This document shows, piece after piece, positions 1 to 64,000 of a stretch of DNA of 64,000 bases. A program made the position numbers and the translations under genes. Origin of the DNA: Gemmataceae bacterium (GTDB lineage: Bacteria > Planctomycetota > Planctomycetia > Gemmatales > Gemmataceae); the NCBI GenBank assembly GCA_022842245.1, contig JALHPZ010000013.1, positions 62,001-126,000 on the forward strand, written 5' to 3'. Every line of letters starts with the position of its first letter. Positions within the stretch are counted from its first letter, which is position 1. The notes beneath the pieces are model-generated. The model saw nothing but the letters and a program-made list of their open reading frames with translations. It was not told the origin of the DNA and ran no database searches.

Positions 1-2
1 TC

Positions 3-950
3 CGCGACCTGGAAGCCGAGATCGGCAAGGTGATCGTCGGCCAACCCGACACGGTGCGCGGCGTGCTCACGTGCCTCTTCGTCGGCGGCCACGTCCTCCT
101 CGAAGGCGTGCCCGGTCTCGGCAAGACGCTGCTGGTGCGCACGCTTGCCTCGGCCCTCGACCTCAAATTCTCCCGCATCCAGTTCACCCCGGACCTCATG
201 CCGTCGGACATCGTCGGCACGACCATTATCAACGAGGACGCCGATGGTCGCCGGCATTTCCAGTTCCAATCCGGTCCGCTCTTCGCGCAAATCGTCCTCG
301 CCGATGAAATCAACCGCGCCACGCCCAAGACGCAATCCGCGCTGCTGGAAGCCATGCAGGAACGGAGCGTCACCGTCGGCGGTACGGTCCACAAGCTCGA
401 CGAGCCGTTCCTCGTTTTGGCCACGCAGAACCCGATCGAACAGGAAGGCACTTACCCGTTACCCGAAGCGCAGTTGGACCGCTTCTTCTTCAAGTTGAAC
501 GTGCCGTTCACGACGCGCGACGAGTTGAACGTGATCCTCGACCGCACCACGAAGAACGAATGGCCGACAGCGACCAAGGTGATGGAAGAGGCCGAGATCC
601 GCCAATGGCAGGACCTTGTGCGCGAGGTGCTCGTCGCCGCCCCGGTCCAGGACTACGCGATCCGCCTGCTGCTCGCAACGCACCCGAACGGCGAGTTCGC
701 GACCGCCGACGCGAACCGCTTCCTCCGCGCCGGCGCCAGCCCGCGCGGGGCGCAATCGCTCATCCTCGCATCGAAGGTCCGCGCGCTCCTCGACGGCCGC
801 TACAACGTCGGATTCGATGATATACGCAACGTCTATTTGCCTGCGATGCGCCACCGTATACTCTTGAACTTCGAAGCTCAGGCCGAGAATGTCTCCCCCG
901 ATTCGGTCTTGGCCGCGATCGCGAACGAAGTGAAAGTGAAAGTCGATTGA
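3..950 (+). CDS. MoxR-family AAA+ ATPase (5' end cut by window edge)
   Basis: MoxR/RavA-type AAA+ ATPase, a family usually thought to act as a chaperone that matures or activates partner proteins. The frame is open to the left edge and reads RDLEAEIGKVIVGQ before the first internal start (GTG at 30), so the true start lies upstream. Visible motifs are Walker A (GVPGLGKT, near 106-129), Walker B (LADEINRA, near 298-321), the family signature around NPIEQEGTYPLPEAQLDRF and a C-terminal lid with GASPRGAQSL. Most MoxR genes are followed by a DUF58 gene; here the next gene is a transporter binding protein, so any DUF58 partner is upstream or absent. Family assignment is firm; the client is unknown. 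Confidence 0.93.
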   Translation, partial: RDLEAEIGKVIVGQPDTVRGVLTCLFVGGHVLLEGVPGLGKTLLVRTLASALDLKFSRIQFTPDLMPSDIVGTTIINEDADGRRHFQFQSGPLFAQIVLADEINRATPKTQSALLEAMQERSVTVGGTVHKLDEPFLVLATQNPIEQEGTYPLPEAQLDRFFFKLNVPFTTRDELNVILDRTTKNEWPTATKVMEEAEIRQWQDLVREVLVAAPVQDYAIRLLLATHPNGEFATADANRFLRAGASPRGAQSLILASKVRALLDGRYNVGFDDIRNVYLPAMRHRILLNFEAQAENVSPDSVLAAIANEVKVKVD

Positions 951-979
951 TTGACGCGGTTCCTCCCACCGTCTACACT
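951..979 (+). promoter_or_regulatory. sigma70-like promoter of the liv-type operon
   Basis: TTGACG at 951-956 and TACACT at 974-979 are separated by exactly 17 bases, close to the sigma70 consensus. The pair lies directly after the stop of the MoxR gene (950) and about 30 bases before the start of the binding-protein gene at 1010. It would allow the transporter operon to be transcribed independently of moxR. Seen by eye only; not tested. Confidence 0.5.
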
Positions 980-1009
980 CGCAAAGGAAACCGGGAGCCT
1001 TTACATTCC

Positions 1010-2254
1010 ATGCCCCTTCGTATCGTACCCGCGTTGTTCCTTGTTGCGTTTGTCGCGGCAGGAATGCTCATTCCCGCCCCGCCGGCCCGGGAAAACTCCA
1101 ACGTCGTCAAAATCCTCTCCAGCATGCCTCGAACCGGTTCGGCCCGCGGGCAGACCGACACCATCGTCGACGGCATCCGCCTCGCGCTAAACGAAGTGGA
1201 AAACCGGATCGACCTCGACGGCAAGACCTATCGCATCGAATACATGGACCTGGACGACGCCACCGCGTCGGCCGGCGACTGGACCAGCGAGCAGGAGGCC
1301 AGCAATGCCCGCCAGGCGCAAAGCGACCCGGACGTAATGGTCTACATCGGCACCTATAACTCCGGAGCCGCAAAGATCAGCATGCCGATCCTCAACCGGA
1401 TGAAGGTGCTGATGATTTCCCCCGCCAACACTTCCCCGGGTCTCACCAAGCCGAACCAGGGAGAGCGGGACGAACCGAAACGCTACCGACCAAGCGGCGA
1501 GGTGAACTACGTCCGCGTCGTGCCCACCGACGACCTGCAAGGCCCCGCCGGCGCGGAATGGTCGCTGGATATGGGCTGCAAACGCGTCTACATCCTCGAC
1601 GATAACTCGGTGTACGGCAAAGGCGTCGCGGATCTCTTCGAGGGCCACGCCCGCAAGATCGGCATCGACATTCTCGGCCGCGAAAGCATCGACGCGAAGG
1701 CGTCCGAGTTCCTCTCGCTCATGACGAAAATCTCGACGAAGAACCCTCAACTCATCTACTTTGGCGGTACGACGCAGACAAAGGCCGGCCAAGTGGCCAA
1801 GGACATGGTGAAAGTGGGGATGAAGGACTGCAAGATGATGGGACCCGACGGCACCTACGAAGTCGCGATGATCCAGTCGGCCTCGGCGGAAGTGCTCAAC
1901 GGCCGGTTCTTCTGCACCTTCGGCGGTCTCACGCCCGACAAACTCGCCGATACGCCGGGAGGAAAGACCTTCGTCGACAACTATAAAAAGTTTTACGGCA
2001 AGGAACCGGGCGAGGCCTACGCCCTCTACGGCTACGAGTGCGCCCGCGTCGCACTCGAGGCGATGCGCCGGGCGAACAAGAAAGATCGAGCCGCCATCTG
2101 CAAGGCCGGCCGCGAGATCAAGGACTTCCCTGGCGTCACAGGAACCTGGTCATTTGACGAAAACGGCGACACCACCCAGCAGGACATGAGCGGTATTGCG
2201 GTTCGCAACGGCCAGTTCGTGTTTGATAAAAAACTCTCCGTCACCCGGAAGTAA
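1010..2254 (+). CDS. ABC transporter substrate-binding protein, branched-chain amino acid/amide family
   Basis: Periplasmic binding protein of the Leu/Ile/Val-binding (Peripla_BP_6, type I) family, the receptor of the transporter encoded by the next four genes. The open frame extends to a TTG at 947, but the ATG at 1010 is chosen because it begins a clean signal peptide (MPLRIVPALFLVAFVAAG) and lies behind a plausible promoter. Of 414 residues, the first lobe begins with VVKILSSMPRTG and DGIRLALNEVEN, followed by ...YILDDNSVYGKGVADLF (second lobe) and MGPDGTYEVAMIQ. The ligand cannot be read from sequence: relatives bind amino acids, amides, urea or aromatic acids. The permease gene begins 24 bases downstream. 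Confidence 0.88.
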   Translation: MPLRIVPALFLVAFVAAGMLIPAPPARENSNVVKILSSMPRTGSARGQTDTIVDGIRLALNEVENRIDLDGKTYRIEYMDLDDATASAGDWTSEQEASNARQAQSDPDVMVYIGTYNSGAAKISMPILNRMKVLMISPANTSPGLTKPNQGERDEPKRYRPSGEVNYVRVVPTDDLQGPAGAEWSLDMGCKRVYILDDNSVYGKGVADLFEGHARKIGIDILGRESIDAKASEFLSLMTKISTKNPQLIYFGGTTQTKAGQVAKDMVKVGMKDCKMMGPDGTYEVAMIQSASAEVLNGRFFCTFGGLTPDKLADTPGGKTFVDNYKKFYGKEPGEAYALYGYECARVALEAMRRANKKDRAAICKAGREIKDFPGVTGTWSFDENGDTTQQDMSGIAVRNGQFVFDKKLSVTRK

Positions 2255-2278
2255 ACCCGATACCGACGGACGCCCCGA

Positions 2279-3244
2279 ATGCTACCCATCCTGTTCGCCG
2301 AAGCCTTCAACTGGACCAACCTCCAGCAACAATGCATTACCGGCCTCACAAGCGGTGCCCTCATCGCCCTGATTGCGCTCGGTTATACGATGGTTTACGG
2401 CATTGTTGAGCTGATCAACTTCGCCCATGGCGACCTCTTCATGCTCGGTTCGTGCCTCGCGCTGACCATCTTCACCGCGTTCGGCCTCGCCCAACCCGGT
2501 GCCATCGACTCTGCCTCGAACGTCACCATCCTCCTCGCCATCGCTTGCTGCCTTGTCGCCGTGCCGATCTTCTGCGCCGGATTGAATCGCTCCGTCGACT
2601 ACGTCGTCTACCGCCCACTGCGCACCGCCCCTCGACTCGCTCCCCTCGTCTCCGCCATCGGCGTCAGCTTCATCTTCATGAACATCGGTCTCTTCTGGGT
2701 CGGCCCGCAGGACGTGAACTTCCCCGATGTCATTCAGGACCGGAATCTCCTTGGCGACGACGCCAATCTTCGATTCACGCTGAAGAACCTGCTTGTCGTC
2801 GGCGTCACCGTTCCTCTCATGATCGCCCTCACCGTCTTCGTGAAATTCACCAGCCTGGGCAAGGCGATGCGCGCCACCGCCCAGAACCCCACGGCCGCCC
2901 GACTGATGGGCATCAATACCGAGTTCGTTATCGGTACGACCTTCCTCGTCGGCGGCGCCCTCGCGGGCTTCGGAAGCGTTGTCTACGCTCTCTACGTCAA
3001 CACCATCAGCTACCAGATGGGATTCCAGAACGGCCTCTACGCCTTCACCGCCGCCGTCCTCGGCGGCATCGGCAACATCCCCGGCGCGGTCCTTGGCGGA
3101 CTGGTCATCGGACTCGTGCAAGCTCTCGGCACCGCCTACATCGGCGCCACCTGGACGAGCGCGATCGTGTTCGCCGTGCTTATCGTCATCCTCGTCTTCC
3201 GTCCGTCCGGCTTGCTCGGCGCGCGGGTCCGGGAGAAAGTATGA
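2279..3244 (+). CDS. livH: ABC transporter permease, LivH type
   Basis: Inner-membrane permease of the branched-chain amino acid/amide ABC transporter family (LivH/BPD_transp_2), 321 residues, the usual length. Typical features are the early GALIALIALGYTMVYGIVELINFAHGD segment, the RALRA-like TAQNPTAARLMGIN cytoplasmic loop that contacts the ATPase, and the C-terminal AAVLGGIGNIPGAVLGGL segment. Around eight hydrophobic segments are visible. It begins 24 bases after the binding-protein gene, and its stop overlaps the start of livM by four bases (ATGA), so the two permeases are probably translationally coupled. Confidence 0.92.
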   Translation: MLPILFAEAFNWTNLQQQCITGLTSGALIALIALGYTMVYGIVELINFAHGDLFMLGSCLALTIFTAFGLAQPGAIDSASNVTILLAIACCLVAVPIFCAGLNRSVDYVVYRPLRTAPRLAPLVSAIGVSFIFMNIGLFWVGPQDVNFPDVIQDRNLLGDDANLRFTLKNLLVVGVTVPLMIALTVFVKFTSLGKAMRATAQNPTAARLMGINTEFVIGTTFLVGGALAGFGSVVYALYVNTISYQMGFQNGLYAFTAAVLGGIGNIPGAVLGGLVIGLVQALGTAYIGATWTSAIVFAVLIVILVFRPSGLLGARVREKV

Positions 3245-4341
3245 ACCGGAAAGTCGGCCCCCGCTGGGCGCTCGTCGTCTTCCTCGTCCTCGCGATCTAC
3301 CCGCTGTTCCCGGCCTTCGATGGCTGGTTCTTCTCGGCCACCGCGCGCAGCCTCGGCGCACAGATGCCGACGCTGTTCATCTTCGCCATCCTCGCAATGG
3401 GGCTGAACCTCGTCGTCGGCAACGTCGGCCTCCTGCACCTGGGCATCGCCGCCTTTTTCGGCATCGGGGCGTACACCATGGGCATCCTGACGGTGCCCGC
3501 GTATCCCTTCGAAATTGGCTTCTGGCTCGCCCTGCCCTGCGGCATCGCCGCCGCCGCCGCCGTCGGACTCTTCATCGGCGTCCCCACCCTGCGCCTCCGC
3601 GGCGACTACCTCGCCCTCGTTACCCTCGGTTTTGGCGAAGTCGTGCGCTTCACCCTGAAGAACCTCGACGCCATCACCGCCGGCACACGCTCCCTCGTGC
3701 CCGTGCCGCCCCCCGCCACGCCCATCCTCACCGTCGACTGGCTCCAGGACTTCCGCCCCTTCTATTACCTCACCCTCGGCTTTCTCGTCATCGTCTACTG
3801 GATGCTCGGTAGCCTTGAACGCTCCAAACTCGGTCGCGCTTGGGTCGCCGTCCGCGAGGACGAACTGGCCGCATCCTGCATGGGACTGAACGTCTCCCGG
3901 CTCAAGCTCTCCGCCTTCATCTGCTCCGCCGGCATCGCCGGTCTCGCCGGCGGACTCTACGCCTCAACCATCACCAGTACTGCCCAACCCGACGCTTACG
4001 ATTTCAACCGATCGATCTTTTTGCTCTGCTGCCTGATCCTTGGCGGCCTCGGCAGCCGAAACGGAGTTTTGCTTGGCGTGTTCCTCCTCTACGGCTTCGA
4101 TCAAATTCTCTCACCGATCGTCGACGAAAAACTCCAACTCGCATACGGTGCGCCGATCCGTCGAGAGTTTCTGGGCATACCGATCTCCGCTCAGATGCAG
4201 ACCTTTGCCGGCTGGCGGCTCTTCCTCTTTGGCGTCGTCTTGATTGTCATGATGCGATATCGACCGTCCGGATTGATCCCGAACGACCGGATCAAGGAAG
4301 AACTGCCGCCCGACCCTGATGCCCGGCCCGCCACGAAGTAA
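3241..4341 (+). CDS. livM: ABC transporter permease, LivM type
   Basis: Second permease of the transporter (LivM), 366 residues. The start is the ATG at 3241 that overlaps the livH stop; the frame is open much further upstream, but that part is only a shadow of livH. Family marks are FAILAMGLNLVVGNVGLLHLGIAAFFGIGAYT, the GDYLALVTLGFGEVVRFTLKN segment, the EDELAASCMGLNVSRLKLSAF ATPase-contact loop and a C-terminal LGGLGSRNGVLLG. LivM pairs with LivH in the membrane and is energised by the LivG- and LivF-type ATPases that follow. The livG start lies 17 bases past its stop. Confidence 0.92.
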   Translation: MNRKVGPRWALVVFLVLAIYPLFPAFDGWFFSATARSLGAQMPTLFIFAILAMGLNLVVGNVGLLHLGIAAFFGIGAYTMGILTVPAYPFEIGFWLALPCGIAAAAAVGLFIGVPTLRLRGDYLALVTLGFGEVVRFTLKNLDAITAGTRSLVPVPPPATPILTVDWLQDFRPFYYLTLGFLVIVYWMLGSLERSKLGRAWVAVREDELAASCMGLNVSRLKLSAFICSAGIAGLAGGLYASTITSTAQPDAYDFNRSIFLLCCLILGGLGSRNGVLLGVFLLYGFDQILSPIVDEKLQLAYGAPIRREFLGIPISAQMQTFAGWRLFLFGVVLIVMMRYRPSGLIPNDRIKEELPPDPDARPATK

Positions 4342-4358
4342 CAGTTGGAGAGCCTCGA

Positions 4359-5651
4359 GTGAGTTTGCTCAGCGTCAAGAACCTGACGATGCGGTTCGGC
4401 GGAATCACAGCGGTGAGCGCCGTCGACCTGACCGTCGAACCCGGAACGATCGTTTCCGTAATCGGGCCGAACGGCGCCGGGAAAACGACGCTTTTCAATG
4501 CCGTCACCGGTATCTACCGTCCAAGCTCGGGCGAAGTCCGCTTCGATGGCGATGAGGTTCGCCGCCCAGTCCGCGCAACGCTGTTCGTTTCATGCGCGAT
4601 CGCCGGATTGCTCACGGCGATGGTCGCATTCCTTGCTGCCGCCGGCGTACAGGAACTGTGGCGGGCGGCGATCACACGCCAGTTCTCCGGTTCGGACGAT
4701 TCCTTCAGCCTCTCGAAAGTGCTCGCGGCCACAGGCGACTACGTTGCCGGCCGTCCCGGTATCGTCCTTAACCGCATCACGAATCGCTGGGAAATCCTCT
4801 CACTCGACGGCAAAACGACCCTCGACGTCGTGGATAGCGAGGCGGAAGCCCGTGAGTTGGCATCTCGCATCGTCCTCGATCAACTGCCGGCGATCGCCGA
4901 GAATGCCAAGCCGCCGATTGTCGTTGCCGGGAAATCGTTCGATGATCCGGCTAAGGCGAAGGTCTTCCGCGACTCCGCCGTCACAGCCCAGGCCGATCGC
5001 GAGAACCTCGTCTTCAACTCGCGTGTCGCCGCAGTCGCCGGGCTGGTGCTCGCGCCGATCGCGATGTTGCTGATCTGGTTGCGCTCCCGCCGCACGCCGG
5101 ACGTGATCGCCCAGGGCGGCATCGCACGCACGTTCCAGAACATCCGTCTTTTCTACGCGATGACAGTACTCGAAAACGTCATGGTCGGGATGGATCGTCA
5201 ACTGACGAAGCACCCGCTGCTCATGGCGCTGGGTTCGCCCGGCCAGCGTCAGGAGGAATGGGACGCGGCCGTGAAGGCGAACGACCTTCTGCAATTCGTT
5301 GGCCTTGGCGGCAAGCACCGCGAGTTAGCCAAGAACCTCGCGTACGGCGACCAGCGACGGCTCGAAATCGCCCGCGCTATCGCCACGAATCCGAAGCTTC
5401 TCCTGCTCGACGAACCCGCCGCCGGGATGAACCCCAGCGAGACCGTCGCCCTTATGGACCTCATCAAGAAGATCCGCGACCGCGGCATCACCGTCCTCCT
5501 CATCGAACACCACATGAACCTGGTTATGGGCATCTCGGACAAAGTGGCCGTGCTCGACTATGGCCAGAAGATCGCGGAAGGGACGCCGGCGGAAGTCAGC
5601 CGCGATCCGAAGGTCATCGAAGCCTATCTCGGCAAGGAAGAGGTGAGCTGA
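4359..5651 (+). CDS. livG: LivG-type ABC ATPase with a membrane-spanning insertion
   Basis: ATP-binding subunit of the transporter, 430 residues against roughly 250 for ordinary LivG. The GTG start is set by the family N-terminus (LSVKNLTMRFGG). The ATPase is complete: Walker A GPNGAGKTT at 36-44, Q-loop ARTFQN ending at about 261, LAYGDQRRLEIARA signature at 328-341, Walker B LLLLDEP at 347-353 and H-loop around 384. Between about 65 and 248 sits an extra block with two hydrophobic segments (about 73-97 and 223-242) flanking about 125 polar residues. It replaces the short loop that normally leads to GIARTFQ. The frame is unbroken on both sides, so this looks like a real domain insertion rather than a frameshift. 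If membrane-inserted, the inserted loop would lie outside the cytoplasm. The stop overlaps the livF start by one base. Confidence 0.88.
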   Translation: MSLLSVKNLTMRFGGITAVSAVDLTVEPGTIVSVIGPNGAGKTTLFNAVTGIYRPSSGEVRFDGDEVRRPVRATLFVSCAIAGLLTAMVAFLAAAGVQELWRAAITRQFSGSDDSFSLSKVLAATGDYVAGRPGIVLNRITNRWEILSLDGKTTLDVVDSEAEARELASRIVLDQLPAIAENAKPPIVVAGKSFDDPAKAKVFRDSAVTAQADRENLVFNSRVAAVAGLVLAPIAMLLIWLRSRRTPDVIAQGGIARTFQNIRLFYAMTVLENVMVGMDRQLTKHPLLMALGSPGQRQEEWDAAVKANDLLQFVGLGGKHRELAKNLAYGDQRRLEIARAIATNPKLLLLDEPAAGMNPSETVALMDLIKKIRDRGITVLLIEHHMNLVMGISDKVAVLDYGQKIAEGTPAEVSRDPKVIEAYLGKEEVS

Positions 5652-6364
5652 TGGCCGCAATTCTGACCATCGACAAGCTCCGCGCCGGGTACGGCCCGAT
5701 CGACGCCCTGCACGACGTTTCGCTCACGGTGGAAGCCGGCGAAATCGTCGCGATGATCGGTGCCAACGGTGCCGGCAAGACATCGACGCTGATGAGCGTT
5801 TCCGGCGTCCTGAAGGCGAGGGCTGGCAGCATCCGGTTCCAAGGGCAGGACATCGCGAAGCTGCCGGCGCACCAGATCGTGAAGCTTGGCCTCGCTCAGT
5901 CGCCCGAAGGCCGCAAGATCTTCCCGCGACTGACCGTGCTCGAGAACCTTCAGATGGGGGCGTTCACGCGGAATGACGCGCCGGGCATCGCGGCCGATAT
6001 CGAGAAGGCATTCGCGATGTTCCCCATCCTGAAAGAGCGCAGGGGTCAGGCCGGTGGCCTACTGTCCGGCGGCCAGCAGCAGATGCTCGCGATCGCGCGG
6101 GCGCTCATGGCACGGCCGAAACTCCTCATGCTCGATGAACCCTCGCTCGGCCTCGCGCCGCAGATCGTCGTGCAGATCTTCGATGTAATCAAGGATCTCA
6201 ACAAGGCCGGCATGTCGATCCTCCTGGTTGAACAGAATGCCCGCATGGCCCTCAGGGTGGCGCACCGTGGGTATGTTCTCGAGACCGGCCGAGTCACCAT
6301 GAGCGACGCCGCCGACAAACTCCTCGTCGACCCGCGTGTGCGGGCCGCGTACCTCGGGGAGTGA
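5651..6364 (+). CDS. livF: ABC transporter ATP-binding protein, LivF type
   Basis: Second ATPase of the transporter, 237 residues, normal for LivF. The start is the ATG at 5651, which shares a base with the livG stop (TGATG). Walker A is GANGAGKTS, the Q-loop region reads GLAQSPEGRKIFPRLTVLENL as in LivF, the signature is LLSGGQQQMLAIARAL, Walker B is LLMLDEPSLGLAP, and LVEQNARMAL carries the switch region. It shows no insertion, in contrast to its partner. The five genes from 1010 to 6364 encode a complete transporter. Confidence 0.94.
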   Translation: MAAILTIDKLRAGYGPIDALHDVSLTVEAGEIVAMIGANGAGKTSTLMSVSGVLKARAGSIRFQGQDIAKLPAHQIVKLGLAQSPEGRKIFPRLTVLENLQMGAFTRNDAPGIAADIEKAFAMFPILKERRGQAGGLLSGGQQQMLAIARALMARPKLLMLDEPSLGLAPQIVVQIFDVIKDLNKAGMSILLVEQNARMALRVAHRGYVLETGRVTMSDAADKLLVDPRVRAAYLGE

Positions 6365-6369
6365 CGAGC

Positions 6370-7464
6370 ATGAAAATCGTCCGCCTCGAGACCGAACTCC
6401 TCCGCGTACAATTGCCGCGTGCCGTCTCACTGCCGACCTCGCAGGACCCTCGCTCCACGAAGGACGTCGACGTCGTCCTCGCCCGCATCGTCACCGACGG
6501 GCTGCACGTCGGCCTCGGCTTCACCTACAGCTTTGGCGGCGGAGCCGCGATCCGCTCGCTGCTCGACTCCGCCATCGCGCCGATTCTGACAGGTGAAGAT
6601 CCGACGTTGATCGAACGGCTCTTCCTGCGCTCGCAGCACGAACTCGAAACGGTCGGCTTCTCCGGCCTCGCCGCCCGCGCCTATGCGGCCGTGGACTTCG
6701 CTCTCTGGGACCTGAAGGGCAAAGCCGCGAACCTGCCCGTTTACAAGCTCCTCGGTGGTTATCGCACGAAGCTAAAAGCGATTGTTTCCGACACAGCTAC
6801 GCCGGCGCTCGGTACGAAGGCGGCCGTGAAGGAAACGCGAGCCGCGCTCGACGCCGGTGCGGCGGGCGTGATCGTCGAAATCGGGACCGCCGACCCGGAC
6901 ATCGACGCCGACCGCGTGCGATCGCTCCGCGAGGCGGTGCCGGAGGGCGCCTGGTTCGAAATCTCGGCAAACGCCCGCTACGACTTCTCGACGGCGCTCT
7001 GGATGGGCCGCATGTGCGAAGAGGAGTTCGCGATCGACGGCTTTTCCGATCCACTGCGCGCCGACGACGCCGACGGTCTGAAGCGATTGCTGGACCGGCT
7101 CGAAGTGGCGGTCAGCGCCGGTGTCCTGGCGGACCGAGTCGAGGACTTCGTTCGCCTGCTGGATCGCGGCGGCCTCTCAGCGGTGCGTGTCGATCCGCTG
7201 CGCCTCGGCGGCCTCACGCCAGCGCGGAAGGTGGCGCAACTCGCCGAGCTCAAGCACGTCGCAGTCTGCCCGGTGCGGCTGCCGGAGATCGGCGCGCACC
7301 TCGCCGCCGGCTGCGTGCTCGGCCGCGTCTGCGAAACGGTCGACTGGTTCGCGGAATTGTTCACCGGCGGGCCGAAGTTCCACGACGGGCAATTCGTCGT
7401 GCCCGACGCACCGGGGTTGGGGATTGTGGTCAACGAATCCTACGCCAAGAAGCATCGGGTTTGA
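6370..7464 (+). CDS. enolase-superfamily (MR/MLE-like) protein lacking catalytic residues
   Basis: Mandelate racemase/muconate-lactonizing-like protein, 364 residues. The ATG at 6370 is preferred to the GTG at 6361 because a GGGGAG ribosome site (6356-6361) is correctly spaced. The N-terminal capping domain and barrel are recognisable (AYAAVDFALWDLKGKAANLPVYKLLGG; DPDIDADRVRSLREAV; VDPLRLGGLTPARK). However, the usual KxK base pair aligns with IVE, the first metal ligand of the DxN motif aligns with SAN, the ExP position reads SDP, the third ligand region reads LADR, and the PHS-type histidine region reads CPVRLPE. It is therefore probably a non-enzymatic or repurposed member. It begins five bases after livF and is likely co-transcribed with the transporter. 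Alignment was done by eye. Confidence 0.8.
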   Translation: MKIVRLETELLRVQLPRAVSLPTSQDPRSTKDVDVVLARIVTDGLHVGLGFTYSFGGGAAIRSLLDSAIAPILTGEDPTLIERLFLRSQHELETVGFSGLAARAYAAVDFALWDLKGKAANLPVYKLLGGYRTKLKAIVSDTATPALGTKAAVKETRAALDAGAAGVIVEIGTADPDIDADRVRSLREAVPEGAWFEISANARYDFSTALWMGRMCEEEFAIDGFSDPLRADDADGLKRLLDRLEVAVSAGVLADRVEDFVRLLDRGGLSAVRVDPLRLGGLTPARKVAQLAELKHVAVCPVRLPEIGAHLAAGCVLGRVCETVDWFAELFTGGPKFHDGQFVVPDAPGLGIVVNESYAKKHRV

Positions 7465-7486
7465 ACGCGAATGGTTCCGCCGATCC

Positions 7487-7557
7487 CGCGCCACCCCCCA
7501 CCGGAATCATGTCAGATTTCCTAAAGCACCATTGTCCATCAACGACTTACGTTGAAT
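7487..7557 (+). repeat. dispersed intergenic repeat, copy A
   Basis: A 71-base stretch downstream of the enolase-like gene that matches 47024-47094 without gaps at about 53 of 71 positions. It runs from CGCGCCACCC through GGAATCA and GATTTCC to the most conserved block AACGACTTACGT. Both copies sit just after a gene stop on the same strand. I recognise no family. The rest of the gap 7465-7761 holds only a possible -10 box (TATAAC, 7728-7733) before the RidA gene. Confidence 0.6.
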
Positions 7558-7761
7558 TGTCATAGTCAGGAAAGTCGTCCGAACCGGGTTCCCACCGTCG
7601 ATCTCTCCCGAAAAAACTCAGCAATATCTGATCAAGACGATTCAAAAATCGCAACATCGTTCGATCCTGAGAGGGTCTTGTCGCATTGCGCATTTCATTG
7701 GCATCTTCTTGAACCCGCGGTAGTGCCTATAACAGCCGCCATTCCTAATCGGAGTTTCGCC

Positions 7762-8226
7762 ATGTCCAAGCCCGAAGAGCAAGTCGCGAAGTTGCACCTC
7801 GTGTTCCCAAGCATTCCGAAGCCCGTGGCCGTGTACAAACCGGCGGTGCGCGTCGGGAACATCGTCTACGTCTCCGGCCACGGACCGCTCAAACTCGATG
7901 GCGGCTATATCCTTGGCTGCGTCGGCAAGGACCTCACGCTCGATCAGGGCAAGGAGGCCGCGCGGCAGACTGGCCTCGCCATCCTCGCAACGCTGCGGAA
8001 CTTCCTCGGCTCGCTCGACAAGGTCAAACGGCTCGTCAAATCGTTCGGCATGGTGAACTGCACGGCCGACTTCAAGGATCAGCCAAAGGTCATCAACGGC
8101 TACTCGGAGCTGATGAAGGAAGTGTTCGGCGACGACGCCGGGGTTGGTGCCCGTAGCGCCGTGGGTCACAACGCGCTGCCGAACGGCATGGCGGTCGAGA
8201 TCGAGGCAATCTTCGAAGTGGAATGA
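7762..8226 (+). CDS. RidA/YjgF-family enamine deaminase-like protein
   Basis: Member of the RidA (YjgF/YER057c/UK114) family, 154 residues. RidA proteins hydrolyse reactive enamine/imine intermediates made by PLP enzymes; related subfamilies have other roles. The ATG at 7762 is behind a GGAGTTTCGCC ribosome site. Visible signatures are VGNIVYVSGHGPL, the helix GKEAARQTGLAILATLRNFLGSLDKVKRLVK, and the C-terminal ARSAVGHNALPNGMAVEIEAIFE with the arginine and glutamate typical of the active pocket. It is slightly longer than classical RidA at the N-terminus. It faces the following small gene on the other strand. Confidence 0.9.
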   Translation: MSKPEEQVAKLHLVFPSIPKPVAVYKPAVRVGNIVYVSGHGPLKLDGGYILGCVGKDLTLDQGKEAARQTGLAILATLRNFLGSLDKVKRLVKSFGMVNCTADFKDQPKVINGYSELMKEVFGDDAGVGARSAVGHNALPNGMAVEIEAIFEVE

Positions 8227-8229
8227 CGC

Positions 8230-8598
8230 TCACGCCTTGAGCACTGCGCCGTGCACGGCCGTTACGATTCCGGCGACGCCTGCGGATTCGACAGCCATCG
8301 CGGCTCCGATTAACGTGGCGAATCGCAGGGCCTGATCGCAGATACTGGGAGCGACCAGGACAACGGTGGAATCCTCCGGCACGGCGCTCACGACCTTCGC
8401 CGTGCCGAGTTGATCGTGCGAATCATACGGAACGACAACCGCGCAGGCCGGTGAGCGGACCGCCTCCTGACGGGCCGCCTCGCCCGAATCCGCCGAGCGG
8501 ACCTCCCACCCCAAGAGTCGCAATTCGTCCGCCACTTGAGTCGCCAGTTTGGATCCACCCAACCCCAATACGACCCGACCCTGTTCCGTTTGACACAT
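8230..8598 (-). CDS. hypothetical protein, receiver-like fold without phosphoacceptor
   Basis: A 122-residue protein I do not recognise with certainty. The start (ATG at 8598) has a GGAGGAG ribosome site about nine bases upstream. The pattern of alternating strands and helices (RVVLGLGGSKLATQVADEL, GWEVRSADSGEAARQ, ACAVVVPYD, DSTVVLVAP) resembles a CheY-like receiver or Rossmann-like domain, but the position of the phosphoacceptor aspartate reads VVVPYD and there is no acidic pair at the first strand. It is convergent with RidA (stop codons three bases apart) and divergent from the isomerase gene at 8840. Function unknown. Confidence 0.6.
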   Translation of the reverse strand: MCQTEQGRVVLGLGGSKLATQVADELRLLGWEVRSADSGEAARQEAVRSPACAVVVPYDSHDQLGTAKVVSAVPEDSTVVLVAPSICDQALRFATLIGAAMAVESAGVAGIVTAVHGAVLKA

Positions 8599-8839
8599 GC
8601 TTCGGCTCCTCCGGTTGCCTCTTTGCGCCGGAATCGACACAACGCGTTCGAATGTAGTTCGCACAAACCCGGCCGAACTTGCGCGACGGCGACAAAGATT
8701 CCTGCAAATGGCAGGGGTGGAAGCGGGAACTCCCTGCGATACAACACCCCCAATATTGCGACGCGATAGGATACGGAGTTTCACGTGCCCTGTCGCGGTC
8801 GGTTGCCCCGAAGTTCTCCACCCTCCCGAGGTTCTCACA

Positions 8840-9781
8840 ATGGCGAAGGCCCGCATTTCCATCGGCACCTGGGCTTATCTCTTCAACCAAGAGACGCCGA
8901 CGAACGACTTCCATGTCATTCTGCACAAGCTTCAAGACCTCGGATACGACGGCGTGGAACTCGGCAGCTTCGGCCCGCACCCCTCGCCGGCGACGCACCC
9001 GACGAAGGCGAAACGCCAGAAGCTCAAGAAGGAAATCGCCGACCACGGCCTCGCGCTCTCGGCCATCGCCGTGGACCTGTGGGCGTTCAAGACGCCGGGC
9101 GTCAGCATCCTTGACGAGATCCCTTCGGCCTACACGACGGCGTTCCTCGGCTGGTGCCACTTCGCCTCCGACCTCGATGTGAAGACCATCCGCGTCGATA
9201 CCGTCCTCGCGCCGAACTACTTCGACACCGAGGAGGGGAAGAAGGTCGGCTACGACGCCGGGATGGAGCGGTTCATCAAGGTGTGGGACACCTGCAGCAA
9301 GATCGCGGCCGACTTCGGCATGAACATCTGCTGGGAGTTCGAGCCGGGATTCGTGTTCAACAAGCCGAGCGAGATTTTCAAGATCGTCGACGGCGTGCGT
9401 TCGCTGGGGAACCCGAACTTCGGCGTTCTCTACGACACCTGCCACGCGCACATGGTCGCGGGCATCGGCGCGAACCACCAGGGCGAAAAGGAACTCCTCG
9501 CCGGCGGGGCGCTGGAACTGCTTGAAAAGCTCAAGGGGAAGATCACGCACGTCCACGTCATCGACAGCGACGGCAGCCTGAACGAACACAACACGTCGAC
9601 GCACAATCCGTTCGGCACCGGTCACCTGAAGTTCGACGAACTGTTCCCGGCGATCCAGGCCGCCGGCGTGCCGAACGACTGGTGGTGCGTGGATCTCTGC
9701 TTCTGGCCGAACGCTTGGGAAGTGACGGCCGACAGCAAGAAGTTCCTCGACATGATGCGCGCGAAGTACGCGGCGGCGTGA
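8840..9781 (+). CDS. sugar phosphate isomerase/epimerase family (xylose isomerase-like TIM barrel)
   Basis: AP-endonuclease-2/xylose-isomerase-like TIM-barrel protein, 313 residues. Planctomycetes have many paralogues, most believed to act on sugars or inositols. The ATG at 8840 starts MAKARISIGTWAYLF, the normal N-terminus; upstream sequence in frame is not conserved-looking. Metal-binding residues of the family can be placed at the WEFEPGFVF glutamate, the VLYDTCHAHM aspartate/histidines, the HVHVIDSDG histidine and the glutamate/aspartate near FDELFPAI. There is no signal peptide, so it should be cytoplasmic. A serine hydrolase and a Gfo/Idh/MocA oxidoreductase follow at spacings of 31 and 28 bases, consistent with an operon for carbohydrate use. 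Confidence 0.88.
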   Translation: MAKARISIGTWAYLFNQETPTNDFHVILHKLQDLGYDGVELGSFGPHPSPATHPTKAKRQKLKKEIADHGLALSAIAVDLWAFKTPGVSILDEIPSAYTTAFLGWCHFASDLDVKTIRVDTVLAPNYFDTEEGKKVGYDAGMERFIKVWDTCSKIAADFGMNICWEFEPGFVFNKPSEIFKIVDGVRSLGNPNFGVLYDTCHAHMVAGIGANHQGEKELLAGGALELLEKLKGKITHVHVIDSDGSLNEHNTSTHNPFGTGHLKFDELFPAIQAAGVPNDWWCVDLCFWPNAWEVTADSKKFLDMMRAKYAAA

Positions 9782-9812
9782 AAACTTTCAATCAGAGGGC
9801 GAGAGAAACCTC

Positions 9813-10709
9813 ATGCGTTTCGCACTATCTCTGGTGATCATTTTCGCATCGTGCCTTCCTGTCTGCGCCGATGGGCTGGCCGATGCGATCAAACCCTTCA
9901 TCGACTCCCACAAGGGCCAGGTCGCCGTCGCGGTGAAGAACCTCGCCACCGGCGAATCGTGGAGCCACAACGCCGACAATGTCATGCAAACGGCCAGCCT
10001 CATCAAGCTCGCCGTCATGATCGAAGCCTACCGCCAGGCGGACTCGAAAACGCTCGACCTCGGCAAGACGGTCACGCTGACGAAGGACGACAAGGTTCAG
10101 GGTTCCGGTATCCTCACGTCGCACTTCTCTGATGGAGCCTCGTTCCCGGTTCGCGACGCGGTGCGGCTCATGATGGTTTACAGCGACAACACGGCCACCA
10201 ACCTCGTGCTGGATCAAGTTGGGATCAAAAACGTCAACGCGACAATGGCGAAGCTCGGCTTCCCGGAGACCCGCATCAACGCCAAGGTCTTCAAGGGCAG
10301 CACGACCAGCGTCGACCCGGAACGCACGAAGAAGTATTCACTCGGCAGCACGACGGCCAACGACATGGTCAAGCTGCTGGAACTGCTCCACACGGAGACG
10401 GCGGCGTCGCCGGAGTCGTGCAAGGCGATGCTCGGCCACATGAAGGCGTGCACAGACAAGGACACGGTGATGCGATTCCTGCCCGCCGGCACGGTCGTGG
10501 CCCACAAGGGCGGCGCGACGAACCAGGTGCGTACGAACGCGGCGATTGTCTATGTGCCGGACGCCGCAGTCAAGAAGAAGACGGTCCCGGTGGCGGTGTG
10601 CGTACTGACGAACGAGAACGCGGACCAACGCTGGGTGATCGACAATACCGGGCAAGTGGCCATCGCGAAGATCGGGAAGGCCGTTTACGATCACTTTTCT
10701 AAGAAGTGA
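9813..10709 (+). CDS. class A beta-lactamase-like serine hydrolase, secreted
   Basis: Exported serine hydrolase of the class A beta-lactamase/penicillin-interactive fold, 298 residues. [21 protein letters not shown] is a signal peptide. The active-site motifs SxxK (ASLIK), SDN ([12 protein letters not shown]) and the HKGG triad on the opposite strand are all present. The omega-loop region (about [17 protein letters not shown]) does not show the ExxLN glutamate that class A beta-lactamases use for deacylation. It may therefore be a peptidase or a weak lactamase rather than a resistance enzyme. Position in a run with a TIM-barrel isomerase and an oxidoreductase does not explain its substrate. 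Confidence 0.83.
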
Positions 10710-10737
10710 CACAACCAGTATCTCTTTCGGAGTTTCC

Positions 10738-11886
10738 ATGTCCAAGAAACCTCTCCGCGTCGGCATGATCGGCTACGGCTTCATGGGCCGGGCGCACTCG
10801 AACGCATACAAACAAGTCGGCCAGTTCTTCCCCTCGCAGCACGAGGTCGTGCTTCAGGCGGCTTGTGCCCGCAACGAGGCCGAGATCAGGAAGTTCGCCG
10901 ACCAGTGGGGCTACGCCTCCATCGAGACGGATTGGAAGAAACTGCTCGACCGCAAGGACATCGACGTCGTCGACATCTGCACGCCGAACAACCTGCACAA
11001 GGAGATCGCGGTCGCGGCGGCGCAAGCGGGCAAGATGATCCTCTGCGAGAAGCCGCTGGCGATGGATTCGAAGCAGGGCGCGGAGATGGTCGCGGCCGTC
11101 GAGAAGGCCAAAGTGCCGAACATGGTCTGGTACAACTACCGGCGTATCCCGGCCGTGACGCTCGCCAAGAAGCTCATCGACGAAGGTCGCCTCGGCCGGA
11201 TCTTCCACTACCGCGCCAAGTTCCTGCAGGACTGGACAATAAACGCCGACCTCCCGCAGGGCGGCCAGGGCCTTTGGCGGCTCGACGCCGCCGCCGCCGG
11301 AAGCGGCGTCAGCGGCGACCTACTTGCCCACTGCATCGACACCGCCGTCTGGCTCAACGGCCGGCTCGACACCGTCTGCTGCATGACCGAGACGTTTGTT
11401 AAGGAACGCAAGCACAACCTTACAGGTAAAGTCGAGAAGGTCGGCATCGACGACGCCTGCATCTTCATGGGCAAGTTCGCCAACGGCTCGCTCGCGAACT
11501 TCGAAAGTACCCGTTACGCCCGCGGCCACAAGGCGCTCTACACCTTCGAGATCAACGGCGAAAAGGCGAGCCTCGCGTGGGACCTGCACGACCTGCACCG
11601 GTTGCAGATGTTCGATTACAAGGACGAAGGCAAAATCCGCGGTTGGAAGTCGATCCACGTGACCGACAACGGTGGCGAGCACCCCTACATGGACAAGTGG
11701 TGGGTGCCCGGCCTCGCCATCGGCTACGATTGCAGCTTCACGCACCAGGTCGCCGACTTCATCCAAGGATTGGAGAGCGGTACGCCGCAGGGGCCGACGT
11801 TCCGGGACGCGCTCGAAACTCAGCAGATCCTCGACGCGATGCTCGACTCGGCAAAGCAGCAGAAGTGGGTGACGGTCGCGAAGTGA
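10738..11886 (+). CDS. Gfo/Idh/MocA family oxidoreductase
   Basis: NAD(P)-dependent oxidoreductase of the Gfo/Idh/MocA family, 382 residues, expected to act on a sugar, inositol or related polyol. The dinucleotide site is [15 protein letters not shown] near the N-terminus, followed by [33 protein letters not shown], which holds the family EKP motif. The C-terminal alpha/beta domain has [16 protein letters not shown], with the conserved DxxxH-like region. There is no signal peptide, unlike many planctomycete members that are Tat-exported. The ribosome site GGAGTTTCC precedes the ATG. Third gene of a possible carbohydrate operon starting at 8840. Confidence 0.92.
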
Positions 11887-12009
11887 CGTCGCGGCCGATA
11901 AAGAGCGTGGTACGGCATCACGTTTGCTGAAGGATCGGGCATCCTGATCTCCTTCGCCGTGGGAACGGAATCGAACCGGCCCGTTCCGCGATCATGACGG
12001 GTGCCGACC

Positions 12010-12960
12010 ATGCTCTCCCGCGTCGCCGATTGCCTGTTTTGGATCAGCCGCTATCTTGAGCGGGCAGAGTCGGTCTCGCGCCTGCTCAACGCCACTTTCC
12101 ATCGCGAGTTGGACCTTGCGAGCGTCGCCCCGACCGACGACCACCGCCCTTGGCTCGCGAACCTCACGATTCTTCAGCAGACACTGCCCGATTCTCTGGC
12201 AGGCGAATCGTTCCGCCCGGCCGCCATCGCCGAATGGCTCAGCTTCGACATCACGAATCCCGGCTCCATCATCGGCTGCGTCAACCGTGCCCGAAACAAC
12301 GCCCGCAGTATCCGCGGCTCGCTCGGACCTGAAGTCTGGCGGGCCATCAATGGGCTGTATTGGCAGCTCCGCGAATCCGAATTCGAGCACCGCGCCCGGC
12401 ATTCTCCGTTCGACTACTACCAAGCCGTCGAGTCCGGCTGCCACCTGTTTCAAGGCGTCTGTGACGCGACGTTGCCGCACGATGAAGGCTGGGAGTTCAT
12501 TCGTTTGGGCCGCAATCTCGAACGCGCCGATAAGACGCTGCGGACACTCTTGGTGAAATGCGAGGATCTGGCGCGCGGTGCCGACGCGACGATGATCGCG
12601 CTGGAGTGGGCAGCCGTGCTGAAGGGTGCCAATGCGTTTGAAGCCTACCAGCGCCTGAACGCCGGGCGCGTCGAACCGGAGCGCGTCATCGAGTTCCTGC
12701 TTCTCGATACGACTTTCCCGCGCGCGGTTCGCTTCTGCCTGGAGGAGGCCGCCCGCGCGGTCGCGAGCATCGAGAAATCGACCGGCGGCCGAGGCGATGG
12801 CCGGGCCGAGCGACAACTCGGCCGCGTCATTAGCGAACTGCGCTACGCCGAGCCAGGGCAACTGCTCGCCAACGAGTTCTCCGGACGACTACACCACCTA
12901 CTCCAGCAGTGCCTCTCCTTCGGCCGCACCGTCCACGACCAGTACCTGCTGGCCACCTGA
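12010..12960 (+). CDS. alpha-E domain protein (DUF403)
   Basis: Alpha-E superfamily protein, 316 residues. The start is set at the ATG at 12010 (MLSRVADCLFWISRYLERAE), the family N-terminus; the GTG nine bases earlier is less likely. Alpha-E proteins are helical and usually encoded beside a transglutaminase-like protein and a circularly permuted ATP-grasp protein. Proposed roles in peptide-type synthesis or modification come mainly from genome context. The helical repeats are visible (GREFEHRARHSPFDYYQAVESG-like segment; WEFIRLGRNLERADKTLRTL). The partner transglutaminase begins at 13137; the ATP-grasp partner is not next to it. Confidence 0.9.
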   Translation: MLSRVADCLFWISRYLERAESVSRLLNATFHRELDLASVAPTDDHRPWLANLTILQQTLPDSLAGESFRPAAIAEWLSFDITNPGSIIGCVNRARNNARSIRGSLGPEVWRAINGLYWQLRESEFEHRARHSPFDYYQAVESGCHLFQGVCDATLPHDEGWEFIRLGRNLERADKTLRTLLVKCEDLARGADATMIALEWAAVLKGANAFEAYQRLNAGRVEPERVIEFLLLDTTFPRAVRFCLEEAARAVASIEKSTGGRGDGRAERQLGRVISELRYAEPGQLLANEFSGRLHHLLQQCLSFGRTVHDQYLLAT

Positions 12961-13100
12961 CCAGTGCGGAGTGAAAAGTCAAAACCAAGAATCGCAGCCA
13001 AGAGCCTGTTGGGAAAAGACTCGGCGTAATCTCTTAAACCGACGGTACGATCTCCAATGAGCTTTTATCGGTCCCATAAACGAAGCATAAACGCGGTCTT

Positions 13101-13134
13101 CACTCCGCACTCCGCACTCCGCACTCCGCACTCG
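13101..13134 (+). repeat. heptamer tandem repeat before the transglutaminase gene
   Basis: Four perfect head-to-tail copies of CACTCCG followed by a partial copy, ending two bases before the ATG at 13137. It occupies the position where a ribosome-binding site would be expected, and no purine-rich site is visible. Slippage here could change the spacing of translation signals. Confidence 0.85.
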
Positions 13135-13136
13135 AC

Positions 13137-14102
13137 ATGATCCTCGAAATCCAGCACGAGACGCGTCTCCAATATTCCACGCCCGTGACGGAGTGGCTGG
13201 CGGAGTTCCGCGTCGAGCCGATGAGCGACGACGGGCAAAGCTGCCAGTCGTTCCATTTGAGCGTCAGCCAACCGGTCACGGTGTCCAAATATCGGGACGG
13301 ATTCGGCAATCAGGTCCACCATTTCAATCTTCTCGCGCCGAATCTGGAAGTCGTGGCGCTGGCTGCGAGCGTCGTGCAGACACACCCGCGACGGAACCTG
13401 AACCTGCACAGCGACCTGCTCTGGCCGCTCGACCCCGCCACCCTGCCGCTGGCGGCGATCGACTGTCTCGCGATGGGCGGCCCCGTTCGGTACGTGCCCA
13501 AGCTTCAACCCCTGATCGACCTGCTCCAACCCCGCACCGGCATGCGGATCGTGGACGCGGCCATGCAGACGTCGCGGTACATCAAGAACATGTTCACGTA
13601 CGCCACCGCCGTCACGAACGCCAGTTCGCCGATCGACGACGTGCTCGAAATGGGCATGGGCGTGTGCCAGGATTTCGCCCACCTCATGATCGCGATCCTG
13701 CGCTCGTTCGGCATTCCGGCGCGGTATGTCAGCGGCTACCTGCACCGGCCCGGTAAGGAGAGCCAGAGCCACGCCTGGGTGGAAGTCTGGCTCGGCGATG
13801 CCGGGTGGTTTGGAATCGATCCGACCAACGACGTGGCCATCGACGAGCACTTCGTGAAGGTGGCGGCCGGCCGCAACTACACCGATGTTCCGCCGAACAA
13901 AGGGATCTATCGCGGCATCGGCGAGGAAAAGATCTTCGCCCGCGTCGAGTCGCGCGAACTGGACCGCCTGCCGACACTCTCGTGGCGGGACCAGCTGCCG
14001 CCGCTGCACGTGCCCCTTACGATGGTGCTCGCGAACATCCGCAAGGAGGCCACCACGGAAGAGGAGGAGGAACAACAGCAGCAGCAACAACAACAACAAT
14101 AG
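13137..14102 (+). CDS. transglutaminase-like cysteine protease family protein with glutamine-rich tail
   Basis: Bacterial transglutaminase-like protein of the type encoded with alpha-E proteins, 321 residues. It has the N-terminal beta-rich domain (ILEIQHETRLQYSTPVTEWLAEFRVEP) and the catalytic triad: Cys177 in MGMGVCQDFAH, His212 in SQSHAWVEVW and Asp228 in WFGIDPTND. No signal peptide. The last residues are five glutamates then about nine glutamines encoded by mixed CAA/CAG codons, a low-complexity tail that I do not expect in this family. The alpha-E gene lies 176 bases upstream on the same strand, with the heptamer repeat between. Confidence 0.9.
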   Translation: MILEIQHETRLQYSTPVTEWLAEFRVEPMSDDGQSCQSFHLSVSQPVTVSKYRDGFGNQVHHFNLLAPNLEVVALAASVVQTHPRRNLNLHSDLLWPLDPATLPLAAIDCLAMGGPVRYVPKLQPLIDLLQPRTGMRIVDAAMQTSRYIKNMFTYATAVTNASSPIDDVLEMGMGVCQDFAHLMIAILRSFGIPARYVSGYLHRPGKESQSHAWVEVWLGDAGWFGIDPTNDVAIDEHFVKVAAGRNYTDVPPNKGIYRGIGEEKIFARVESRELDRLPTLSWRDQLPPLHVPLTMVLANIRKEATTEEEEEQQQQQQQQQ

Positions 14103-14167
14103 CGACTGTTCGCATCCCCGTCGGCCGGTACAACCTACCCCGTACCCTCCCCCGACAGGACGCGTCC

Positions 14168-16171
14168 ATGAAACGGCTCTCCCTCGCACTTCTCCTCGCT
14201 TGCACGGCACCCGCCGCCGCCGCTCCGCCCGCGCCGATGGTCAGCGGCCTGAAGAACCCCGAATCGGTCGTGCAGGTCGGCGAGAAGATCTACATCACCG
14301 AGATCGGCGAATTCGGCAAGGACGGCGACGGGGTCGTCTCCGTCGCCGAGAACGGCAAGGCCGTGCCATTCGCCACCGGCCTCGACGACCCCAAGGGGAT
14401 CGTCGCCCACAACAAGCTGCTGTACGTGACCGACAAGACCCGCGTCTGGCGGATCGACGGCAAAGGCAAGGCCACCGTCCACGTCGCCGCCGAGGCGTTC
14501 CCGAAGCCGCCGCTCTTCCTCAACGACATAGCCATCGACGGCCGCAGCGGCGTGATCTACGTCAGCGATTCCGGCGACCTGAAAGGGTCCGGAGGCGCCG
14601 TCTACGCCATCCCGCCAAAGGGCGGCAAGCCGCGGCTCGTCGTCGACGCCGCGAAGCTGCCCGGCCTCAACACGCCCAACGGCCTCGCGCTCGACGGCGA
14701 ATATTTCCTCCTCCTCGCCGACTTCGGCACCGGCGTCCTCTACCGCGTCAACATCGCCGACGGTTCGCACGTCAAGCTCGCCGACGGCTTCGGCGGCGCC
14801 GACGGCCTCACCTGGGACTACCACGGCAAGCTCTTCATCAGCGACTACAAGTCCGGCAAGGTCTTCGGCATCCCGAAGCCGGGCGAAAAGCCGATGCTCC
14901 TCGCCGAAGGCTTCCAGGCCGCCGCCGACACCTGCCTCACGACCGACGGCAAAGGCATCCTCGTTCCCGACATGAAAGCCGGCACGCTCACCTACATCCC
15001 GGCGACGATGCCCGGTTGGGAAGTCGATGAATCGCCGCTCCCCGTCCGAACCGAAGTCGCGTTTCCGAACCTGAAGTGGACCGGCTGGAGCAACGTGAAC
15101 GACGCCGGTCAGAACACGCCCCTGCGCCCGATCGTGCTGACCCACGCCAACGACGCCAGCGGCCGCATCTTCGTCGCGACCGAACAGGGCGTCATCCACT
15201 CCTTCACGAACGACGCAAAGGAGACGAACGTCTTCCTCGACATCCAGGATCGCGTCGTCTACACCGACAAGCAGAACGAAGAAGGCTTCCTAGGCCTCGC
15301 GTTCCACCCGAAGTACAAGTCGAACGGCGAGTTCTTCGTCTTCTACACGCTCAAGGGCGCGAAGCTCACGAACGTCGTATCGCGGTTCCGCGTCAGCAAG
15401 GACGACCCGAACAAGGCCGATCCGAAATCCGAGGAAGTGCTCATTAAATTCACCAAGCCGTTCTGGAACCACGACGGCGGCACGCTCGCCTTCGGACCCG
15501 ACGGCTACTTGTACATCACCCACGGCGACGGCGGGGACGCCAACGACCCGCTGGAAAACGGCCAGAACCCGAACACGCTGCTCGGCAAGATTCTGCGCAT
15601 CGACGTCGACCGTAAGGACGACGGGAAAAACTACGCCATCCCGAAGGATAATCCCCTCGTTGGCCAACCGAACACCAAGCCGGAAATCTGGGCGCTCGGT
15701 TTTCGCAACGTCTGGCGCTTCGCCTTTGATCGCAAGACCGGCGACCTCTGGGCCGGGGATGTCGGCCAGAACCTCTTCGAGGAGATCAACATCGTCTCGC
15801 GCGGCGGCAACTATGGCTGGAAACTCCGCGAAGCTTGGCACCCGTTCAGCACGAAGGGCGTGGACATCAACGACAAGATGATCGACCCGGTGTGGGAATA
15901 CCACCACGACATCGGCAAGTCGATCACCGGCGGCGGCGTCTACCGCGGCAAGAACGTGCCGGAACTCGACGGACACTACCTCTACGGCGATTATGTGTCA
16001 AACAAGCTCTGGGCATTGAAGTACGACGCGGCGAAGAAGCGGGTCGTCGCCAACCGGCCGATCAAGGACCCCGGTATTCCGATGCTCTCGTTCGGCGAGG
16101 CGGAGGATGGCGAAATGTATTTCCTCGTCGTCTCGCCGACGGGCCGCGGCATCCACCGGTTCGTGAAGTAA
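14168..16171 (+). CDS. SMP-30/NHL-like domain fused to PQQ-type sugar dehydrogenase domain, secreted
   Basis: A 667-residue exported protein. The ATG at 14168 begins a signal peptide (MKRLSLALLLACTAPAAAA). Residues about 25-285 form a six-bladed-propeller-like SMP-30/NHL region (NPESVVQVGEKIYITEIG, NGLALDGEYFLLLADFGTGVLYRVNIADG). From about 300 a second propeller is a glucose/sorbosone dehydrogenase (GSDH) domain, with the family blocks EEGFLGLAFHPKY, NHDGGTLAFGPDGYLYITHGDGG, GKILRIDVD and WALGFRNVWRFAFD. GSDH enzymes are usually PQQ-dependent periplasmic sugar dehydrogenases. The two propellers in one chain suggest substrate binding or lactone hydrolysis linked to oxidation, which is inference. 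Confidence 0.88.
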   Translation: MKRLSLALLLACTAPAAAAPPAPMVSGLKNPESVVQVGEKIYITEIGEFGKDGDGVVSVAENGKAVPFATGLDDPKGIVAHNKLLYVTDKTRVWRIDGKGKATVHVAAEAFPKPPLFLNDIAIDGRSGVIYVSDSGDLKGSGGAVYAIPPKGGKPRLVVDAAKLPGLNTPNGLALDGEYFLLLADFGTGVLYRVNIADGSHVKLADGFGGADGLTWDYHGKLFISDYKSGKVFGIPKPGEKPMLLAEGFQAAADTCLTTDGKGILVPDMKAGTLTYIPATMPGWEVDESPLPVRTEVAFPNLKWTGWSNVNDAGQNTPLRPIVLTHANDASGRIFVATEQGVIHSFTNDAKETNVFLDIQDRVVYTDKQNEEGFLGLAFHPKYKSNGEFFVFYTLKGAKLTNVVSRFRVSKDDPNKADPKSEEVLIKFTKPFWNHDGGTLAFGPDGYLYITHGDGGDANDPLENGQNPNTLLGKILRIDVDRKDDGKNYAIPKDNPLVGQPNTKPEIWALGFRNVWRFAFDRKTGDLWAGDVGQNLFEEINIVSRGGNYGWKLREAWHPFSTKGVDINDKMIDPVWEYHHDIGKSITGGGVYRGKNVPELDGHYLYGDYVSNKLWALKYDAAKKRVVANRPIKDPGIPMLSFGEAEDGEMYFLVVSPTGRGIHRFVK

Positions 16172-16245
16172 GACGGTAACGGTAAACGGTGTCGGGAGTC
16201 GATTCCGGTGGGGGAAAGACACCCCACACCCTGTAACCGTCGCTC

Positions 16246-16827
16246 TCAGCGAAGCCTTCGCGAGTAATGGAATCCGATCGCGGGCGGGCCGTACACGGGC
16301 GGTCCCCAGACGGGATAGACCGGCCGTTCAATGATGACGGGGGCTTCGCGGACGACGACGGGCGCGGCGGGCCGGGCTCGCGTGTCCTGCATCGCCCGGA
16401 TGACGCGCGGGGCGACACCCTGTTGCGTCAGATACTCGATGTCGGTCGTCGACAGCGTATAGGACGATTGCGTATTGCGGATCTGGTTGACGATCACTTC
16501 CGGATCGGTGCCGCCACGGGACAAGTTGACCACGTCGATGAGGCCCAGCGGCGGATTCTGGCTGGCGACGGCCTGGGCGTGCTCGGCCTGCTCCACGGTT
16601 CGATCGAGCTTGTCCTGCTTGTTCCCAGCGAGTGCGCCGAGCGTCGCGCCGCCGAGCGCGCCGACCGCCGCGCCCGTGCGCGGGTTGCCCGTCGCGGCTC
16701 CGATCGCCGTCCCCACGACCGTCCCCACGCCTCCCCCCACGAGGGCGCCCTTCTCCGTGTTGTTCATCGTCGAACATCCGGTCGACGCGATCAGCGCGAC
16801 GACCAGCGCGAACCCCTTCCGCGGCAT
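16246..16827 (-). CDS. lipoprotein with glycine-zipper domain
   Basis: A 193-residue predicted lipoprotein. The start at 16827 gives MPRKGFALVVALIASTGCS, with a lipobox ending at a cysteine. A glycine-zipper region follows (KGALVGGGVGTVVGTAIGAATG... GALGGATLGALAG), typical of small outer-membrane or envelope proteins that insert or oligomerise. The second half has a short helical domain (IDVVNLSRGGTDPEVIVNQIRNT... YLTQQGVAPRVIRAM) and a Pro/Tyr/Val-rich end. Its stop is near the stop of the sugar dehydrogenase gene (convergent). Role unknown beyond envelope location. Confidence 0.82.
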   Translation of the reverse strand: MPRKGFALVVALIASTGCSTMNNTEKGALVGGGVGTVVGTAIGAATGNPRTGAAVGALGGATLGALAGNKQDKLDRTVEQAEHAQAVASQNPPLGLIDVVNLSRGGTDPEVIVNQIRNTQSSYTLSTTDIEYLTQQGVAPRVIRAMQDTRARPAAPVVVREAPVIIERPVYPVWGPPVYGPPAIGFHYSRRLR

Positions 16828-16883
16828 GGCAGCATCCCCCCAGATTCCACGAGGCGGGACTATGCCATGCCGGGTGGCCTCTG

Positions 16884-18161
16884 TCAAAGGTTTTTTGGGC
16901 TTGGATCCGACGCCGACCGGGAAAGGACGCCTTCGATCCGGTCGCAGGACTCGGGGACCGGATCGATGGCCATTTTTTCCCTAAGCGCCGCGCACCGGCC
17001 GGACATCCCTTCGTCGGCCAACACGCTTTTCAACGTCGATTCCGCACGCTCAGGCGTGAACTTCGCCGCCCGCACCCAGCGTGCCACGCCCAACTTCTCC
17101 AGTCGCTCCGCGTTGTCCGGCTGGTCGAACGCCAGCGGCATGACGAACTGCCGGACGCCGGCGGCTAGGCACTGCGCCGTCGTGCCGATGCCGCCGTGGT
17201 GGATCACCGCGGCCGCGCGTGGGAAGACGAGGCTGAATGGTGCATAGTCGAACTGCGCGCAACCCGGCGGCAGATTCGGTGGTATCTGTTCGCCCGACTT
17301 CGCCAGGATCAGGCAGCGCCGGTTCAATCGACGGCACGCCTCGGCGGCGGCCTCGAAGTACTTCCGCCCCTGCCGCATCGCGCTCCCGAAACTCACTACC
17401 ACCGGGGGTTCGCCGTCGCCGAGGAATCGTTGGACGTCCGGCGGCAACTCCCTCGATTCTGCCTGATCGTAGCGCACGAAACCGGTCTGGCGCATGTGCG
17501 CCGGCCAGTCCGGCGCGGTCGCGAACCATTTGGGAAACAGGCCGAGGATGAGGTCCGGCGATTGCCGCCACGCGCCCCAGACGCGGCGGATCGGCGGCAG
17601 GCCGACCTCCGCTCGCAGTTTGTTCACCGGCCCGGCGAGGTAGCCGTCGAGCACGTATTTCTCGCCGTACCAGTACATCGCGCGGAGCATCCACTTCGGG
17701 AAATACTTCAGGTGCGGCCCGGACGGATAGCGCGGCGGCGAAGCCATGCTATGGATCGCGATCGGCTGCAGGTGGATCGTGACGAGCGGCACGCCGAGTT
17801 TCTCGCGGGCGACGCGCGGCGCAAGGCCGAGTGAACCCGACAGTACGACGGTGCGTCCCGGTTCGTATCGGCTTTCGATGGCGCGGTACGTCTGCGGGAG
17901 GAACCGGCGCATCAGTTCCTGGTTGAAGACGGCGCGGAGCGACTTGGACGGGTGCCAGAGGAGCGGGTCGTGCGTCATGCGGTGGAAGTCGTCGGCCGTG
18001 CCGACCTCCGCGAATGAGAATGCGTGCCGTTCGGCGAGCGGGCGATAGACTTCGTTCGCGATGAGCGTGATGGCGTGACCGCGAGCCTTTAGCGCGAGGC
18101 CGAGGCCGACAAACGGGTGGACGTCGCCGTGGCTGCCAACGGGCGCGAGCAGAATGTTCAT
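16884..18161 (-). CDS. glycosyltransferase, UGT/MGT-like (GT1/GT28 fold)
   Basis: Nucleotide-sugar glycosyltransferase of the UGT-like GT-B type, 425 residues. The N-terminus (MNILLAPVGSHGDVHPFVGLGLALKARGH) is the family acceptor-site start. The C-terminal donor-site block includes AAVIHHGGIGTTAQCLAAGVRQFVMPLAFDQPDNAERL, with the HGG and DQ signature residues. Relatives glycosylate sterols, macrolides, carotenoids or lipids; the acceptor here is not evident. No signal peptide. It is divergent from the GNAT gene, with only 24 bases between the start codons. Confidence 0.88.
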   Translation of the reverse strand: MNILLAPVGSHGDVHPFVGLGLALKARGHAITLIANEVYRPLAERHAFSFAEVGTADDFHRMTHDPLLWHPSKSLRAVFNQELMRRFLPQTYRAIESRYEPGRTVVLSGSLGLAPRVAREKLGVPLVTIHLQPIAIHSMASPPRYPSGPHLKYFPKWMLRAMYWYGEKYVLDGYLAGPVNKLRAEVGLPPIRRVWGAWRQSPDLILGLFPKWFATAPDWPAHMRQTGFVRYDQAESRELPPDVQRFLGDGEPPVVVSFGSAMRQGRKYFEAAAEACRRLNRRCLILAKSGEQIPPNLPPGCAQFDYAPFSLVFPRAAAVIHHGGIGTTAQCLAAGVRQFVMPLAFDQPDNAERLEKLGVARWVRAAKFTPERAESTLKSVLADEGMSGRCAALREKMAIDPVPESCDRIEGVLSRSASDPSPKNL

Positions 18162-18185
18162 CGAGATAACTTAGGAGGAGTCGAG

Positions 18186-18680
18186 ATGCTTGAAATCCGA
18201 CGCGAACGGGACGGCGACGTCGACGGAATTCGCGCCGTACTGCGGACCGCGTTCGGCGGCAACGACGAGGCGAATCTCGTTCACGAGCTGCGGGCGTCGG
18301 GGAACCTGACCGTTTCGCTCGTCGCGGTCGACGCCGGCCGCATCGTCGGGCTTATCGCCTTCAGTCCCGTTTCACTGGAAGGCGTGTCGGGCGGTCTTGG
18401 CCTGGCTCCGCTCGCGGTGCTGCCGGAGTATCAGCGCATGGGCATCGGCACCAATCTGATGCACAGCGGTCTCGCTGCGGTCCACGACGCGGATTACGTC
18501 GTGGTGCTTGGCCATCCCGCGTATTACGGGAAATTCGGATTCCGACGCGCGAGCGATCTCGGTATCGGTAACGAGTATGGAGCGGACGAGGCGTTTCAGT
18601 TGCTCGAACTCCGCCCGGGAAGTCTTCCTGCGAACGGCGGCATGGCCCGCTATGGACCGGAATTCGGCGCCTGGAGTTGA
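18186..18680 (+). CDS. GNAT family N-acetyltransferase
   Basis: Small acetyltransferase of the GNAT family, 164 residues. The ATG at 18186 is preceded by a strong AGGAGGAG ribosome site (18173-18180). The acetyl-CoA binding block is LGLAPLAVLPEYQRMGIGTNLMHSGLAAV, with the Q/RxxGxG/A motif read as QRMGIG, followed by VVLGHPAYYGKFGFRRA, as in the YhbS-like subgroup. The substrate is unknown. Its last 31 bases overlap the end of the alpha/beta hydrolase gene on the opposite strand. Confidence 0.9.
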   Translation: MLEIRRERDGDVDGIRAVLRTAFGGNDEANLVHELRASGNLTVSLVAVDAGRIVGLIAFSPVSLEGVSGGLGLAPLAVLPEYQRMGIGTNLMHSGLAAVHDADYVVVLGHPAYYGKFGFRRASDLGIGNEYGADEAFQLLELRPGSLPANGGMARYGPEFGAWS

Positions 18681-19432
18681 ACGACGCTCGCGAGCCACGC
18701 GGCAACGACGGCGTTGAACGCGTCCGGCGTTTCGAGGTTCGGCAGGTGCCCGGCGTCCGGCAATTCGACGAATCGAGCACCGGGTATCGCCGCCGTCATC
18801 GCCCGCGCGCCGGTCGGCGGCGTGATGGCGTCGTGCTCGCCGACGATCACGAGTGCCGGCACGCGGATGGCGCCGAGCGCCGGCCGCGCGTCCGGACGGT
18901 CCCGCATCATCTGCTGCGCCGCTACGATCCCCGCAACCGATTGCGCCGCACCGAGCCTCCGGACCGCCTCCACGACTTCGAGACGATTTGTCCGCGTCGC
19001 TTCGCACAACGCTTTCGGGATCATCCCGTCGATGACGGCCGATGCCGAAAGCGTGCTTGCCGCGTCGATCATCTTCTGGCGATTCGCCTTTCCGGCTTCG
19101 TCGTCCGGTTCGGCCTTCGTGTCGATGAGAATCAGCCCCTTCAACCGATGCGCATGCCGCCGCGCGAAGGCGAGCGCGACGTACCCGCCCAACGAGCAAC
19201 CGCCGAGCACACACGATTCGATCTTCAATCCATCGAGTGTTGCCGCGATGTCGTCGGCCATGGAATCGACCGTTGAATGGGCGACGGGTGACTGGCCGAA
19301 GCCGGGCAGGTCCGGACAAACCAACCGGACATTCGTCAGCGACGCCTGCGGCTCCCACATTCGCCGGTCGAACGGGAAGGCGTGCAGGAGAACGAGGGGC
19401 GAGCCCGATCCGATATCCGATTGCGCAAGCAT
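18650..19432 (-). CDS. alpha/beta hydrolase
   Basis: Alpha/beta hydrolase of the esterase/lactonase-like group, 260 residues. The oxyanion region is PLVLLHAFPFDRRMWEPQ, the nucleophile elbow GCSLGG (Ser), an acidic residue lies in VIVGEHDAITPP and the catalytic histidine in PDAGHLPNLETP. This resembles 3-oxoadipate enol-lactonase-like enzymes, but no aromatic-degradation genes are nearby, so only the general family is claimed. It starts seven bases after the TauE-type permease gene on the same strand, so the two are probably co-transcribed. Confidence 0.9.
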   Translation of the reverse strand: MLAQSDIGSGSPLVLLHAFPFDRRMWEPQASLTNVRLVCPDLPGFGQSPVAHSTVDSMADDIAATLDGLKIESCVLGGCSLGGYVALAFARRHAHRLKGLILIDTKAEPDDEAGKANRQKMIDAASTLSASAVIDGMIPKALCEATRTNRLEVVEAVRRLGAAQSVAGIVAAQQMMRDRPDARPALGAIRVPALVIVGEHDAITPPTGARAMTAAIPGARFVELPDAGHLPNLETPDAFNAVVAAWLASVVQLQAPNSGP

Positions 19433-19439
19433 GACGGCC

Positions 19440-20204
19440 TCAGGGTTTGGCGAAGTAGTAGATCGCCAGGCCGAAGCCGATGGCGATTACGATCCAGCGG
19501 ACATATCGGGCGGGCAACCGGCGCGCCACCCGCGCGCCGAGATAGCCGCCGAGGATCGCGGCGACGACCATAGCGGCGGCGTACTGCCAGCGGACAAGCC
19601 CCTCCGCGATGAAGATCACGACGGAGACGAGATTGATGGCGGAGGCGAGCAGCGTTTTGACGGCGTTCATGCGGTGGATGTCGCCGACGTGCATGAAACC
19701 GAGGGCGGTGAGCATGAGGATGCCGATGCCAGCGCCGAAGTAGCCGCCGTAGACGGCGACGAGGAACTGGAACGCCATGATGCCAGCGGTGACGGTCGAG
19801 GCGACGGGTTTCGATGGGTCCTGCTTCTTCAGCAGCTTGCCGATGACCGGTTGGATCATGAAGAGGATGGCGGCGGTGAGGATGAGCCAGGGGACGAGGG
19901 CTTTGAACGCATCCGGATAGCCGACGAGAAGCAGCGAGCCGACGACACCGCCGACGAGGCTGACGGGAAGCAAGAGGATCGCGAACCGGCGGACTTCGCG
20001 GAGTTCCTTGCGGTAGCCCCAGGTGCCGGCGAGCGAACCGGGCAGGAGTGCGACGGTGCTGGTGGCATTGGCGAAGGTGGCCGGCACGCCGATGCCCATG
20101 AGCGCCGGAAACGTGAGCAGCGTGCCTCCGCCGGCGACGGCGTTGATGGCCCCCGCCGCGAACGCGGACAAGGCGAGCAGGGCGTACTGGCCGAATTCGG
20201 ACAT
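19440..20204 (-). CDS. TSUP (TauE/SafE) family membrane permease
   Basis: Membrane protein of the TauE/SafE (TSUP) family, 254 residues, with about eight hydrophobic segments. Members move organosulfonates, sulfite or other small anions. The start is taken as the ATG at 20204 (MSEFGQYALLALSAF) instead of the TTG at 20219. The family motif GAINAVAGGGTLLTFPALMGIG near the N-terminus and the second half repeat AVYGGYFGAGIGILMLTALG are clear. It precedes the alpha/beta hydrolase gene by seven bases. Confidence 0.9.
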   Translation of the reverse strand: MSEFGQYALLALSAFAAGAINAVAGGGTLLTFPALMGIGVPATFANATSTVALLPGSLAGTWGYRKELREVRRFAILLLPVSLVGGVVGSLLLVGYPDAFKALVPWLILTAAILFMIQPVIGKLLKKQDPSKPVASTVTAGIMAFQFLVAVYGGYFGAGIGILMLTALGFMHVGDIHRMNAVKTLLASAINLVSVVIFIAEGLVRWQYAAAMVVAAILGGYLGARVARRLPARYVRWIVIAIGFGLAIYYFAKP

Positions 20205-20230
20205 TTCGTGATGGCTCAAGGAAAAGAATG

Positions 20231-20327
20231 TTCACCGCAAAGGACGCGGAGAACGCAGAGAGAGGAATTATTCAAAACATTCTCTACTCGGTTTTCTCTC
20301 TGCGATCTCCGCGTCCTCCGCGGTGAA
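20231..20327. repeat. long intergenic inverted repeat
   Basis: Left arm 20231-20264 (TTCACCGCAAAGGACGCGGA...) and right arm about 20292-20327 are reverse complements with few mismatches, separated by about 28 A/T-rich bases. The arms match a type of palindromic intergenic sequence (CCGCGGAGGACGCGGAG) that I recall from several bacterial phyla. It lies between divergent genes (TauE minus, WD40 plus) and could form a long hairpin in RNA or DNA. Confidence 0.8.
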
Positions 20328-20376
20328 TCCGGCTTTCGTCTCGCACTGTTCTACGGATCGCGATACGCTGGGAAGC

Positions 20377-22770
20377 ATGACTCCCGCCGCCGTCCTGCTC
20401 GCCTGCACCGTCGGCATCGCCGATTGGGGCCCGGTGCGCCTCGACGCCGAAGGCGTGCCCCTGCCGCCGGGCGTCACTGCGCGGCTCGGCAGTTCGCGGT
20501 TCCGCTCCCCCGGCGACCTCATCGATCTGCGATTCACGCCCGACGGCCGACAACTGGTCGGCATCACGGCCCGCGCCGTCTGCGTCTGGGACGCCCGCAC
20601 CGGCCGCCGCATCGCCATCCACACTGGCTTTCGGCGGATCATGCGACTTGGGATCCGACCGGATGGCGGTATCGTCTTGATCGTCGGCGGCGTCGGCGGA
20701 CTGCAATCCATTGTGCTTGATCGCGAATCCGGGCGGTTCCTGCACCGCCGGCCCCTGAACGAAGACCACGACGACCTCGCGCTCTCCGCCGACGGAACCC
20801 GCATCGCCCTGCGGTCCGGCGGGCTCGTGCAGGTACTCGATGCCGAAACCGGGAAAACGGTTGGGGACCTGCGCTTCTCGATCTCGGACATCTCGCCGAA
20901 CCACTTCGCGTTCTCCCCCGACGGCAAGCACCTCGTCGCGGTCTTCAGCCAGAACTGGACGGAGGTCCGCGAGGTGGCGACGGGGAACATGCCGTACTCC
21001 GGAACGGCCGGCGATGCCGAGTCGGACGTGCAGGAAGTCGCCTTCTCCGCCGACGGCCGGGAACTATTGCGGCTGGTGCATTCGGAGAAGAAGCCGTATC
21101 GGCTCGAAGCCATCGATCTGAAGGCGGAACAGGCGCGAACGCTCCTGACCTTCGACCACCCCGGCAAGCGCCGCGGAGGCATCGTCCCGTCGCACGACGG
21201 GAAATCGCTATTTCTCGCGGCCCAGAATGAAGTGACGCACTTCGACTTCGTGACGAAAAAGCAACTGGAACGCCGGACGATTCCCTTCCCGACAATCGTC
21301 AACCGTGGCGTGCTCTCGCCGGACGGCGCCGTACTGGCCGTGGCGACCTCGACCTCCGGCGTCGATCTCTACGACGCGAAGACGCTTACGAAGCTGCCGC
21401 AATCGAGCGACGGTATCGTAACGCGATCCGAGCGCGGCCAGTTCGTCGCGAACGGGAAACGGCTGGCCGTGCTCGGATCGGGTTATTTTCAATTGTTGGA
21501 CGTGACGACTGGTCAATTGTTCGCGGAATTCAACGATCCGTACTATCAAACCGCAATCCACCCGAACGGCGAGTTGTTCGCCCGCACTCTCTTCAAAAAC
21601 GTCGAAATCTGCGACATGGCCACGGGCCGGATCCGCTCCTCGTTCGCATGGAAGACGGATTCCGCGATGTCCATGAATTTCGATCGTACCGGCCGATACC
21701 TTTTCGGGTGCAATGGACGAATGTTTCGAATGTGGGATTGGTCCGCGGAACGGGAAATCCACTCGCACGATCGCGCGAACGGCGAACTGCTCCCCTTGCC
21801 GGACGAGACGACGGCGATGAGCATTAGGATCATTATTGCCGATATGGAAACCGTCGAACTGGAACGGATCAATCTCGCGACCGGCTCGCCCGTGTCCGAC
21901 TGGCCCAAGCGACGATTCGAGGGTGACACCGTCGTCGCGTTTCCGGATGTACGTAAGGCGATCGTTCGGACAGGCCAGTTCCGCTACGTTCTCTTTGACC
22001 TCGATGAAGGTCGCACCCTCTGGCAGCAAAGCTCGCTGCGATCCGGCCTCGAATCCCCCGTCTTCTCCCCCGACGGCCGCACTATCGCCCTGCGCGGCCG
22101 GCGGGCGATCCAGTTCCTCGAAGCCGCCACCGGCAAGTTGCGATACACGATTCCCACCGCCGAATCCCAACGACCGCTCGCCTTCACGCCGGACGGCAAG
22201 CACCTCGCCACCATCGGTTCCACCGCCCCTCTCTACCTCTGGGACGTGCGCGGCGCATTCAGGAATTTCCCTACAAAACTCGACCGGCCGACGACCGAAG
22301 CGCTCTGGTGCGATCTGCTCGGAGACGATGCTTCGATATCGTATCTCGCGCTCCAGCGCCTTGCGGCCGCGCCGGAGACGACCGTGCCGTACGTCCGCGA
22401 GAAGGTCCCCCCGGCCGCGGTGCCGGACGCGGAGGCCGTGAAGCGCTGGATCGACGCGCTGGGCGCACCGGCATTCCGGGACCGCGAAACGGCCATGAAG
22501 GAGTTGAAGAAATCCTCCGCCGCCATCGTCGCCGAACTCCGCGCCGCCCGCGATGCCACGCCGTCACCGGAGGTTCACGAACGTCTCGCCAAAATCCTCG
22601 CGACGACCTATCCCGAAACGCCCGAATCGGTCCGCCGCACGCGCATCGTCGAACTCGTCGAGTGGTGCGGCACGCCGGACGCGAAACGGCTGCTCGCGGA
22701 CTGGAGCGCCGGCGCGAAGGGCTCCCTGCTCGCCGCCGAGGCGAAAGCCGCGCGCGAGAGGCTTCGCTAG
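20377..22770 (+). CDS. WD40-repeat-like protein, Gemmata-type
   Basis: A 797-residue beta-propeller protein. The ATG at 20377 starts a likely signal-type N-terminus (MTPAAVLLACTVGIADWG). Repeated blade motifs such as FTPDGRQLVGITARAVCVWDARTGR, FSPDGKHLVAV, LSPDGAVLAVAT and FTPDGKHLATIG end in a region seen in many Gemmata WD40 proteins (LWCDLLGDDASISYLALQRLAAAPE and ALGAPAFRDRETAMKEL). This part looks like a helical, HEAT-like tail. No kinase domain is fused here. A role in extracytoplasmic protein binding is inference. Confidence 0.82.
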   Translation: MTPAAVLLACTVGIADWGPVRLDAEGVPLPPGVTARLGSSRFRSPGDLIDLRFTPDGRQLVGITARAVCVWDARTGRRIAIHTGFRRIMRLGIRPDGGIVLIVGGVGGLQSIVLDRESGRFLHRRPLNEDHDDLALSADGTRIALRSGGLVQVLDAETGKTVGDLRFSISDISPNHFAFSPDGKHLVAVFSQNWTEVREVATGNMPYSGTAGDAESDVQEVAFSADGRELLRLVHSEKKPYRLEAIDLKAEQARTLLTFDHPGKRRGGIVPSHDGKSLFLAAQNEVTHFDFVTKKQLERRTIPFPTIVNRGVLSPDGAVLAVATSTSGVDLYDAKTLTKLPQSSDGIVTRSERGQFVANGKRLAVLGSGYFQLLDVTTGQLFAEFNDPYYQTAIHPNGELFARTLFKNVEICDMATGRIRSSFAWKTDSAMSMNFDRTGRYLFGCNGRMFRMWDWSAEREIHSHDRANGELLPLPDETTAMSIRIIIADMETVELERINLATGSPVSDWPKRRFEGDTVVAFPDVRKAIVRTGQFRYVLFDLDEGRTLWQQSSLRSGLESPVFSPDGRTIALRGRRAIQFLEAATGKLRYTIPTAESQRPLAFTPDGKHLATIGSTAPLYLWDVRGAFRNFPTKLDRPTTEALWCDLLGDDASISYLALQRLAAAPETTVPYVREKVPPAAVPDAEAVKRWIDALGAPAFRDRETAMKELKKSSAAIVAELRAARDATPSPEVHERLAKILATTYPETPESVRRTRIVELVEWCGTPDAKRLLADWSAGAKGSLLAAEAKAARERLR

Positions 22771-22818
22771 CCCGCCGTCCGCGCCTATAAATGCCTCTCC
22801 ACCACCGGAGAATCCTTC

Positions 22819-24900
22819 ATGCGTTTCCGCACTCGCATCCTGACGGCGCTCGCCGTCGCGGGGCTTTCCATGTCAACCGCGCCCACACACGCCGACGAAG
22901 GCATGTGGCTCTTCAACAACGTCCCCAAGAAACTCCTCAAGGAAAAATACGGCTTCGAACCGACCGATGCCTGGCTTGAACACCTGCAGAAGTCCAGCGT
23001 CCGCTTCAATAGCGGCGGCTCGGGCAGCTTCGTCTCCGCCAACGGCCTCGTGATGACCAATCACCACGTCGGCGCCGACGACCTGCAAAAACTCTCCACC
23101 AAGGAGAAGGACTACCTCAAGGACGGCTTCCACGCCCGCACCCTCGCCGACGAGATCAAGTGCAAGGCGCTCGAGCTGAACTGCCTGCAATCCATCAAGG
23201 ACGTGACCGCCGAAGTGAATGCGGCCGTGAAGCCCGGCACGCCACCCGGCGAGGCGTTCAAGCTGCGCCAGGCGAAGATTGCCGAGATCGAGAAGGGTTC
23301 CGCCGACGAGGCCAAGGGGGTCCGCGCGGACGTGGTCACGCTCTACGCCGGCGGTGCCTACCACCTCTACACCTACAAGAAGTACACGGACATCCGCCTC
23401 GTTTTCGCACCCGAGAAAGCCATCGCGTTCTTCGGCGGGGACCCGGACAATTTCGAATACCCCCGATTCTGCCTCGACATGTGCTTCTTCCGCGTCTACG
23501 AGAACGACAAGCCGCTGAAGTGCGAACACTATCTGAAGTGGAGCGCCGCCGGTTCGCAGGATGGCGAACTCACCTTCGTGTCCGGGCACCCCGGCCGCAC
23601 CAGCCGCCAGAACACCATGGCGGAACTGGAATACCTCCGCGACACCGGCTTCCCGTTCCTCATGCAGCGGCTCAACCGGATGGAAGTGCTGATCGGCGCG
23701 TGGGTCGGCCGCAGCGAGGAGAACCGGCAGAAGGGCGAAGATGAACTTTTCGGCATCCAGAACAGCCGCAAGGCGCGCATGGGCGGCCTCGGCGGACTGC
23801 TCGATCCGAAGATCATGGCGCGCAAGGCGGCCGAAGAAAAGCGTCTGAAAGACTTCATCACGGCGAACCCGGACAAGGTGCCCGCCGAAGCCGCCAAAGC
23901 GTTCGACATCATCGCCGAGGGCCAGAAGAAGCGGGTCGGGTACATCAAGGAACTCACGATGCTCGAAGGCGGCGGCGCCTTCAATAGCCAGCTGTTCGGC
24001 ATCGCCCGCACCCTGCTCCGCTACTCCGAAGAGAAGAACAAATCCGCCAGCGAACGCCTGCCGGAGTTCGGCGAGGCCCGTCTCGGTTCGCTCAAGCAGC
24101 AACTCTTTTCGGACGAACCGATCCACGAGGATTTCGAACTCCTCAAACTCGCCGACAGCCTCACGCTCCTCGCCGGCACCCTCGGCGCGAAGCACGAACT
24201 CGTCGAGAAGGTCCTCGCCGGAAAGTCCCCGAAGGACCGCGCGTTCGAGCTGATTTCCGGCACGAAGGTGAAGGACATCGCCGTCCGGAAGAAGATGTTC
24301 GATTCCGGCGCGGACGAATCGGACCCGATGATCGCGGTGGCGAAGATCATCGACGGCCCGGCTCGCGACCTGCGGCGCAAGGTGGAGACGGAGATCGACG
24401 AACCCCGCCGCCAAGCCTACGCCGCCCTCGCCAAGGCTCGCTTCGCGATGGATGGTACCGGCACCTATCCGGACGCCACCTTCACCTTGCGTCTCGCCTT
24501 CGGCCCCGTGAAGGGTTTCACCGACGCCGGCCAGGCGGTGGCACCGTTCACCCAGATCGGCGGCGTCTACGATCGCAGCAAGGAGCAGGCCAACAAGTAC
24601 CCGTTCGAGCTGCCGAAGCGCTGGGAGGAGAAGAAGCAAAGCCTCGACCTGAAGACGCCCTTCAACTTTGTCAGCACCGCGGACATCATCGGCGGCAACT
24701 CCGGCAGCCCGGTGGTGAACAAGAATGGCGAGGTCGTCGGCCTGATCTTCGACGGCAACATCCAGTCGCTCGTGCTGGATTTCATCTACGACGACTCGGT
24801 CGCCCGCGCCGTGAGCGTGGACAGCCGCGCGATGATCGAATCGCTCCGCAAAGTCTACGACGCCGTCGATCTCGCCAACGAGTTGGAAGGAAAGAAGTGA
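22819..24900 (+). CDS. S46 family peptidase (dipeptidyl-peptidase 7/11-like), secreted
   Basis: Exported serine exopeptidase of family S46, 693 residues, near the usual length of about 700. A signal peptide (ending near THADEG) precedes MWLFNNVPKKLLKEKYGF, the mature N-terminus typical of DPP7/DPP11. The triad is visible: His in TNHHV at 80-84, Asp in GDPDNFEYPR and Ser628 in GGNSGSP. S46 enzymes release dipeptides from peptide N-termini in the periplasm; whether this one prefers hydrophobic or acidic residues cannot be told reliably. The ribosome site GGAGAATCC precedes the ATG. A terminator follows, then two more secreted-protein genes. Confidence 0.93.
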   Translation: MRFRTRILTALAVAGLSMSTAPTHADEGMWLFNNVPKKLLKEKYGFEPTDAWLEHLQKSSVRFNSGGSGSFVSANGLVMTNHHVGADDLQKLSTKEKDYLKDGFHARTLADEIKCKALELNCLQSIKDVTAEVNAAVKPGTPPGEAFKLRQAKIAEIEKGSADEAKGVRADVVTLYAGGAYHLYTYKKYTDIRLVFAPEKAIAFFGGDPDNFEYPRFCLDMCFFRVYENDKPLKCEHYLKWSAAGSQDGELTFVSGHPGRTSRQNTMAELEYLRDTGFPFLMQRLNRMEVLIGAWVGRSEENRQKGEDELFGIQNSRKARMGGLGGLLDPKIMARKAAEEKRLKDFITANPDKVPAEAAKAFDIIAEGQKKRVGYIKELTMLEGGGAFNSQLFGIARTLLRYSEEKNKSASERLPEFGEARLGSLKQQLFSDEPIHEDFELLKLADSLTLLAGTLGAKHELVEKVLAGKSPKDRAFELISGTKVKDIAVRKKMFDSGADESDPMIAVAKIIDGPARDLRRKVETEIDEPRRQAYAALAKARFAMDGTGTYPDATFTLRLAFGPVKGFTDAGQAVAPFTQIGGVYDRSKEQANKYPFELPKRWEEKKQSLDLKTPFNFVSTADIIGGNSGSPVVNKNGEVVGLIFDGNIQSLVLDFIYDDSVARAVSVDSRAMIESLRKVYDAVDLANELEGKK

Positions 24901-24908
24901 ATTCCTTC

Positions 24909-24937
24909 GGCCCGCGACAATCGTCGCGGGCCGTTTT
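24909..24937 (+). terminator. rho-independent terminator after the S46 peptidase gene
   Basis: A perfect ten-base-pair GC-rich stem (GGCCCGCGAC / GTCGCGGGCC) with loop AATC, followed by GTTTTC, eight bases after the stop. It separates the S46 gene from the next gene, whose ATG is 12 bases downstream of the T-run, so read-through or attenuation is possible. Confidence 0.85.
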
Positions 24938-24948
24938 CTGGAGTCTCC

Positions 24949-26055
24949 ATGCGTTGTGCGTTCATCATGTTCCTCTGTGTAGTCCCGACGTTCGCGGCCG
25001 AGCCGGACGGCGTCGAGAAGCAATTGGCGAAGGCGAAGGGCAACCGCGCCGAACTCGAGAAGGCGCTCGCCGGCGTGCCGAAGGCGGAGCGCGCCGGCAT
25101 GGAGTTCCTCGTCGCCAACATGCCCGAGGCGGATCTCGTTTCCCTCAAGGCCGACTTCCTCATCGAGAATCACATTCTTGCCTACAAGGCCCGCAAGCAA
25201 TTCCCTTGGGCCAAGGAGGTGCCGGAGGAGATCTTCCTCAACAACGTGCTGCCGTACGCGAACGTGGATGAGAAGCGCGACCCGTGGCGGAAGGACCTGT
25301 ACGAGAAATGCGTACCGCTCGTAAAGGATAGTAAGACCGCGTCGGACGTGGCGCAGACTCTGAACAAGGAACTGTTCCCGCTTCTGAAGCTCAAGTACGC
25401 TCCGCAGCGCCGGGCACCGAACCTCAGCCCGCTTGAATCAATCCGGCAGGGGAACGCTTCGTGTACGGGTCTGTCGATCGTGCTCTCGGACGCCTGCCGT
25501 GCCGTCGGCGTGCCGACGCGGCTCGTCGGCACGCCGAACTGGTCCGACAAGCGCGGCAACCACACCTGGATTGAAATCTGGGACAAGAAGTGGCGCTTCA
25601 CCGGCGCCTGCGAACCCGACCCCGCCGGCCTCGATCGCGGCTGGTTCGTCGGCGACGCCGCCAAGGCGCAGAAGGACGTGCCCGAGCACGCCATCTACGC
25701 GACGAGCTTCAAGAAGACCGACACGCCCTTCCCCCTCGTCTGGGCGCGGGACAAGAAGACCGTGTCGGGCGAAAACGTGACCGACCGCTATGCGAAGGCC
25801 GAGAAGAAGGCGGCCTTCCAGCTTTCGATCCGTGTCGTCGATGCGAAGGGGAAGCGAACAAGTGTGGCCGTGAGTGTGACGGGTCCGACGAAGCACGAGG
25901 GAACGTCGAAGGGCGAGTCGGCGGACCTGAACGATTTCCTGAGCTTTGAATTGAAGCCGGGGATGGAATACACGGTGAAAGCGGGCGATGCCACGAAGAC
26001 CGTGACCGCCGGCAAGGCCGGCGAATCGACCGTGATCGAGATCATTTCGAAGTAG
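24949..26055 (+). CDS. secreted transglutaminase-like domain protein
   Basis: A 368-residue exported protein with a transglutaminase-like (TGc) core. The signal peptide is MRCAFIMFLCVVPTFAAEP. The core has Cys in GNASCTGLSIVLSDACRAVGVPTRLVGTP and His in GNHTWIEIW, followed by W-rich and aspartate-containing strands (TGACEPDPAGLDRGWFVGDAA). The C-terminal roughly 100 residues (FQLSIRVVDAKGKRTSVAVSV... VTAGKAGESTVIEI) look like a carboxypeptidase-regulatory/Ig-like beta domain. Probably a peptidase or amidase acting outside the cytoplasm. It precedes an exported esterase gene by 22 bases. Confidence 0.87.
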   Translation: MRCAFIMFLCVVPTFAAEPDGVEKQLAKAKGNRAELEKALAGVPKAERAGMEFLVANMPEADLVSLKADFLIENHILAYKARKQFPWAKEVPEEIFLNNVLPYANVDEKRDPWRKDLYEKCVPLVKDSKTASDVAQTLNKELFPLLKLKYAPQRRAPNLSPLESIRQGNASCTGLSIVLSDACRAVGVPTRLVGTPNWSDKRGNHTWIEIWDKKWRFTGACEPDPAGLDRGWFVGDAAKAQKDVPEHAIYATSFKKTDTPFPLVWARDKKTVSGENVTDRYAKAEKKAAFQLSIRVVDAKGKRTSVAVSVTGPTKHEGTSKGESADLNDFLSFELKPGMEYTVKAGDATKTVTAGKAGESTVIEIISK

Positions 26056-26077
26056 CTGACGAAAAGAGGAATGGAAC

Positions 26078-27310
26078 ATGCGAGTGCTGATCGCGTCGTT
26101 GATCCTCGTTGCGAACCTCCCCGCCGCGGACGACACCAAGTCGGCCGCAGCCCTTCAATCGTTGAAGGCGGCACTCGCCGCGAAGCCGAAATCGCTCGCC
26201 GACCTATCGTCGAAGGACTTCTCCTCCATTCCGCTCACGAAGACCGACGCGACGACGGCCCGGCAACTCCTTTGGGACGCCCATGCCGCCATCATCCAGG
26301 TCGAGCGGGCGAAGGAGATCGAAGACCGCAAGCTGACCGAAGACAAACTCGAAATGAAATTCGCCTTCACCACCTTCGGCGAGAAGCCCAAGGACGGCCG
26401 CAGCCTCTGGATTTCCCTCCATGGCGGCGGCGGGGCGCCGGCGCGCGTCAACGACAGCCAGTGGGAGAACCAGAAGAAACTCTACAAGGTCGACGAAGGC
26501 ATCTACCTCGCGCCGCGAGCGCCGACCAACACCTGGAACCTCTGGCACGAAGCCCACATTGACCGCCTGTTCGCACGACTCATCGAAGACCTGATCGTCC
26601 TCGAAGGCGTGAACCCGGACCGTGTCTACGTCCTCGGCTACTCCGCAGGCGGCGACGGCGTCTACCAACTCGCACCCCGCATGGCCGACCACTGGGCCGC
26701 CGCCGCAATGATGGCCGGCCACCCCAACGGCGTTCCTGTTCTCTCCCTTCGCAACGTCCCCTTCGCCCTCCAGGTCGGCGGCAAGGACGCCGCCTACAAC
26801 CGCAACACCGTCGCCAAGGAATACGGCGACAAACTCCTGAAACTCCACGAGGAGGACAAGAACGGCTACCGGCACTTCGTGAAGATCCACGAAGACAAAG
26901 GGCACTGGATGAACCTCGAAGACAAGGCGGCCCTGCCCTGGATGGCAAAGCACACCCGCAACCCGATCCCCGACCGCGTCGTGTGGAAACAGTCCGGCAC
27001 GCCGCACGACCGCTCGTACTGGCTGGCCGTGCCCCCGAAGGAGGCGAACGGCGATTCGCTCGTCGTCGCCGACCGCGTCGGGCAGACGGTGACGCTTTCC
27101 AAGGTGGAGAAGATCCAAAACCTGATGGTGCGACTCGACGACCGGATGCTCGACCTCGACAAGGCCGTGACCGTTCTGTTGGATGGTAAGGAGTTGTACC
27201 GCGGCACACCGGCGCGGACGATCGGCACGATGCTCAAGACGCTGGTCGGACGCGGCGACCCGAAGCTGGTGTTCGACGCGGAAGTGAGCGTTGCGATCCC
27301 TACGAAATAA
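26078..27310 (+). CDS. secreted alpha/beta hydrolase (esterase/depolymerase-like)
   Basis: Exported esterase of the alpha/beta hydrolase fold, 410 residues, related to polyhydroxyalkanoate depolymerase or feruloyl-esterase-like enzymes. A short signal peptide (MRVLIASLILVANLPAADD) is followed by a helical segment and the hydrolase core: oxyanion motif SLHGGGGAP, nucleophile elbow GYSAGG, acid in QVGGKDAAYNR and histidine in EDKGHWMNLED. The C-terminal about 90 residues form a beta domain of unknown role. Probably co-transcribed with the transglutaminase-like gene. Substrate not known. Confidence 0.87.
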   Translation: MRVLIASLILVANLPAADDTKSAAALQSLKAALAAKPKSLADLSSKDFSSIPLTKTDATTARQLLWDAHAAIIQVERAKEIEDRKLTEDKLEMKFAFTTFGEKPKDGRSLWISLHGGGGAPARVNDSQWENQKKLYKVDEGIYLAPRAPTNTWNLWHEAHIDRLFARLIEDLIVLEGVNPDRVYVLGYSAGGDGVYQLAPRMADHWAAAAMMAGHPNGVPVLSLRNVPFALQVGGKDAAYNRNTVAKEYGDKLLKLHEEDKNGYRHFVKIHEDKGHWMNLEDKAALPWMAKHTRNPIPDRVVWKQSGTPHDRSYWLAVPPKEANGDSLVVADRVGQTVTLSKVEKIQNLMVRLDDRMLDLDKAVTVLLDGKELYRGTPARTIGTMLKTLVGRGDPKLVFDAEVSVAIPTK

Positions 27311-27315
27311 AGATT

Positions 27316-28023
27316 TCACTTCAACGACTGGAAGGCGAAGGCCGCCAGCACGCCGCCCGTGCACGGGCCGAGGACCGGCACCCAAGCATACCCCCAATCG
27401 GACGATCCCTTCCCGGCGATCGGCAGCAGGAAATGGGCGAGGCGCGGTGCGAGGTCCCGCGCCGGGTTGATCGCATAGCCTGTCGTCGCGCCGAGGCTCA
27501 ATCCGATCGCCCAGACCACCATGCCCACGAACGGCGGTTCCACCGTGCCGAGCTTCGCTTCGCCGACCGACGACGCGACGAACACGAGCAGGAAAGTACC
27601 GATCGCTTCCCCGAGGAAATTGGAGAGCGGATGGCGGATCGCCGGTGCGGTGCAGAAGACGCCGAGCTTCGCGGCCGGGTCGGCGGTCGCGGTCCAGTGC
27701 GGCAGGTAGTGGATCCAAACCAGCGTCGCGCCGACGAACGCACCGAGGAATTGCCCAAGTATCATCGCGAGTTTGTCGTCGAGGAGACCTTTGCCCATCG
27801 CGATGTCGGCGAGAGGCCCGACCGGGTTCAGCGAGCCGGGCGCGCCGAAAGCCTTGGCGGTGAAGATGCCGCAGGTCACGGCGCACGCCCAGCCGGCCGT
27901 CACGACGATCCAGCCAGCCCCCTTCGCCTTCGATCGTTCGAGCAGTACCGCCGCCACGACGCCGGCGCCGAGCAGGATGAGTACGGCGGTACCGAGGAAT
28001 TCGCCGAGGAAAAATGGAGACAC
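27316..28023 (-). CDS. aquaporin / glycerol facilitator (MIP family)
   Basis: Six-segment channel of the MIP family, 235 residues. GTG start at 28023. The two pore half-helices are recognisable, but the first reads GSLNPVGP (NPV instead of NPA), while the second is the standard INPARD. The aspartate after NPAR is the usual mark of glycerol facilitators, although the short length is closer to aquaporins. The NPV change is in the selectivity-defining motif. Convergent with the esterase gene (five bases between stops) and 39 bases downstream of the FG-GAP gene on its own strand. Confidence 0.9.
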   Translation of the reverse strand: MSPFFLGEFLGTAVLILLGAGVVAAVLLERSKAKGAGWIVVTAGWACAVTCGIFTAKAFGAPGSLNPVGPLADIAMGKGLLDDKLAMILGQFLGAFVGATLVWIHYLPHWTATADPAAKLGVFCTAPAIRHPLSNFLGEAIGTFLLVFVASSVGEAKLGTVEPPFVGMVVWAIGLSLGATTGYAINPARDLAPRLAHFLLPIAGKGSSDWGYAWVPVLGPCTGGVLAAFAFQSLK

Positions 28024-28062
28024 GACATCGCACTCCGTGCCGGTGGGGAGAGGAACGGGGTG

Positions 28063-29790
28063 CTACTTCGTCGGCTTCAACAACAGATAATCGAGGCCAA
28101 CCATGTATTTCGGCGCGGCGGCCGGGTTCGCGCCGGTGATTGTCAGCGTCAGGTGGTGCGAGCCTTCCTTCAACTCCAGCTTGCCAAGCGACTGAAGCCC
28201 GCTCGTGACGACTTCCGGATGATAGAAATCGATCGGCTTGCCAAGCGGCTTGTCGTCGACCGCGAACTGGACGATGGCGTAATCGTTAGCCATGGTCATC
28301 ACGGCGACGAGGTCGAACGTGCCGGCCTTCGATTCGAACTCCAGCGTCAGCGATTCACCCTTCCTCCCTCCGGACCAGAAGAGCTGGGCGCCGCCACTCC
28401 AGTTGTCGGCCTTGAATCCGGCCATCTTCTGCACGCCGGCTTTGCCCGCCATCGTCTTCAGGATTCGCATCTCCTCGCCTTCGAGCGCGTCGGCGACCCG
28501 GCCGGTTTTCGCGTCGATGACGGACTGCGGGCCGCGGATCGACTTCGGCGGCGCGAACGCCATGCGCTTCGGCTGGGCCGCGTCGTACTTCTCCTTCGAG
28601 ACCGACTCAACCTTGTGCGTCAGTACATGCGCTCCGACCATGCCGCCGACCACGATGTCCGGCAGCTTGTCGCCGTTCACATCCACGATGCTGATCTGCC
28701 GACCGATGCCCGCCTCGCCGTCGAGCTTGTGGGGAATCCATTCGACGCCCTTCGTAGTCCGTTCGAGTTTGAACCAGTAGACGACCGCGCCCGCGTCCCA
28801 CATCGGGCTGCCCTTGTGGTGCGAGTAGTAGGTCTTGCCCGTGACGATGTCCTTGAGGCCGTCGCCGTCGAGGTCGACGAGGGCGACGGAGTGCAGTTCG
28901 CTGAAGACGACACCGAAGGGATTGTCGGAGGGCTTGTTGCCCATGATGAGCTGGCGCGTGAAGGATACCTTACCGTCTTTTTTCGACTGCTTGTACCATG
29001 CCAGTCCGAAGTCGTGCGCGGCATCGCTGGTGATGACGTCGTTCAGTCCGTCGCCGTCGACATCGTACGCGTACATCTCGGCACCGCCGTAGGCGGTGGT
29101 GAACTTCGCCTCGTGGAATTCCCAGCGCACGCTATCGGCCTTTTCCTTTGGCTGTTCGAACCATCCACCCGAGATGATGATGTCCGGCAATCCGTCGCCG
29201 TTGATGTCGCCGGCACCGAGGCCGTGGCCGAACGGCTTGGGGGCGGGCAGCACCGAGATCGCGTGAAACGTCCAGGGTTCCAGGCCTTTCTTCGGCTCGA
29301 AGCTGGCATAACCGAACTGGCCATTGGACGTGCAGACGAGTTCGGGCGTGGCGTCGCCGACGAGATTCAGGAACTGCGGCGATTCGTTGCTGACGCTCTT
29401 GAGTATCTCGTGCCGCTTCCATAGTTTGTCCAATCCGTCCTTGCCCGGATTTTCGTAGACGTATCCCGGTTTGCCCGGGAAACCGACCGTCATCACGTCG
29501 TTCCGTCCGTCGCCGTTGAAGTCATGAATCCAGTTGAAGAAGTTGTCGGCGTAGCCTTCCTTATTCTGCGGTTTCGCGGGATAGAGTTCGTGTTTCACCT
29601 TGAAGTCCGGCCCCTCGTACCAGTATGGGCCATAGACGACATCCGGCTTGCCGTCGCCGTTGAAGTCGCCGGCGTTGGCACCTTCGGAGTAGTAGACGTT
29701 AGTGAGTTGTTGCCGGGAGAACGAGTGGAGCTTGAAGTCCTGGGCGGCGGCAGGGAGCACCATCAGGAGCGCGGCGAGGAGAGTGCGCAT
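28063..29790 (-). CDS. secreted FG-GAP/VCBS-repeat protein with C-terminal beta domain
   Basis: A 575-residue exported propeller protein. The start at 29790 gives a signal peptide (MRTLLAALLMVLPAAAQDF). Several Ca-binding FG-GAP/VCBS motifs follow: GDFNGDGKPDVVYG, HDFNGDGRNDVMT, GDINGDGLPDIII, YDVDGDGLNDVIT, VDLDGDGLKDIVTG and VDVNGDKLPDIVVG. The C-terminal about 120 residues (KADNWSGGAQLFWSGG... SLTLEFESKAGTFDLVAVMTMANDYAIVQFAVDD) look like a beta-sandwich domain often attached to planctomycete propellers. Function probably extracellular binding. It lies upstream of the aquaporin gene, same strand. Confidence 0.88.
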   Translation of the reverse strand: MRTLLAALLMVLPAAAQDFKLHSFSRQQLTNVYYSEGANAGDFNGDGKPDVVYGPYWYEGPDFKVKHELYPAKPQNKEGYADNFFNWIHDFNGDGRNDVMTVGFPGKPGYVYENPGKDGLDKLWKRHEILKSVSNESPQFLNLVGDATPELVCTSNGQFGYASFEPKKGLEPWTFHAISVLPAPKPFGHGLGAGDINGDGLPDIIISGGWFEQPKEKADSVRWEFHEAKFTTAYGGAEMYAYDVDGDGLNDVITSDAAHDFGLAWYKQSKKDGKVSFTRQLIMGNKPSDNPFGVVFSELHSVALVDLDGDGLKDIVTGKTYYSHHKGSPMWDAGAVVYWFKLERTTKGVEWIPHKLDGEAGIGRQISIVDVNGDKLPDIVVGGMVGAHVLTHKVESVSKEKYDAAQPKRMAFAPPKSIRGPQSVIDAKTGRVADALEGEEMRILKTMAGKAGVQKMAGFKADNWSGGAQLFWSGGRKGESLTLEFESKAGTFDLVAVMTMANDYAIVQFAVDDKPLGKPIDFYHPEVVTSGLQSLGKLELKEGSHHLTLTITGANPAAAPKYMVGLDYLLLKPTK

Positions 29791-29907
29791 GGGAGAAGTC
29801 CGGTGGAGAGGGCGTGGAGGAAGGATAAGCGCGTGTATGGCACGGGGCAATGCGTTCCGTTGGCCGTATAACCGGAAGAGGGAACCGTGCAGGGAGCGAA
29901 GGATTCC

Positions 29908-31449
29908 ATGAGCCGATTCCGCTGGCCGCTGTCGATCTTGCTGGTTTGCCTGCCGTTGGCTTTGATCGTCTACGGCGTGCGGATTCCGGGCCTTGCGCCG
30001 ACGGAATACATTTCGCCGCGACCGGTGCCGTCGGGTGATCGCGAACTGGCGTGGTTCAACACGACAACATCCGGAGCCTCTTGGGAACGTTTCGTGGCCG
30101 GTGTTCGCCGGGCCGCGGCGGACGATTCGAAACTGCTGGTCGACGATTCCGGCGCGTTCCTCGACCAGACGACATCGGTCCCGGAAATCGTGATCGGCCG
30201 GGTGGGTCACAGCGGTCGGCTTCGCATCCGCTGGTACAAGCTCAGCGGCGACCATCCGCCGCAGTATTGGGTCGAACAACTCGCGCTCCGCGATCCGGCC
30301 CCGCTGGCGATCATCGGCGGCGGCAGCAGCGACCGCGCCCGAGACATGGCGCGTGCCCTCGCCCGACAAACCACCTGGCAAGGGGCCCGTCCGCTCTTCT
30401 TCATCACGAACGCGACAGCCGAGAAGGTCCATTCCGACCAGGACGCCATCGACGGGACTGTGGGCGTCACCTCCGAACTCCTCCGAATCTACGAAGGGCG
30501 GTCCTTTCGCTTCTGTTTCAATAACCGGCAAATGGCCGAGGCGATTCTCGACTTCGTCTGGCAATCGGAAACCTTCCGCCCGCGCCTGCTCGCGGACGAG
30601 GCGCGGTTGGCCATCGGCTCCGGCCTGCTGGCGATTGCGCCGCCCCAGAAGCCAACGGTGTTCTACGTCGACTGGGACGACGACCCCTATTCGAGCGACC
30701 TGATCGGCCAATTTCGCGATTTGCTGTACGCGGAGGGCGGTCCGAAACCGGCACCGGTTTATTCGGGCTGGAAGATTCCGTTCAGCGTGGGCGGCTTTTA
30801 CCGGGCCAACAAACCCGAAGAGGAAGTCGCCGACGCAATCCTGAAGGAATTGAACCGGCTCCCGCCGCAGCGTACGCTCCTGATCCTGCCCACTGCGGCG
30901 GCACCGGCGCGGCGAATGCTGCGCCTCCTCGCGGGCGCGGCACCGGAACTCGGCCGGAAGCTCGTCGTCATCAACGGCGACGGTATGGGCGCGAACACAA
31001 TCCTGCGCGATGGCGAATTCGCCTGGCCCGTGCGAGTCCTCACCATTCCCGTGCTCCTGTTCACGCACAACAACCCGGTCGGTTGGGACGAAGGCGAAAC
31101 CCCCACGGGCGGATTCCCCCTCGCGCCGCCGAACAGCACCGAAGACGTGCTCCATGTCTCCGACATGGTCAAATCGTTCAGCCGGGCCGCGTGGGGAGAA
31201 ACGGGCGATTCCCTGGCGTGGGATGCGAACATCCTGTCGAAACGCCTGCTCGCATCGAAGCCCGCGCTTTTCGACGAGACGGGCAATCGGATCGGCGGCC
31301 GCGGAGAATACATCTGCGCCGTTCGACCACGCACCGACCCCACCGAGGTGGGACTTCCCGAGGCGCGATTCGAAGCATGGCGCCGGGCGCCGGACCGCAG
31401 CTGGCAGCTCGTCCGTTCCCGGACCCTCTCGCCGGGGAGGGAACCGTGA
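29908..31449 (+). CDS. membrane-anchored periplasmic-binding-protein-like protein
   Basis: A 513-residue protein (ATG at 29908, preferred to GTG at 29887) that I do not recognise as a named family. An N-terminal membrane segment (about residues 5-25) is followed by a large periplasmic part resembling a two-lobed type I binding-protein fold: ELAWFNTTTSGASWERFVAGVRRAAADD, PLAIIGGGSSDRARDMARAL, TVFYVDWDDDPYSSDLIGQFRDLL and LVVINGDGMGANTIL. No cysteine lipobox. Its stop overlaps the start of a histidine kinase gene (GTGA at 31446), so it is likely the ligand-sensing partner. The ligand is unknown. A divergent FG-GAP gene lies 117 bases upstream. Confidence 0.75.
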   Translation: MSRFRWPLSILLVCLPLALIVYGVRIPGLAPTEYISPRPVPSGDRELAWFNTTTSGASWERFVAGVRRAAADDSKLLVDDSGAFLDQTTSVPEIVIGRVGHSGRLRIRWYKLSGDHPPQYWVEQLALRDPAPLAIIGGGSSDRARDMARALARQTTWQGARPLFFITNATAEKVHSDQDAIDGTVGVTSELLRIYEGRSFRFCFNNRQMAEAILDFVWQSETFRPRLLADEARLAIGSGLLAIAPPQKPTVFYVDWDDDPYSSDLIGQFRDLLYAEGGPKPAPVYSGWKIPFSVGGFYRANKPEEEVADAILKELNRLPPQRTLLILPTAAAPARRMLRLLAGAAPELGRKLVVINGDGMGANTILRDGEFAWPVRVLTIPVLLFTHNNPVGWDEGETPTGGFPLAPPNSTEDVLHVSDMVKSFSRAAWGETGDSLAWDANILSKRLLASKPALFDETGNRIGGRGEYICAVRPRTDPTEVGLPEARFEAWRRAPDRSWQLVRSRTLSPGREP

Positions 31450-33128
31450 ACGAATCCCCCATCGCGGAGACTGCCGACCGGGCGATCTGGAAGTACGTCG
31501 GCGGCCTCGCCCCGGCCGTGCTCCTCTGGGCGATCCTCGTCGGCTGGCTCGCATGGCAACTCGACGAACGATCGGCCTGGTCGGAGGAGACCGACCGTGC
31601 GACGATCCGTGAGTGGATCGACGAGGCGCGGAATTTCCGCAAGACCCTGCCGGAATTGATCGCTGAATACGTCCGGTACGGCGACGACGACCCGGACAAT
31701 ACCGCCGATCCGCGGCGACGCGAGACGAAAAAGGCGGAATTGCTCGAGCATGTCCGCGCGCTGGTGGAACCCACTCGCGCGTACGTCAACCAACTCCCGC
31801 TTTTCCCGGAGATCTACCGGTTTGAGATCGACATCGCCCCATCGCGCGGCAGGTCCGGCGGGTCCGGCGGGTCCGGCGGGTCCGGCGAGCGTGTGACTTG
31901 GGAAAGTTCCGTACCGCGCCCGGCACGACAAAACAGGGATCGGCTGCAGGTCCTCGAGTACGATCCGGCCGGCGATGGACGCGCGACCATTCGATGCGAG
32001 TACAAATTGCACGCCTTCAACAAACTGCAGCGACAGGAACAGGAACGGCAGCGAATGTCCCTGGTCGCCGGTGCCCTGCTCGCCACGGCCTCCGTACTCG
32101 CCGGCCTATTCCTCGTTCGCTTTCTGAAACGGGAACGCGAGCGCGAAGTCGCACGACTGACCGCTCTCGCCGAGGCCGAATATCGCGAAATCGAATTGCT
32201 CCAGGCGCAACACCGCGAAGACGAGGCCCGGCAGGCCCAGCAGGAATTGAAATCGGAACTGCTCGAACGACAGCTGGAAACGTCCGACCTCCAGCGCCGC
32301 GCCGCCGAAGCGGAAAAGTCGGCGTTCGAGATGAAATCGCAACTCTACGCCAGCATCGGCATCATGGCGGGCAGCTACGCCCACAACATCAAGAACCTGC
32401 TCGTCCGACCGAACGACCTCCTCGCCCGATGCATCGAGGTCAACGGCCTATCACGCGAGCAGGAAGGTATGCTGCACGAAGTCAAATCGACGCTAGGAAC
32501 CGTCACGGACCGCCTCCAACAAATCCTCAAGACCGTGCGCCGCGACCCGTCCAACGCCGAAGTAACGAAACTCGATCTCGCACAATTCGTTCGCGAAGCG
32601 GCGACGACCTGGTTCGACATGGGCCGGGACAAGTGGAAGCTCACGATCACGGCCGACACGCCATCCGAACCCGTTTGGATTGAGGGAGACTACTCCCACT
32701 TGCAGCAAGCCATCGAGAACCTCGTGTTCAATGCCCGCGATGCGACCTTCGAAATGCGAAACCACCTGCGGGAAGCGGCCCGACGGGAGACGGCCGACGC
32801 CGAATCTCGGAAGCAGGCGTTACTCGCCGCCGCGGCGTGGAAGGGCGAAATCGCCCTCGGCGTCCGACGGGATGGCGATCGCGTCGTCCTGACGGTTCGC
32901 GACAATGGCATCGGAATGACGGACGAGGTGCGGGAGAAATGCCTGCTGCCGCAATACACCACGAAGCGGGACAACGCCCTCTACGAAGGCTATTCCGCCG
33001 GGATGGGCCTCGGCCTGTCGTTCGTCGCGATGGTGCTCGAACACCACGGCGGCACCCTCACGATCGAAACGGCCCCTTTCGCCGGCACAACCTTCCGCGT
33101 ATCGTTGCCGCCCGCGAACCCGCCCTAA
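31446..33128 (+). CDS. sensor histidine kinase
   Basis: Membrane histidine kinase, 560 residues, GTG start overlapping the upstream stop. Order: membrane segment (about 18-38), periplasmic domain (about 40-203), second membrane segment (about 204-226), a long charged coiled coil (about 227-300), a HisKA-like box with His313 in GSYAHNIKNLLV, and a HATPase domain with N-box QQAIENLVFNARDAT, DNGIGM and GMGLGLSF. There is no HAMP domain. The periplasmic domain contains a GGSGGSGGSGG run at about 138-147. No response regulator gene lies within reach, so the partner is elsewhere. A MATE exporter gene follows after 44 bases. Confidence 0.88.
   Translation: MNESPIAETADRAIWKYVGGLAPAVLLWAILVGWLAWQLDERSAWSEETDRATIREWIDEARNFRKTLPELIAEYVRYGDDDPDNTADPRRRETKKAELLEHVRALVEPTRAYVNQLPLFPEIYRFEIDIAPSRGRSGGSGGSGGSGERVTWESSVPRPARQNRDRLQVLEYDPAGDGRATIRCEYKLHAFNKLQRQEQERQRMSLVAGALLATASVLAGLFLVRFLKREREREVARLTALAEAEYREIELLQAQHREDEARQAQQELKSELLERQLETSDLQRRAAEAEKSAFEMKSQLYASIGIMAGSYAHNIKNLLVRPNDLLARCIEVNGLSREQEGMLHEVKSTLGTVTDRLQQILKTVRRDPSNAEVTKLDLAQFVREAATTWFDMGRDKWKLTITADTPSEPVWIEGDYSHLQQAIENLVFNARDATFEMRNHLREAARRETADAESRKQALLAAAAWKGEIALGVRRDGDRVVLTVRDNGIGMTDEVREKCLLPQYTTKRDNALYEGYSAGMGLGLSFVAMVLEHHGGTLTIETAPFAGTTFRVSLPPANPP
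31852..31887 (+). repeat. four perfect tandem nonamers inside the histidine kinase gene
   Basis: GGTCCGGCG is repeated four times head to tail without a mismatch, in frame, and encodes the Gly-Gly-Ser run of the kinase periplasmic domain. Perfect repeats in a third-position GC-rich gene suggest recent slippage; copy number may vary without breaking the frame. Confidence 0.95.
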
Positions 33129-33173
33129 TCCGCGAGTGTCCGGTCCCCTTTCCGCTCCCACGAAACGGATTCG

Positions 33174-34553
33174 ATGGATTCCTTCAGCCCGGTACCGGCG
33201 GTCGACTGGCGGCGAGTGATCGTACTCGCCCTGCCCGCCCTCGCGCAGCAATACCTCGTGCTGTTCATCCAGCACTATGACCAGTTCCTGGCCGAGGGAT
33301 TCAGCGAAGCCCACAAGGCGGCGCTGAACACCGCGAACTATATCTACTGGCTGACGACCTGCTACGCGATCGTGGTCAGCGCCGGCGCCACCGCACTCGT
33401 GGGGCGATTCTTCGGGGCCGGCAACCGGAAAATGGCCGACCATGCGTGCGGGCAGGCGATCCTCCTCGCGATCCTGCTGGGCCTCGGTGCCACGGCCCTC
33501 GTGCTGCCGTTCCTTCCTGAACTCCTCGCTCCGCTCAACCTCAAGGACGGCGCCGCGTCGATCGCGGCCGAATACCTGGCCCCGCTCGTGCTTCTCCTCG
33601 TGTTGCAACTGGTGGAAACCGGCGGCATCGCCTGCCTCATCGGTGCGGGCGACACGCGTACGGGGTTGTACGTTCTGTGCGGCGTCGCCCTCGTCAACGT
33701 ACCCGTCGCCTATGCGCTGTCCCGCGATCTGTTCGGGACGAATCTGGGATTCGTCGGCATCGCATGGGGCACCGCGATCAGCCACTCCGTCGGCGGATTG
33801 ATCGTGTTGACCTTGCTCGTTCGCGGCCGCTCTGGGTTAAAGCTGACGATCGCGAACCTCAAGCCCGACTTCCCGTTACTGGCGCGTTTGCTGCGAGTCA
33901 GCGTGCCGGCGGCGATCGACAGCATGTCGATCGCGCTCTGCCAGTTGTGGTTCCTGCGGATCGTCAACGATCTGGGGAACGCGGCGGCGGCGGCGCACGG
34001 CATCGCGCTGCGGTGGGAAGCGTTCGGCTATCAGGCCGGCGGCGCGTTCGGCACCGCGTCGATGGCGCTCGTCAGCCAGAACCTCGGCGCGGGCCGGCCC
34101 GCCGAAGCGGCCCGCGGCGGCTGGATGATGTTCGCGCTCGCGTGCGGGGTCATGTCGTTCATGGGCGTGATGTTCTGGCTCTTCGCGTGGCCCATGTGCC
34201 GCTTCTACGCGGGTTCCGAAGTGGTGTCCGCCCTCGGCGTGCAAGCCTTGCGGACCGTCGCCTTCGCCATGCCCGCGCTCGCCTCCGCCATCGTCTTCAC
34301 GCAGGCCCTCCGCGGTGCCGGCGATACCCGCGTGCCCGTGCTCTTCTCCTGGACCGGATTTCTCGTCGTCCGCATCCCGCTCGCGTACCTGCTCACCAGC
34401 CGTGAACTGGACCTCGGCCCGTTCGGCATCGTTCACGGCTACGACTGGGGACTCTTCGGCGCCTGGATCGCGATGCTCGCTGACATCTGGATACGTGGTT
34501 TCTTGTTCCTGATCCGATTTGCCGGCGGGAAGTGGAAACGGATAAAGGTCTGA
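33174..34553 (+). CDS. MATE family multidrug/metabolite exporter
   Basis: MATE-type (MatE) cation-coupled exporter, 459 residues with about twelve hydrophobic segments in two halves. The first half includes RVIVLALPALAQQYLVLFIQHYDQFL and AGATALVGRFFGAGNRKMADHACGQAI; the second begins near LLRVSVPAAIDSMSIALCQLWFLRIVNDLGNAAAAAHGIALRWEAFGYQAGGAFGTASMALVSQNLGAG, as in NorM/DinF-like proteins. The substrate cannot be predicted. It is 44 bases downstream of the histidine kinase gene, possibly in the same operon. Its stop is immediately followed by the stop of the DUF1501 gene on the other strand. Confidence 0.92.
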   Translation: MDSFSPVPAVDWRRVIVLALPALAQQYLVLFIQHYDQFLAEGFSEAHKAALNTANYIYWLTTCYAIVVSAGATALVGRFFGAGNRKMADHACGQAILLAILLGLGATALVLPFLPELLAPLNLKDGAASIAAEYLAPLVLLLVLQLVETGGIACLIGAGDTRTGLYVLCGVALVNVPVAYALSRDLFGTNLGFVGIAWGTAISHSVGGLIVLTLLVRGRSGLKLTIANLKPDFPLLARLLRVSVPAAIDSMSIALCQLWFLRIVNDLGNAAAAAHGIALRWEAFGYQAGGAFGTASMALVSQNLGAGRPAEAARGGWMMFALACGVMSFMGVMFWLFAWPMCRFYAGSEVVSALGVQALRTVAFAMPALASAIVFTQALRGAGDTRVPVLFSWTGFLVVRIPLAYLLTSRELDLGPFGIVHGYDWGLFGAWIAMLADIWIRGFLFLIRFAGGKWKRIKV

Positions 34554-35951
34554 CTACGCCAATAGCGCCTTCACGACCGTCCCGTGCACGTCCGTCAGGC
34601 GGAAATCCCGCCCCGCATGGCGGTATGTCAGTCGCTCGTGATCCAACCCCAACGCGTGCAGGATCGTCGCCTGCAAATCGTGGACATGCACTTTGTTCTC
34701 GACGACATGGAAGCCCAAGTCGTCGGTCTGCCCGTAGCTCATTCCCGGTTTGATCCCGCCGCCGGCGAGCCACATGGAATACGACTGCGGGTGGTGGTCC
34801 CGGCCCAGGCTGCGGCCGAGCGTCGGGTTCGATTCCACCATCGGCGTGCGCCCGAACTCGCCGCCCCAGACGACGAGCGTGCTGTCCAGCATTCCGCGGC
34901 GCTTCAGGTCCGCCACGAGCGCGGCCGATGCCTGATCGGTGGTCTTGCAATTGTTCTTTGAATTACCGGCAACGTCCGAGTGGGCATCCCAGCCTTCGTG
35001 ATAGATGTTGATGTACCGGACGCCGCGCTCGACGAGCCGGCGTGCGATCAGGCACGCCCGCGCGAACGAAGGTTTCGCGGGATCGCAGCCATACAGGTCG
35101 AGCGTCTCCTTCGTTTCCTTCTTCAGATCCATCAGCTCCGGCGCGGAGGTTTGCAGCCGCGCCGCCATCTCGTACTGCGCGATGCGCGTCGCGATCTCCG
35201 GGTCGCCCACGTCCGCAAGGTGTTTGCGATTCAGTTCGCCAACAAGGTCGAGCGTGTCCTTCTGGAGCTTTTCGTCGACGCCGGGCGGATTCGTGAGATT
35301 AAGGATCGGATCGCCGGCGTTGCGGAAACGGGTGCCGGTGTACGTCGTCGGCAGGAAGCCGCTGCTCCAGTTCGCTGAGCCGCCGCTGATGCCGCTTCCG
35401 GTACTCATGACGACGAACGCGGGCAGGTCCTTCGCCTCGCTGCCGAGGCCGTAGAGGACCCACGAGCCGAAACTTGGCCGCCCCGGCTGGCTGAATCCCG
35501 TGTTCAAGAAGATCTGCGCCGGGGCGTGGTTGAATTGATCCGTCGTTACGGATCGCACGAGGCAGATGTCATCGACGACCTTCGCGATGTGCGGCAGCAC
35601 TTCGCTGATTACCGTGCCGGACTTGCCGTGTTTGGCGAACTTGAATCGCGGCCCGAGCACCGCGGCATCACTGCGAATGAAGGCGTATCGCTGGCCCTTG
35701 ATGACCTCCGGCGGGATCGGCTTGCCCTCGAGCTTCGCGAGTTGCGGCTTGTAGTCGAATAGGTCGAGTTGGCTCGGTGCCCCAGCCATGAACAGGTGAA
35801 TGACCGCCTTCGCCTTTCCAGCGAAGTGCGGCTTCTTCGGCGGCAGGGTGGTGTTGGCGTGCGAGGCGGAACCGACGAGCAACGACGCGAGCGCCGCCTT
35901 GCCGAGGCCGACGCCGCAATCGCGGAAGAAGTAACGACGAGATCGTTCCAT
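34554..35951 (-). CDS. DUF1501 family exported protein
   Basis: DUF1501 protein, 465 residues, an alkaline-phosphatase-superfamily-related family abundant in planctomycetes and always tied to PSD1 cytochrome proteins. The start at 35951 (MERSRRYFFRDCGVGLGKAALASLLVG) gives a Tat-like leader with an RR motif. Typical blocks are KAVIHLFMAGAPSQLDLFDYKP, SVTTDQFNHAPAQIFLNTG, YINIYHEGWDAHSDV, VVWGGEFGRTPMVE and GRDHHPQSYSMWLAGGGIKPG. The enzymatic role is unknown. It follows the PSD1 gene by 70 bases on the same strand. Confidence 0.93.
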   Translation of the reverse strand: MERSRRYFFRDCGVGLGKAALASLLVGSASHANTTLPPKKPHFAGKAKAVIHLFMAGAPSQLDLFDYKPQLAKLEGKPIPPEVIKGQRYAFIRSDAAVLGPRFKFAKHGKSGTVISEVLPHIAKVVDDICLVRSVTTDQFNHAPAQIFLNTGFSQPGRPSFGSWVLYGLGSEAKDLPAFVVMSTGSGISGGSANWSSGFLPTTYTGTRFRNAGDPILNLTNPPGVDEKLQKDTLDLVGELNRKHLADVGDPEIATRIAQYEMAARLQTSAPELMDLKKETKETLDLYGCDPAKPSFARACLIARRLVERGVRYINIYHEGWDAHSDVAGNSKNNCKTTDQASAALVADLKRRGMLDSTLVVWGGEFGRTPMVESNPTLGRSLGRDHHPQSYSMWLAGGGIKPGMSYGQTDDLGFHVVENKVHVHDLQATILHALGLDHERLTYRHAGRDFRLTDVHGTVVKALLA

Positions 35952-36004
35952 CGCGATTGATCTCCTCACGAACACACGTACACCGGCGACGCAGAGTCTA
36001 CGCA

Positions 36005-36022
36005 ATCGCCGCAAACGGCGAT
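36005..36022 (-). terminator. short hairpin between PSD1 and DUF1501 genes
   Basis: ATCGCCG / CGGCGAT form a seven-base-pair stem with loop CAAA, overlapping the PSD1 stop codon. On the transcribed (minus) strand no T-run follows, so it may be a weak attenuator or processing site instead of a true terminator. Confidence 0.4.
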
Positions 36023-38862
36023 CATTCTTTTGTCACGAACTCGTCCAAATTCATTATGGCCCGGGCGACGGCCGTCCACTTCGCCGCATCGTCGCCGTTA
36101 ACGCCTTCGAGGAACTTTGCGAAGATCGAAACTTCGTTTTCCGTCGCCGGTCGCGCAAGGCAACGGCGCGTGATTCGATCCACCTTTTCGGGGGCCGTCC
36201 CTTTCTCCATCGCGATCATCTTTCCGAGTGCGCTCGCGGCTTCCATCATCGAGGGGTCGTTGAGCAGCGCCAGCGCTTGGAGCGGCGTGTTCGAGACCTC
36301 GCGTTTCGCCGTGCAGGCTTCGCCGCTCGGACCGTCGAACGTGGCCGCCATCGCAAAGGGAGCCGTGCGCTTCGCGTAGGTGTAGAGTCCGCGACGATAT
36401 CGATCCTCGCCCTCGCTCGGCGTCCATTTCGCGCCGCCGTAGGCCGTGTCCTGCACGCCGGGCGGCTGAGGCGGGAACACGCTCGGCCCGCCGATCCTCG
36501 TCGATAGCAGGCCGCTCGCCTTCAAGGCCGAATCGCGGATCATCTCGGCTTCCAGCCGTACGCGGGGGTATCGTGTGAGCAGTTTGTTCTCCGGATCCTT
36601 CGCGAGATGATCGGGAAGGACCTTAGACGATTGCTTGTAGGTCTCGCTCAACACGATCGTCTTGTGCAGCTTCTTCATCGACCAGCCGTTCTCCATGAAC
36701 TCGAGCGCGAGCCAGTCGAGCAGTTCCGGATGCGTCGGCAGGTCACCCTGGTATCCGAAGTCGTCGAGGGTGCGAACGATACCCTTGCCGAAGAATGCGG
36801 CCCAGGCGCGATTGACGGCGACGCGCGCGACGAGCGGATTCTCCTTCGAAACCAGCCACTTCGCGAACGTGACGCGATCCGGCTTCGCGTCGGCTGGCAC
36901 CGGATGGAGGACGCTCAGGCCGCCCGGCTCCACCTCCTCGGCCGGTTGGAGGAACTCGCCGCGGTGGTGGCGGAACGTCTTGCGAGGATGTTCCTTCGGC
37001 CGTTCAGACATGACTAGCGTACGCGGGCCTTGCGGGTTCTCCTTGCGAAGTTTCTCAATCGCTTCGCTCTGCGCCTTCAGGTCCGGCGACAGACGGAGAT
37101 ATTCGCGGAAGATCGTCTCACGTTGGCCTTCGGTCCACTTTTGTTCGGGAACACGCAGGGCTTCCTCGGCATCGACGGAGAGATCGTGCGCGATGACCTG
37201 GGCCTTCGCGGTAGTCACGGAAACACGAAACCGGCCGAGGCTTGCAGAGTAGTGGCGCTCGAACCGCAGTGAGAGCTTCGCCTTCTTCCCCGCCGTCGGC
37301 TTCGCAAGGTTGAAGACTGCGTGGCTCGGCTGGCCCGGCCCCCGTCCGGCCCAGCCGGATTGAAGATTGTTGTCAAAGGCTCGTTTCGCGTTCGATTTCG
37401 CTCCGGCGAAGTTGTCCGAAGCATCACAGAAAGGGACGGGAACGCCATCGACGGAGAGCCGGACGTCGCTGAGCAGGAAATCGCCTTTGGGGCCTTCGTA
37501 GAAAGCGCGGCCGGGGCCGTTCGTGGGAAGCGATGGGTCCGTCAGTGCTTCCAAACGGATCGCGGTCGCATTAACAGGCCAGTCATCGAAGGTCAGTTGG
37601 TAGACATCTTCCTTTGTCGGATCGCCCAGCGCGAGCAGCGAGCCGTCGTCGAGTTGTTTCAGTTTCGTCGGACCGGCTTCGGTCTTGGTTGGCCGGGGGA
37701 ATTTCCAATCCTGCAATCGATCGCGCTCGCCCTTGAGCCAGGCGAGGAATTTGGCCTTTGCCGGGTCTTGGTCGAGCGACTGGAATACCTTGCGTTCGAG
37801 TGCCGTCACCTGTTCCAGGATACCTTGTCGTTTGAGGATATTCTCGCGCGACAAGACTTCGAATTCCAGTTCCTCTGTATTGTTGAGAAACGCGAGCAGA
37901 CGGAAGTATTCGTTGTGCGGGATCGGATCGAATTTGTGCGTATGGCACTGAGCGCAGCCGAGCGTGAGACCGAGCCAGGTGGTAGCCGTCGTGTTGATGC
38001 GATCGACGACGGCGTAGTAACGGAACTCGAGCGGGTCGATGCCGCCTTCCTCGTTGAGCATCGTGTTCCGATGGAAGCCGGTCGCGACGACTTGATCGGG
38101 AGTTGCATTTGGCAAGCGGTCGCCGGCAATCTGTTCGATGGTAAAGCGGTCGAACGGCATATCATCGTTGATGGCTTTGATGACCCAATCGCGGTATGGC
38201 CAGACGGTGCGCGGGCGGTCCTTTTCGTAGCCGTTGGTGTCGGCATAACGGGCGAGGTCGAGCCACTTGCGTGCCCAGCGTTCGCCATAGTGCGGGCTCG
38301 CGAGCATGCGATCGACGACCTTTTCGTAAGCGTTCGGCGAATCGTCTTTGAGGAAGTCGTCCATTTCCTTCGGGGTCGGCGGCAGGCCGATCAGATCGAG
38401 CGAGACGCGGCGGATCAGGGTCGCCTTGTCGGCAGGTGGGGACGGTTTCATTCCGGAGGCCGTCAACTTCGACCGGATGAACGCATCGATCGGCGACGCT
38501 CCCGCGCTCGGCTTGAACTTCGTGGGAGGAATGAACGCCCAATGTTGTTCGTACTTTGCGCCGGAGGCGATCCAGTCGTTGAGGATTTGGATCTGCTTTT
38601 CGGTGAGCGGTTTCTTAACGTGCGGCGGCGGCATCACTTCATCGTCGTCGCGGGACATGATGCGATTCATCACCTCGTTGAGGGCGGCTTTCGCGCCGTC
38701 TGCGGTGTCGAGGCGCAGCTTCGCCTTGCGGGCCGCGGCGTCCGGGCCGTGGCACTTGAAGCAGTGATTCGCGAGGATCGGCCGCACGTCCTTCGCGAAG
38801 TCCGGCGGAGCGGCGGACACATTCGTGGAGACGAGCAGGAGAAGCGGGAGAGCCAAGCGCAT
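36022..38862 (-). CDS. PSD1 and planctomycete cytochrome C domain protein (DUF1549/DUF1553)
   Basis: Large exported protein of 946 residues with the PSD1 architecture. A signal peptide (MRLALPLLLLVSTNVSA) is followed by a planctomycete cytochrome-c domain with one heme motif, CFKCH, in ILANHCFKCHGPDAAARKAKLRLDT. DUF1549 includes DAFIRSKLTASGMKPSPPADKATLIRRVSLDLIGLPPTPKEMDDFL and HYGERWARKWLDLARYADTNGYEKDRPR. A central beta domain separates it from DUF1553 (VAVNRAWAAFFGKGIVRTLDDFGYQGDLPTHPELLDWLALEFMENGWSMKKLHKTIVLSETYKQSS). Redox function is presumed from the heme motif. It is followed by DUF1501 and preceded by the Ftr gene by 12 bases. Confidence 0.95.
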   Translation of the reverse strand: MRLALPLLLLVSTNVSAAPPDFAKDVRPILANHCFKCHGPDAAARKAKLRLDTADGAKAALNEVMNRIMSRDDDEVMPPPHVKKPLTEKQIQILNDWIASGAKYEQHWAFIPPTKFKPSAGASPIDAFIRSKLTASGMKPSPPADKATLIRRVSLDLIGLPPTPKEMDDFLKDDSPNAYEKVVDRMLASPHYGERWARKWLDLARYADTNGYEKDRPRTVWPYRDWVIKAINDDMPFDRFTIEQIAGDRLPNATPDQVVATGFHRNTMLNEEGGIDPLEFRYYAVVDRINTTATTWLGLTLGCAQCHTHKFDPIPHNEYFRLLAFLNNTEELEFEVLSRENILKRQGILEQVTALERKVFQSLDQDPAKAKFLAWLKGERDRLQDWKFPRPTKTEAGPTKLKQLDDGSLLALGDPTKEDVYQLTFDDWPVNATAIRLEALTDPSLPTNGPGRAFYEGPKGDFLLSDVRLSVDGVPVPFCDASDNFAGAKSNAKRAFDNNLQSGWAGRGPGQPSHAVFNLAKPTAGKKAKLSLRFERHYSASLGRFRVSVTTAKAQVIAHDLSVDAEEALRVPEQKWTEGQRETIFREYLRLSPDLKAQSEAIEKLRKENPQGPRTLVMSERPKEHPRKTFRHHRGEFLQPAEEVEPGGLSVLHPVPADAKPDRVTFAKWLVSKENPLVARVAVNRAWAAFFGKGIVRTLDDFGYQGDLPTHPELLDWLALEFMENGWSMKKLHKTIVLSETYKQSSKVLPDHLAKDPENKLLTRYPRVRLEAEMIRDSALKASGLLSTRIGGPSVFPPQPPGVQDTAYGGAKWTPSEGEDRYRRGLYTYAKRTAPFAMAATFDGPSGEACTAKREVSNTPLQALALLNDPSMMEAASALGKMIAMEKGTAPEKVDRITRRCLARPATENEVSIFAKFLEGVNGDDAAKWTAVARAIMNLDEFVTKE

Positions 38863-38874
38863 GGGAGAGGCCCA

Positions 38875-39783
38875 TCAGGTCGGTTGCTTGTCGGGATGAA
38901 GGTAGACGAAGTTTTTGCCGAGGCGGCCGCCGTAGTTGCCGGCGGAGATTGTGAGGAGGTCTGGTGTGTCGACTGCGGCGTGGATGGCGGCTTGTGTCGC
39001 GGCGGCGATGGTCTTCAGGTCCGGGCCGTTGATGATGATCTCTTGCACGCTCGTGACGCCCTCGGGCAATCGGGATTCGACGCCAGGCTTGTCGCGGAGC
39101 GTGGGGCAATACTCAGCATAGGTGCTGGCGATGGAGAATTTGTATTTGCTTCCGGCTTTCGAACCGCTGGAGGCGACGCCGCCAGGAAACGGCAAGCTCA
39201 CACCCGATACAGTTCGCGCACCGGCGGCGGCCTTGACCGCTGCGTCGAGCGCGGCGTCGGCCGTGCGGCCGAAGAACCAGAGGTTCCCGCCCATCAGTCC
39301 TTCGGCCCAACCGAATCGGCGCTCGATGACGAATTCGCCACTGAGAATTGGTATAACACGCACGCGTCGCCCGAATCGCTCGGCCTTGAACTGGTGGCCA
39401 TCGCCGAAGTACGCGACCTTGCGGCCGAGCGGGAACCACTTCTCCGCGGCCGGCAGCACGTTGAAGCAAGCCGTCGTCGGGCAGGTAAGCAAGTTCTGGC
39501 TGATTCGCACGAGTTGGGCGCGTTCGAGTTTCTGTTCCCGCTCCTTCCAGAAGCGGGGCACGTGGAATTGCAGCACGACTCCGGGTCGACCGTCAGGCGT
39601 TTCGCTCGGCGGCACCACACGACTGACACCGGCTTCGCAATCGCAAAGAATGGAAGAGGACGCGTTTCCAGTGGCATGGCGTGCAGCGATATCGAGCCAC
39701 TGCGAATCACGCGCGGTGACCAGGACTTCGGAGTAAATCGAACGGAAAGCTTCGGCGTAGGTGTTGTCGATGGTGGCAGGCAT
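38875..39783 (-). CDS. ftr: formylmethanofuran--tetrahydromethanopterin N-formyltransferase
   Basis: Ftr (FhcD) family enzyme, 302 residues, the usual length. It transfers a formyl group between a methanofuran-type carrier and tetrahydromethanopterin in the H4MPT C1 pathway of methanogens, methylotrophs and planctomycetes. Family blocks are NTYAEAFRSIYSEVLVTA, ILCDCEAGVSRVVPPSETPDGRPGVVLQF, VAYFGDGHQFKAERFGRRV, GEFVIERRFG, GVSLPFPGGVASSGSKAGSKYKFSIASTYAEYCPTL, LPEGVTSVQEIIING and LLTISAGNYGGRLGKNFVYLHP. Cytoplasmic. No fhcA/B/C, mch or fae gene is in the window, so it is isolated from its pathway here, between a kinase and a PSD1 gene. Confidence 0.9.
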   Translation of the reverse strand: MPATIDNTYAEAFRSIYSEVLVTARDSQWLDIAARHATGNASSSILCDCEAGVSRVVPPSETPDGRPGVVLQFHVPRFWKEREQKLERAQLVRISQNLLTCPTTACFNVLPAAEKWFPLGRKVAYFGDGHQFKAERFGRRVRVIPILSGEFVIERRFGWAEGLMGGNLWFFGRTADAALDAAVKAAAGARTVSGVSLPFPGGVASSGSKAGSKYKFSIASTYAEYCPTLRDKPGVESRLPEGVTSVQEIIINGPDLKTIAAATQAAIHAAVDTPDLLTISAGNYGGRLGKNFVYLHPDKQPT

Positions 39784-39831
39784 GGCCGGCGCTCGCGGGA
39801 TCGTGAGGCCGTTATAGGGATTCCCGCTCGC

Positions 39832-42636
39832 TTACGATTTGAATGGCGCCTCGGTTCGGCGAGGTTCAGCCATCGTGCGCCCGACCAGTTCGAGGTAATC
39901 GGGCCGTTCGCGGAGTCCTTCAAGATCGGGGTCCTGCTCGATGACTTCGCGCCGGGCATAGCCGCGCTCGATGGCCGATTTCAAAAACGTGATCGCCTGC
40001 TCGGCATCGCCCGCGGCCCGGGTTGAGCGGTGGAGGATGGCACAGGCACACGCGAGATTGTACACGACGAGCCGGGACTCGCTGGCCGCCAACTTCGTCA
40101 CGAGTTCGCGTGCCGCATCGTGGTGCCCCAAGCGGGCGAGTATCACGGCATGGTTCGATTCGCGCAATGGTCGAACCTCGTCGGGTGCGCTGATAACGGC
40201 TTGTTTCCATGCCTCCGCGGCGTCCGCTTGGCGATTGAGCTTTTGAAGGGCAACGGCGCGGCCGGCGTGAGCGTTGGACAGGTAGTCGGCGTAAAGCCCT
40301 TGGGGCCGCTCGGCGATCGCCGCCATTCGAGCGATGATCGCGTCGTGCCGTACCAGGGCGCCCATCGGGTCGCCCGTCTCGCATTGCAACATGGCGGCGT
40401 TGTTCTCGACGCCGACCCATTGCAACCGGTAATCGGCGTGATGGGGAAATCGGTCGGCCAGCGATTTCAACGCGGCGGCGGCGGCTTCCATCCCGCGTCG
40501 CGCCGCCACGGCGTCGCCTTGCGCTTCGTCGACACGTGCAAGATTCGCCTGAATGCCGGCCCGCTTTTGGATCAGCGACGGCGAATTCGGATCGTCCTGA
40601 ACCAGTCGTTGCGTGAGCACCAGCGCGCGATCCAGATGCCGGCGCGCATCGGCGAATCGCTGGCCTTCGATCAGGTGGTTGCCCAAATTATTCAGACACA
40701 CCGAATGCAATTCGAGGAACTCGACGGTGACATCCGAGCGTTGCGCGAGATTTTCCATGATCTGCACCGCCCGTTCGAATTGTTCGCCGGAGGTCGCCTG
40801 TCGTTCCTGGTCGAGAAGCAGCCCGAAATTGTTGTAGGTTCGGGCGAGGTCCATCCCGACGGCCGGGCCAAACGGTTGGTCGCCGACGACTTGTTCGAGG
40901 ATCGCGATCGCCGCCAGGTATTCGACGAATGCGGTGCGCCCGTCGCCACGATCTGCCGACAGATCGGCCAATCGGCGCTTCACGCGAGCGAGTTCCAGTC
41001 TCGCCTCGGGCGAACTGGGCTTCCGCAAGATGACGCGGATGATTGATTCGGCCTGCTCGAGGCTGACGCGGGCGGACTCCAATTCCCCCATTTCCCGCGC
41101 GAGTTCGGCGTGCCGACGATAAGCGATCGCCTGTGCCAGCAACTGTTCCGGGTCGTTCGGTCGTTCGGCGGCGAGTTGCTGATAGAACGGCAAAGCGCTT
41201 TTTAGCAAGCGCATCCGCAATTTGTGGTGGTCGGCTCGTTTGAGTTCTTCGTCTTCGGTAATCGCCGCGAGGTAGGCATTGACGGCGGCTTGCGCCAGTA
41301 CGAACCGCTCGCGCGCCACGCGTTCGTGGTCGCGTGCCTCGGTCTCGGCCTGCGCGGCCCGTAGCATGCCGAATGTCGTCCCGACCGATCCGCCGATCAT
41401 CGCGAGGACGAGCGCGGCCGCGGCCGCCAGTGGCCCACGGTGCTTCCGTGCCAGTTTCCGCAACCGATACGCGTGGGACGGCGGCCCGGCCAAAACCGGT
41501 TCATCCGCGAGGTACCGGATCAAATCCGCCGCCAGTCCGTCCGCCGATTCGTACCGCCGGTTCCGGTCCTTCTCCAGACACTTCATCGTGATCCAGTCGA
41601 GGTCGCTGCGGAGTCGTCGCACGAGCCGGTCCGGCGTGGTCCGCCGCGCGGCGGACCGGACCGCATCCGGCCCGGTCTCGCTCGGTGGCGGCGGATCGGT
41701 TTCGCGAATGGCACGCACCAATTCCACGATCCCGATCGGACCACCACTTTCGACGGAGAACGGCGGTCGGCCGGTCAACAGTTCGTATAGCAGCAAACCG
41801 AGGCCATAGATGTCGCTGCGTGTATCCACATCGTGCGGATTCAACCCTGCTTGCTCCGGCGACCAATATTGCGGCGTGCCGATCATGTCGCCATGGCCTG
41901 TACTGGTGACCAATGAATCCAAGCGTCCTTGGGTCGTCTTCGCCACACCGAAGTCGATGATCTTCGGCACCGGATTTCCATCCTGCTGGGCAATTAAGAC
42001 GTTCGAGGGCTTCAGATCCCGGTGGATAATCCCTTTCTGATGAGCGTGGTGAATCGCGCGGCAGACGGTGATGAATAATTCGAGGCGTTCGTCCAAACCC
42101 AGGCACGCCTCGTCGCAAAAGCGCGTGATCGGAACCCCTTCGACCAGTTCCATAACGACGAACGGCCGGCCGTCCTCCGTCGTGCCGCCGTCGAAGACCT
42201 TGGCGATATTCGGATGGTCCATCATCGCAAGCGTTTGCCGTTCGGTGGCGAAACGAGCGAAAGTGGCGGCGGAATCGAGATCTGGCCGAATGAGTTTGAT
42301 GGCGACGGGCCGCGCGACCGGCTCACTCTGTTCGGCGATCCAGACCACGCCCATTCCGCCGCGCCCGATGGTGCGGACGAGAGAGTAACGGCCGGCCAGT
42401 ACGGTCCCGGCTCCGACATGGCATGCCGTCGCGGTCGCTGGCACTTGCAAGAGGGTCGGTGAGAGGTCTTCGAGGGCGCCTTCCAGAAATTCCCCCGCTC
42501 GACCATGTGCGCGGAACAACCGTTCCATCCGTTGCTTTCGGACGGCATCGCCGGCGCATTGCTCCTCCAGCAACCGGTCGCGCTTAGCAGGGTCCGGAAG
42601 GTCGAGCAATTCCAGAAACAATTCGCGGTCGGACAT
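39832..42636 (-). CDS. serine/threonine protein kinase with TPR-like C-terminal region
   Basis: Membrane-bound Hanks-type kinase, 934 residues. The start at 42636 (MSDRELFLELLDLPDPAKRDRLLEEQ) matches the helical N-terminus that planctomycete kinases of this type carry. The kinase domain is intact: glycine loop GRGGMG at 91-96, Lys114 in VAIKLIRP, HRDLKPSN at 205-212, DFG at 228-230 and GTPQYWSPEQ. One membrane segment follows (about 405-428, LAAAAALVLAMIGGSVGTTFG). The remaining about 500 residues are helical repeats resembling TPRs. The ECF sigma gene starts the same-strand run 67 bases upstream, a pairing common in planctomycetes and probably functional. Confidence 0.93.
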   Translation of the reverse strand: MSDRELFLELLDLPDPAKRDRLLEEQCAGDAVRKQRMERLFRAHGRAGEFLEGALEDLSPTLLQVPATATACHVGAGTVLAGRYSLVRTIGRGGMGVVWIAEQSEPVARPVAIKLIRPDLDSAATFARFATERQTLAMMDHPNIAKVFDGGTTEDGRPFVVMELVEGVPITRFCDEACLGLDERLELFITVCRAIHHAHQKGIIHRDLKPSNVLIAQQDGNPVPKIIDFGVAKTTQGRLDSLVTSTGHGDMIGTPQYWSPEQAGLNPHDVDTRSDIYGLGLLLYELLTGRPPFSVESGGPIGIVELVRAIRETDPPPPSETGPDAVRSAARRTTPDRLVRRLRSDLDWITMKCLEKDRNRRYESADGLAADLIRYLADEPVLAGPPSHAYRLRKLARKHRGPLAAAAALVLAMIGGSVGTTFGMLRAAQAETEARDHERVARERFVLAQAAVNAYLAAITEDEELKRADHHKLRMRLLKSALPFYQQLAAERPNDPEQLLAQAIAYRRHAELAREMGELESARVSLEQAESIIRVILRKPSSPEARLELARVKRRLADLSADRGDGRTAFVEYLAAIAILEQVVGDQPFGPAVGMDLARTYNNFGLLLDQERQATSGEQFERAVQIMENLAQRSDVTVEFLELHSVCLNNLGNHLIEGQRFADARRHLDRALVLTQRLVQDDPNSPSLIQKRAGIQANLARVDEAQGDAVAARRGMEAAAAALKSLADRFPHHADYRLQWVGVENNAAMLQCETGDPMGALVRHDAIIARMAAIAERPQGLYADYLSNAHAGRAVALQKLNRQADAAEAWKQAVISAPDEVRPLRESNHAVILARLGHHDAARELVTKLAASESRLVVYNLACACAILHRSTRAAGDAEQAITFLKSAIERGYARREVIEQDPDLEGLRERPDYLELVGRTMAEPRRTEAPFKS

Positions 42637-42703
42637 GAAACCGCTCCGGGGATGCGAGTGGCCCCACTCTGATAGGCGGATTCGTGGTCCGGATCGCGCC
42701 ATT

Positions 42704-43222
42704 TCAATCGTCGAGTGCCCCGACCCGATCGTAGAGCCAGGCCTTGGCGAACGCCCAAACCCGGTCGGCTTGCCGCGGGGAAATCTCGAGCAATTGGGCC
42801 GCCCGATCGCGGGTCATGCCGGCAAAAAAACGCAGGTGAACCAATTCCGCCGCCATCGCATCGACGGCCGCCAGGGCTTCGAGGGCCTCGTCGAATTCCA
42901 GCACGTCCAACCGGTCGACCGGATCGCGGACGGAGTCGAGCAGTTCCACACGGTGCCGTTGACCGCCCCGTTTCTCGGAACGCCGGGCACGGGCACGGTC
43001 GACAAGAATCCGCCGCATGGCGAGCGCGGCGGCATTGAAGAAGTGCCTGTCGGACGTCCAACCCGGCATCGACGCCAGCCGAAGGTAGGCCTCGTGCACG
43101 AGAGCCGTCGCCGTCAACGTCTGGCCGGCCGGTTCCTGTGCCAGATGCGCGGCCGCGAGCCGGCGCAACTCGTCATAGACGATCGGCACCGCGTCATCCG
43201 AGGTTCGCGAGTCCGGCCCCAT
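42704..43222 (-). CDS. ECF-like sigma factor (planctomycete type)
   Basis: Sigma-70 family factor of the planctomycete/acidobacterial ECF-like group that is encoded beside Ser/Thr kinases, 172 residues. Region 2 reads PIVYDELRRLAAAHLAQEPAGQTLTATALVHEAYLRLA, then RHFFNAAALAMRRILVDRARARRSEKRGG; region 4 has VHLRFFAGMTRDRAAQLLEISPRQADRVWAFAKAWLYDRV. The start at 43222 leaves a short N-terminus (MGPDSRTSDDAV). A TATACT box lies only about eight bases upstream of it, so the mRNA may be leaderless. The kinase gene follows after 67 bases. Confidence 0.92.
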   Translation of the reverse strand: MGPDSRTSDDAVPIVYDELRRLAAAHLAQEPAGQTLTATALVHEAYLRLASMPGWTSDRHFFNAAALAMRRILVDRARARRSEKRGGQRHRVELLDSVRDPVDRLDVLEFDEALEALAAVDAMAAELVHLRFFAGMTRDRAAQLLEISPRQADRVWAFAKAWLYDRVGALDD

Positions 43223-43229
43223 TCCAACG

Positions 43230-43259
43230 AGTATACGCCCTTGCACGAGAGCGGCACAA
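43230..43259 (-). promoter_or_regulatory. possible promoter of the ECF sigma factor gene
   Basis: On the minus strand, TTGTGC (43259-43254) and TATACT (43235-43230) are 18 bases apart. The expected start of transcription would coincide with the ATG at 43222. Seen by eye. Confidence 0.35.
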
Positions 43260-43294
43260 GCTTTCGACGAACACGGACCGCGAAAATCCCCGAC

Positions 43295-43323
43295 ACGGCA
43301 CCGCGAATCGATCCGTATATACT
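43295..43323 (+). promoter_or_regulatory. possible promoter of the GTPase gene
   Basis: TATACT at 43318-43323 is a good -10 box about 30 bases before the ATG at 43354. The matching -35 region (ACGGCA, 43295-43300) is poor. Divergent with the sigma factor promoter about 60 bases away. Confidence 0.3.
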
Positions 43324-43353
43324 GCTCCTGTTTCCTGCCAACGGTTCGCAATC

Positions 43354-44505
43354 ATGTTTCAACAGGCGTGGAACATCGTCAAAGCGGTCTGGAACACCGA
43401 CACTACGCCCGAGGGCTTGGAGTCTGCGCTCGCCGAACTGCGAACCCGAGCGCCCACGCCGGTCTTCTGGCTTTTCGGGAAAACGCAATCGGGGAAGACA
43501 TCGATCATTCGCCATCTCACCGGTGCCGAGGACGCTGCTATCGGCAATGGGTTTCGCCCCTGCACCAAGACCAGTCGCGAGTATCCTTTTCCCACGGCCG
43601 ACGCGCCCCTGCTCAAGTTCCTCGATACCCGCGGACTGGACGAAGCCGGCTATGATCCGCGGCCGGACCTGGAGGCGTTCGGTTCCGTCGCACACGTCAT
43701 GGTCGTCACGGCCAAGCTCCGCGACCTCGCCCAGGGCAATGTCCGCGACGCATTGAGGGAGATCCGTTCCGAGTTCCCGAATCGCCCCGTGGTGCTCGCA
43801 CTCACTTGCCTCCACGAGGCCTACCCGCAGCGACAGCACCCGAGCTACCCGCCCATGAGCGAGCCGGAATACGTCCGGCTCCGCGACGAGCAGGCCAGAC
43901 AATTCGAAGGACTTCACGACGCGATCGTGTCGATCGACCTCACTCACCCCGATGAGGGCTTTGCCGAACCGAACTATGGCGGCGACGAATTGAAGAGCAC
44001 CTTGCTCCGATTACTACCGAACGCCTATCGCCAGTCGCTCGCCAATACCGCCGAACTGACCGCGAGCCTCAAGGACCTGCACGGACGTCACGCCGGACCG
44101 ATCATCCTCGGCTACGCGTCCCTCGCCGGTACGGCCGGCTCGCTCCCAATCCCCTTCGTCGATCTCGTACTGCTGCCCGGCATCCAATCGCGCATGGTCT
44201 ATCACCTCGCGAAGATCTATGGTCAGGAACTCACGGCCGTGCGTTTCCTCGAACTCGCCGGCTCTATCGGGATCGGCCTGCTCGCGAAGACCGCCGCGCG
44301 GCAACTCGCCAAACTGATCCCCGGCGTCGGCAGTGCCGCCGGAGCCGCGCTCGCCGCAGCCAGTACTTTCGCGCTCGGCAAGGCGTTCTGCCTCTACTAC
44401 GAGCAAGTGCACGAGGGTCATGTCCCCGACGCGGCCAAGTTGCGGAGCTATTACGAGAAGGAACTCGCCGCCGCGAGCAAGTCATGGAACCGGACGGCGC
44501 GATAA
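43354..44505 (+). CDS. P-loop GTPase with DUF697-like C-terminal region
   Basis: A 383-residue predicted GTPase. G1 is GKTQSGKTS (42-50) and G3 is DTRGLDE (91-97), with TKTS near 71-74 as a likely G2 threonine. The G4 position in the following strand (VVLALTCLHEAYP) lacks the NKxD guanine-specificity motif, as in some YcjX/DUF697 relatives. The C-terminal region has two hydrophobic helices (around LGYASLAGTAGSLPIPFVDLVLLPGIQSRMV and LAGSIGIGLLAKTAARQLAKLIPGVGSAAGAALAAASTFALG), resembling DUF697. It is therefore probably membrane-associated. Divergent from the ECF sigma gene. Confidence 0.82.
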   Translation: MFQQAWNIVKAVWNTDTTPEGLESALAELRTRAPTPVFWLFGKTQSGKTSIIRHLTGAEDAAIGNGFRPCTKTSREYPFPTADAPLLKFLDTRGLDEAGYDPRPDLEAFGSVAHVMVVTAKLRDLAQGNVRDALREIRSEFPNRPVVLALTCLHEAYPQRQHPSYPPMSEPEYVRLRDEQARQFEGLHDAIVSIDLTHPDEGFAEPNYGGDELKSTLLRLLPNAYRQSLANTAELTASLKDLHGRHAGPIILGYASLAGTAGSLPIPFVDLVLLPGIQSRMVYHLAKIYGQELTAVRFLELAGSIGIGLLAKTAARQLAKLIPGVGSAAGAALAAASTFALGKAFCLYYEQVHEGHVPDAAKLRSYYEKELAAASKSWNRTAR

Positions 44506-44569
44506 TCCCGTCGATTCCGCGCGGCCGATCGCCGATGAATGCGATGTCCGATGTACCGGAGGTCGATTC

Positions 44570-45772
44570 ATGGCGCGTCGGGTCTTCGCTGGTTTCGCCG
44601 TCTTCGCCAGTTTCGCTCCCAGCTCGGCGCAGATGCCGCCAATGCCGTTGCCGCCGACCATCCTGGCGAAACGGGAAGCTCGGGTTGATTTGCCGCGGCC
44701 TGAGAATCTGCGCGCGATCGACCCGAAGACACTGTCCGTGAAACGCCTCGCCGGACAATGGCAGCTCTGGGCGGACGACAAGCCCTTCAAGACCTTCGGC
44801 GAAAACGCCGACGACGCGAACGACGTGGCTCGTACCTTGCGCGAACTCTATCCGCAACGCTGGGGCGCGATCGGCACCGGCCGCACCGTCGTCGAGTATG
44901 GCCTCACCACCGACAACGATCAGAAACTCGTCGCACCACAAGTCGCCGGATTCGCCCGTTCGCTCACCGCGATGGATGCGAAGACTTTGCGAGTCGAACG
45001 GATCCGCGGCGTCTGGTGCCTGCGCGACGACGCCAATCTCCTGTTGAATTTCGGCGCGCACCGCAGCGATGCCGAACAGGCGTTGGCCGTCGCTCAAAAG
45101 TATGGCTTCAACCGGATCGGAACCGCCGGCCGCCGCGAGACCGCGATGACGTTCTTCACGGCTGCGCCGGACGGACTCGTGCCCGCGTCGACCCTGCCCG
45201 CCGGAGTCTCGTTCCGCATGCAGGTGGACGCCATGACGCGCACCGGCATCCCGCTGCCCGCATTCGGTTCGCTCGGCGAACGCAAACGCTTCGACCCCGC
45301 GACGGTGGAATACGTCGGCGAGTCGATGCCGATCGACCCGCGCCGCACCGAACTCCGGGCCGACACCGGCGGCATCTCGCTCGTCCACGGAAACGAGGTA
45401 CTCGCGCGATTCGCCGCCAACGACGATTACGCCGCCCGCGAAGCCCAGCGAGCCCTGCGCGACGCCCGCATCACCGAGTTCTGCCGCGTCGGCTCCGCCG
45501 GATGTTCCTTCTATCTCTGCAACGGTCAGGCACCCCGCAATCTGCCGCTGCACGCGCTCGGGCCGAGATTCGACACCGCCGGGCTCCGCACCGTCGACGT
45601 GCGCGGCGTCTGGCACGTCGCCGACACGCTCGGCCGACCAATCGCCGCCGCCGGGACCCGGGACGACGCCGACACGCTCCTGCGCACGATCCGCGCATTC
45701 GGTTTCGATCAGGTCGCCGCGTTTCCCAACATCGGCAAGCCGGCGCTGACCGTCTTTGCCAAGTCTCGCTAG
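44570..45772 (+). CDS. secreted protein built from four copies of an unrecognised repeat
   Basis: A 400-residue protein with a signal peptide (MARRVFAGFAVFASFAPSSAQ) behind a GGAGG ribosome site (start at 44570). I do not recognise the family. By eye, four related units of about 58 residues cover about 54-112, 138-199, 259-320 and 337-398. Each has a first strand (LRVERIRGVWCL / LSVKRLAGQWQL / LRTVDVRGVWHV), a short acidic turn, a phenylalanine or alanine before a DA/EA-rich helix (DAEQALAVAQKYGF), then a closing strand (TAMTFFTA / ALTVFAKS). The third copy is the most diverged and has two cysteines around it. Function unknown; probably extracytoplasmic binding. Confidence 0.75.
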   Translation: MARRVFAGFAVFASFAPSSAQMPPMPLPPTILAKREARVDLPRPENLRAIDPKTLSVKRLAGQWQLWADDKPFKTFGENADDANDVARTLRELYPQRWGAIGTGRTVVEYGLTTDNDQKLVAPQVAGFARSLTAMDAKTLRVERIRGVWCLRDDANLLLNFGAHRSDAEQALAVAQKYGFNRIGTAGRRETAMTFFTAAPDGLVPASTLPAGVSFRMQVDAMTRTGIPLPAFGSLGERKRFDPATVEYVGESMPIDPRRTELRADTGGISLVHGNEVLARFAANDDYAAREAQRALRDARITEFCRVGSAGCSFYLCNGQAPRNLPLHALGPRFDTAGLRTVDVRGVWHVADTLGRPIAAAGTRDDADTLLRTIRAFGFDQVAAFPNIGKPALTVFAKSR

Positions 45773-45853
45773 GATTTCCGGGGTTGCCGGTTCGAACGAT
45801 TTCGATTGACTGAAGGCATCGGGGCTTCGGTCCCCGCCCCCGATTCGAGTGCC

Positions 45854-46987
45854 ATGACTCCATTACCGCCGCGTGCCGCCGACGTGATCCGTAAACCTCG
45901 GGAATGGTCGCCGCGGCTGTGGGAAGGCGCCGACTTCTTCGCATGGCTCAAGATCTTCTTCGGTAATCACGCCGCCGTCGGGCTGCCCTACTGGTACATC
46001 GCCGGCATCGTCGGCGGGATGAGTTTCACCCACACCTGGCTGCGCTGGCTGCAAAACGGACTCTACGGCCGCCGCATCGCCGACACCCAGATCGAACACG
46101 CTCCGCTCTTCGTCGTCGGCCACTGGCGCACCGGCACCACGCTCCTCCACGAACTCCTGATCCTCGACGAACGCCATTCCTTCCCGGACACCTTCGCCTG
46201 CTTCGTGCCGAACCACATTCTCCTGAGCGAATCGTTCTTCAAGGAAAAACTCTGGTTCCTGATGCCCGAGAAGCGGCCGATGGACAACATGGCCGCCGGA
46301 TGGGAGCGACCGCAGGAAGATGAATTCGCGCTCTGCCTGATGGGCCAGCCCAGCACTTACGCCGACTTGGCGTTTCCGAATCGCGAGAGCTTGTTCCCGG
46401 GCGCACTCGATCTCTCGGGTCTGACTCCCCGGCAACTGCACGACTGGAAACGCGCCTTCCGCCGTTTCATTCAGACGCTCACCTACCGCGACCGGCGCCG
46501 GCTCGTGCTCAAGTCGCCGCCGCATACCGCCCGCATCCCGACCCTGCTCGAACTGTTCCCGAACGCGAAGTTCGTACATATCCAGCGCGATCCGCACGTG
46601 CTCTTCTCCAGCACCGTGAACCTCTGGAAATCGCTCGGCAAGAAGCACGGACTGCAAACGCAAACGAACGACTCGCTCATCGAAGAAAAGGTCTTTCGCG
46701 AGTTCCGCACGATCCACGAACGCTACGAGGCCGCGAAGGGATCGATCCCCGCCGGCAACCTCATCGAAGTGCGGTACGAGGAATTCGTGACCGACCTCGT
46801 CGGCGGCATGGAGCGAGTCTACGACGGATTGGATCTCGGCGGCTTCGATGCGGTGCGCCCGCGGATCGAAGGCTATGCCGCCCGCAACAAGAACTACGAA
46901 ACGAACAAGTACGAGCAATCGCCGGAGTTGCGGGCGCGGATCCGCGCCCGCTGGGGCGACATCATTGAGAAGCAGGGCTACGCTTAG
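45854..46987 (+). CDS. sulfotransferase family protein
   Basis: Sulfotransferase of the Sulfotransfer_3 type, 377 residues. ATG at 45854. The PAPS 5'-phosphosulfate loop is VVGHWRTGTTLLHELL (about residues 90-105) and the 3'-phosphate motif is in KFVHIQRDPHVLFSSTVNLW. The region KSPPHTARIPTLLELFPNAKF is also typical. It should transfer sulfate from PAPS to a carbohydrate, lipid or protein; the acceptor is unknown. A short hydrophobic stretch near residues 45-60 is not a classical signal peptide. Confidence 0.9.
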   Translation: MTPLPPRAADVIRKPREWSPRLWEGADFFAWLKIFFGNHAAVGLPYWYIAGIVGGMSFTHTWLRWLQNGLYGRRIADTQIEHAPLFVVGHWRTGTTLLHELLILDERHSFPDTFACFVPNHILLSESFFKEKLWFLMPEKRPMDNMAAGWERPQEDEFALCLMGQPSTYADLAFPNRESLFPGALDLSGLTPRQLHDWKRAFRRFIQTLTYRDRRRLVLKSPPHTARIPTLLELFPNAKFVHIQRDPHVLFSSTVNLWKSLGKKHGLQTQTNDSLIEEKVFREFRTIHERYEAAKGSIPAGNLIEVRYEEFVTDLVGGMERVYDGLDLGGFDAVRPRIEGYAARNKNYETNKYEQSPELRARIRARWGDIIEKQGYA

Positions 46988-47023
46988 ACACGACTCTGGT
47001 CCGCCTGGTGATTCCGCCACGAG

Positions 47024-47094
47024 CGCGCCACCCTTCGGCGGAATCACTCCCGATTTCCGGAAGCGCCATAGCCCGATAACGACTTACGTCGATT
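47024..47094 (+). repeat. dispersed intergenic repeat, copy B
   Basis: Partner of 7487-7557: the same 71-base core at about 75 percent identity and without gaps, located 37 bases after the sulfotransferase stop and before the convergent site-2 protease gene. The AACGACTTACGT block is shared exactly. Confidence 0.6.
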
Positions 47095-47121
47095 TTCGTC
47101 ACCACGGCTTCCGAACGCGGC

Positions 47122-49350
47122 TCACCACTTCATCCACAGTTTGATCAAACGGTAGATATCCAGTCCAACCGTGAACGCCATCAGGCACAGCACCATCGCC
47201 AAACCGATGTAGCTGAGGATGATGAACACGCGCTCCGGCGGCGGCTTGCCGCGGAAGCCCTCATAGATCAGGAACATCATGTGTCCGCCGTCCAGCATCG
47301 GGATCGGCAGGAAGTTCACGACCGCCAGGTTGATGTTGATGAGCGCCAGCAGCAGGATCAGTTTCCACACGCTCTCGCCGGCTAGGATGTAGGAGATGCG
47401 CGCGAGCGTGATCGGCCCGCTCATCGTCTGCACCGCCGAAACCCGACCGAAGAGCATCGCGTAGAGGTTGATGTAGGTGCTCTGCACCATGCGCAAGGTG
47501 CGGTAGGCACCCATCTGGAGCGCTTCGCCGATCGAGCTCGCCTTCTGGATGCGGAACTCGTTCAGGAAGTTCAAGTGATTGACGTCGAGGCCGAATTCGC
47601 GAGTTTCGGCTGTCGCGAGTGTCATCTCCTTCTTCTCGCCCGATCGGTTGACGCGCACCTGGCACTCGTGCGGGGCGTTCAACTGAACGTATTCGTCCAC
47701 ATAGGCCCACTGGTTTGGCTTGGCGTTCTGCCAGTTTCCTTCGTCCGGCTTCCCCTTCGCGTCGAGGTAGCGGAACTTCACGCCTTCGATCGTGTCGTTC
47801 GGCTTGAAGCCCGCTTCCTCGGCGGGCGAACCCGGCGCGACCGCGTCCACCACCGCCTGCACGTGAAACGCGAATCCGAGTCCGTTCACCGCCAGCGGCG
47901 TGGAGGCCTTCATTCCTGTCATCCGGTCGAGGCGGGCCTCGTCGTCCCACGCGAGATCGAGGGTGATCCGCTTCTCGGAATGGTCGCCGGGTTGCTCCCG
48001 CAGCACGGTCACCTTCACGGTCTTCCCACCCGGCGTCCGATCGGCCCAGCGGTTGATTTCCAGCGGCAGTTGGAGCGGGTCGAGTGGCTTGACGGTGCGC
48101 CCGGCCGTGGCTTCGACCTTGCCCCCGGCGGCGAGCACCGTGGTCCCGAACTCGACTTCGACGATCCGGTCGCCGGGGTTGGCGCCGTCCTTCGCCTGCA
48201 TCTGCGCGCGGTCGGCCGCGGAGCCGGCGCGGGTGGCGACGATCGGCCCCATGCGCATCCGGAGGCCGGATTCCCGGCGGAAGGTCGGCAGCACCGTCAC
48301 GGTGGCCTCGGAGGCCTCCTGCCCCTTCGGCGCGAGCCGTCGGACCTGGAACGCGATCGGTTCGCCGGCGAGTTTCGCGAGTCGACGGTAGTAGTGGAAG
48401 ACGGCGCCAAGTCCGTCTTTGGAAGCGGCAAGCGGCGTGATCTTGCGATCCTTCTCGTCCGGGTCGGTCATGCCGATGATCGTGTCGCCGGCGCGGAATC
48501 CGTGTCCGTCGCTGCCGGTCGCGGTCGCGGCCGTGGAGCCGAGCCGCACGGGGGACGAGTCTTCGTACTTGCGACCGTGGTAGAGTTGCAGCGATTCGGT
48601 GGGCGCGATGCCGAGCATCGGGAACGGCGCGCCCTCGTCGAGGATCGGCTCGGCCTTGATGGTCCGCTGCTGGCCGCGATGCTCGAGCCTCAGGTCGATC
48701 TGGTCCCCCTTGTCCGTGGCCCAGACGATCGGGCGCAGGTCGTCGAACCAGGGGTTCTCGCGGTCGGCGATCTTGCGGATTTCGGTGCCGGTGCGGATGT
48801 TCTGCCGCCACGCCGTGCCGCCGGCTTCCATCTGGGCGATGGTCGCGGGCATTTCTTCTAGTCCGTTCATATAGACGAGAACGAACAGGACGGAGGCGAG
48901 CAGGATGTTCATGATGACGCCGGCGGAGATGATGAACATCCGCTCGATGACGGTCTGGTTCTTGAACGAGCGCGGGTCGCGGTCGGCGTCTTCGTCGTTG
49001 GCGCCGTCCCCTTCGCCGAGCATCTTGACGAAGCCGCCGAGAGGGACCATTGCGAGTTTGTAGGTGGTCTCGCCGTACTTGTAGGCGCAGAAGGGCAACG
49101 CGGGTCCGAAGCCGATGGAGAAGGTTTCGACGCGGACGTTGCAGAGCTTGGCGGCGCCGAAGTGGCCGAGTTCGTGGATGAAGATGATGAATGTCAGACC
49201 GGCGGCGGCGAGGACGACGCTGAGCGGGTCGAGATAGCGCAGGACGAGGACGAGGCAGATCGCGCCGATCAGCACGGAGAGCAGGTTCTGGCGCAGCCAG
49301 GAGGCGGGGGTTTCTTCGGCGGGCGCCGGCGGGTTCACGGGCTTGTCCAA
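47122..49350 (-). CDS. rseP: RseP-type site-2 metalloprotease (M50), enlarged
   Basis: Intramembrane zinc protease of family M50, 742 residues, longer than the roughly 450 of E. coli RseP. The zinc motif HELGH (His59-His63) lies in the first transmembrane block (LTFIIFIHELGHFGAAKLCNV), and the third ligand region is MLDGGHMMFL near the C-terminus. Between them are at least two PDZ-like segments (VDAVAPGSPAEEAGFKPND is the clearest) plus long soluble inserts, which account for the extra length. RseP-type enzymes cleave membrane proteins to release signals such as sigma factors. The gene overlaps the end of dxr by 16 bases, a widespread arrangement. Confidence 0.92.
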   Translation of the reverse strand: MDKPVNPPAPAEETPASWLRQNLLSVLIGAICLVLVLRYLDPLSVVLAAAGLTFIIFIHELGHFGAAKLCNVRVETFSIGFGPALPFCAYKYGETTYKLAMVPLGGFVKMLGEGDGANDEDADRDPRSFKNQTVIERMFIISAGVIMNILLASVLFVLVYMNGLEEMPATIAQMEAGGTAWRQNIRTGTEIRKIADRENPWFDDLRPIVWATDKGDQIDLRLEHRGQQRTIKAEPILDEGAPFPMLGIAPTESLQLYHGRKYEDSSPVRLGSTAATATGSDGHGFRAGDTIIGMTDPDEKDRKITPLAASKDGLGAVFHYYRRLAKLAGEPIAFQVRRLAPKGQEASEATVTVLPTFRRESGLRMRMGPIVATRAGSAADRAQMQAKDGANPGDRIVEVEFGTTVLAAGGKVEATAGRTVKPLDPLQLPLEINRWADRTPGGKTVKVTVLREQPGDHSEKRITLDLAWDDEARLDRMTGMKASTPLAVNGLGFAFHVQAVVDAVAPGSPAEEAGFKPNDTIEGVKFRYLDAKGKPDEGNWQNAKPNQWAYVDEYVQLNAPHECQVRVNRSGEKKEMTLATAETREFGLDVNHLNFLNEFRIQKASSIGEALQMGAYRTLRMVQSTYINLYAMLFGRVSAVQTMSGPITLARISYILAGESVWKLILLLALININLAVVNFLPIPMLDGGHMMFLIYEGFRGKPPPERVFIILSYIGLAMVLCLMAFTVGLDIYRLIKLWMKW

Positions 49351-50519
49351 CGCGAGACCTCCTGCCGCGCCCGGCGGTCGGCGGCGAGCAGGCCGGCGAG
49401 CGTCGGGGACGGGTCGAAATCATGGGAGTCGAGCACGGCCCGGCAGCACCGGGCGATGTCGAGGAATTTCATTCCGCCGGCGAGGAACCGCTCGACGGCG
49501 GCCTCGTTCGCGGCGTTCAACACGGCCCCGGTGGTTCCACCGCGTCGGGCCACTTCGAATCCGAGGTCGATCGCGGGGAACGTCCCGCGGTCCACCGACT
49601 CGAACCGGAGTTCGGCGAGCGATCGCCAGTCCAACTTCTTCGCCGGCCCCGGCACGCGATCCGGGTACAGCATTGCCAACTGGATCGGCAGCCGCATATC
49701 CGGCGGCGACAGTTGCGCCAACACCGAGCCGTCGACGAACTCGACGAACGAGTGCACGACGGATGCTGGATGGACGATGACGTCGATCTGTTCCGGCTTC
49801 AGATCGAATAGCCAGCGCGCCTCGATCACCTCGAGCGCTTTGTTCATCATCGTCGCGGAATCGACGCTGATCTTCGGCCCCATGTTCCAGGTAGGGTGCC
49901 GCAGCGCCTCTTCCACGGGGACATTCGCGAGTTCGGCGGAGGTCTTTCCGCGGAAGGGTCCGCCGCTGGCGGTCAGAACGACTTTTTCCACGTCCTCGGC
50001 CGCGTGACCGGTCATTGCCTGCCGGATCGCCGAGTGCTCGCTGTCGACAGGCAGGATCGTCACGCCGCGCCGGGCCGCGAGTTCCATGACCAGCGAACCG
50101 GCGACAACGAGCGTCTCTTTGTTCGCGAGGGCGATCGTTTTGCCCGTCTCGATCGCGGCCCAGGTTCCCATCAGTCCCGCCGCGCCGACCACGGCGGAGA
50201 CGACCAGATCGATGTCCGGATCCGTCGCCAGCCGGATGACGCCGTCGGAGCCGAACAACAGGGTGGTTTCCGGGGGGAACGCCGTGCGATCCACGTTGGG
50301 GATCAAGCCGGCGTCGGCGATCAAGGCGTATCGGGGTTTGAATTCCCGGCATTGCTCGGCCAGTTCGGTCCAGCGGGAATTCGCAGCCAAACCGACGATC
50401 TCGACTCGATCCGGGTGGTGCCGGGCGACGTCGAGGGCGTTGCGGCCGATGGAGCCGGTGCTGCCGAACACGGCGATCCGTCGTCGTACTCTCGTTTCAG
50501 GAGGTGAGGTCGAACTCAC
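49335..50519 (-). CDS. dxr: 1-deoxy-D-xylulose 5-phosphate reductoisomerase
   Basis: Dxr (IspC), second enzyme of the methylerythritol phosphate route to isoprenoids: converts DXP to MEP with NADPH. 394 residues, GTG start at 50519 with ACAGGA upstream. NADPH site GSTGSIGRNALDV, the ALANKETLVVAG block, the metal/substrate motif PVDSEHSAI, ASGGPFRG, NMGPKISVDSATMMNKALEVIEA and the C-terminal NAANEAAVERFL are all present. Cytoplasmic. Followed directly by the site-2 protease gene. Confidence 0.96.
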   Translation of the reverse strand: MSSTSPPETRVRRRIAVFGSTGSIGRNALDVARHHPDRVEIVGLAANSRWTELAEQCREFKPRYALIADAGLIPNVDRTAFPPETTLLFGSDGVIRLATDPDIDLVVSAVVGAAGLMGTWAAIETGKTIALANKETLVVAGSLVMELAARRGVTILPVDSEHSAIRQAMTGHAAEDVEKVVLTASGGPFRGKTSAELANVPVEEALRHPTWNMGPKISVDSATMMNKALEVIEARWLFDLKPEQIDVIVHPASVVHSFVEFVDGSVLAQLSPPDMRLPIQLAMLYPDRVPGPAKKLDWRSLAELRFESVDRGTFPAIDLGFEVARRGGTTGAVLNAANEAAVERFLAGGMKFLDIARCCRAVLDSHDFDPSPTLAGLLAADRRARQEVSRWTSP

Positions 50520-50602
50520 GCGGTCATCCTGTCGGTCCGGTTCGATTCGGAAATTGTAGGGACGGGCAACCGATTGCCGCGAAACAGACCCGCCGGAGGA
50601 CC

Positions 50603-50660
50603 AAAAATAACGAACCGCAGCGAGAATGGAGCGATATGTCGCTCGTCATTCCAGCTGCGG
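50603..50660 (-). terminator. rho-independent terminator after the pseudokinase gene
   Basis: An imperfect stem of about 20 base pairs (CCGCAGC... / ...GCTGCGG, 50615-50660), 21 bases beyond the stop at 50681. On the minus strand it is followed by a T-rich run (complement of AAAAATAA, 50603-50610). It separates the kinase transcript from dxr. Confidence 0.7.
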
Positions 50661-50680
50661 TCACGTGTTTCAGTGGATTA

Positions 50681-52333
50681 TCATTTCATCATAACAGTCG
50701 CGCCGAGAAAAACAAGGCTCGCCAGCAACATGGCGGCCAGAATGAGGCCCAGCGTGCCAAAGGCACCGCCGGACTCCGGTTCGTCGTCCGGCGGAATCCA
50801 ACCGCCGGGCATGCTTTGGCGATTGGGATCGGCGAAGGGCGGAGGTTCCGCCAGTGCGGGGGTGAGCGGAACTTCGCCGGCTTCCATTCCGGGCAGATTG
50901 AGGGAGGCTCGGCTCGGGAACGCCGGCGAACCGGGCCGCGGGGGCAACTGACTTGGTGCGGGCAGTCCGCCGCCGAAGCTTTGTCGGGCGGCCGGGGTCG
51001 GTCGTGCGATTGGATTGGGTGCAGGATTCGGTGCCCCGCCCGTTCGGCTAGGCGGCATGACCGGGGCAAAACCGGAGGTGCTGGCCGCCAGCGGTCGCGG
51101 TGCCGGAATGGATGCCGGCAACGCGGTGGCCGCCGGTGGAGGTGTCTGCACGGGGCTGGCGACCCGTCCGGGCATCGGACGAGGGCCGATGCTGGAACCT
51201 CCGCCACCCGTCGACGGTGCCAAGCCGGCGATACGGTTGCGGGAACCGGGCATTGTGCGGGACGCGGCGGCCGGCGGAGTCTCCACGGAAACCATGGCCA
51301 TGTCGCCGACGAACGGCTCCAAAGCTTCCACGACTTCGTCGAGTCCGGCGAACCGATCTTCGGGCTTCTTAGCCATCAGCCGATGCACGACCTCGACCAC
51401 CGCCTCCGGCACGTCGGGATTGAATTCGTGGATGGACTGTGGTTCCTTGGTCTGGTGCGCCATCATCTTTTCGACGGCGCTCCCTTCCGGGAACGGCGGG
51501 TGGCCGGTCAGGCAGTTGTAGAGCACGCAGCCGAGGCTGTACTGGTCGCCGGCCGGCGTGCGGTTGGTCGGCTCGAGGATGCTTTCCGGGCTGGCGCAGT
51601 CGAGGCCGCTGGTGAGCGTGTTCGCGGTGGACATCGTGTCGACGAGGGATTCGCCTTCGTTTTCGACGAGGAGCGAGCCGATGCCGAAGTCGAGGATGCG
51701 GGCCTGCCCGTCGGCGCCGATCATGATGTTCGAGGGTTTCACCAAGCCGTGGAACAGATTGTTCTGGTGGGCGACCGCCAGGCCTTGGGCGACCTGCATG
51801 CCGATGAGGGCCGACTGGGCGACGGAGAGGCGGCCATCGCGGGCGATGAGTGCTTCGAGGGTTTGGCCTTCGGCGAGCGGCCAGACGAGGTAGTGCAGGC
51901 CCCCGGCGGTGCCGACATCGACGAACGGCAGCACGGCCGGATGCTGGAACTGGCTGAACGATCGCACTTGGCGACGGGCCAGTCGGACATTCCACATACT
52001 GCGGCGCGGGAGAACCTTGACGGCGTAGGTGGTCGAATCGTTCTTGGAGGTGGCGCGATAGACCTGGCCCATGCTTCCCTGGCCGATCGCATCCTGAAGG
52101 ATGTAAGGCCCGAGGACCAAACCTTGCGTCTTGCCATTCAGGATCCGCTCGGCCTGGAACGCCGTGAGCGCGTTCCCCTGGACCATGTACTCCGCCAGCG
52201 CCGGCGCTTCGGCTCGCGGGTTGCGCTTGAGGAAGTCGCCGACGAGTTGGTCGAGCTGACCGCGATCGATCAACCCGCTGCGGCGGAGATCCCAAACGAA
52301 CCACTCGCACGCGCCCAAATCGTTCGTCACCAT
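50681..52333 (-). CDS. Hanks-type pseudokinase with C-terminal membrane anchor
   Basis: Ser/Thr-kinase-like protein, 550 residues from the ATG at 52333. The N-terminal about 75 residues are helical (DQLVGDFLKRNPR... AFQAERILNGKTQGLVLGPY). The fold is clear: glycine loop GQGSMG at 84-89, Lys106 in YAVKVLPR, DFG at 215-217 and a CASPESI activation-loop end. But the catalytic HRDLKPxN reads HGLVKPSN (195-202), so the catalytic Asp is absent, and the helix-C glutamate position reads RRQVRSF. A long Pro/Ala/Gly-rich linker and a final transmembrane helix follow. A sensor or scaffold role is inferred. Upstream on its strand are two TTGACA boxes (52452-52465) with a poor -10. Confidence 0.88.
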   Translation of the reverse strand: MVTNDLGACEWFVWDLRRSGLIDRGQLDQLVGDFLKRNPRAEAPALAEYMVQGNALTAFQAERILNGKTQGLVLGPYILQDAIGQGSMGQVYRATSKNDSTTYAVKVLPRRSMWNVRLARRQVRSFSQFQHPAVLPFVDVGTAGGLHYLVWPLAEGQTLEALIARDGRLSVAQSALIGMQVAQGLAVAHQNNLFHGLVKPSNIMIGADGQARILDFGIGSLLVENEGESLVDTMSTANTLTSGLDCASPESILEPTNRTPAGDQYSLGCVLYNCLTGHPPFPEGSAVEKMMAHQTKEPQSIHEFNPDVPEAVVEVVHRLMAKKPEDRFAGLDEVVEALEPFVGDMAMVSVETPPAAASRTMPGSRNRIAGLAPSTGGGGSSIGPRPMPGRVASPVQTPPPAATALPASIPAPRPLAASTSGFAPVMPPSRTGGAPNPAPNPIARPTPAARQSFGGGLPAPSQLPPRPGSPAFPSRASLNLPGMEAGEVPLTPALAEPPPFADPNRQSMPGGWIPPDDEPESGGAFGTLGLILAAMLLASLVFLGATVMMK

Positions 52334-52565
52334 GATGCCGTAATCCTTAAGGGATGGCGAGCCGGGGGATGGTTTCCCGAGCGCCGGGACGCGGCTTCTC
52401 TTCACCGCTCCGGAATTCTTGCTCGCCCAAACCTAGGTCACGGAATCAGGCTGTCAAACTGTCAACCGGCGTTTTCAGGTTGAACAAAAGCCATATCCTG
52501 ACGGGATATTTTGTGTCAGGCCTTCGATTGAAACTCTCCGTCTGGAACCATCACGAGACCCGCGA

Positions 52566-54680
52566 ATGGCGATCAATCCGTACGATGCCTGCCCCTGCGG
52601 CAGCGGCAAGAAGTTCAAGTGGTGCTGCATCGGCTACTTTGACCAACTCCAACTGGCCCTGCAGCAACAGCAGCAAGGGCAACACGATGCGGCGCTGCGC
52701 ACGATGGAGCAGCTGACGAAATCCCATTCGCAATCGCCGCCCGTGTGGTGCCATTACGCGAACGTCCTCTACATGGAGGGCCGGACGGAAGACGCGGAAA
52801 AAGCCCTCCAGGAGGCATTCAAGCTACAACCGGACTGCCCCATGGCGTACTTCACGCGCGCCATGTTCCGCCAGAACGAGGGGGAAATTCTCGGTGCGTT
52901 GCTGCTGTTCCGCAAAGCGCTCGAGGCTTATCCGCCGGAGGCGACCGGGCCGATCGCGGACACCTGCGAGATGATCGCGCGGACGGAGTTGATGTTCAAT
53001 CGTCCGGTCGCGTGCCGGGCCGTATTCGAACGCGCGGTGAACGCGCAGCCCCAGGATCAGGAACTGCGGATGCAGTTCGACGCGATGTTCGGCGAGGAAT
53101 CCCGTCTGCCGGCGCCGGCGCGGAAGGCGTACGCCTTCCGACCGGCGACCCGGGCGTTGCCGGCGACCGCGGACCTCGCGAAGTTCGGCGAGGCCAAGGC
53201 CGCATATGAACAACTCGTCCAGCAAGTGCCGGACGATCCGGCGGCGCACTTCAACCTCGGCCTCGTGAAGGCGTGGCTCGGCGAACAACCGCAGGCGGTC
53301 GAATCGCTGAACCGCTCTCTCGAACTCGAAGTCGACGATTATCGAGCCGAGGAAACCGCGGCGCTGATCGAAGTATTGAAGTGCGGTCAGGGCATGGAGA
53401 CGGACGCGGAGCATGTCGAATATCGGGCCTTCCTGCCGATCCGCGATCCGGGATCTATTTCCGGCTTCCTCCAGAACCTCGCGCAAACCGGACGGATGAT
53501 CGCGCCGCAAATGTCCGAAGACGGCGCGTTCTTCAGCGCGTTGCTCGTCGAGCCGCTGCCCAGCCTGCTGGAAACGGGAACGCAGCTCGCCAAGGTCGTT
53601 GCGAACATCAACATTTCCAGCGGCGTGATCCGCGTCTGGTATCCGGTCGAGGAGACGCTGAAGAAGGTCGTGGCGGATCTTCGGGAGCGGTTGCAACTGG
53701 CGGTCGGCGAGCCGACGTTCCAGTTGGGGCCGATCCAGTTCGGCGACGTCGCGCTGGAGGCGCTGGCGTACCCGGTGCGTACGGCGGACATCGCCGAAGC
53801 GGAGGCGAAGCTCCGCGACCACGCGACGAACTATTTCGAGAACAAATGGCTGCACGCGCCCCTGCGTTCGCTCGGCGGCATCAGCCCCATGGACGCCGTC
53901 GGAAGCAAGCTCCTCCGCAAGCGCGTCCTCGGCATCATCAAGTTCGTCGAGAGTTGCCTGCTCGGTTCGGCCCCGCGCAAGAAGCGCGGCGATTCGACGG
54001 AGCCGATCGAGATCTACGACTTCAATCGTTTGCGCCACAAGCTCGGCATCGAGATGGTCGCAGTCGCCGCCCCGGTCCCGGTGGCCGTCCCCGCGCCGGC
54101 AGCTGCAACGCCTCCGGCACCCGCGAAGCGGGATTTCACTGCGATGAACGCGGCGGACCTCGGCTCGCTCGCCATCGAGGAGCTTTCGGTGGCGGAACTG
54201 GAAGACGCGATGAAGGCCGCGATCAAGCTCGACGCGCGCGAGTTGGCCGTGGCCTTCGCCCGCGCCGGCGCGGCGCGGCCCCACGACGCGGCCAAGCCCG
54301 ATCGCTATCCCTTCTTCGCCTGCCTGATGACCGCCGCCCTCGCCTCCGGCGACCCGGACGGCGTGGTGCGGGCGGCGGACGACGGGGCCAAGCACGACGC
54401 CGAGCACAACGGCGGCAAACGCTTGAACGACTACGCGCTCCGCAAGGTGGCCCTGTACGCGAAGCGCGGCGATTTCGACGCGGTCGAGCGCGAATTCGAT
54501 GCCATGCTGGACCGTGCCCCCGACGATGGCAACCTTTATGTGAAAGCCGCCGAGACGATGCTGAGTGCGAAACAAGGCGCGCGGGCCGCCAAGTACGCCG
54601 AGCGCGGCATGGCGAAGGGGAACCGCGACCTCGCCGCCGCGTGCCGGGAACTGCTCGAGGCCGCCAAACGCTACGTGTGA
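52566..54680 (+). CDS. SEC-C motif and TPR protein
   Basis: A 704-residue protein of unknown function. It begins with a SEC-C zinc motif (CPCGSGKKFKWCC, residues 9-21), as in SecA C-termini and many bacterial proteins, then a Gln-rich helix and about four to six TPR-like repeats (AYFTRAMFRQNEGEILGALLLFRKALEAYP; AAHFNLGLVKAWLGEQPQAVESLNRSLEL). The middle domain (about 290-490) is not recognised. A Pro/Ala linker near 500-520 leads to a second helical repeat region (FDAVEREFDAMLDRAPDDGNLYVKAAETMLSAKQGARAAKYAERGM). No signal peptide, so cytoplasmic. Divergent from the pseudokinase gene. Confidence 0.85.
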   Translation: MAINPYDACPCGSGKKFKWCCIGYFDQLQLALQQQQQGQHDAALRTMEQLTKSHSQSPPVWCHYANVLYMEGRTEDAEKALQEAFKLQPDCPMAYFTRAMFRQNEGEILGALLLFRKALEAYPPEATGPIADTCEMIARTELMFNRPVACRAVFERAVNAQPQDQELRMQFDAMFGEESRLPAPARKAYAFRPATRALPATADLAKFGEAKAAYEQLVQQVPDDPAAHFNLGLVKAWLGEQPQAVESLNRSLELEVDDYRAEETAALIEVLKCGQGMETDAEHVEYRAFLPIRDPGSISGFLQNLAQTGRMIAPQMSEDGAFFSALLVEPLPSLLETGTQLAKVVANINISSGVIRVWYPVEETLKKVVADLRERLQLAVGEPTFQLGPIQFGDVALEALAYPVRTADIAEAEAKLRDHATNYFENKWLHAPLRSLGGISPMDAVGSKLLRKRVLGIIKFVESCLLGSAPRKKRGDSTEPIEIYDFNRLRHKLGIEMVAVAAPVPVAVPAPAAATPPAPAKRDFTAMNAADLGSLAIEELSVAELEDAMKAAIKLDARELAVAFARAGAARPHDAAKPDRYPFFACLMTAALASGDPDGVVRAADDGAKHDAEHNGGKRLNDYALRKVALYAKRGDFDAVEREFDAMLDRAPDDGNLYVKAAETMLSAKQGARAAKYAERGMAKGNRDLAAACRELLEAAKRYV

Positions 54681-54764
54681 TCTCGCGGAAATACCGCACG
54701 CCGAGGCGACCGTAGTCCGCGCATGAACTAGAATGGCGCGACCGCGGTTTCCTCTGGTGATCTC

Positions 54765-56600
54765 ATGGCCGAACGATCCCCTACCCTGCGCGCCGAGCGA
54801 CTCGAAGCTCGTACGGTGCCGGCAGTCACCCTCCGCGTCGACTACACCTACGACACCGGAGGGTTCTTCACGGCCGAGCGGCGCGCGGCCATGGAACGCG
54901 TCGCCTCCGAAGTCAGCGCCCGGCTCGGCGATACCCTCACCGCCATCCAACCATCCGGCTCGAACACCTGGCAGGCTTCTTTCTTCAACACCCTGACAAA
55001 CCAGACCGTCACGCTCGACAATCCGTCGATCCCCGCTAACGAGGTCGTGATCTACGTCGCCGGGGGGCCAATCAGCGGCACCGAACTCGGCATCGCTTCC
55101 GGCGGGTCGTTCCAGGCGTCCGGCAGTACGCAATGGTTGAACACCGTACGAGCCCGCGGTCAATCCGGCGCCCTTGGCAATATGCCCACGGACATTTCGC
55201 CCTGGGGCGGTTTCATCGCCTTCGACTCCGCCACGAACTGGGACTTCGCCGCCGGCGCCCCGGCCCTCCTCCAGTTCGACTTCGATAGCGTCGCCCGACA
55301 TGAACTCTTGCACCTGATCGGTTTCGGCATCGGCGACTTCTCGTTCGACCGACACATCGTCAATGGCGCGTTCACCGGCCCGAACGCCGTAGCGCTCTTT
55401 GGCAAATCCGTCCCGCTCGCCAACGGCGACGACGGGCACTGGGCATCCGGCACTTCGTTCGGCGGCCAGACGGCCATCATGGTCTCGTCCATTCCGAACG
55501 GTGTCGCGCGGGGCGTGACGGAACTCGACTACGCCGCCCTCGCGGATGTCGGCTGGGAAATCACGGGCGGGACGATTCCCCCTCCACCGCCTCCACCGCC
55601 CCCGCCTCCGCCGCCCCCTCCACCGCCACCGCCAACCGATTCGGTCGTCCGCTTCGCCGTCGCGACCGGCACCAACGCCGCCTCGACCGCCTCGACCGTC
55701 AACGCCAATGGCGAACCGATACTCACGTTCGACCCGTTCGGGGATTTCAGCGGCGGCGTCCGCCTCGCCACCGCCGACTTCAATGGCGATGGCATCCGTG
55801 ATGTCGCACTCGGCACCGGGCCAGGTCGCTCCACGCTCGTCCGCATCTTCAACGGCGCCACCGGCGCGGAACTCTTCTCCGTCCGCCCGTTCGAAGCGTC
55901 TTTCACGGGCGGCGTCTATCTCGCCGCGGGCGACCTCTCCGGAGACGGTCGGCCCGACCTCGTGATCTCGCCGGACGAAGGCGGCGGCCCGCGAGTCGAC
56001 ATCTATCGCGGCGGCGACTTTTCAAAGTTCGAGAGTTTCTTCGGCATCGACGATCCCAACTTCCGCGGCGGCGCGCGGGCGGCAGTCGGCGATGTGAATG
56101 GCGACGGCCGCGCCGATCTCCTCGTGGCGGCCGGATTCGGCGGCGGGCCGCGCGTCGCCGGCTACAACGGCAAGTCCCTCGGCACCGCGGCTCGTGTCAA
56201 ACTCTTCGGCGACTTCTTCGCATTCGAGGAAACGCTTCGCAACGGGATCTTCCTCGCCGCGGGCGACGTGAACGCCGACGGTCTCGCCGATCTCGTCGCC
56301 GGCGGCGGGCCGGGCGGCGGACCGCGCGTCCTGATTTTCAGCGGCAAGGCGCTGCTGACGAACAGCTATACGCCGCTCGGCAACTTCTTCGCCGGCGACA
56401 CGAACAGCCGCGGCGGCGTGCGCCTCGCCGTCAACGATGTGGACGGCGACGGGCGGGTCGACCTCATCGCCGGCGCCGGCGACAACGCCGGCTCGCGCGT
56501 GAGCGTCTACGACGGAACCACGCTTGGAATGCCGTTCCCCGTCACACTTCTGGATGGCGACTTCTACCCCGGTTTCGACGGCGGCGTCTTCGTGGGTTGA
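54765..56600 (+). CDS. secreted metalloprotease-like protein with polyproline linker and FG-GAP repeats
   Basis: A 611-residue protein. The N-terminus RLEARTVPA resembles the LEDR/LEARxxPA leader common to large planctomycete surface proteins. Residues about 20-265 contain HELLHLIGFG (His179, Glu180, His183), a HExxH zinc-protease motif, but the third-ligand position of metzincins is isoleucine. The motif context FDSVARHELLHLIG and IPNGVARGVTELDYAALADVGWEI resembles zincin domains. Nineteen prolines (55578-55634) then link to five FG-GAP/VCBS repeats (ADFNGDGIRDV, GDLSGDGRPDL, GDVNGDGRADL, GDVNADGLADL, NDVDGDGRVDL). Overlaps the end of the HAD gene by 37 bases. Confidence 0.85.
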   Translation: MAERSPTLRAERLEARTVPAVTLRVDYTYDTGGFFTAERRAAMERVASEVSARLGDTLTAIQPSGSNTWQASFFNTLTNQTVTLDNPSIPANEVVIYVAGGPISGTELGIASGGSFQASGSTQWLNTVRARGQSGALGNMPTDISPWGGFIAFDSATNWDFAAGAPALLQFDFDSVARHELLHLIGFGIGDFSFDRHIVNGAFTGPNAVALFGKSVPLANGDDGHWASGTSFGGQTAIMVSSIPNGVARGVTELDYAALADVGWEITGGTIPPPPPPPPPPPPPPPPPPPTDSVVRFAVATGTNAASTASTVNANGEPILTFDPFGDFSGGVRLATADFNGDGIRDVALGTGPGRSTLVRIFNGATGAELFSVRPFEASFTGGVYLAAGDLSGDGRPDLVISPDEGGGPRVDIYRGGDFSKFESFFGIDDPNFRGGARAAVGDVNGDGRADLLVAAGFGGGPRVAGYNGKSLGTAARVKLFGDFFAFEETLRNGIFLAAGDVNADGLADLVAGGGPGGGPRVLIFSGKALLTNSYTPLGNFFAGDTNSRGGVRLAVNDVDGDGRVDLIAGAGDNAGSRVSVYDGTTLGMPFPVTLLDGDFYPGFDGGVFVG

Positions 56601-57283
56601 TCCGGATTCGCCGCCACCAGGCGTCGGACCTCGTCGATGGTCACTTCCGCGAGCGAACCCACCACGCGATCCGCTCCGGCGGTCCGGAGCGACTCGGCCG
56701 GATGGTGACCGACAAACGTGACGGCGATGCACGCCATGCCGCCGGCCCGCGCGGCCTGCACGCCGGCAATCGCGTCCTCGAACACCAGGCAATGTTGAGC
56801 GGCCACGCCGATTCCCGCCGCGCCCCGCAGGAATACTTCCGGGTCCGGCTTGCCGCGCGTTACGTCGTCGCCGCTCACGATGGCCCCGAAGTAATCGACG
56901 ATTCCCGAAGCTCCGAGCAGGAGATCCAGATTGCCGCGCGGAGCCGAAGATCCCACCGCCTGCGGAATGCCCGCGTCCCGAAACGCCGCAAGAAGTTCCC
57001 GCACCCCGGGCAGCAGGGTCGCGCCGCGCTCCCGCACCATCTCGCGATAGATGGTCTCCTTGCGTTTGCCCAACTCGGCGCAGGTTCGAGCGTCGGCGGC
57101 GGGGTCATAGAGTTCCCGAACGATTTCCGGATTCCTCCAGCCAAAGGTCTTGGCGAAATCGGCGCGCGTGAAGGGTCGACCGAGATCGCGCGAAAGCTCC
57201 GCCCACGCAAGAAAATGTTGCTCGGCCGTATCCACCAGCGTACCGTCCACGTCCCAAAGGATTCCAATCGGATCGATCGCCAT
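56564..57283 (-). CDS. HAD-superfamily phosphatase, beta-phosphoglucomutase-like
   Basis: Haloacid-dehalogenase family hydrolase, 239 residues from the ATG at 57283 (MAIDPIGILWDVDGTLVDT). Motif I is DVDGTLVDT, motif II Ser in AVGSSAPRGNLDLLL, Lys in GKPDPEVFLRGAAGIGV and motif III EDAIAGVQAARAGGM. A helical C1 cap (about 20-90) is typical of beta-phosphoglucomutase/phosphoglycolate-phosphatase relatives. Substrate likely a small sugar phosphate. Cytoplasmic. Confidence 0.92.
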   Translation of the reverse strand: MAIDPIGILWDVDGTLVDTAEQHFLAWAELSRDLGRPFTRADFAKTFGWRNPEIVRELYDPAADARTCAELGKRKETIYREMVRERGATLLPGVRELLAAFRDAGIPQAVGSSAPRGNLDLLLGASGIVDYFGAIVSGDDVTRGKPDPEVFLRGAAGIGVAAQHCLVFEDAIAGVQAARAGGMACIAVTFVGHHPAESLRTAGADRVVGSLAEVTIDEVRRLVAANPDQPTKTPPSKPG

Positions 57284-57415
57284 GTCGTGAGCCTGCCGGA
57301 GGTCGGGAGTTCCGACGCAGTCTATGGAGCGGGACGGGTGTTCGGCTTGGGCGAGGTTTGACTTTCCCGATTTCCGAACCACATTCCAGAAAGCTCTCTC
57401 CGGATTCGTGCGATC

Positions 57416-58660
57416 ATGTCCCAACCCCAGACGCAATCGCTTTTGCGAGACGGCATCGCCGCCGCCCAGGCCGGCGGGAAGACGCGGGCGCGGAGACTCA
57501 TCCGTCAGGTCGTCGATCAGGAGCCGGGAAACGAAACGGCCTGGCTCTGGCTGGCGAACCTGGCCGCAGACCCCGCCGAAGCGCTCTTGAGTCTGCGCAC
57601 GGTCCTGAAGATCAATCCGGAGAATCGCCACGCGAAGGCCGGCCTCGTGACCGCGATCGTCCGGGTCGCCGTCGACGCCACGCAGGCGAAGGATTTCCCC
57701 CAGGCTCGGCAACTGCTCCGCGAAGCGCTCGAACTCGATCCCAATCACGAACACGCCCTGCTCTGGTCCGCCGGCGTGGCGGTGTACCCGTCCGATTCGA
57801 TTCGTTTCCTCCGCCGGGCACTGGAGGTCAATCCCGATAGCGAGCGTGCCAAGCTGGGTCTTGCCCAGTTCCAGGACGAATTCGGCTCGTGGACCTGCCC
57901 CTTGTGCGAGGCGCCTGGCCGGGAATCCTCGGACCGCTGCCCGACCTGCCGGGCCGTGCTGACACTCGGCGATCCTACGGCATTCGATTCACCGACCGGC
58001 GCGGACGAGACGGCGATGGGCCGTGCGATCGCCCGACTGACCCCGCTCGCGCAGAAAGCCCCCGGCGGACCGGACGCGTTCCGATTGGGCCTCGCGTACC
58101 TGAACATCGGCCAGCCGACCGAAGCTATCAAGGTGTTCAACGCCGCCGCGACCCGGCCCGACGCCGACGCCATGTGGAAGACGGGCGTGACCAAACTGGC
58201 CGCCCACTGGCGGCAGACCGGTGCGAATCGGCCCGCCAAGGCGGAACCGGCCGCGGGTGGACCGCCGCTGATTTTCGTCGTGGACGACAGTGCGACCGTT
58301 CGCAAACTCGTTACCGTGGCCCTGCAGGATGCCGGATATCGCGTCGTCAGCTTCGCCGACGGCTTGCAGGTCGCCGACGGGATCAAAGCGCACGGGGTGC
58401 CGGCGCTGGCGATCCTCGATATCGCCATGCCGGGCCTCGACGGCTTCCAGGTCTGCACCCTCCTTCGCAAGAACCCCGCCACCGCGAAAGTCCCGATGTT
58501 CTTCCTGACCGGCAAGGACAACTTCCTGAATCGGATGCGCGCCAAATGGGCCGGCGCCGTCGAATACCACACCAAGCCGTTCCAACCGAAATCGCTCGTC
58601 GCGATCGTGGAACGGCATGTTCCGCTCCCGATCCGTCATCCAGTCGCAGTGTCGAATTGA
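57416..58660 (+). CDS. TPR-zinc ribbon-receiver fusion protein
   Basis: A 414-residue response-regulator-like protein. The first about 160 residues are TPR-like helices (ALLSLRTVLKINPENRHAKAGL; ARQLLREALELDPNHEHALLW). A zinc-ribbon follows (CPLCEAP... CPTC, about 161-181), then another TPR segment and a C-terminal CheY-like receiver (about 285-405) with acidic VVDDSATVRKLV, phosphoacceptor Asp in LDIAMPGLDGFQ, Thr in FFLTGKDN and Lys in HTKPFQP. Receiver-end proteins of this kind resemble PilG/PilH-like regulators. Phosphorylation is likely possible; the output is unknown. A 202-residue unknown gene follows after 37 bases. Confidence 0.88.
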   Translation: MSQPQTQSLLRDGIAAAQAGGKTRARRLIRQVVDQEPGNETAWLWLANLAADPAEALLSLRTVLKINPENRHAKAGLVTAIVRVAVDATQAKDFPQARQLLREALELDPNHEHALLWSAGVAVYPSDSIRFLRRALEVNPDSERAKLGLAQFQDEFGSWTCPLCEAPGRESSDRCPTCRAVLTLGDPTAFDSPTGADETAMGRAIARLTPLAQKAPGGPDAFRLGLAYLNIGQPTEAIKVFNAAATRPDADAMWKTGVTKLAAHWRQTGANRPAKAEPAAGGPPLIFVVDDSATVRKLVTVALQDAGYRVVSFADGLQVADGIKAHGVPALAILDIAMPGLDGFQVCTLLRKNPATAKVPMFFLTGKDNFLNRMRAKWAGAVEYHTKPFQPKSLVAIVERHVPLPIRHPVAVSN

Positions 58661-58697
58661 CCCCGCCCCGCTCCTTCCCCCTCTTTGTTGGATAGCA

Positions 58698-59306
58698 ATG
58701 CCTTCCACGCATCAATTGTATTTGCCGCCGACCACCGCGGACTCCCAGGATACGCTCGACACGCATTTCGGGACAAACACCCAGTTGCTTGCGCAGCCGG
58801 TGTTTCTCGAACGCGATCGGGACTGGGAAGGGGAACTGCTGGGGCATCTTTCGGAGCAGGAACAACGACTGCGGGAGTTCACGCGGACGCGATTCGCGAA
58901 CGATCCCTATTCGGCCGTGCAGGGCGCCATTCGCATGGTGCAGGCCCTGGACGCGTACACGGCCTGTCAGGCCGAGCGTGCCACCCTGGTGCGGGCCCAC
59001 CTGCCCGAAACCCGAAAGGTTTCCGGCCAGTACATCCTCAAGGCCGAATCGCTGGCGAAGCCGTTGCCGCCGCGGACCGTCCTGGGTGTCGTACTCGGCG
59101 CGCCGCGGACGACGCCGGTGCAACGCCAGTCGTTCGCGGCCGTGGTGCGCGAACTGCCCGGCGCGATCGAGCCGTACCTCCTCTTGCTCGGGAACGGATT
59201 CGCCACGGGACCGATGGCGGCGAAATGGGTCGAAACGTGCGGCGTGTTCATTCGTCAACTGACCAAGCTCGTCCACCACATCACGGATACCCCGGGCGCG
59301 AACTGA
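58698..59306 (+). CDS. hypothetical protein downstream of the TPR-receiver protein
   Basis: A 202-residue protein I do not recognise, from ATG at 58698. No signal peptide or membrane segment. Mostly helical-looking, with charged segments (LLGHLSEQEQRLREFTRTRFAND; AIRMVQALDAYTACQAERATLVRAHLPETRKVS) and a hydrophobic core around PRTVLGVVLGAPRTTPVQRQSFAAVVRELPGAIEPYLLLLG. It lies 37 bases after the receiver fusion, so it may be a partner. A strong hairpin follows. Confidence 0.6.
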   Translation: MPSTHQLYLPPTTADSQDTLDTHFGTNTQLLAQPVFLERDRDWEGELLGHLSEQEQRLREFTRTRFANDPYSAVQGAIRMVQALDAYTACQAERATLVRAHLPETRKVSGQYILKAESLAKPLPPRTVLGVVLGAPRTTPVQRQSFAAVVRELPGAIEPYLLLLGNGFATGPMAAKWVETCGVFIRQLTKLVHHITDTPGAN

Positions 59307-59322
59307 TCAAATGGAACCCGAA

Positions 59323-59367
59323 GCTCGAACGGCCGGCGATTCCCATGGAATCGCCGGCCGTTCGAGC
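59323..59367. terminator. bidirectional terminator hairpin, 21-bp perfect stem
   Basis: GCTCGAACGGCCGGCGATTCC and its exact reverse complement flank a three-base loop (CAT). It lies between two convergent genes, 16 bases past one stop (59306) and 14 bases past the other (59382). The T-runs are short, but stem strength and position support a shared terminator. Confidence 0.85.
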
Positions 59368-59381
59368 GTTTCCCGAGTCGC

Positions 59382-59657
59382 TTAGCGGCCCGGGAAATAC
59401 GGGTTGACCTGACCGGCTGTCGGCGCCGGGGTGTACCCGCCCGGGAGCGGGGCCGGCGTCATGAAGTGGCTGTTGTACGGCCAGTACAAGTACCACGGCG
59501 CGGCCTGGAACGCGGGCAGCGGTTGCTTGCCGAACAGCTTCGCGATCGGGCCGACGCGAACTTGTTGGCCCGGCGTCGCGCTGAACGGGCCGCCCGCGGC
59601 GGACGCGGAACCGGCCAGCATGAACGCGGCCGCGGCAGTCAGGAGGAGCTTCTTCAT
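59382..59657 (-). CDS. small secreted Pro/Tyr/Trp-rich protein
   Basis: A 91-residue exported protein. The ATG at 59657 (MKKLLLTAAAAFMLAGSASAAGG) is favoured because the GAGAGGG ribosome site is correctly spaced for it and touches the other candidate at 59663. The mature part is short, aromatic and proline-rich (AFQAAPWYLYWPYNSHFMTPAPLPGGYTPAPTAGQ). I do not recognise the family. Same-strand neighbour of another small secreted protein at 59947-60372, with about 290 bases between them that hold a hairpin and no clear gene. Confidence 0.7.
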   Translation of the reverse strand: MKKLLLTAAAAFMLAGSASAAGGPFSATPGQQVRVGPIAKLFGKQPLPAFQAAPWYLYWPYNSHFMTPAPLPGGYTPAPTAGQVNPYFPGR

Positions 59658-59894
59658 CGACATCCCTCTCGGCGTTTTCGATCCGTGAAACCGACAGCGC
59701 ACTCCCTGCGAGCGCGCCGAGGAGATCGGGTCGGAATGTGTATCAGCGTTTGCGAGTTACAAGGCCAAGTCCGGTTAAACGGATTGCGGCGATCGTTTCC
59801 GGTCCCCTTCGGTACCATCGGCAATCCGGTTTTCCCGGGTGAATTCGGCGAAACCGGTCCAATGGGTACGTTCTGCAAGCCGGTTACGACAGCA

Positions 59895-59925
59895 CCGGCG
59901 ACCGGACCATTCTTCCGGTCGCCGG
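59895..59925 (-). terminator. hairpin after the small Cys-rich secreted protein gene
   Basis: CCGGCGACCGGA and its reverse complement form a 12-bp stem with a seven-base loop, 21 bases beyond the stop at 59947. No T-run follows on the minus strand, so termination strength is uncertain. Confidence 0.5.
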
Positions 59926-59946
59926 CGGAATTCGCTCAAGTTCCGA

Positions 59947-60372
59947 TCACTTGCCGCAGGTGGAACAGGTGCCGCACGAGCCGCACTTGCCGAGGTCCAA
60001 GCCCGAGCCGCAACGGTTGGCGAGCGGATTGACGCGGTGGAAGACGTTCTTGAGGGTGCTCAGCGAGTACCGGCCCCAACTGCGTCCGCTGCAGTCGTTG
60101 CAGTCTCCGCCGTGCTTGCCGCACGCCATCGGCGGGGGGTTGTACTGAAGGTTCGCCGTCCACGGGCCATACGGCTCGAACGGGTAGTAGCCCGAATACG
60201 GACCGTAGTTGTAGAGCGGGCCGTGGAAGTGCAGTCGGCTGAGGAAGCCGATGCAGAAACCGCCGCAGCCGAACGGCGGGAAGTGCGGATGCGGGTTCTG
60301 GGCTTGTGCCGTTCCGCCAGCGGTCAGCAGAACGGTAGCCGAGACGAGCGCGGCGAGAAGCGATCGCTTCAT
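59947..60372 (-). CDS. small secreted Cys/Gly/Tyr-rich protein
   Basis: A 141-residue exported protein from ATG at 60372. Signal peptide MKRSLLAALVSATVLLTAGGTAQAQ. The mature part has an aromatic, His/Pro/Gly-rich segment (NPHPHFPPFGCGGFCIGFLSRLHFHGPLYNYGPY) and a C-terminal Cys cluster (KCGSCGTCSTCGK, CGKHGGDCNDCSG), ten or more cysteines in all, suggesting metal binding or disulfide cross-links. I do not recognise the family. Together with the 91-residue protein downstream it forms a pair of small secreted proteins. Confidence 0.7.
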   Translation of the reverse strand: MKRSLLAALVSATVLLTAGGTAQAQNPHPHFPPFGCGGFCIGFLSRLHFHGPLYNYGPYSGYYPFEPYGPWTANLQYNPPPMACGKHGGDCNDCSGRSWGRYSLSTLKNVFHRVNPLANRCGSGLDLGKCGSCGTCSTCGK

Positions 60373-60505
60373 GGGTGCGTCCTTGTCACGAGGGAAACCG
60401 GACGGGGCCGACCCCCGGCCATCCGTGGTGACAAGTCTTCCCGCTAACGAACGAATCGCAAGCCCGATCGAACACCTTTCCAACTGGAATCCGACGACGT
60501 ACACG

Positions 60506-61378
60506 TCATCGCCGGGCGAACCGGCGCAGGTCGTGCACGTCGCGCATCGGGATCGACCGCGCCCCCAGGTGCCGCTCGTCGCCATGGCAATCGCTTCCGC
60601 CGCCGCAACCCATCTCGAGCGCACCGGCCCACTCCCGCAACCGATTCGACCGCGCTCGTGTCGCGGCGGGGAACTCCACCTCCACCGCGTCGACGCCGAT
60701 GGCTTTCAACTCGGCGAGCGCTTCGAACGTCATCTCCTCCGGCGGATGCGCCAGACACGTCCAACCGCCCGCGGCGCGGACGACCGCGATCGCATCCCCC
60801 ATCGGCGCGGCGGCCAATCGCGGCACCGACGGACCGACGCGATGCAAATGTCGGCGAAAGGCCTCGAAGCGGCGGCGAACGATGCCGGCCTCGACGAGCA
60901 GCGTCGCGATGTGCCGTCGGCCGAGGCTCGCCCCGCCCGCGAGCAATCGTTCGATCGCCGAGTCGTTGAGCGCGATCCCCTCGGCGCGCAGGCGGTCGAT
61001 GAACTGGAGAAAGCGCGCACGCCGGGCGACCTGGATCGTTCCGAGGAATGCATTCAGTTCGGTGGTCGGAGCCGCGTCGTAGGCGAGCAGGTGGCAATCG
61101 CGCGATTCGTGAACCGTGCTGATCTCGACGCCGGGGACGAATGCGATGGCAAAGCCGTTTTCGACGATCGCGGTGCGGGCTTCGTTCCAGCCGACGATCG
61201 AGTCGTGATCCGTCAGCGCGACGGCCTTGAGCTTTGCAAGCGCCGCGAACGCGATGACCTGCGAGGGCGTGTGCGACCCGTCGCTCGCGGTGCTGTGGAC
61301 GTGCAGGTCGGCCTTTTCGGGATCGGCGAGCGCGGATGCCAACTGGCAGAGTCGCGTAAAAGGCGAACGGCGCGGCAT
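60506..61378 (-). CDS. PHP-domain phosphoesterase
   Basis: PHP (polymerase and histidinol phosphatase) family enzyme, 290 residues. Metal motifs are DLHVHSTASDGSHTPSQV near the N-terminus, LTDHDSIVGWNEA, the PGVEIS glutamate, RRHIATLLVEAGI, LAHP and a C-terminal SDCHGDERHLGA. These match the YciV/RnaAM-like 3',5'-nucleoside bisphosphate phosphatase or 5'-3' exonuclease subgroup. Cytoplasmic. It lies three bases downstream of nusB on the same strand, so the two are probably one transcript linked to RNA metabolism. Confidence 0.92.
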   Translation of the reverse strand: MPRRSPFTRLCQLASALADPEKADLHVHSTASDGSHTPSQVIAFAALAKLKAVALTDHDSIVGWNEARTAIVENGFAIAFVPGVEISTVHESRDCHLLAYDAAPTTELNAFLGTIQVARRARFLQFIDRLRAEGIALNDSAIERLLAGGASLGRRHIATLLVEAGIVRRRFEAFRRHLHRVGPSVPRLAAAPMGDAIAVVRAAGGWTCLAHPPEEMTFEALAELKAIGVDAVEVEFPAATRARSNRLREWAGALEMGCGGGSDCHGDERHLGARSIPMRDVHDLRRFARR

Positions 61379-61381
61379 GCG

Positions 61382-61807
61382 TCAGGGTCCGGCGGAGGAG
61401 GCCGACTTCGCGATCCGGTCCAGCACGCCGTTGACGAACCCCGGCGAGTCGGCCGAACCGAACCGCCGCGCCAGTTCGATCACTTCGTCGATGGCGATCG
61501 CCGGCGGCAGCGGTTCCGCCGCGAAACGCATCTCGTAAGTGCCGATCCGCAACAGGTTCCGGTCCACCGGCAACATACGGTGGATCTTCCAGTTCTCCGC
61601 CGTCGCCGTGATGAGTTTGTCGATCTCCTCGCGATGGACGATCACGGCATCGTAGATCGCCAGACAGAATTCGGCCGCACCACGGTCGGTCCTCAGCCGA
61701 TCGCGGGCAAAACGCTCGATGGCCGCGCGTGAAATCGCCTTCGGATTCTGGTCTTTCTGGAAGAGCAACTGCAACGCAACCTCTCGGGCACGGGATCGGC
61801 GAGTCAT
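61382..61807 (-). CDS. nusB: transcription antitermination factor NusB
   Basis: NusB, 141 residues, an RNA-binding all-helical protein that works with NusE (S10) in rRNA antitermination. The start at 61807 gives the family N-terminus TRRSRAREVALQLLFQ; the upstream start (61822) is less likely. Further blocks are ENWKIHRMLPVDRNLLRIGTYEMRF, AIDEVIELARRFGSADSPGFVNGVLDRI. Divergent from the dehydrogenase gene, separated by 79 bases. Confidence 0.95.
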   Translation of the reverse strand: MTRRSRAREVALQLLFQKDQNPKAISRAAIERFARDRLRTDRGAAEFCLAIYDAVIVHREEIDKLITATAENWKIHRMLPVDRNLLRIGTYEMRFAAEPLPPAIAIDEVIELARRFGSADSPGFVNGVLDRIAKSASSAGP

Positions 61808-61886
61808 TCGGTCAGGCCCCAATAAACTTCAGGTGGACAGTGTATCGAAACGACCCCACCGCGGACGAACCGCCGAGGAAACCAAC

Positions 61887-62879
61887 GTGCCACAGTATCG
61901 CGTCGCCATCGCCGACTTCCTGAACGACGACCTCGCCCCGGAGCGCACCGCGCTCGGCGACCTCGCGGACGTGGTGGCGTACGACGCCGCGCACGAAGAC
62001 GAACTCGTCGGCAAGATCGAATCCGCCGACGCGATCATGCTCTACCACAACATCGGTCTGTCCGCGAAGACCATCGACAGACTGACGAACTGCAAGCTGA
62101 TCATCCGTTGCGGCGTCGGATTCGACAACGTCGACCGACCCGCCGCCCGCGCCAAGGGCATCCCCGTCGCGAACGTCCCCGACTACGGCACCGAGGAAGT
62201 CGCCGATTCCGCCATCGGCCTCATGCTCGCCCTCACCCGCGGCATCCACCTCTACAACCACCACCTGCAACGCGATGCCGGACCGTGGTCATATTCCCAG
62301 GCCAAACCGCTCTACCGCCTGCGCGGGCGCGTCTTCGGCATCATCGGCCTCGGCCGCATTGGCATCGCCACCGCCCAACGCGCCCGCGCGCTGGGCATGG
62401 TCGTGAAGTACTACGACCCCTACCTCCCGGACGGCGTGGACAAGGCGCTCGGCCTGACACGCTGCGAAACCCTCGAAAGCCTCCTCGAGCAGTCCTTCGT
62501 CGTCAGCCCGCACTGCCCCCTGACGCCGGAAACGCACCACATGCTGAATGTCGAGACGATCGCGAAGATGCCGCGCGGCTCGTTCCTCGTGAACACCTCC
62601 CGCGGCGCCGTCGTGGACCTCGCCTGCATCCCCGACGCGATCGCCTCCGGCCGACTTGCCGGCGCCGGCATCGACGTGCTCCCGGAGGAACCCCCGCCCG
62701 CCGACCACCCCCTGATTGCCGCGTGGCGGAATCCGAAACACCCCGCCCACGACCGGCTGATCGTGAATCCGCATGCCGCCTTCTACTCGGAGGAAGGGTT
62801 GATGGAAATCCGCACGAAGGCTTCGGCCGCCTGCCGCCGCGCCCTGCTCGGCCAGCCACTGCGGAACGTGGTGAACTGA
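61887..62879 (+). CDS. D-isomer-specific 2-hydroxyacid dehydrogenase (CtBP/SerA-like)
   Basis: NAD-dependent 2-hydroxyacid dehydrogenase, 330 residues. The GTG at 61887 (PQYRVAIADFL next) has a GAGGAA ribosome site; the open frame upstream is not conserved-looking. Key motifs: IIRCGVGFDNVDRPAARAKGIPVANVPDYGTEEVADSAIGLMLALTRG, NAD site GIIGLGRIGIATAQRARALGMVVKYYDPY, VNTSRGAVVD and catalytic Arg/Glu/His blocks (IDVLPEEPP, NPHAAFYSEEGL). Nearest to C-terminal-binding-protein-like dehydrogenases; the substrate is open. Its last seven codons have a near-copy at 63061-63081. Confidence 0.92.
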   Translation: MPQYRVAIADFLNDDLAPERTALGDLADVVAYDAAHEDELVGKIESADAIMLYHNIGLSAKTIDRLTNCKLIIRCGVGFDNVDRPAARAKGIPVANVPDYGTEEVADSAIGLMLALTRGIHLYNHHLQRDAGPWSYSQAKPLYRLRGRVFGIIGLGRIGIATAQRARALGMVVKYYDPYLPDGVDKALGLTRCETLESLLEQSFVVSPHCPLTPETHHMLNVETIAKMPRGSFLVNTSRGAVVDLACIPDAIASGRLAGAGIDVLPEEPPPADHPLIAAWRNPKHPAHDRLIVNPHAAFYSEEGLMEIRTKASAACRRALLGQPLRNVVN

Positions 62880-62936
62880 AACCGGGGCAACCGCGTCCCG
62901 GCGTCGGAATGATCAATCACGGCCTTCGAAGCTTTT

Positions 62937-63046
62937 CTCCCTCCCCCCTTGAGGGGGAGGGCCGGGGTGGGGGGATCGAGGATTCGACTCAGCTCACGGT
63001 GCGGGCCGTCCCCCCCCCCTAACCCTCCCCCTTCGAGGGGGAGGGG
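62937..63046. repeat. GC-rich palindromic intergenic element
   Basis: Two short hairpins (CTCCC..GGGAG type, about 62937-62962 and 63022-63046) in opposite orientation, with further complementarity between GGCCGGGGTGGGGGG and CCGTCCCCCCCCCC in the middle. It resembles the common CTCCCCCTTGAGGGGGAG intergenic repeat of many bacteria. It lies between the dehydrogenase and the convergent glycosyltransferase. Confidence 0.75.
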
Positions 63047-63060
63047 ACAAAACAAATGGA

Positions 63061-63081
63061 CTTCGAAACGTCGTGAATTGA
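63061..63081 (+). pseudogene. relic of a dehydrogenase gene 3' end (LRNVVN stop)
   Basis: Encodes the same last six residues and stop as the dehydrogenase gene ending at 62879 (LRNVVN, TGA). The 21 bases differ at only four positions, all third codon positions. It lies just past the palindromic element. Reading: either a fragment of a homologous gene, left by recombination, or a chance match; the segment is short. Confidence 0.35.
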
Positions 63082-63084
63082 AGC

Positions 63085-63999
63085 CTATGCCGCGCGGCGC
63101 GACTCCTTCGTTCCGCCGGCGAGCACTCCGTCAACGAAGTCGAACAGTTCCCGCTCGTATCGCTCCGCGTTGAACGGTAGCGCCTGCCGTCGCGCGGCCT
63201 TCGGATCGAACCGGTCCGCGTTCCGCTCGAACGTCTCGATCGCGCCGATCACCGCGTCCACGGTCTGCTCCTCGAAGAACACACCCGTCGGTTCCGGCCC
63301 GCCCAGCGGCCGGACCGTCTCCGCGCCGCCCCCTTTCCCGAACGCCAACACCGGACAGCCGCACGCTTGCGCTTCCACCGGCACGATGCCGAAGTCCTCC
63401 TCCGCCGGGAACAAGAGCGCCTTGGCCCGACGGAAGTGGTCGCGGATCACCTCGTTCGATTGCCAGCCGAGGAAGCGCACCGACGGCCCGGCGAGTCGTT
63501 TCAGTTTCGCCGCGTCCTGCCCGGTGCCGATCACCACCAGCGGCCGACCGAGCCGCGTGCATGCCTCCACCGCGAGATCGAAGCGCTTGTACGGCGCGAA
63601 CGCCGACACCACGAGGTAGAAATCGCCGCGCGGTTCGTAAGACGGCGCGTAGAATTCGGTATCCACCGGCGGGGAGATGATCGTACTGCTTCGCCCGTAG
63701 CATTCGCGGATGCGATCGCGCACCGTGCGGCTGATGGCGATGAAGTGCGTCACCCTCTCGGCCGTCCTGCGATCCCACTCCCGCAGTCGGTGGAGGAGCC
63801 TGTCGAGGGCCAGCGCCTTCAGACGGCCGAACCCGCCGCGTCCGAAATACGATTCCCGCATGTGCCACGCGTACCGCATCGGCGTGAAGCAGTAGCTCAC
63901 GTGCGGCACCCCCATTGGCGGCCGCGCCGCCTTGGCGAGGCAATGGCTGAAACTCAGCACGAGATCGCACTCCGGGATGCGCCAGTTCGCCGCCAGCGG
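63085..63999 (-). CDS. glycosyltransferase family 4 (5' end cut by window edge)
   Basis: GT-B glycosyltransferase of family 4, visible for about 305 residues. The frame stays open to the right edge (reading PLAANWRIPECD upstream of the GTG at 63960), so the start lies outside. Typical blocks: LVLSFSHCLAKAARPPMGVPHVSYCFTPMRYAWHM, HFIAISRTVRDRIRECYGR, ISPPVDTEFY, YLVVSAFAPYKRFDLAVEAC and LLFPAEEDFGIVPVEAQACGCPVLAFGKGGGAETV, with the EX7E-like donor motif. Members build surface polysaccharide; the sugar is not evident. Convergent with the dehydrogenase. Confidence 0.92.
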   Translation of the reverse strand, partial: PLAANWRIPECDLVLSFSHCLAKAARPPMGVPHVSYCFTPMRYAWHMRESYFGRGGFGRLKALALDRLLHRLREWDRRTAERVTHFIAISRTVRDRIRECYGRSSTIISPPVDTEFYAPSYEPRGDFYLVVSAFAPYKRFDLAVEACTRLGRPLVVIGTGQDAAKLKRLAGPSVRFLGWQSNEVIRDHFRRAKALLFPAEEDFGIVPVEAQACGCPVLAFGKGGGAETVRPLGGPEPTGVFFEEQTVDAVIGAIETFERNADRFDPKAARRQALPFNAERYERELFDFVDGVLAGGTKESRRAA

Positions 64000-64000
64000 G

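Follow-up and report, generated by a model that had tools for sequence, protein, structure and literature searches.

A membrane-anchored binding-protein-like gene and a histidine kinase inherited together in the Gemmatales as a probable two-part receptor

Binding proteins and sensor kinases are known to work together in several bacterial systems, and the complexes formed by LuxP-LuxQ, TorT-TorS and XylFII-LytS have been solved (PMC6321045). Encoding a binding protein next to a kinase does not by itself define such a system, as three binding proteins are encoded near the Pseudomonas kinases AgtS and AruS, and a 2024 study found no evidence that they activate them (PMC11113362). Adjacency alone is therefore weak evidence; in the present case co-inheritance is added to it.

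The locus described here belongs to a planctomycete of the order Gemmatales with a 6.4 Mb genome; Limnoglobus, Fimbriiglobus, Gemmata and Zavarzinella are among the close relatives that the named genome collection contains. Members of this order have an unusual cell architecture, and to our knowledge little is known about their core signalling. Like the three solved systems, the locus pairs a binding protein of type I with a membrane-bound kinase possessing a periplasmic domain of its own. Unlike them, the binding protein (the product of gene A) has no detectable sequence kinship to profiled binding-protein families, is tethered by an N-terminal helix and finds its nearest folds in LivJ/LivK/AmiC-type proteins, and the kinase has neither a HAMP domain nor a linked response regulator.

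The first-pass annotation of the window, which is the whole stretch of 64,000 nucleotides that was analysed, had grouped gene A and the kinase with a MATE exporter gene as a possible sense-and-export unit. Its three open reading frames are present (A from 29908, the kinase from 31446 and the MATE gene ending at 34553), as is the four-base overlap of A with the kinase start, which reads GTGA; the gap before the MATE gene, given as 44 bases, measures 45. A gene with FG-GAP repeats lies upstream of A on the opposite strand, and DUF1501 and PSD1/PSCyt planctomycete genes lie downstream, convergent with the MATE gene. The features are the following.

29908..31449, + strand: gene A, membrane-anchored and binding-protein-like, 513 amino acids (open reading frame, hydropathy, AlphaFold2, VIA-align, order-wide conservation)
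31446..33128, + strand: histidine kinase with a GTG start, 560 amino acids (open reading frame, HATPase_c, conserved H, N and G motifs, co-inheritance with A)
31563..32048, + strand: predicted periplasmic sensor domain of the kinase, residues ~40-201, family-specific (between the two transmembrane segments; conservation; AlphaFold2)
32130..32345, + strand: predicted long charged helix or coiled coil leading from the second transmembrane helix to the kinase core, without HAMP (AlphaFold2)
32382..32384, + strand: codon for His313, the predicted phospho-acceptor, within the motif GSYAHNIKNLLVRP (invariant in 65 members; 5idj match)
33174..34553, + strand: MATE exporter gene, 459 amino acids (PF01554/TIGR00797), a neighbour in this lineage only and outside the unit

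An argument for a functional pair comes from the distribution of the two genes. Gene A is present in 91 of the 102 Gemmatales genomes (68 of the 71 of good quality, 43 of 44 genera) and the N-terminal sensor part of the kinase in 87, with one locus of each in nearly all genomes of the order. Not one of the 102 genomes has the sensor part without A. Furthermore, a profile search found the sensor part to be absent from all 11 genomes of the order that lack A, and these include three with a completeness of 100, 95 and 90%. Four genomes have A without a detected kinase; in two of these (G043 and G059) the locus reaches a contig edge, in a third (G003) A itself is partial, and in the fourth (G067) a contig end offers no clear explanation for the missing kinase. 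Of the 87 genomes that have both genes, 80 carry the kinase directly behind A in the same orientation, and in the remaining seven the two are on separate contigs. In at least two of these seven (G001 and G005) both genes lie well inside their contigs, unlinked yet both retained.

A similar picture is obtained from the named genome collection, where the kinase family occupies 72 loci, below which the matches fall sharply to ordinary kinases of other phyla (L143-L150, E ~1e-15 to 1e-12). A lies immediately upstream of the kinase at 63 of the 68 named loci that leave room for it. With start codons picked by script, the commonest spacing is the 4-base overlap (30 of 56 pairs), and the spacing is 60 nt or less in 53 of the 56. 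Its recurrence throughout the order puts this arrangement far beyond what chance would produce, and the joint gain and loss of the genes, together with their translational overlap order-wide, makes the pairing much stronger than proximity alone. Distances in A and in the kinase are correlated (r 0.94); this was set aside as evidence, since both proteins follow the species tree. Outside the order, the A profile matched none of 391 other sampled planctomycete genomes and the N-terminal part of the kinase none of 293, in searches that scored few candidates per genome and that very remote relatives could escape.

Protein A carries a single N-terminal hydrophobic segment (residues 3-31 by hydropathy) that serves as its membrane anchor, and the AlphaFold2 model computed with 61 sequences (pLDDT 89.5, pTM 0.88) folds residues ~42-501 as a type I periplasmic binding protein. 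Its best VIA-align match is 4mlc (Z 26.0, 319 residues, 3.1 Å), 3td9 (LivK) scores Z 25.8 and AmiC Z 22.9, and the Foldseek matches also include the ligand-binding domains of metabotropic glutamate receptors. The description of A as membrane-anchored and binding-protein-like thus holds, and on the strength of the model it can be assigned with confidence to the LivJ-type (type I) periplasmic binding proteins, here on a predicted membrane anchor.

Known families do not recognise A. Nothing significant was found in Pfam or NCBIfam, the Pfam scan of 61 family members gave no match at the curated cut-offs, that of Peripla_BP_6 (PF13458) included, and a search of the genome with PF13458 retrieves another gene and not A. 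In addition, a profile search of PDB sequences with A yielded no match, and comparing A with LivJ by single-sequence profile was unsuccessful. A adds a binding-protein family that is missed by present databases. A weak colinear match over both lobes does emerge when the profile of A is aligned with that of Peripla_BP_6 proteins from related genomes (E 3e-4, probability 38.7%), and in this low-probability alignment S141 of A falls on Ser79 of LivJ and D358 on Glu226. T170 is paired with Ala101, a single column before Thr102; bringing the ATA motif that the two proteins share into register would place it on Thr102. Among the 61 members, position 141 is always Ser or Thr, position 170 always Thr or Ser and position 358 always Asp. 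In LivJ, Ser79, Thr102 and Glu226 hold the bound amino acid, and the ligand of A is perhaps amino-acid-like.

Compared with LivJ and LivK (PF13458 Peripla_BP_6), A thus has the same fold (Z 25-26) and possibly shares the Ser/Thr/acid ligand positions of LivJ, whereas it falls below every Pfam cut-off, is ~150 residues longer, is membrane-anchored and is encoded apart from liv permease genes. With AmiC of the Pseudomonas amidase operon, which is the cytoplasmic partner of AmiR, it shares the fold class and probably a use in signalling rather than in transport. Unlike AmiC, A is predicted to sit on the outer side of the membrane, and the protein it is paired with is a kinase.

The kinase has two hydrophobic segments (14-39 and 203-228 by hydropathy) that enclose a domain of ~160 residues, which confirms that it has a periplasmic domain of its own. 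AlphaFold2 predicts three helices followed by four strands for this sensor domain, in which E56, W57, R62, P118, F120 and W152 are invariant, and the linker towards the core is predicted as helices 191-250 and 259-331, partly with low confidence. The absence of HAMP, which had also been noted at first, extends to all 65 family members searched, in which Pfam finds no match. Pfam detects HATPase_c and no HisKA in the kinase, and its DHp-CA core is complete, with the catalytic motifs retained. By sequence, this core is nearest to that of CckA (DHp-CA structure 5idj, E 4e-21), and by structure it matches HK853 (Z 20.6) as well as CckA and others. The likeness to the CckA/NtrB-type histidine kinases is confined to this core, where CckA (5idj) gives the best alignment; the Gemmatales kinase differs from them in its own H-box, AHNIKN, in its family-specific periplasmic domain and in having neither a PAS nor a receiver domain.

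No response regulator was found to be conserved near the A-kinase pair among the loci examined. In the window the nearest one (58271-58609) is ~25 kb away from the pair, in agreement with the initial remark that none is nearby. The host genome contains 48 receiver domains, none of which could be assigned to the kinase, and its partner is therefore presumably encoded elsewhere in the genome. A regulator right behind the kinase was seen in one genome only (G095), where an NtrC-like gene on the opposite strand (L049:9915-11336, -) is convergent with the kinase and abuts it; its product apparently lacks the usual GAFTGA loop. Relatives of this regulator with 28-36% identity occur in 19 of the 102 genomes of the order at the threshold used, and at that threshold the type is absent from the host genome. 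As a general partner of the kinase the NtrC-like regulator was rejected, given this limited occurrence and the fact that it is not found behind the pair elsewhere.

We propose, with a probability of roughly 0.7, that A and the kinase form a single two-part transmembrane receptor, which passes a ligand signal through the kinase to a regulator encoded elsewhere and does not include the MATE exporter. The N-terminal helix of A would hold the protein at the outer face of the cytoplasmic membrane, where the two lobes of its LivJ-type fold would bind a small molecule between them. The opening or closing of A would be relayed to the periplasmic domain that is specific to this kinase family. From there the signal would run through the second membrane helix and the long coiled coil, without HAMP, to the kinase core, where His313 would become phosphorylated and its phosphate would be transferred to the distant response regulator. 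By analogy, LuxP-LuxQ, TorT-TorS and XylFII-LytS provide the best model for how such a pair might work. Direct contact between A and the kinase, ligand-driven signalling and an amino-acid-like ligand are features that we infer, the last because Ser, Thr/Ser and an invariant Asp stand at or near the amino-acid positions of LivJ.

An order-wide, single-copy receptor that is not found in other sampled planctomycetes would be a good candidate for a regulatory input that defines the lineage. The fuller version of this idea, that a receptor exclusive to the Gemmatales, retained in single copy by nearly all of them, uses a tethered LivJ-type protein to sense an amino-acid-like molecule and thereby drives a core regulatory pathway through a kinase class that has a periplasmic domain of its own, is speculative, and we regard it as doubtful. 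No description of the A-kinase pair in Gemmatales was found in the open-access papers searched.

Several clade-specific genes recur around the pair. In 11 loci (including L073, L078, L082, L087, L088, L090, L095, L109 and L140) a co-directional gene for an MBOAT O-acyltransferase precedes A by 15-173 bases; in most of these it is itself preceded by the gene of a presumed SGNH-type partner, for which Pfam gives no match. This order suggests a polymer-acetylation operon in that clade. A glucose-6-phosphate dehydrogenase gene is head-to-head with A, within ~130 bases, at 15 of the 60 named loci that have A (L137:6610-9914 and 14 others), and a 'lysine decarboxylase' (LOG-type) gene follows the kinase at 13 loci; glucose-6-phosphate dehydrogenase, the pair and the LOG-type gene possibly represent an older gene order. 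Behind the kinase, a convergent uracil-DNA glycosylase gene is found at 11 loci. No function was read from the O-acyltransferase, glucose-6-phosphate dehydrogenase or LOG-type neighbours because they are clade-specific.

The alternative that survives best gives A a structural or inhibitory role towards the kinase: it would be a degenerate binding protein without a small-molecule ligand and would gate the kinase through protein contact, for instance in sensing the state of the cell envelope. This reading would fit the lack of accompanying transporter genes, the drift of the family past every Pfam profile, the invariant residues peculiar to the family (W109, R201, W373 and H387 among them) and the position of A behind an O-acyltransferase gene of the cell-surface polymer-modifying kind in those 11 loci. 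However, all members of the family keep the two-lobed fold and the hydroxyl and acidic positions of the amino-acid site, and we consider this alternative unlikely.

More unlikely still is that A serves as receptor for an ABC importer whose genes lie elsewhere, with the kinase sensing a ligand of its own and the operon ensuring co-expression only. The fold of A is indeed that of ABC-importer receptors, but neither a permease nor an ATPase gene is among the recurrent neighbours identified, A is membrane-anchored and unrecognised by the importer families, and the two genes are gained and lost together.

That A, the kinase and the MATE protein form a sense-and-export unit, in which an externally bound compound induces its own export, is hardly credible, for although the three genes share one strand with spacings of -4 and 45 bases and a simple scan found no terminator-like site in the 45-base gap, the MATE gene adjoins the pair only in the host and in one sister genome. 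The gene, whose product matches MatE (PF01554/TIGR00797), is single-copy in 89 of the 102 genomes of the order, and it lies beside the pair in just two of these 89, the second (G053) being 94-98% identical to the host in A and the kinase. Within the genus, Limnoglobus (G052) carries the pair and the MATE gene 5.7 Mb apart on its single chromosome, at 2.86 and 8.54 Mb respectively, and the 38 other pair loci examined, most of them 14-16 kb long, all lack it. The MATE gene is thus a chance neighbour outside the unit, and the apparent link to an exporter is a local accident. Of the three-gene cluster first suggested, the A-kinase part stands (adjacent in 80 of 87 genomes) and the MATE part does not. 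Similarly, the fold of A, co-inheritance and co-translation support the idea that a ligand is sensed outside the cell, whereas the coupling to export fails on the unrelated distribution of the MATE gene, an outcome that the first-pass annotation had itself named as refuting it.

Two further loci of the window deserve mention. The protein encoded at 57416-58660 combines TPR-like repeats, a zinc-ribbon-like CxxC motif and a C-terminal receiver domain. At 947-6364 there is a complete liv-type ABC uptake operon with a binding protein (947-2254), permease and ATPase genes, and the 947-2254 product is the only recognised Peripla_BP_6 protein of the genome, distinct from gene A.
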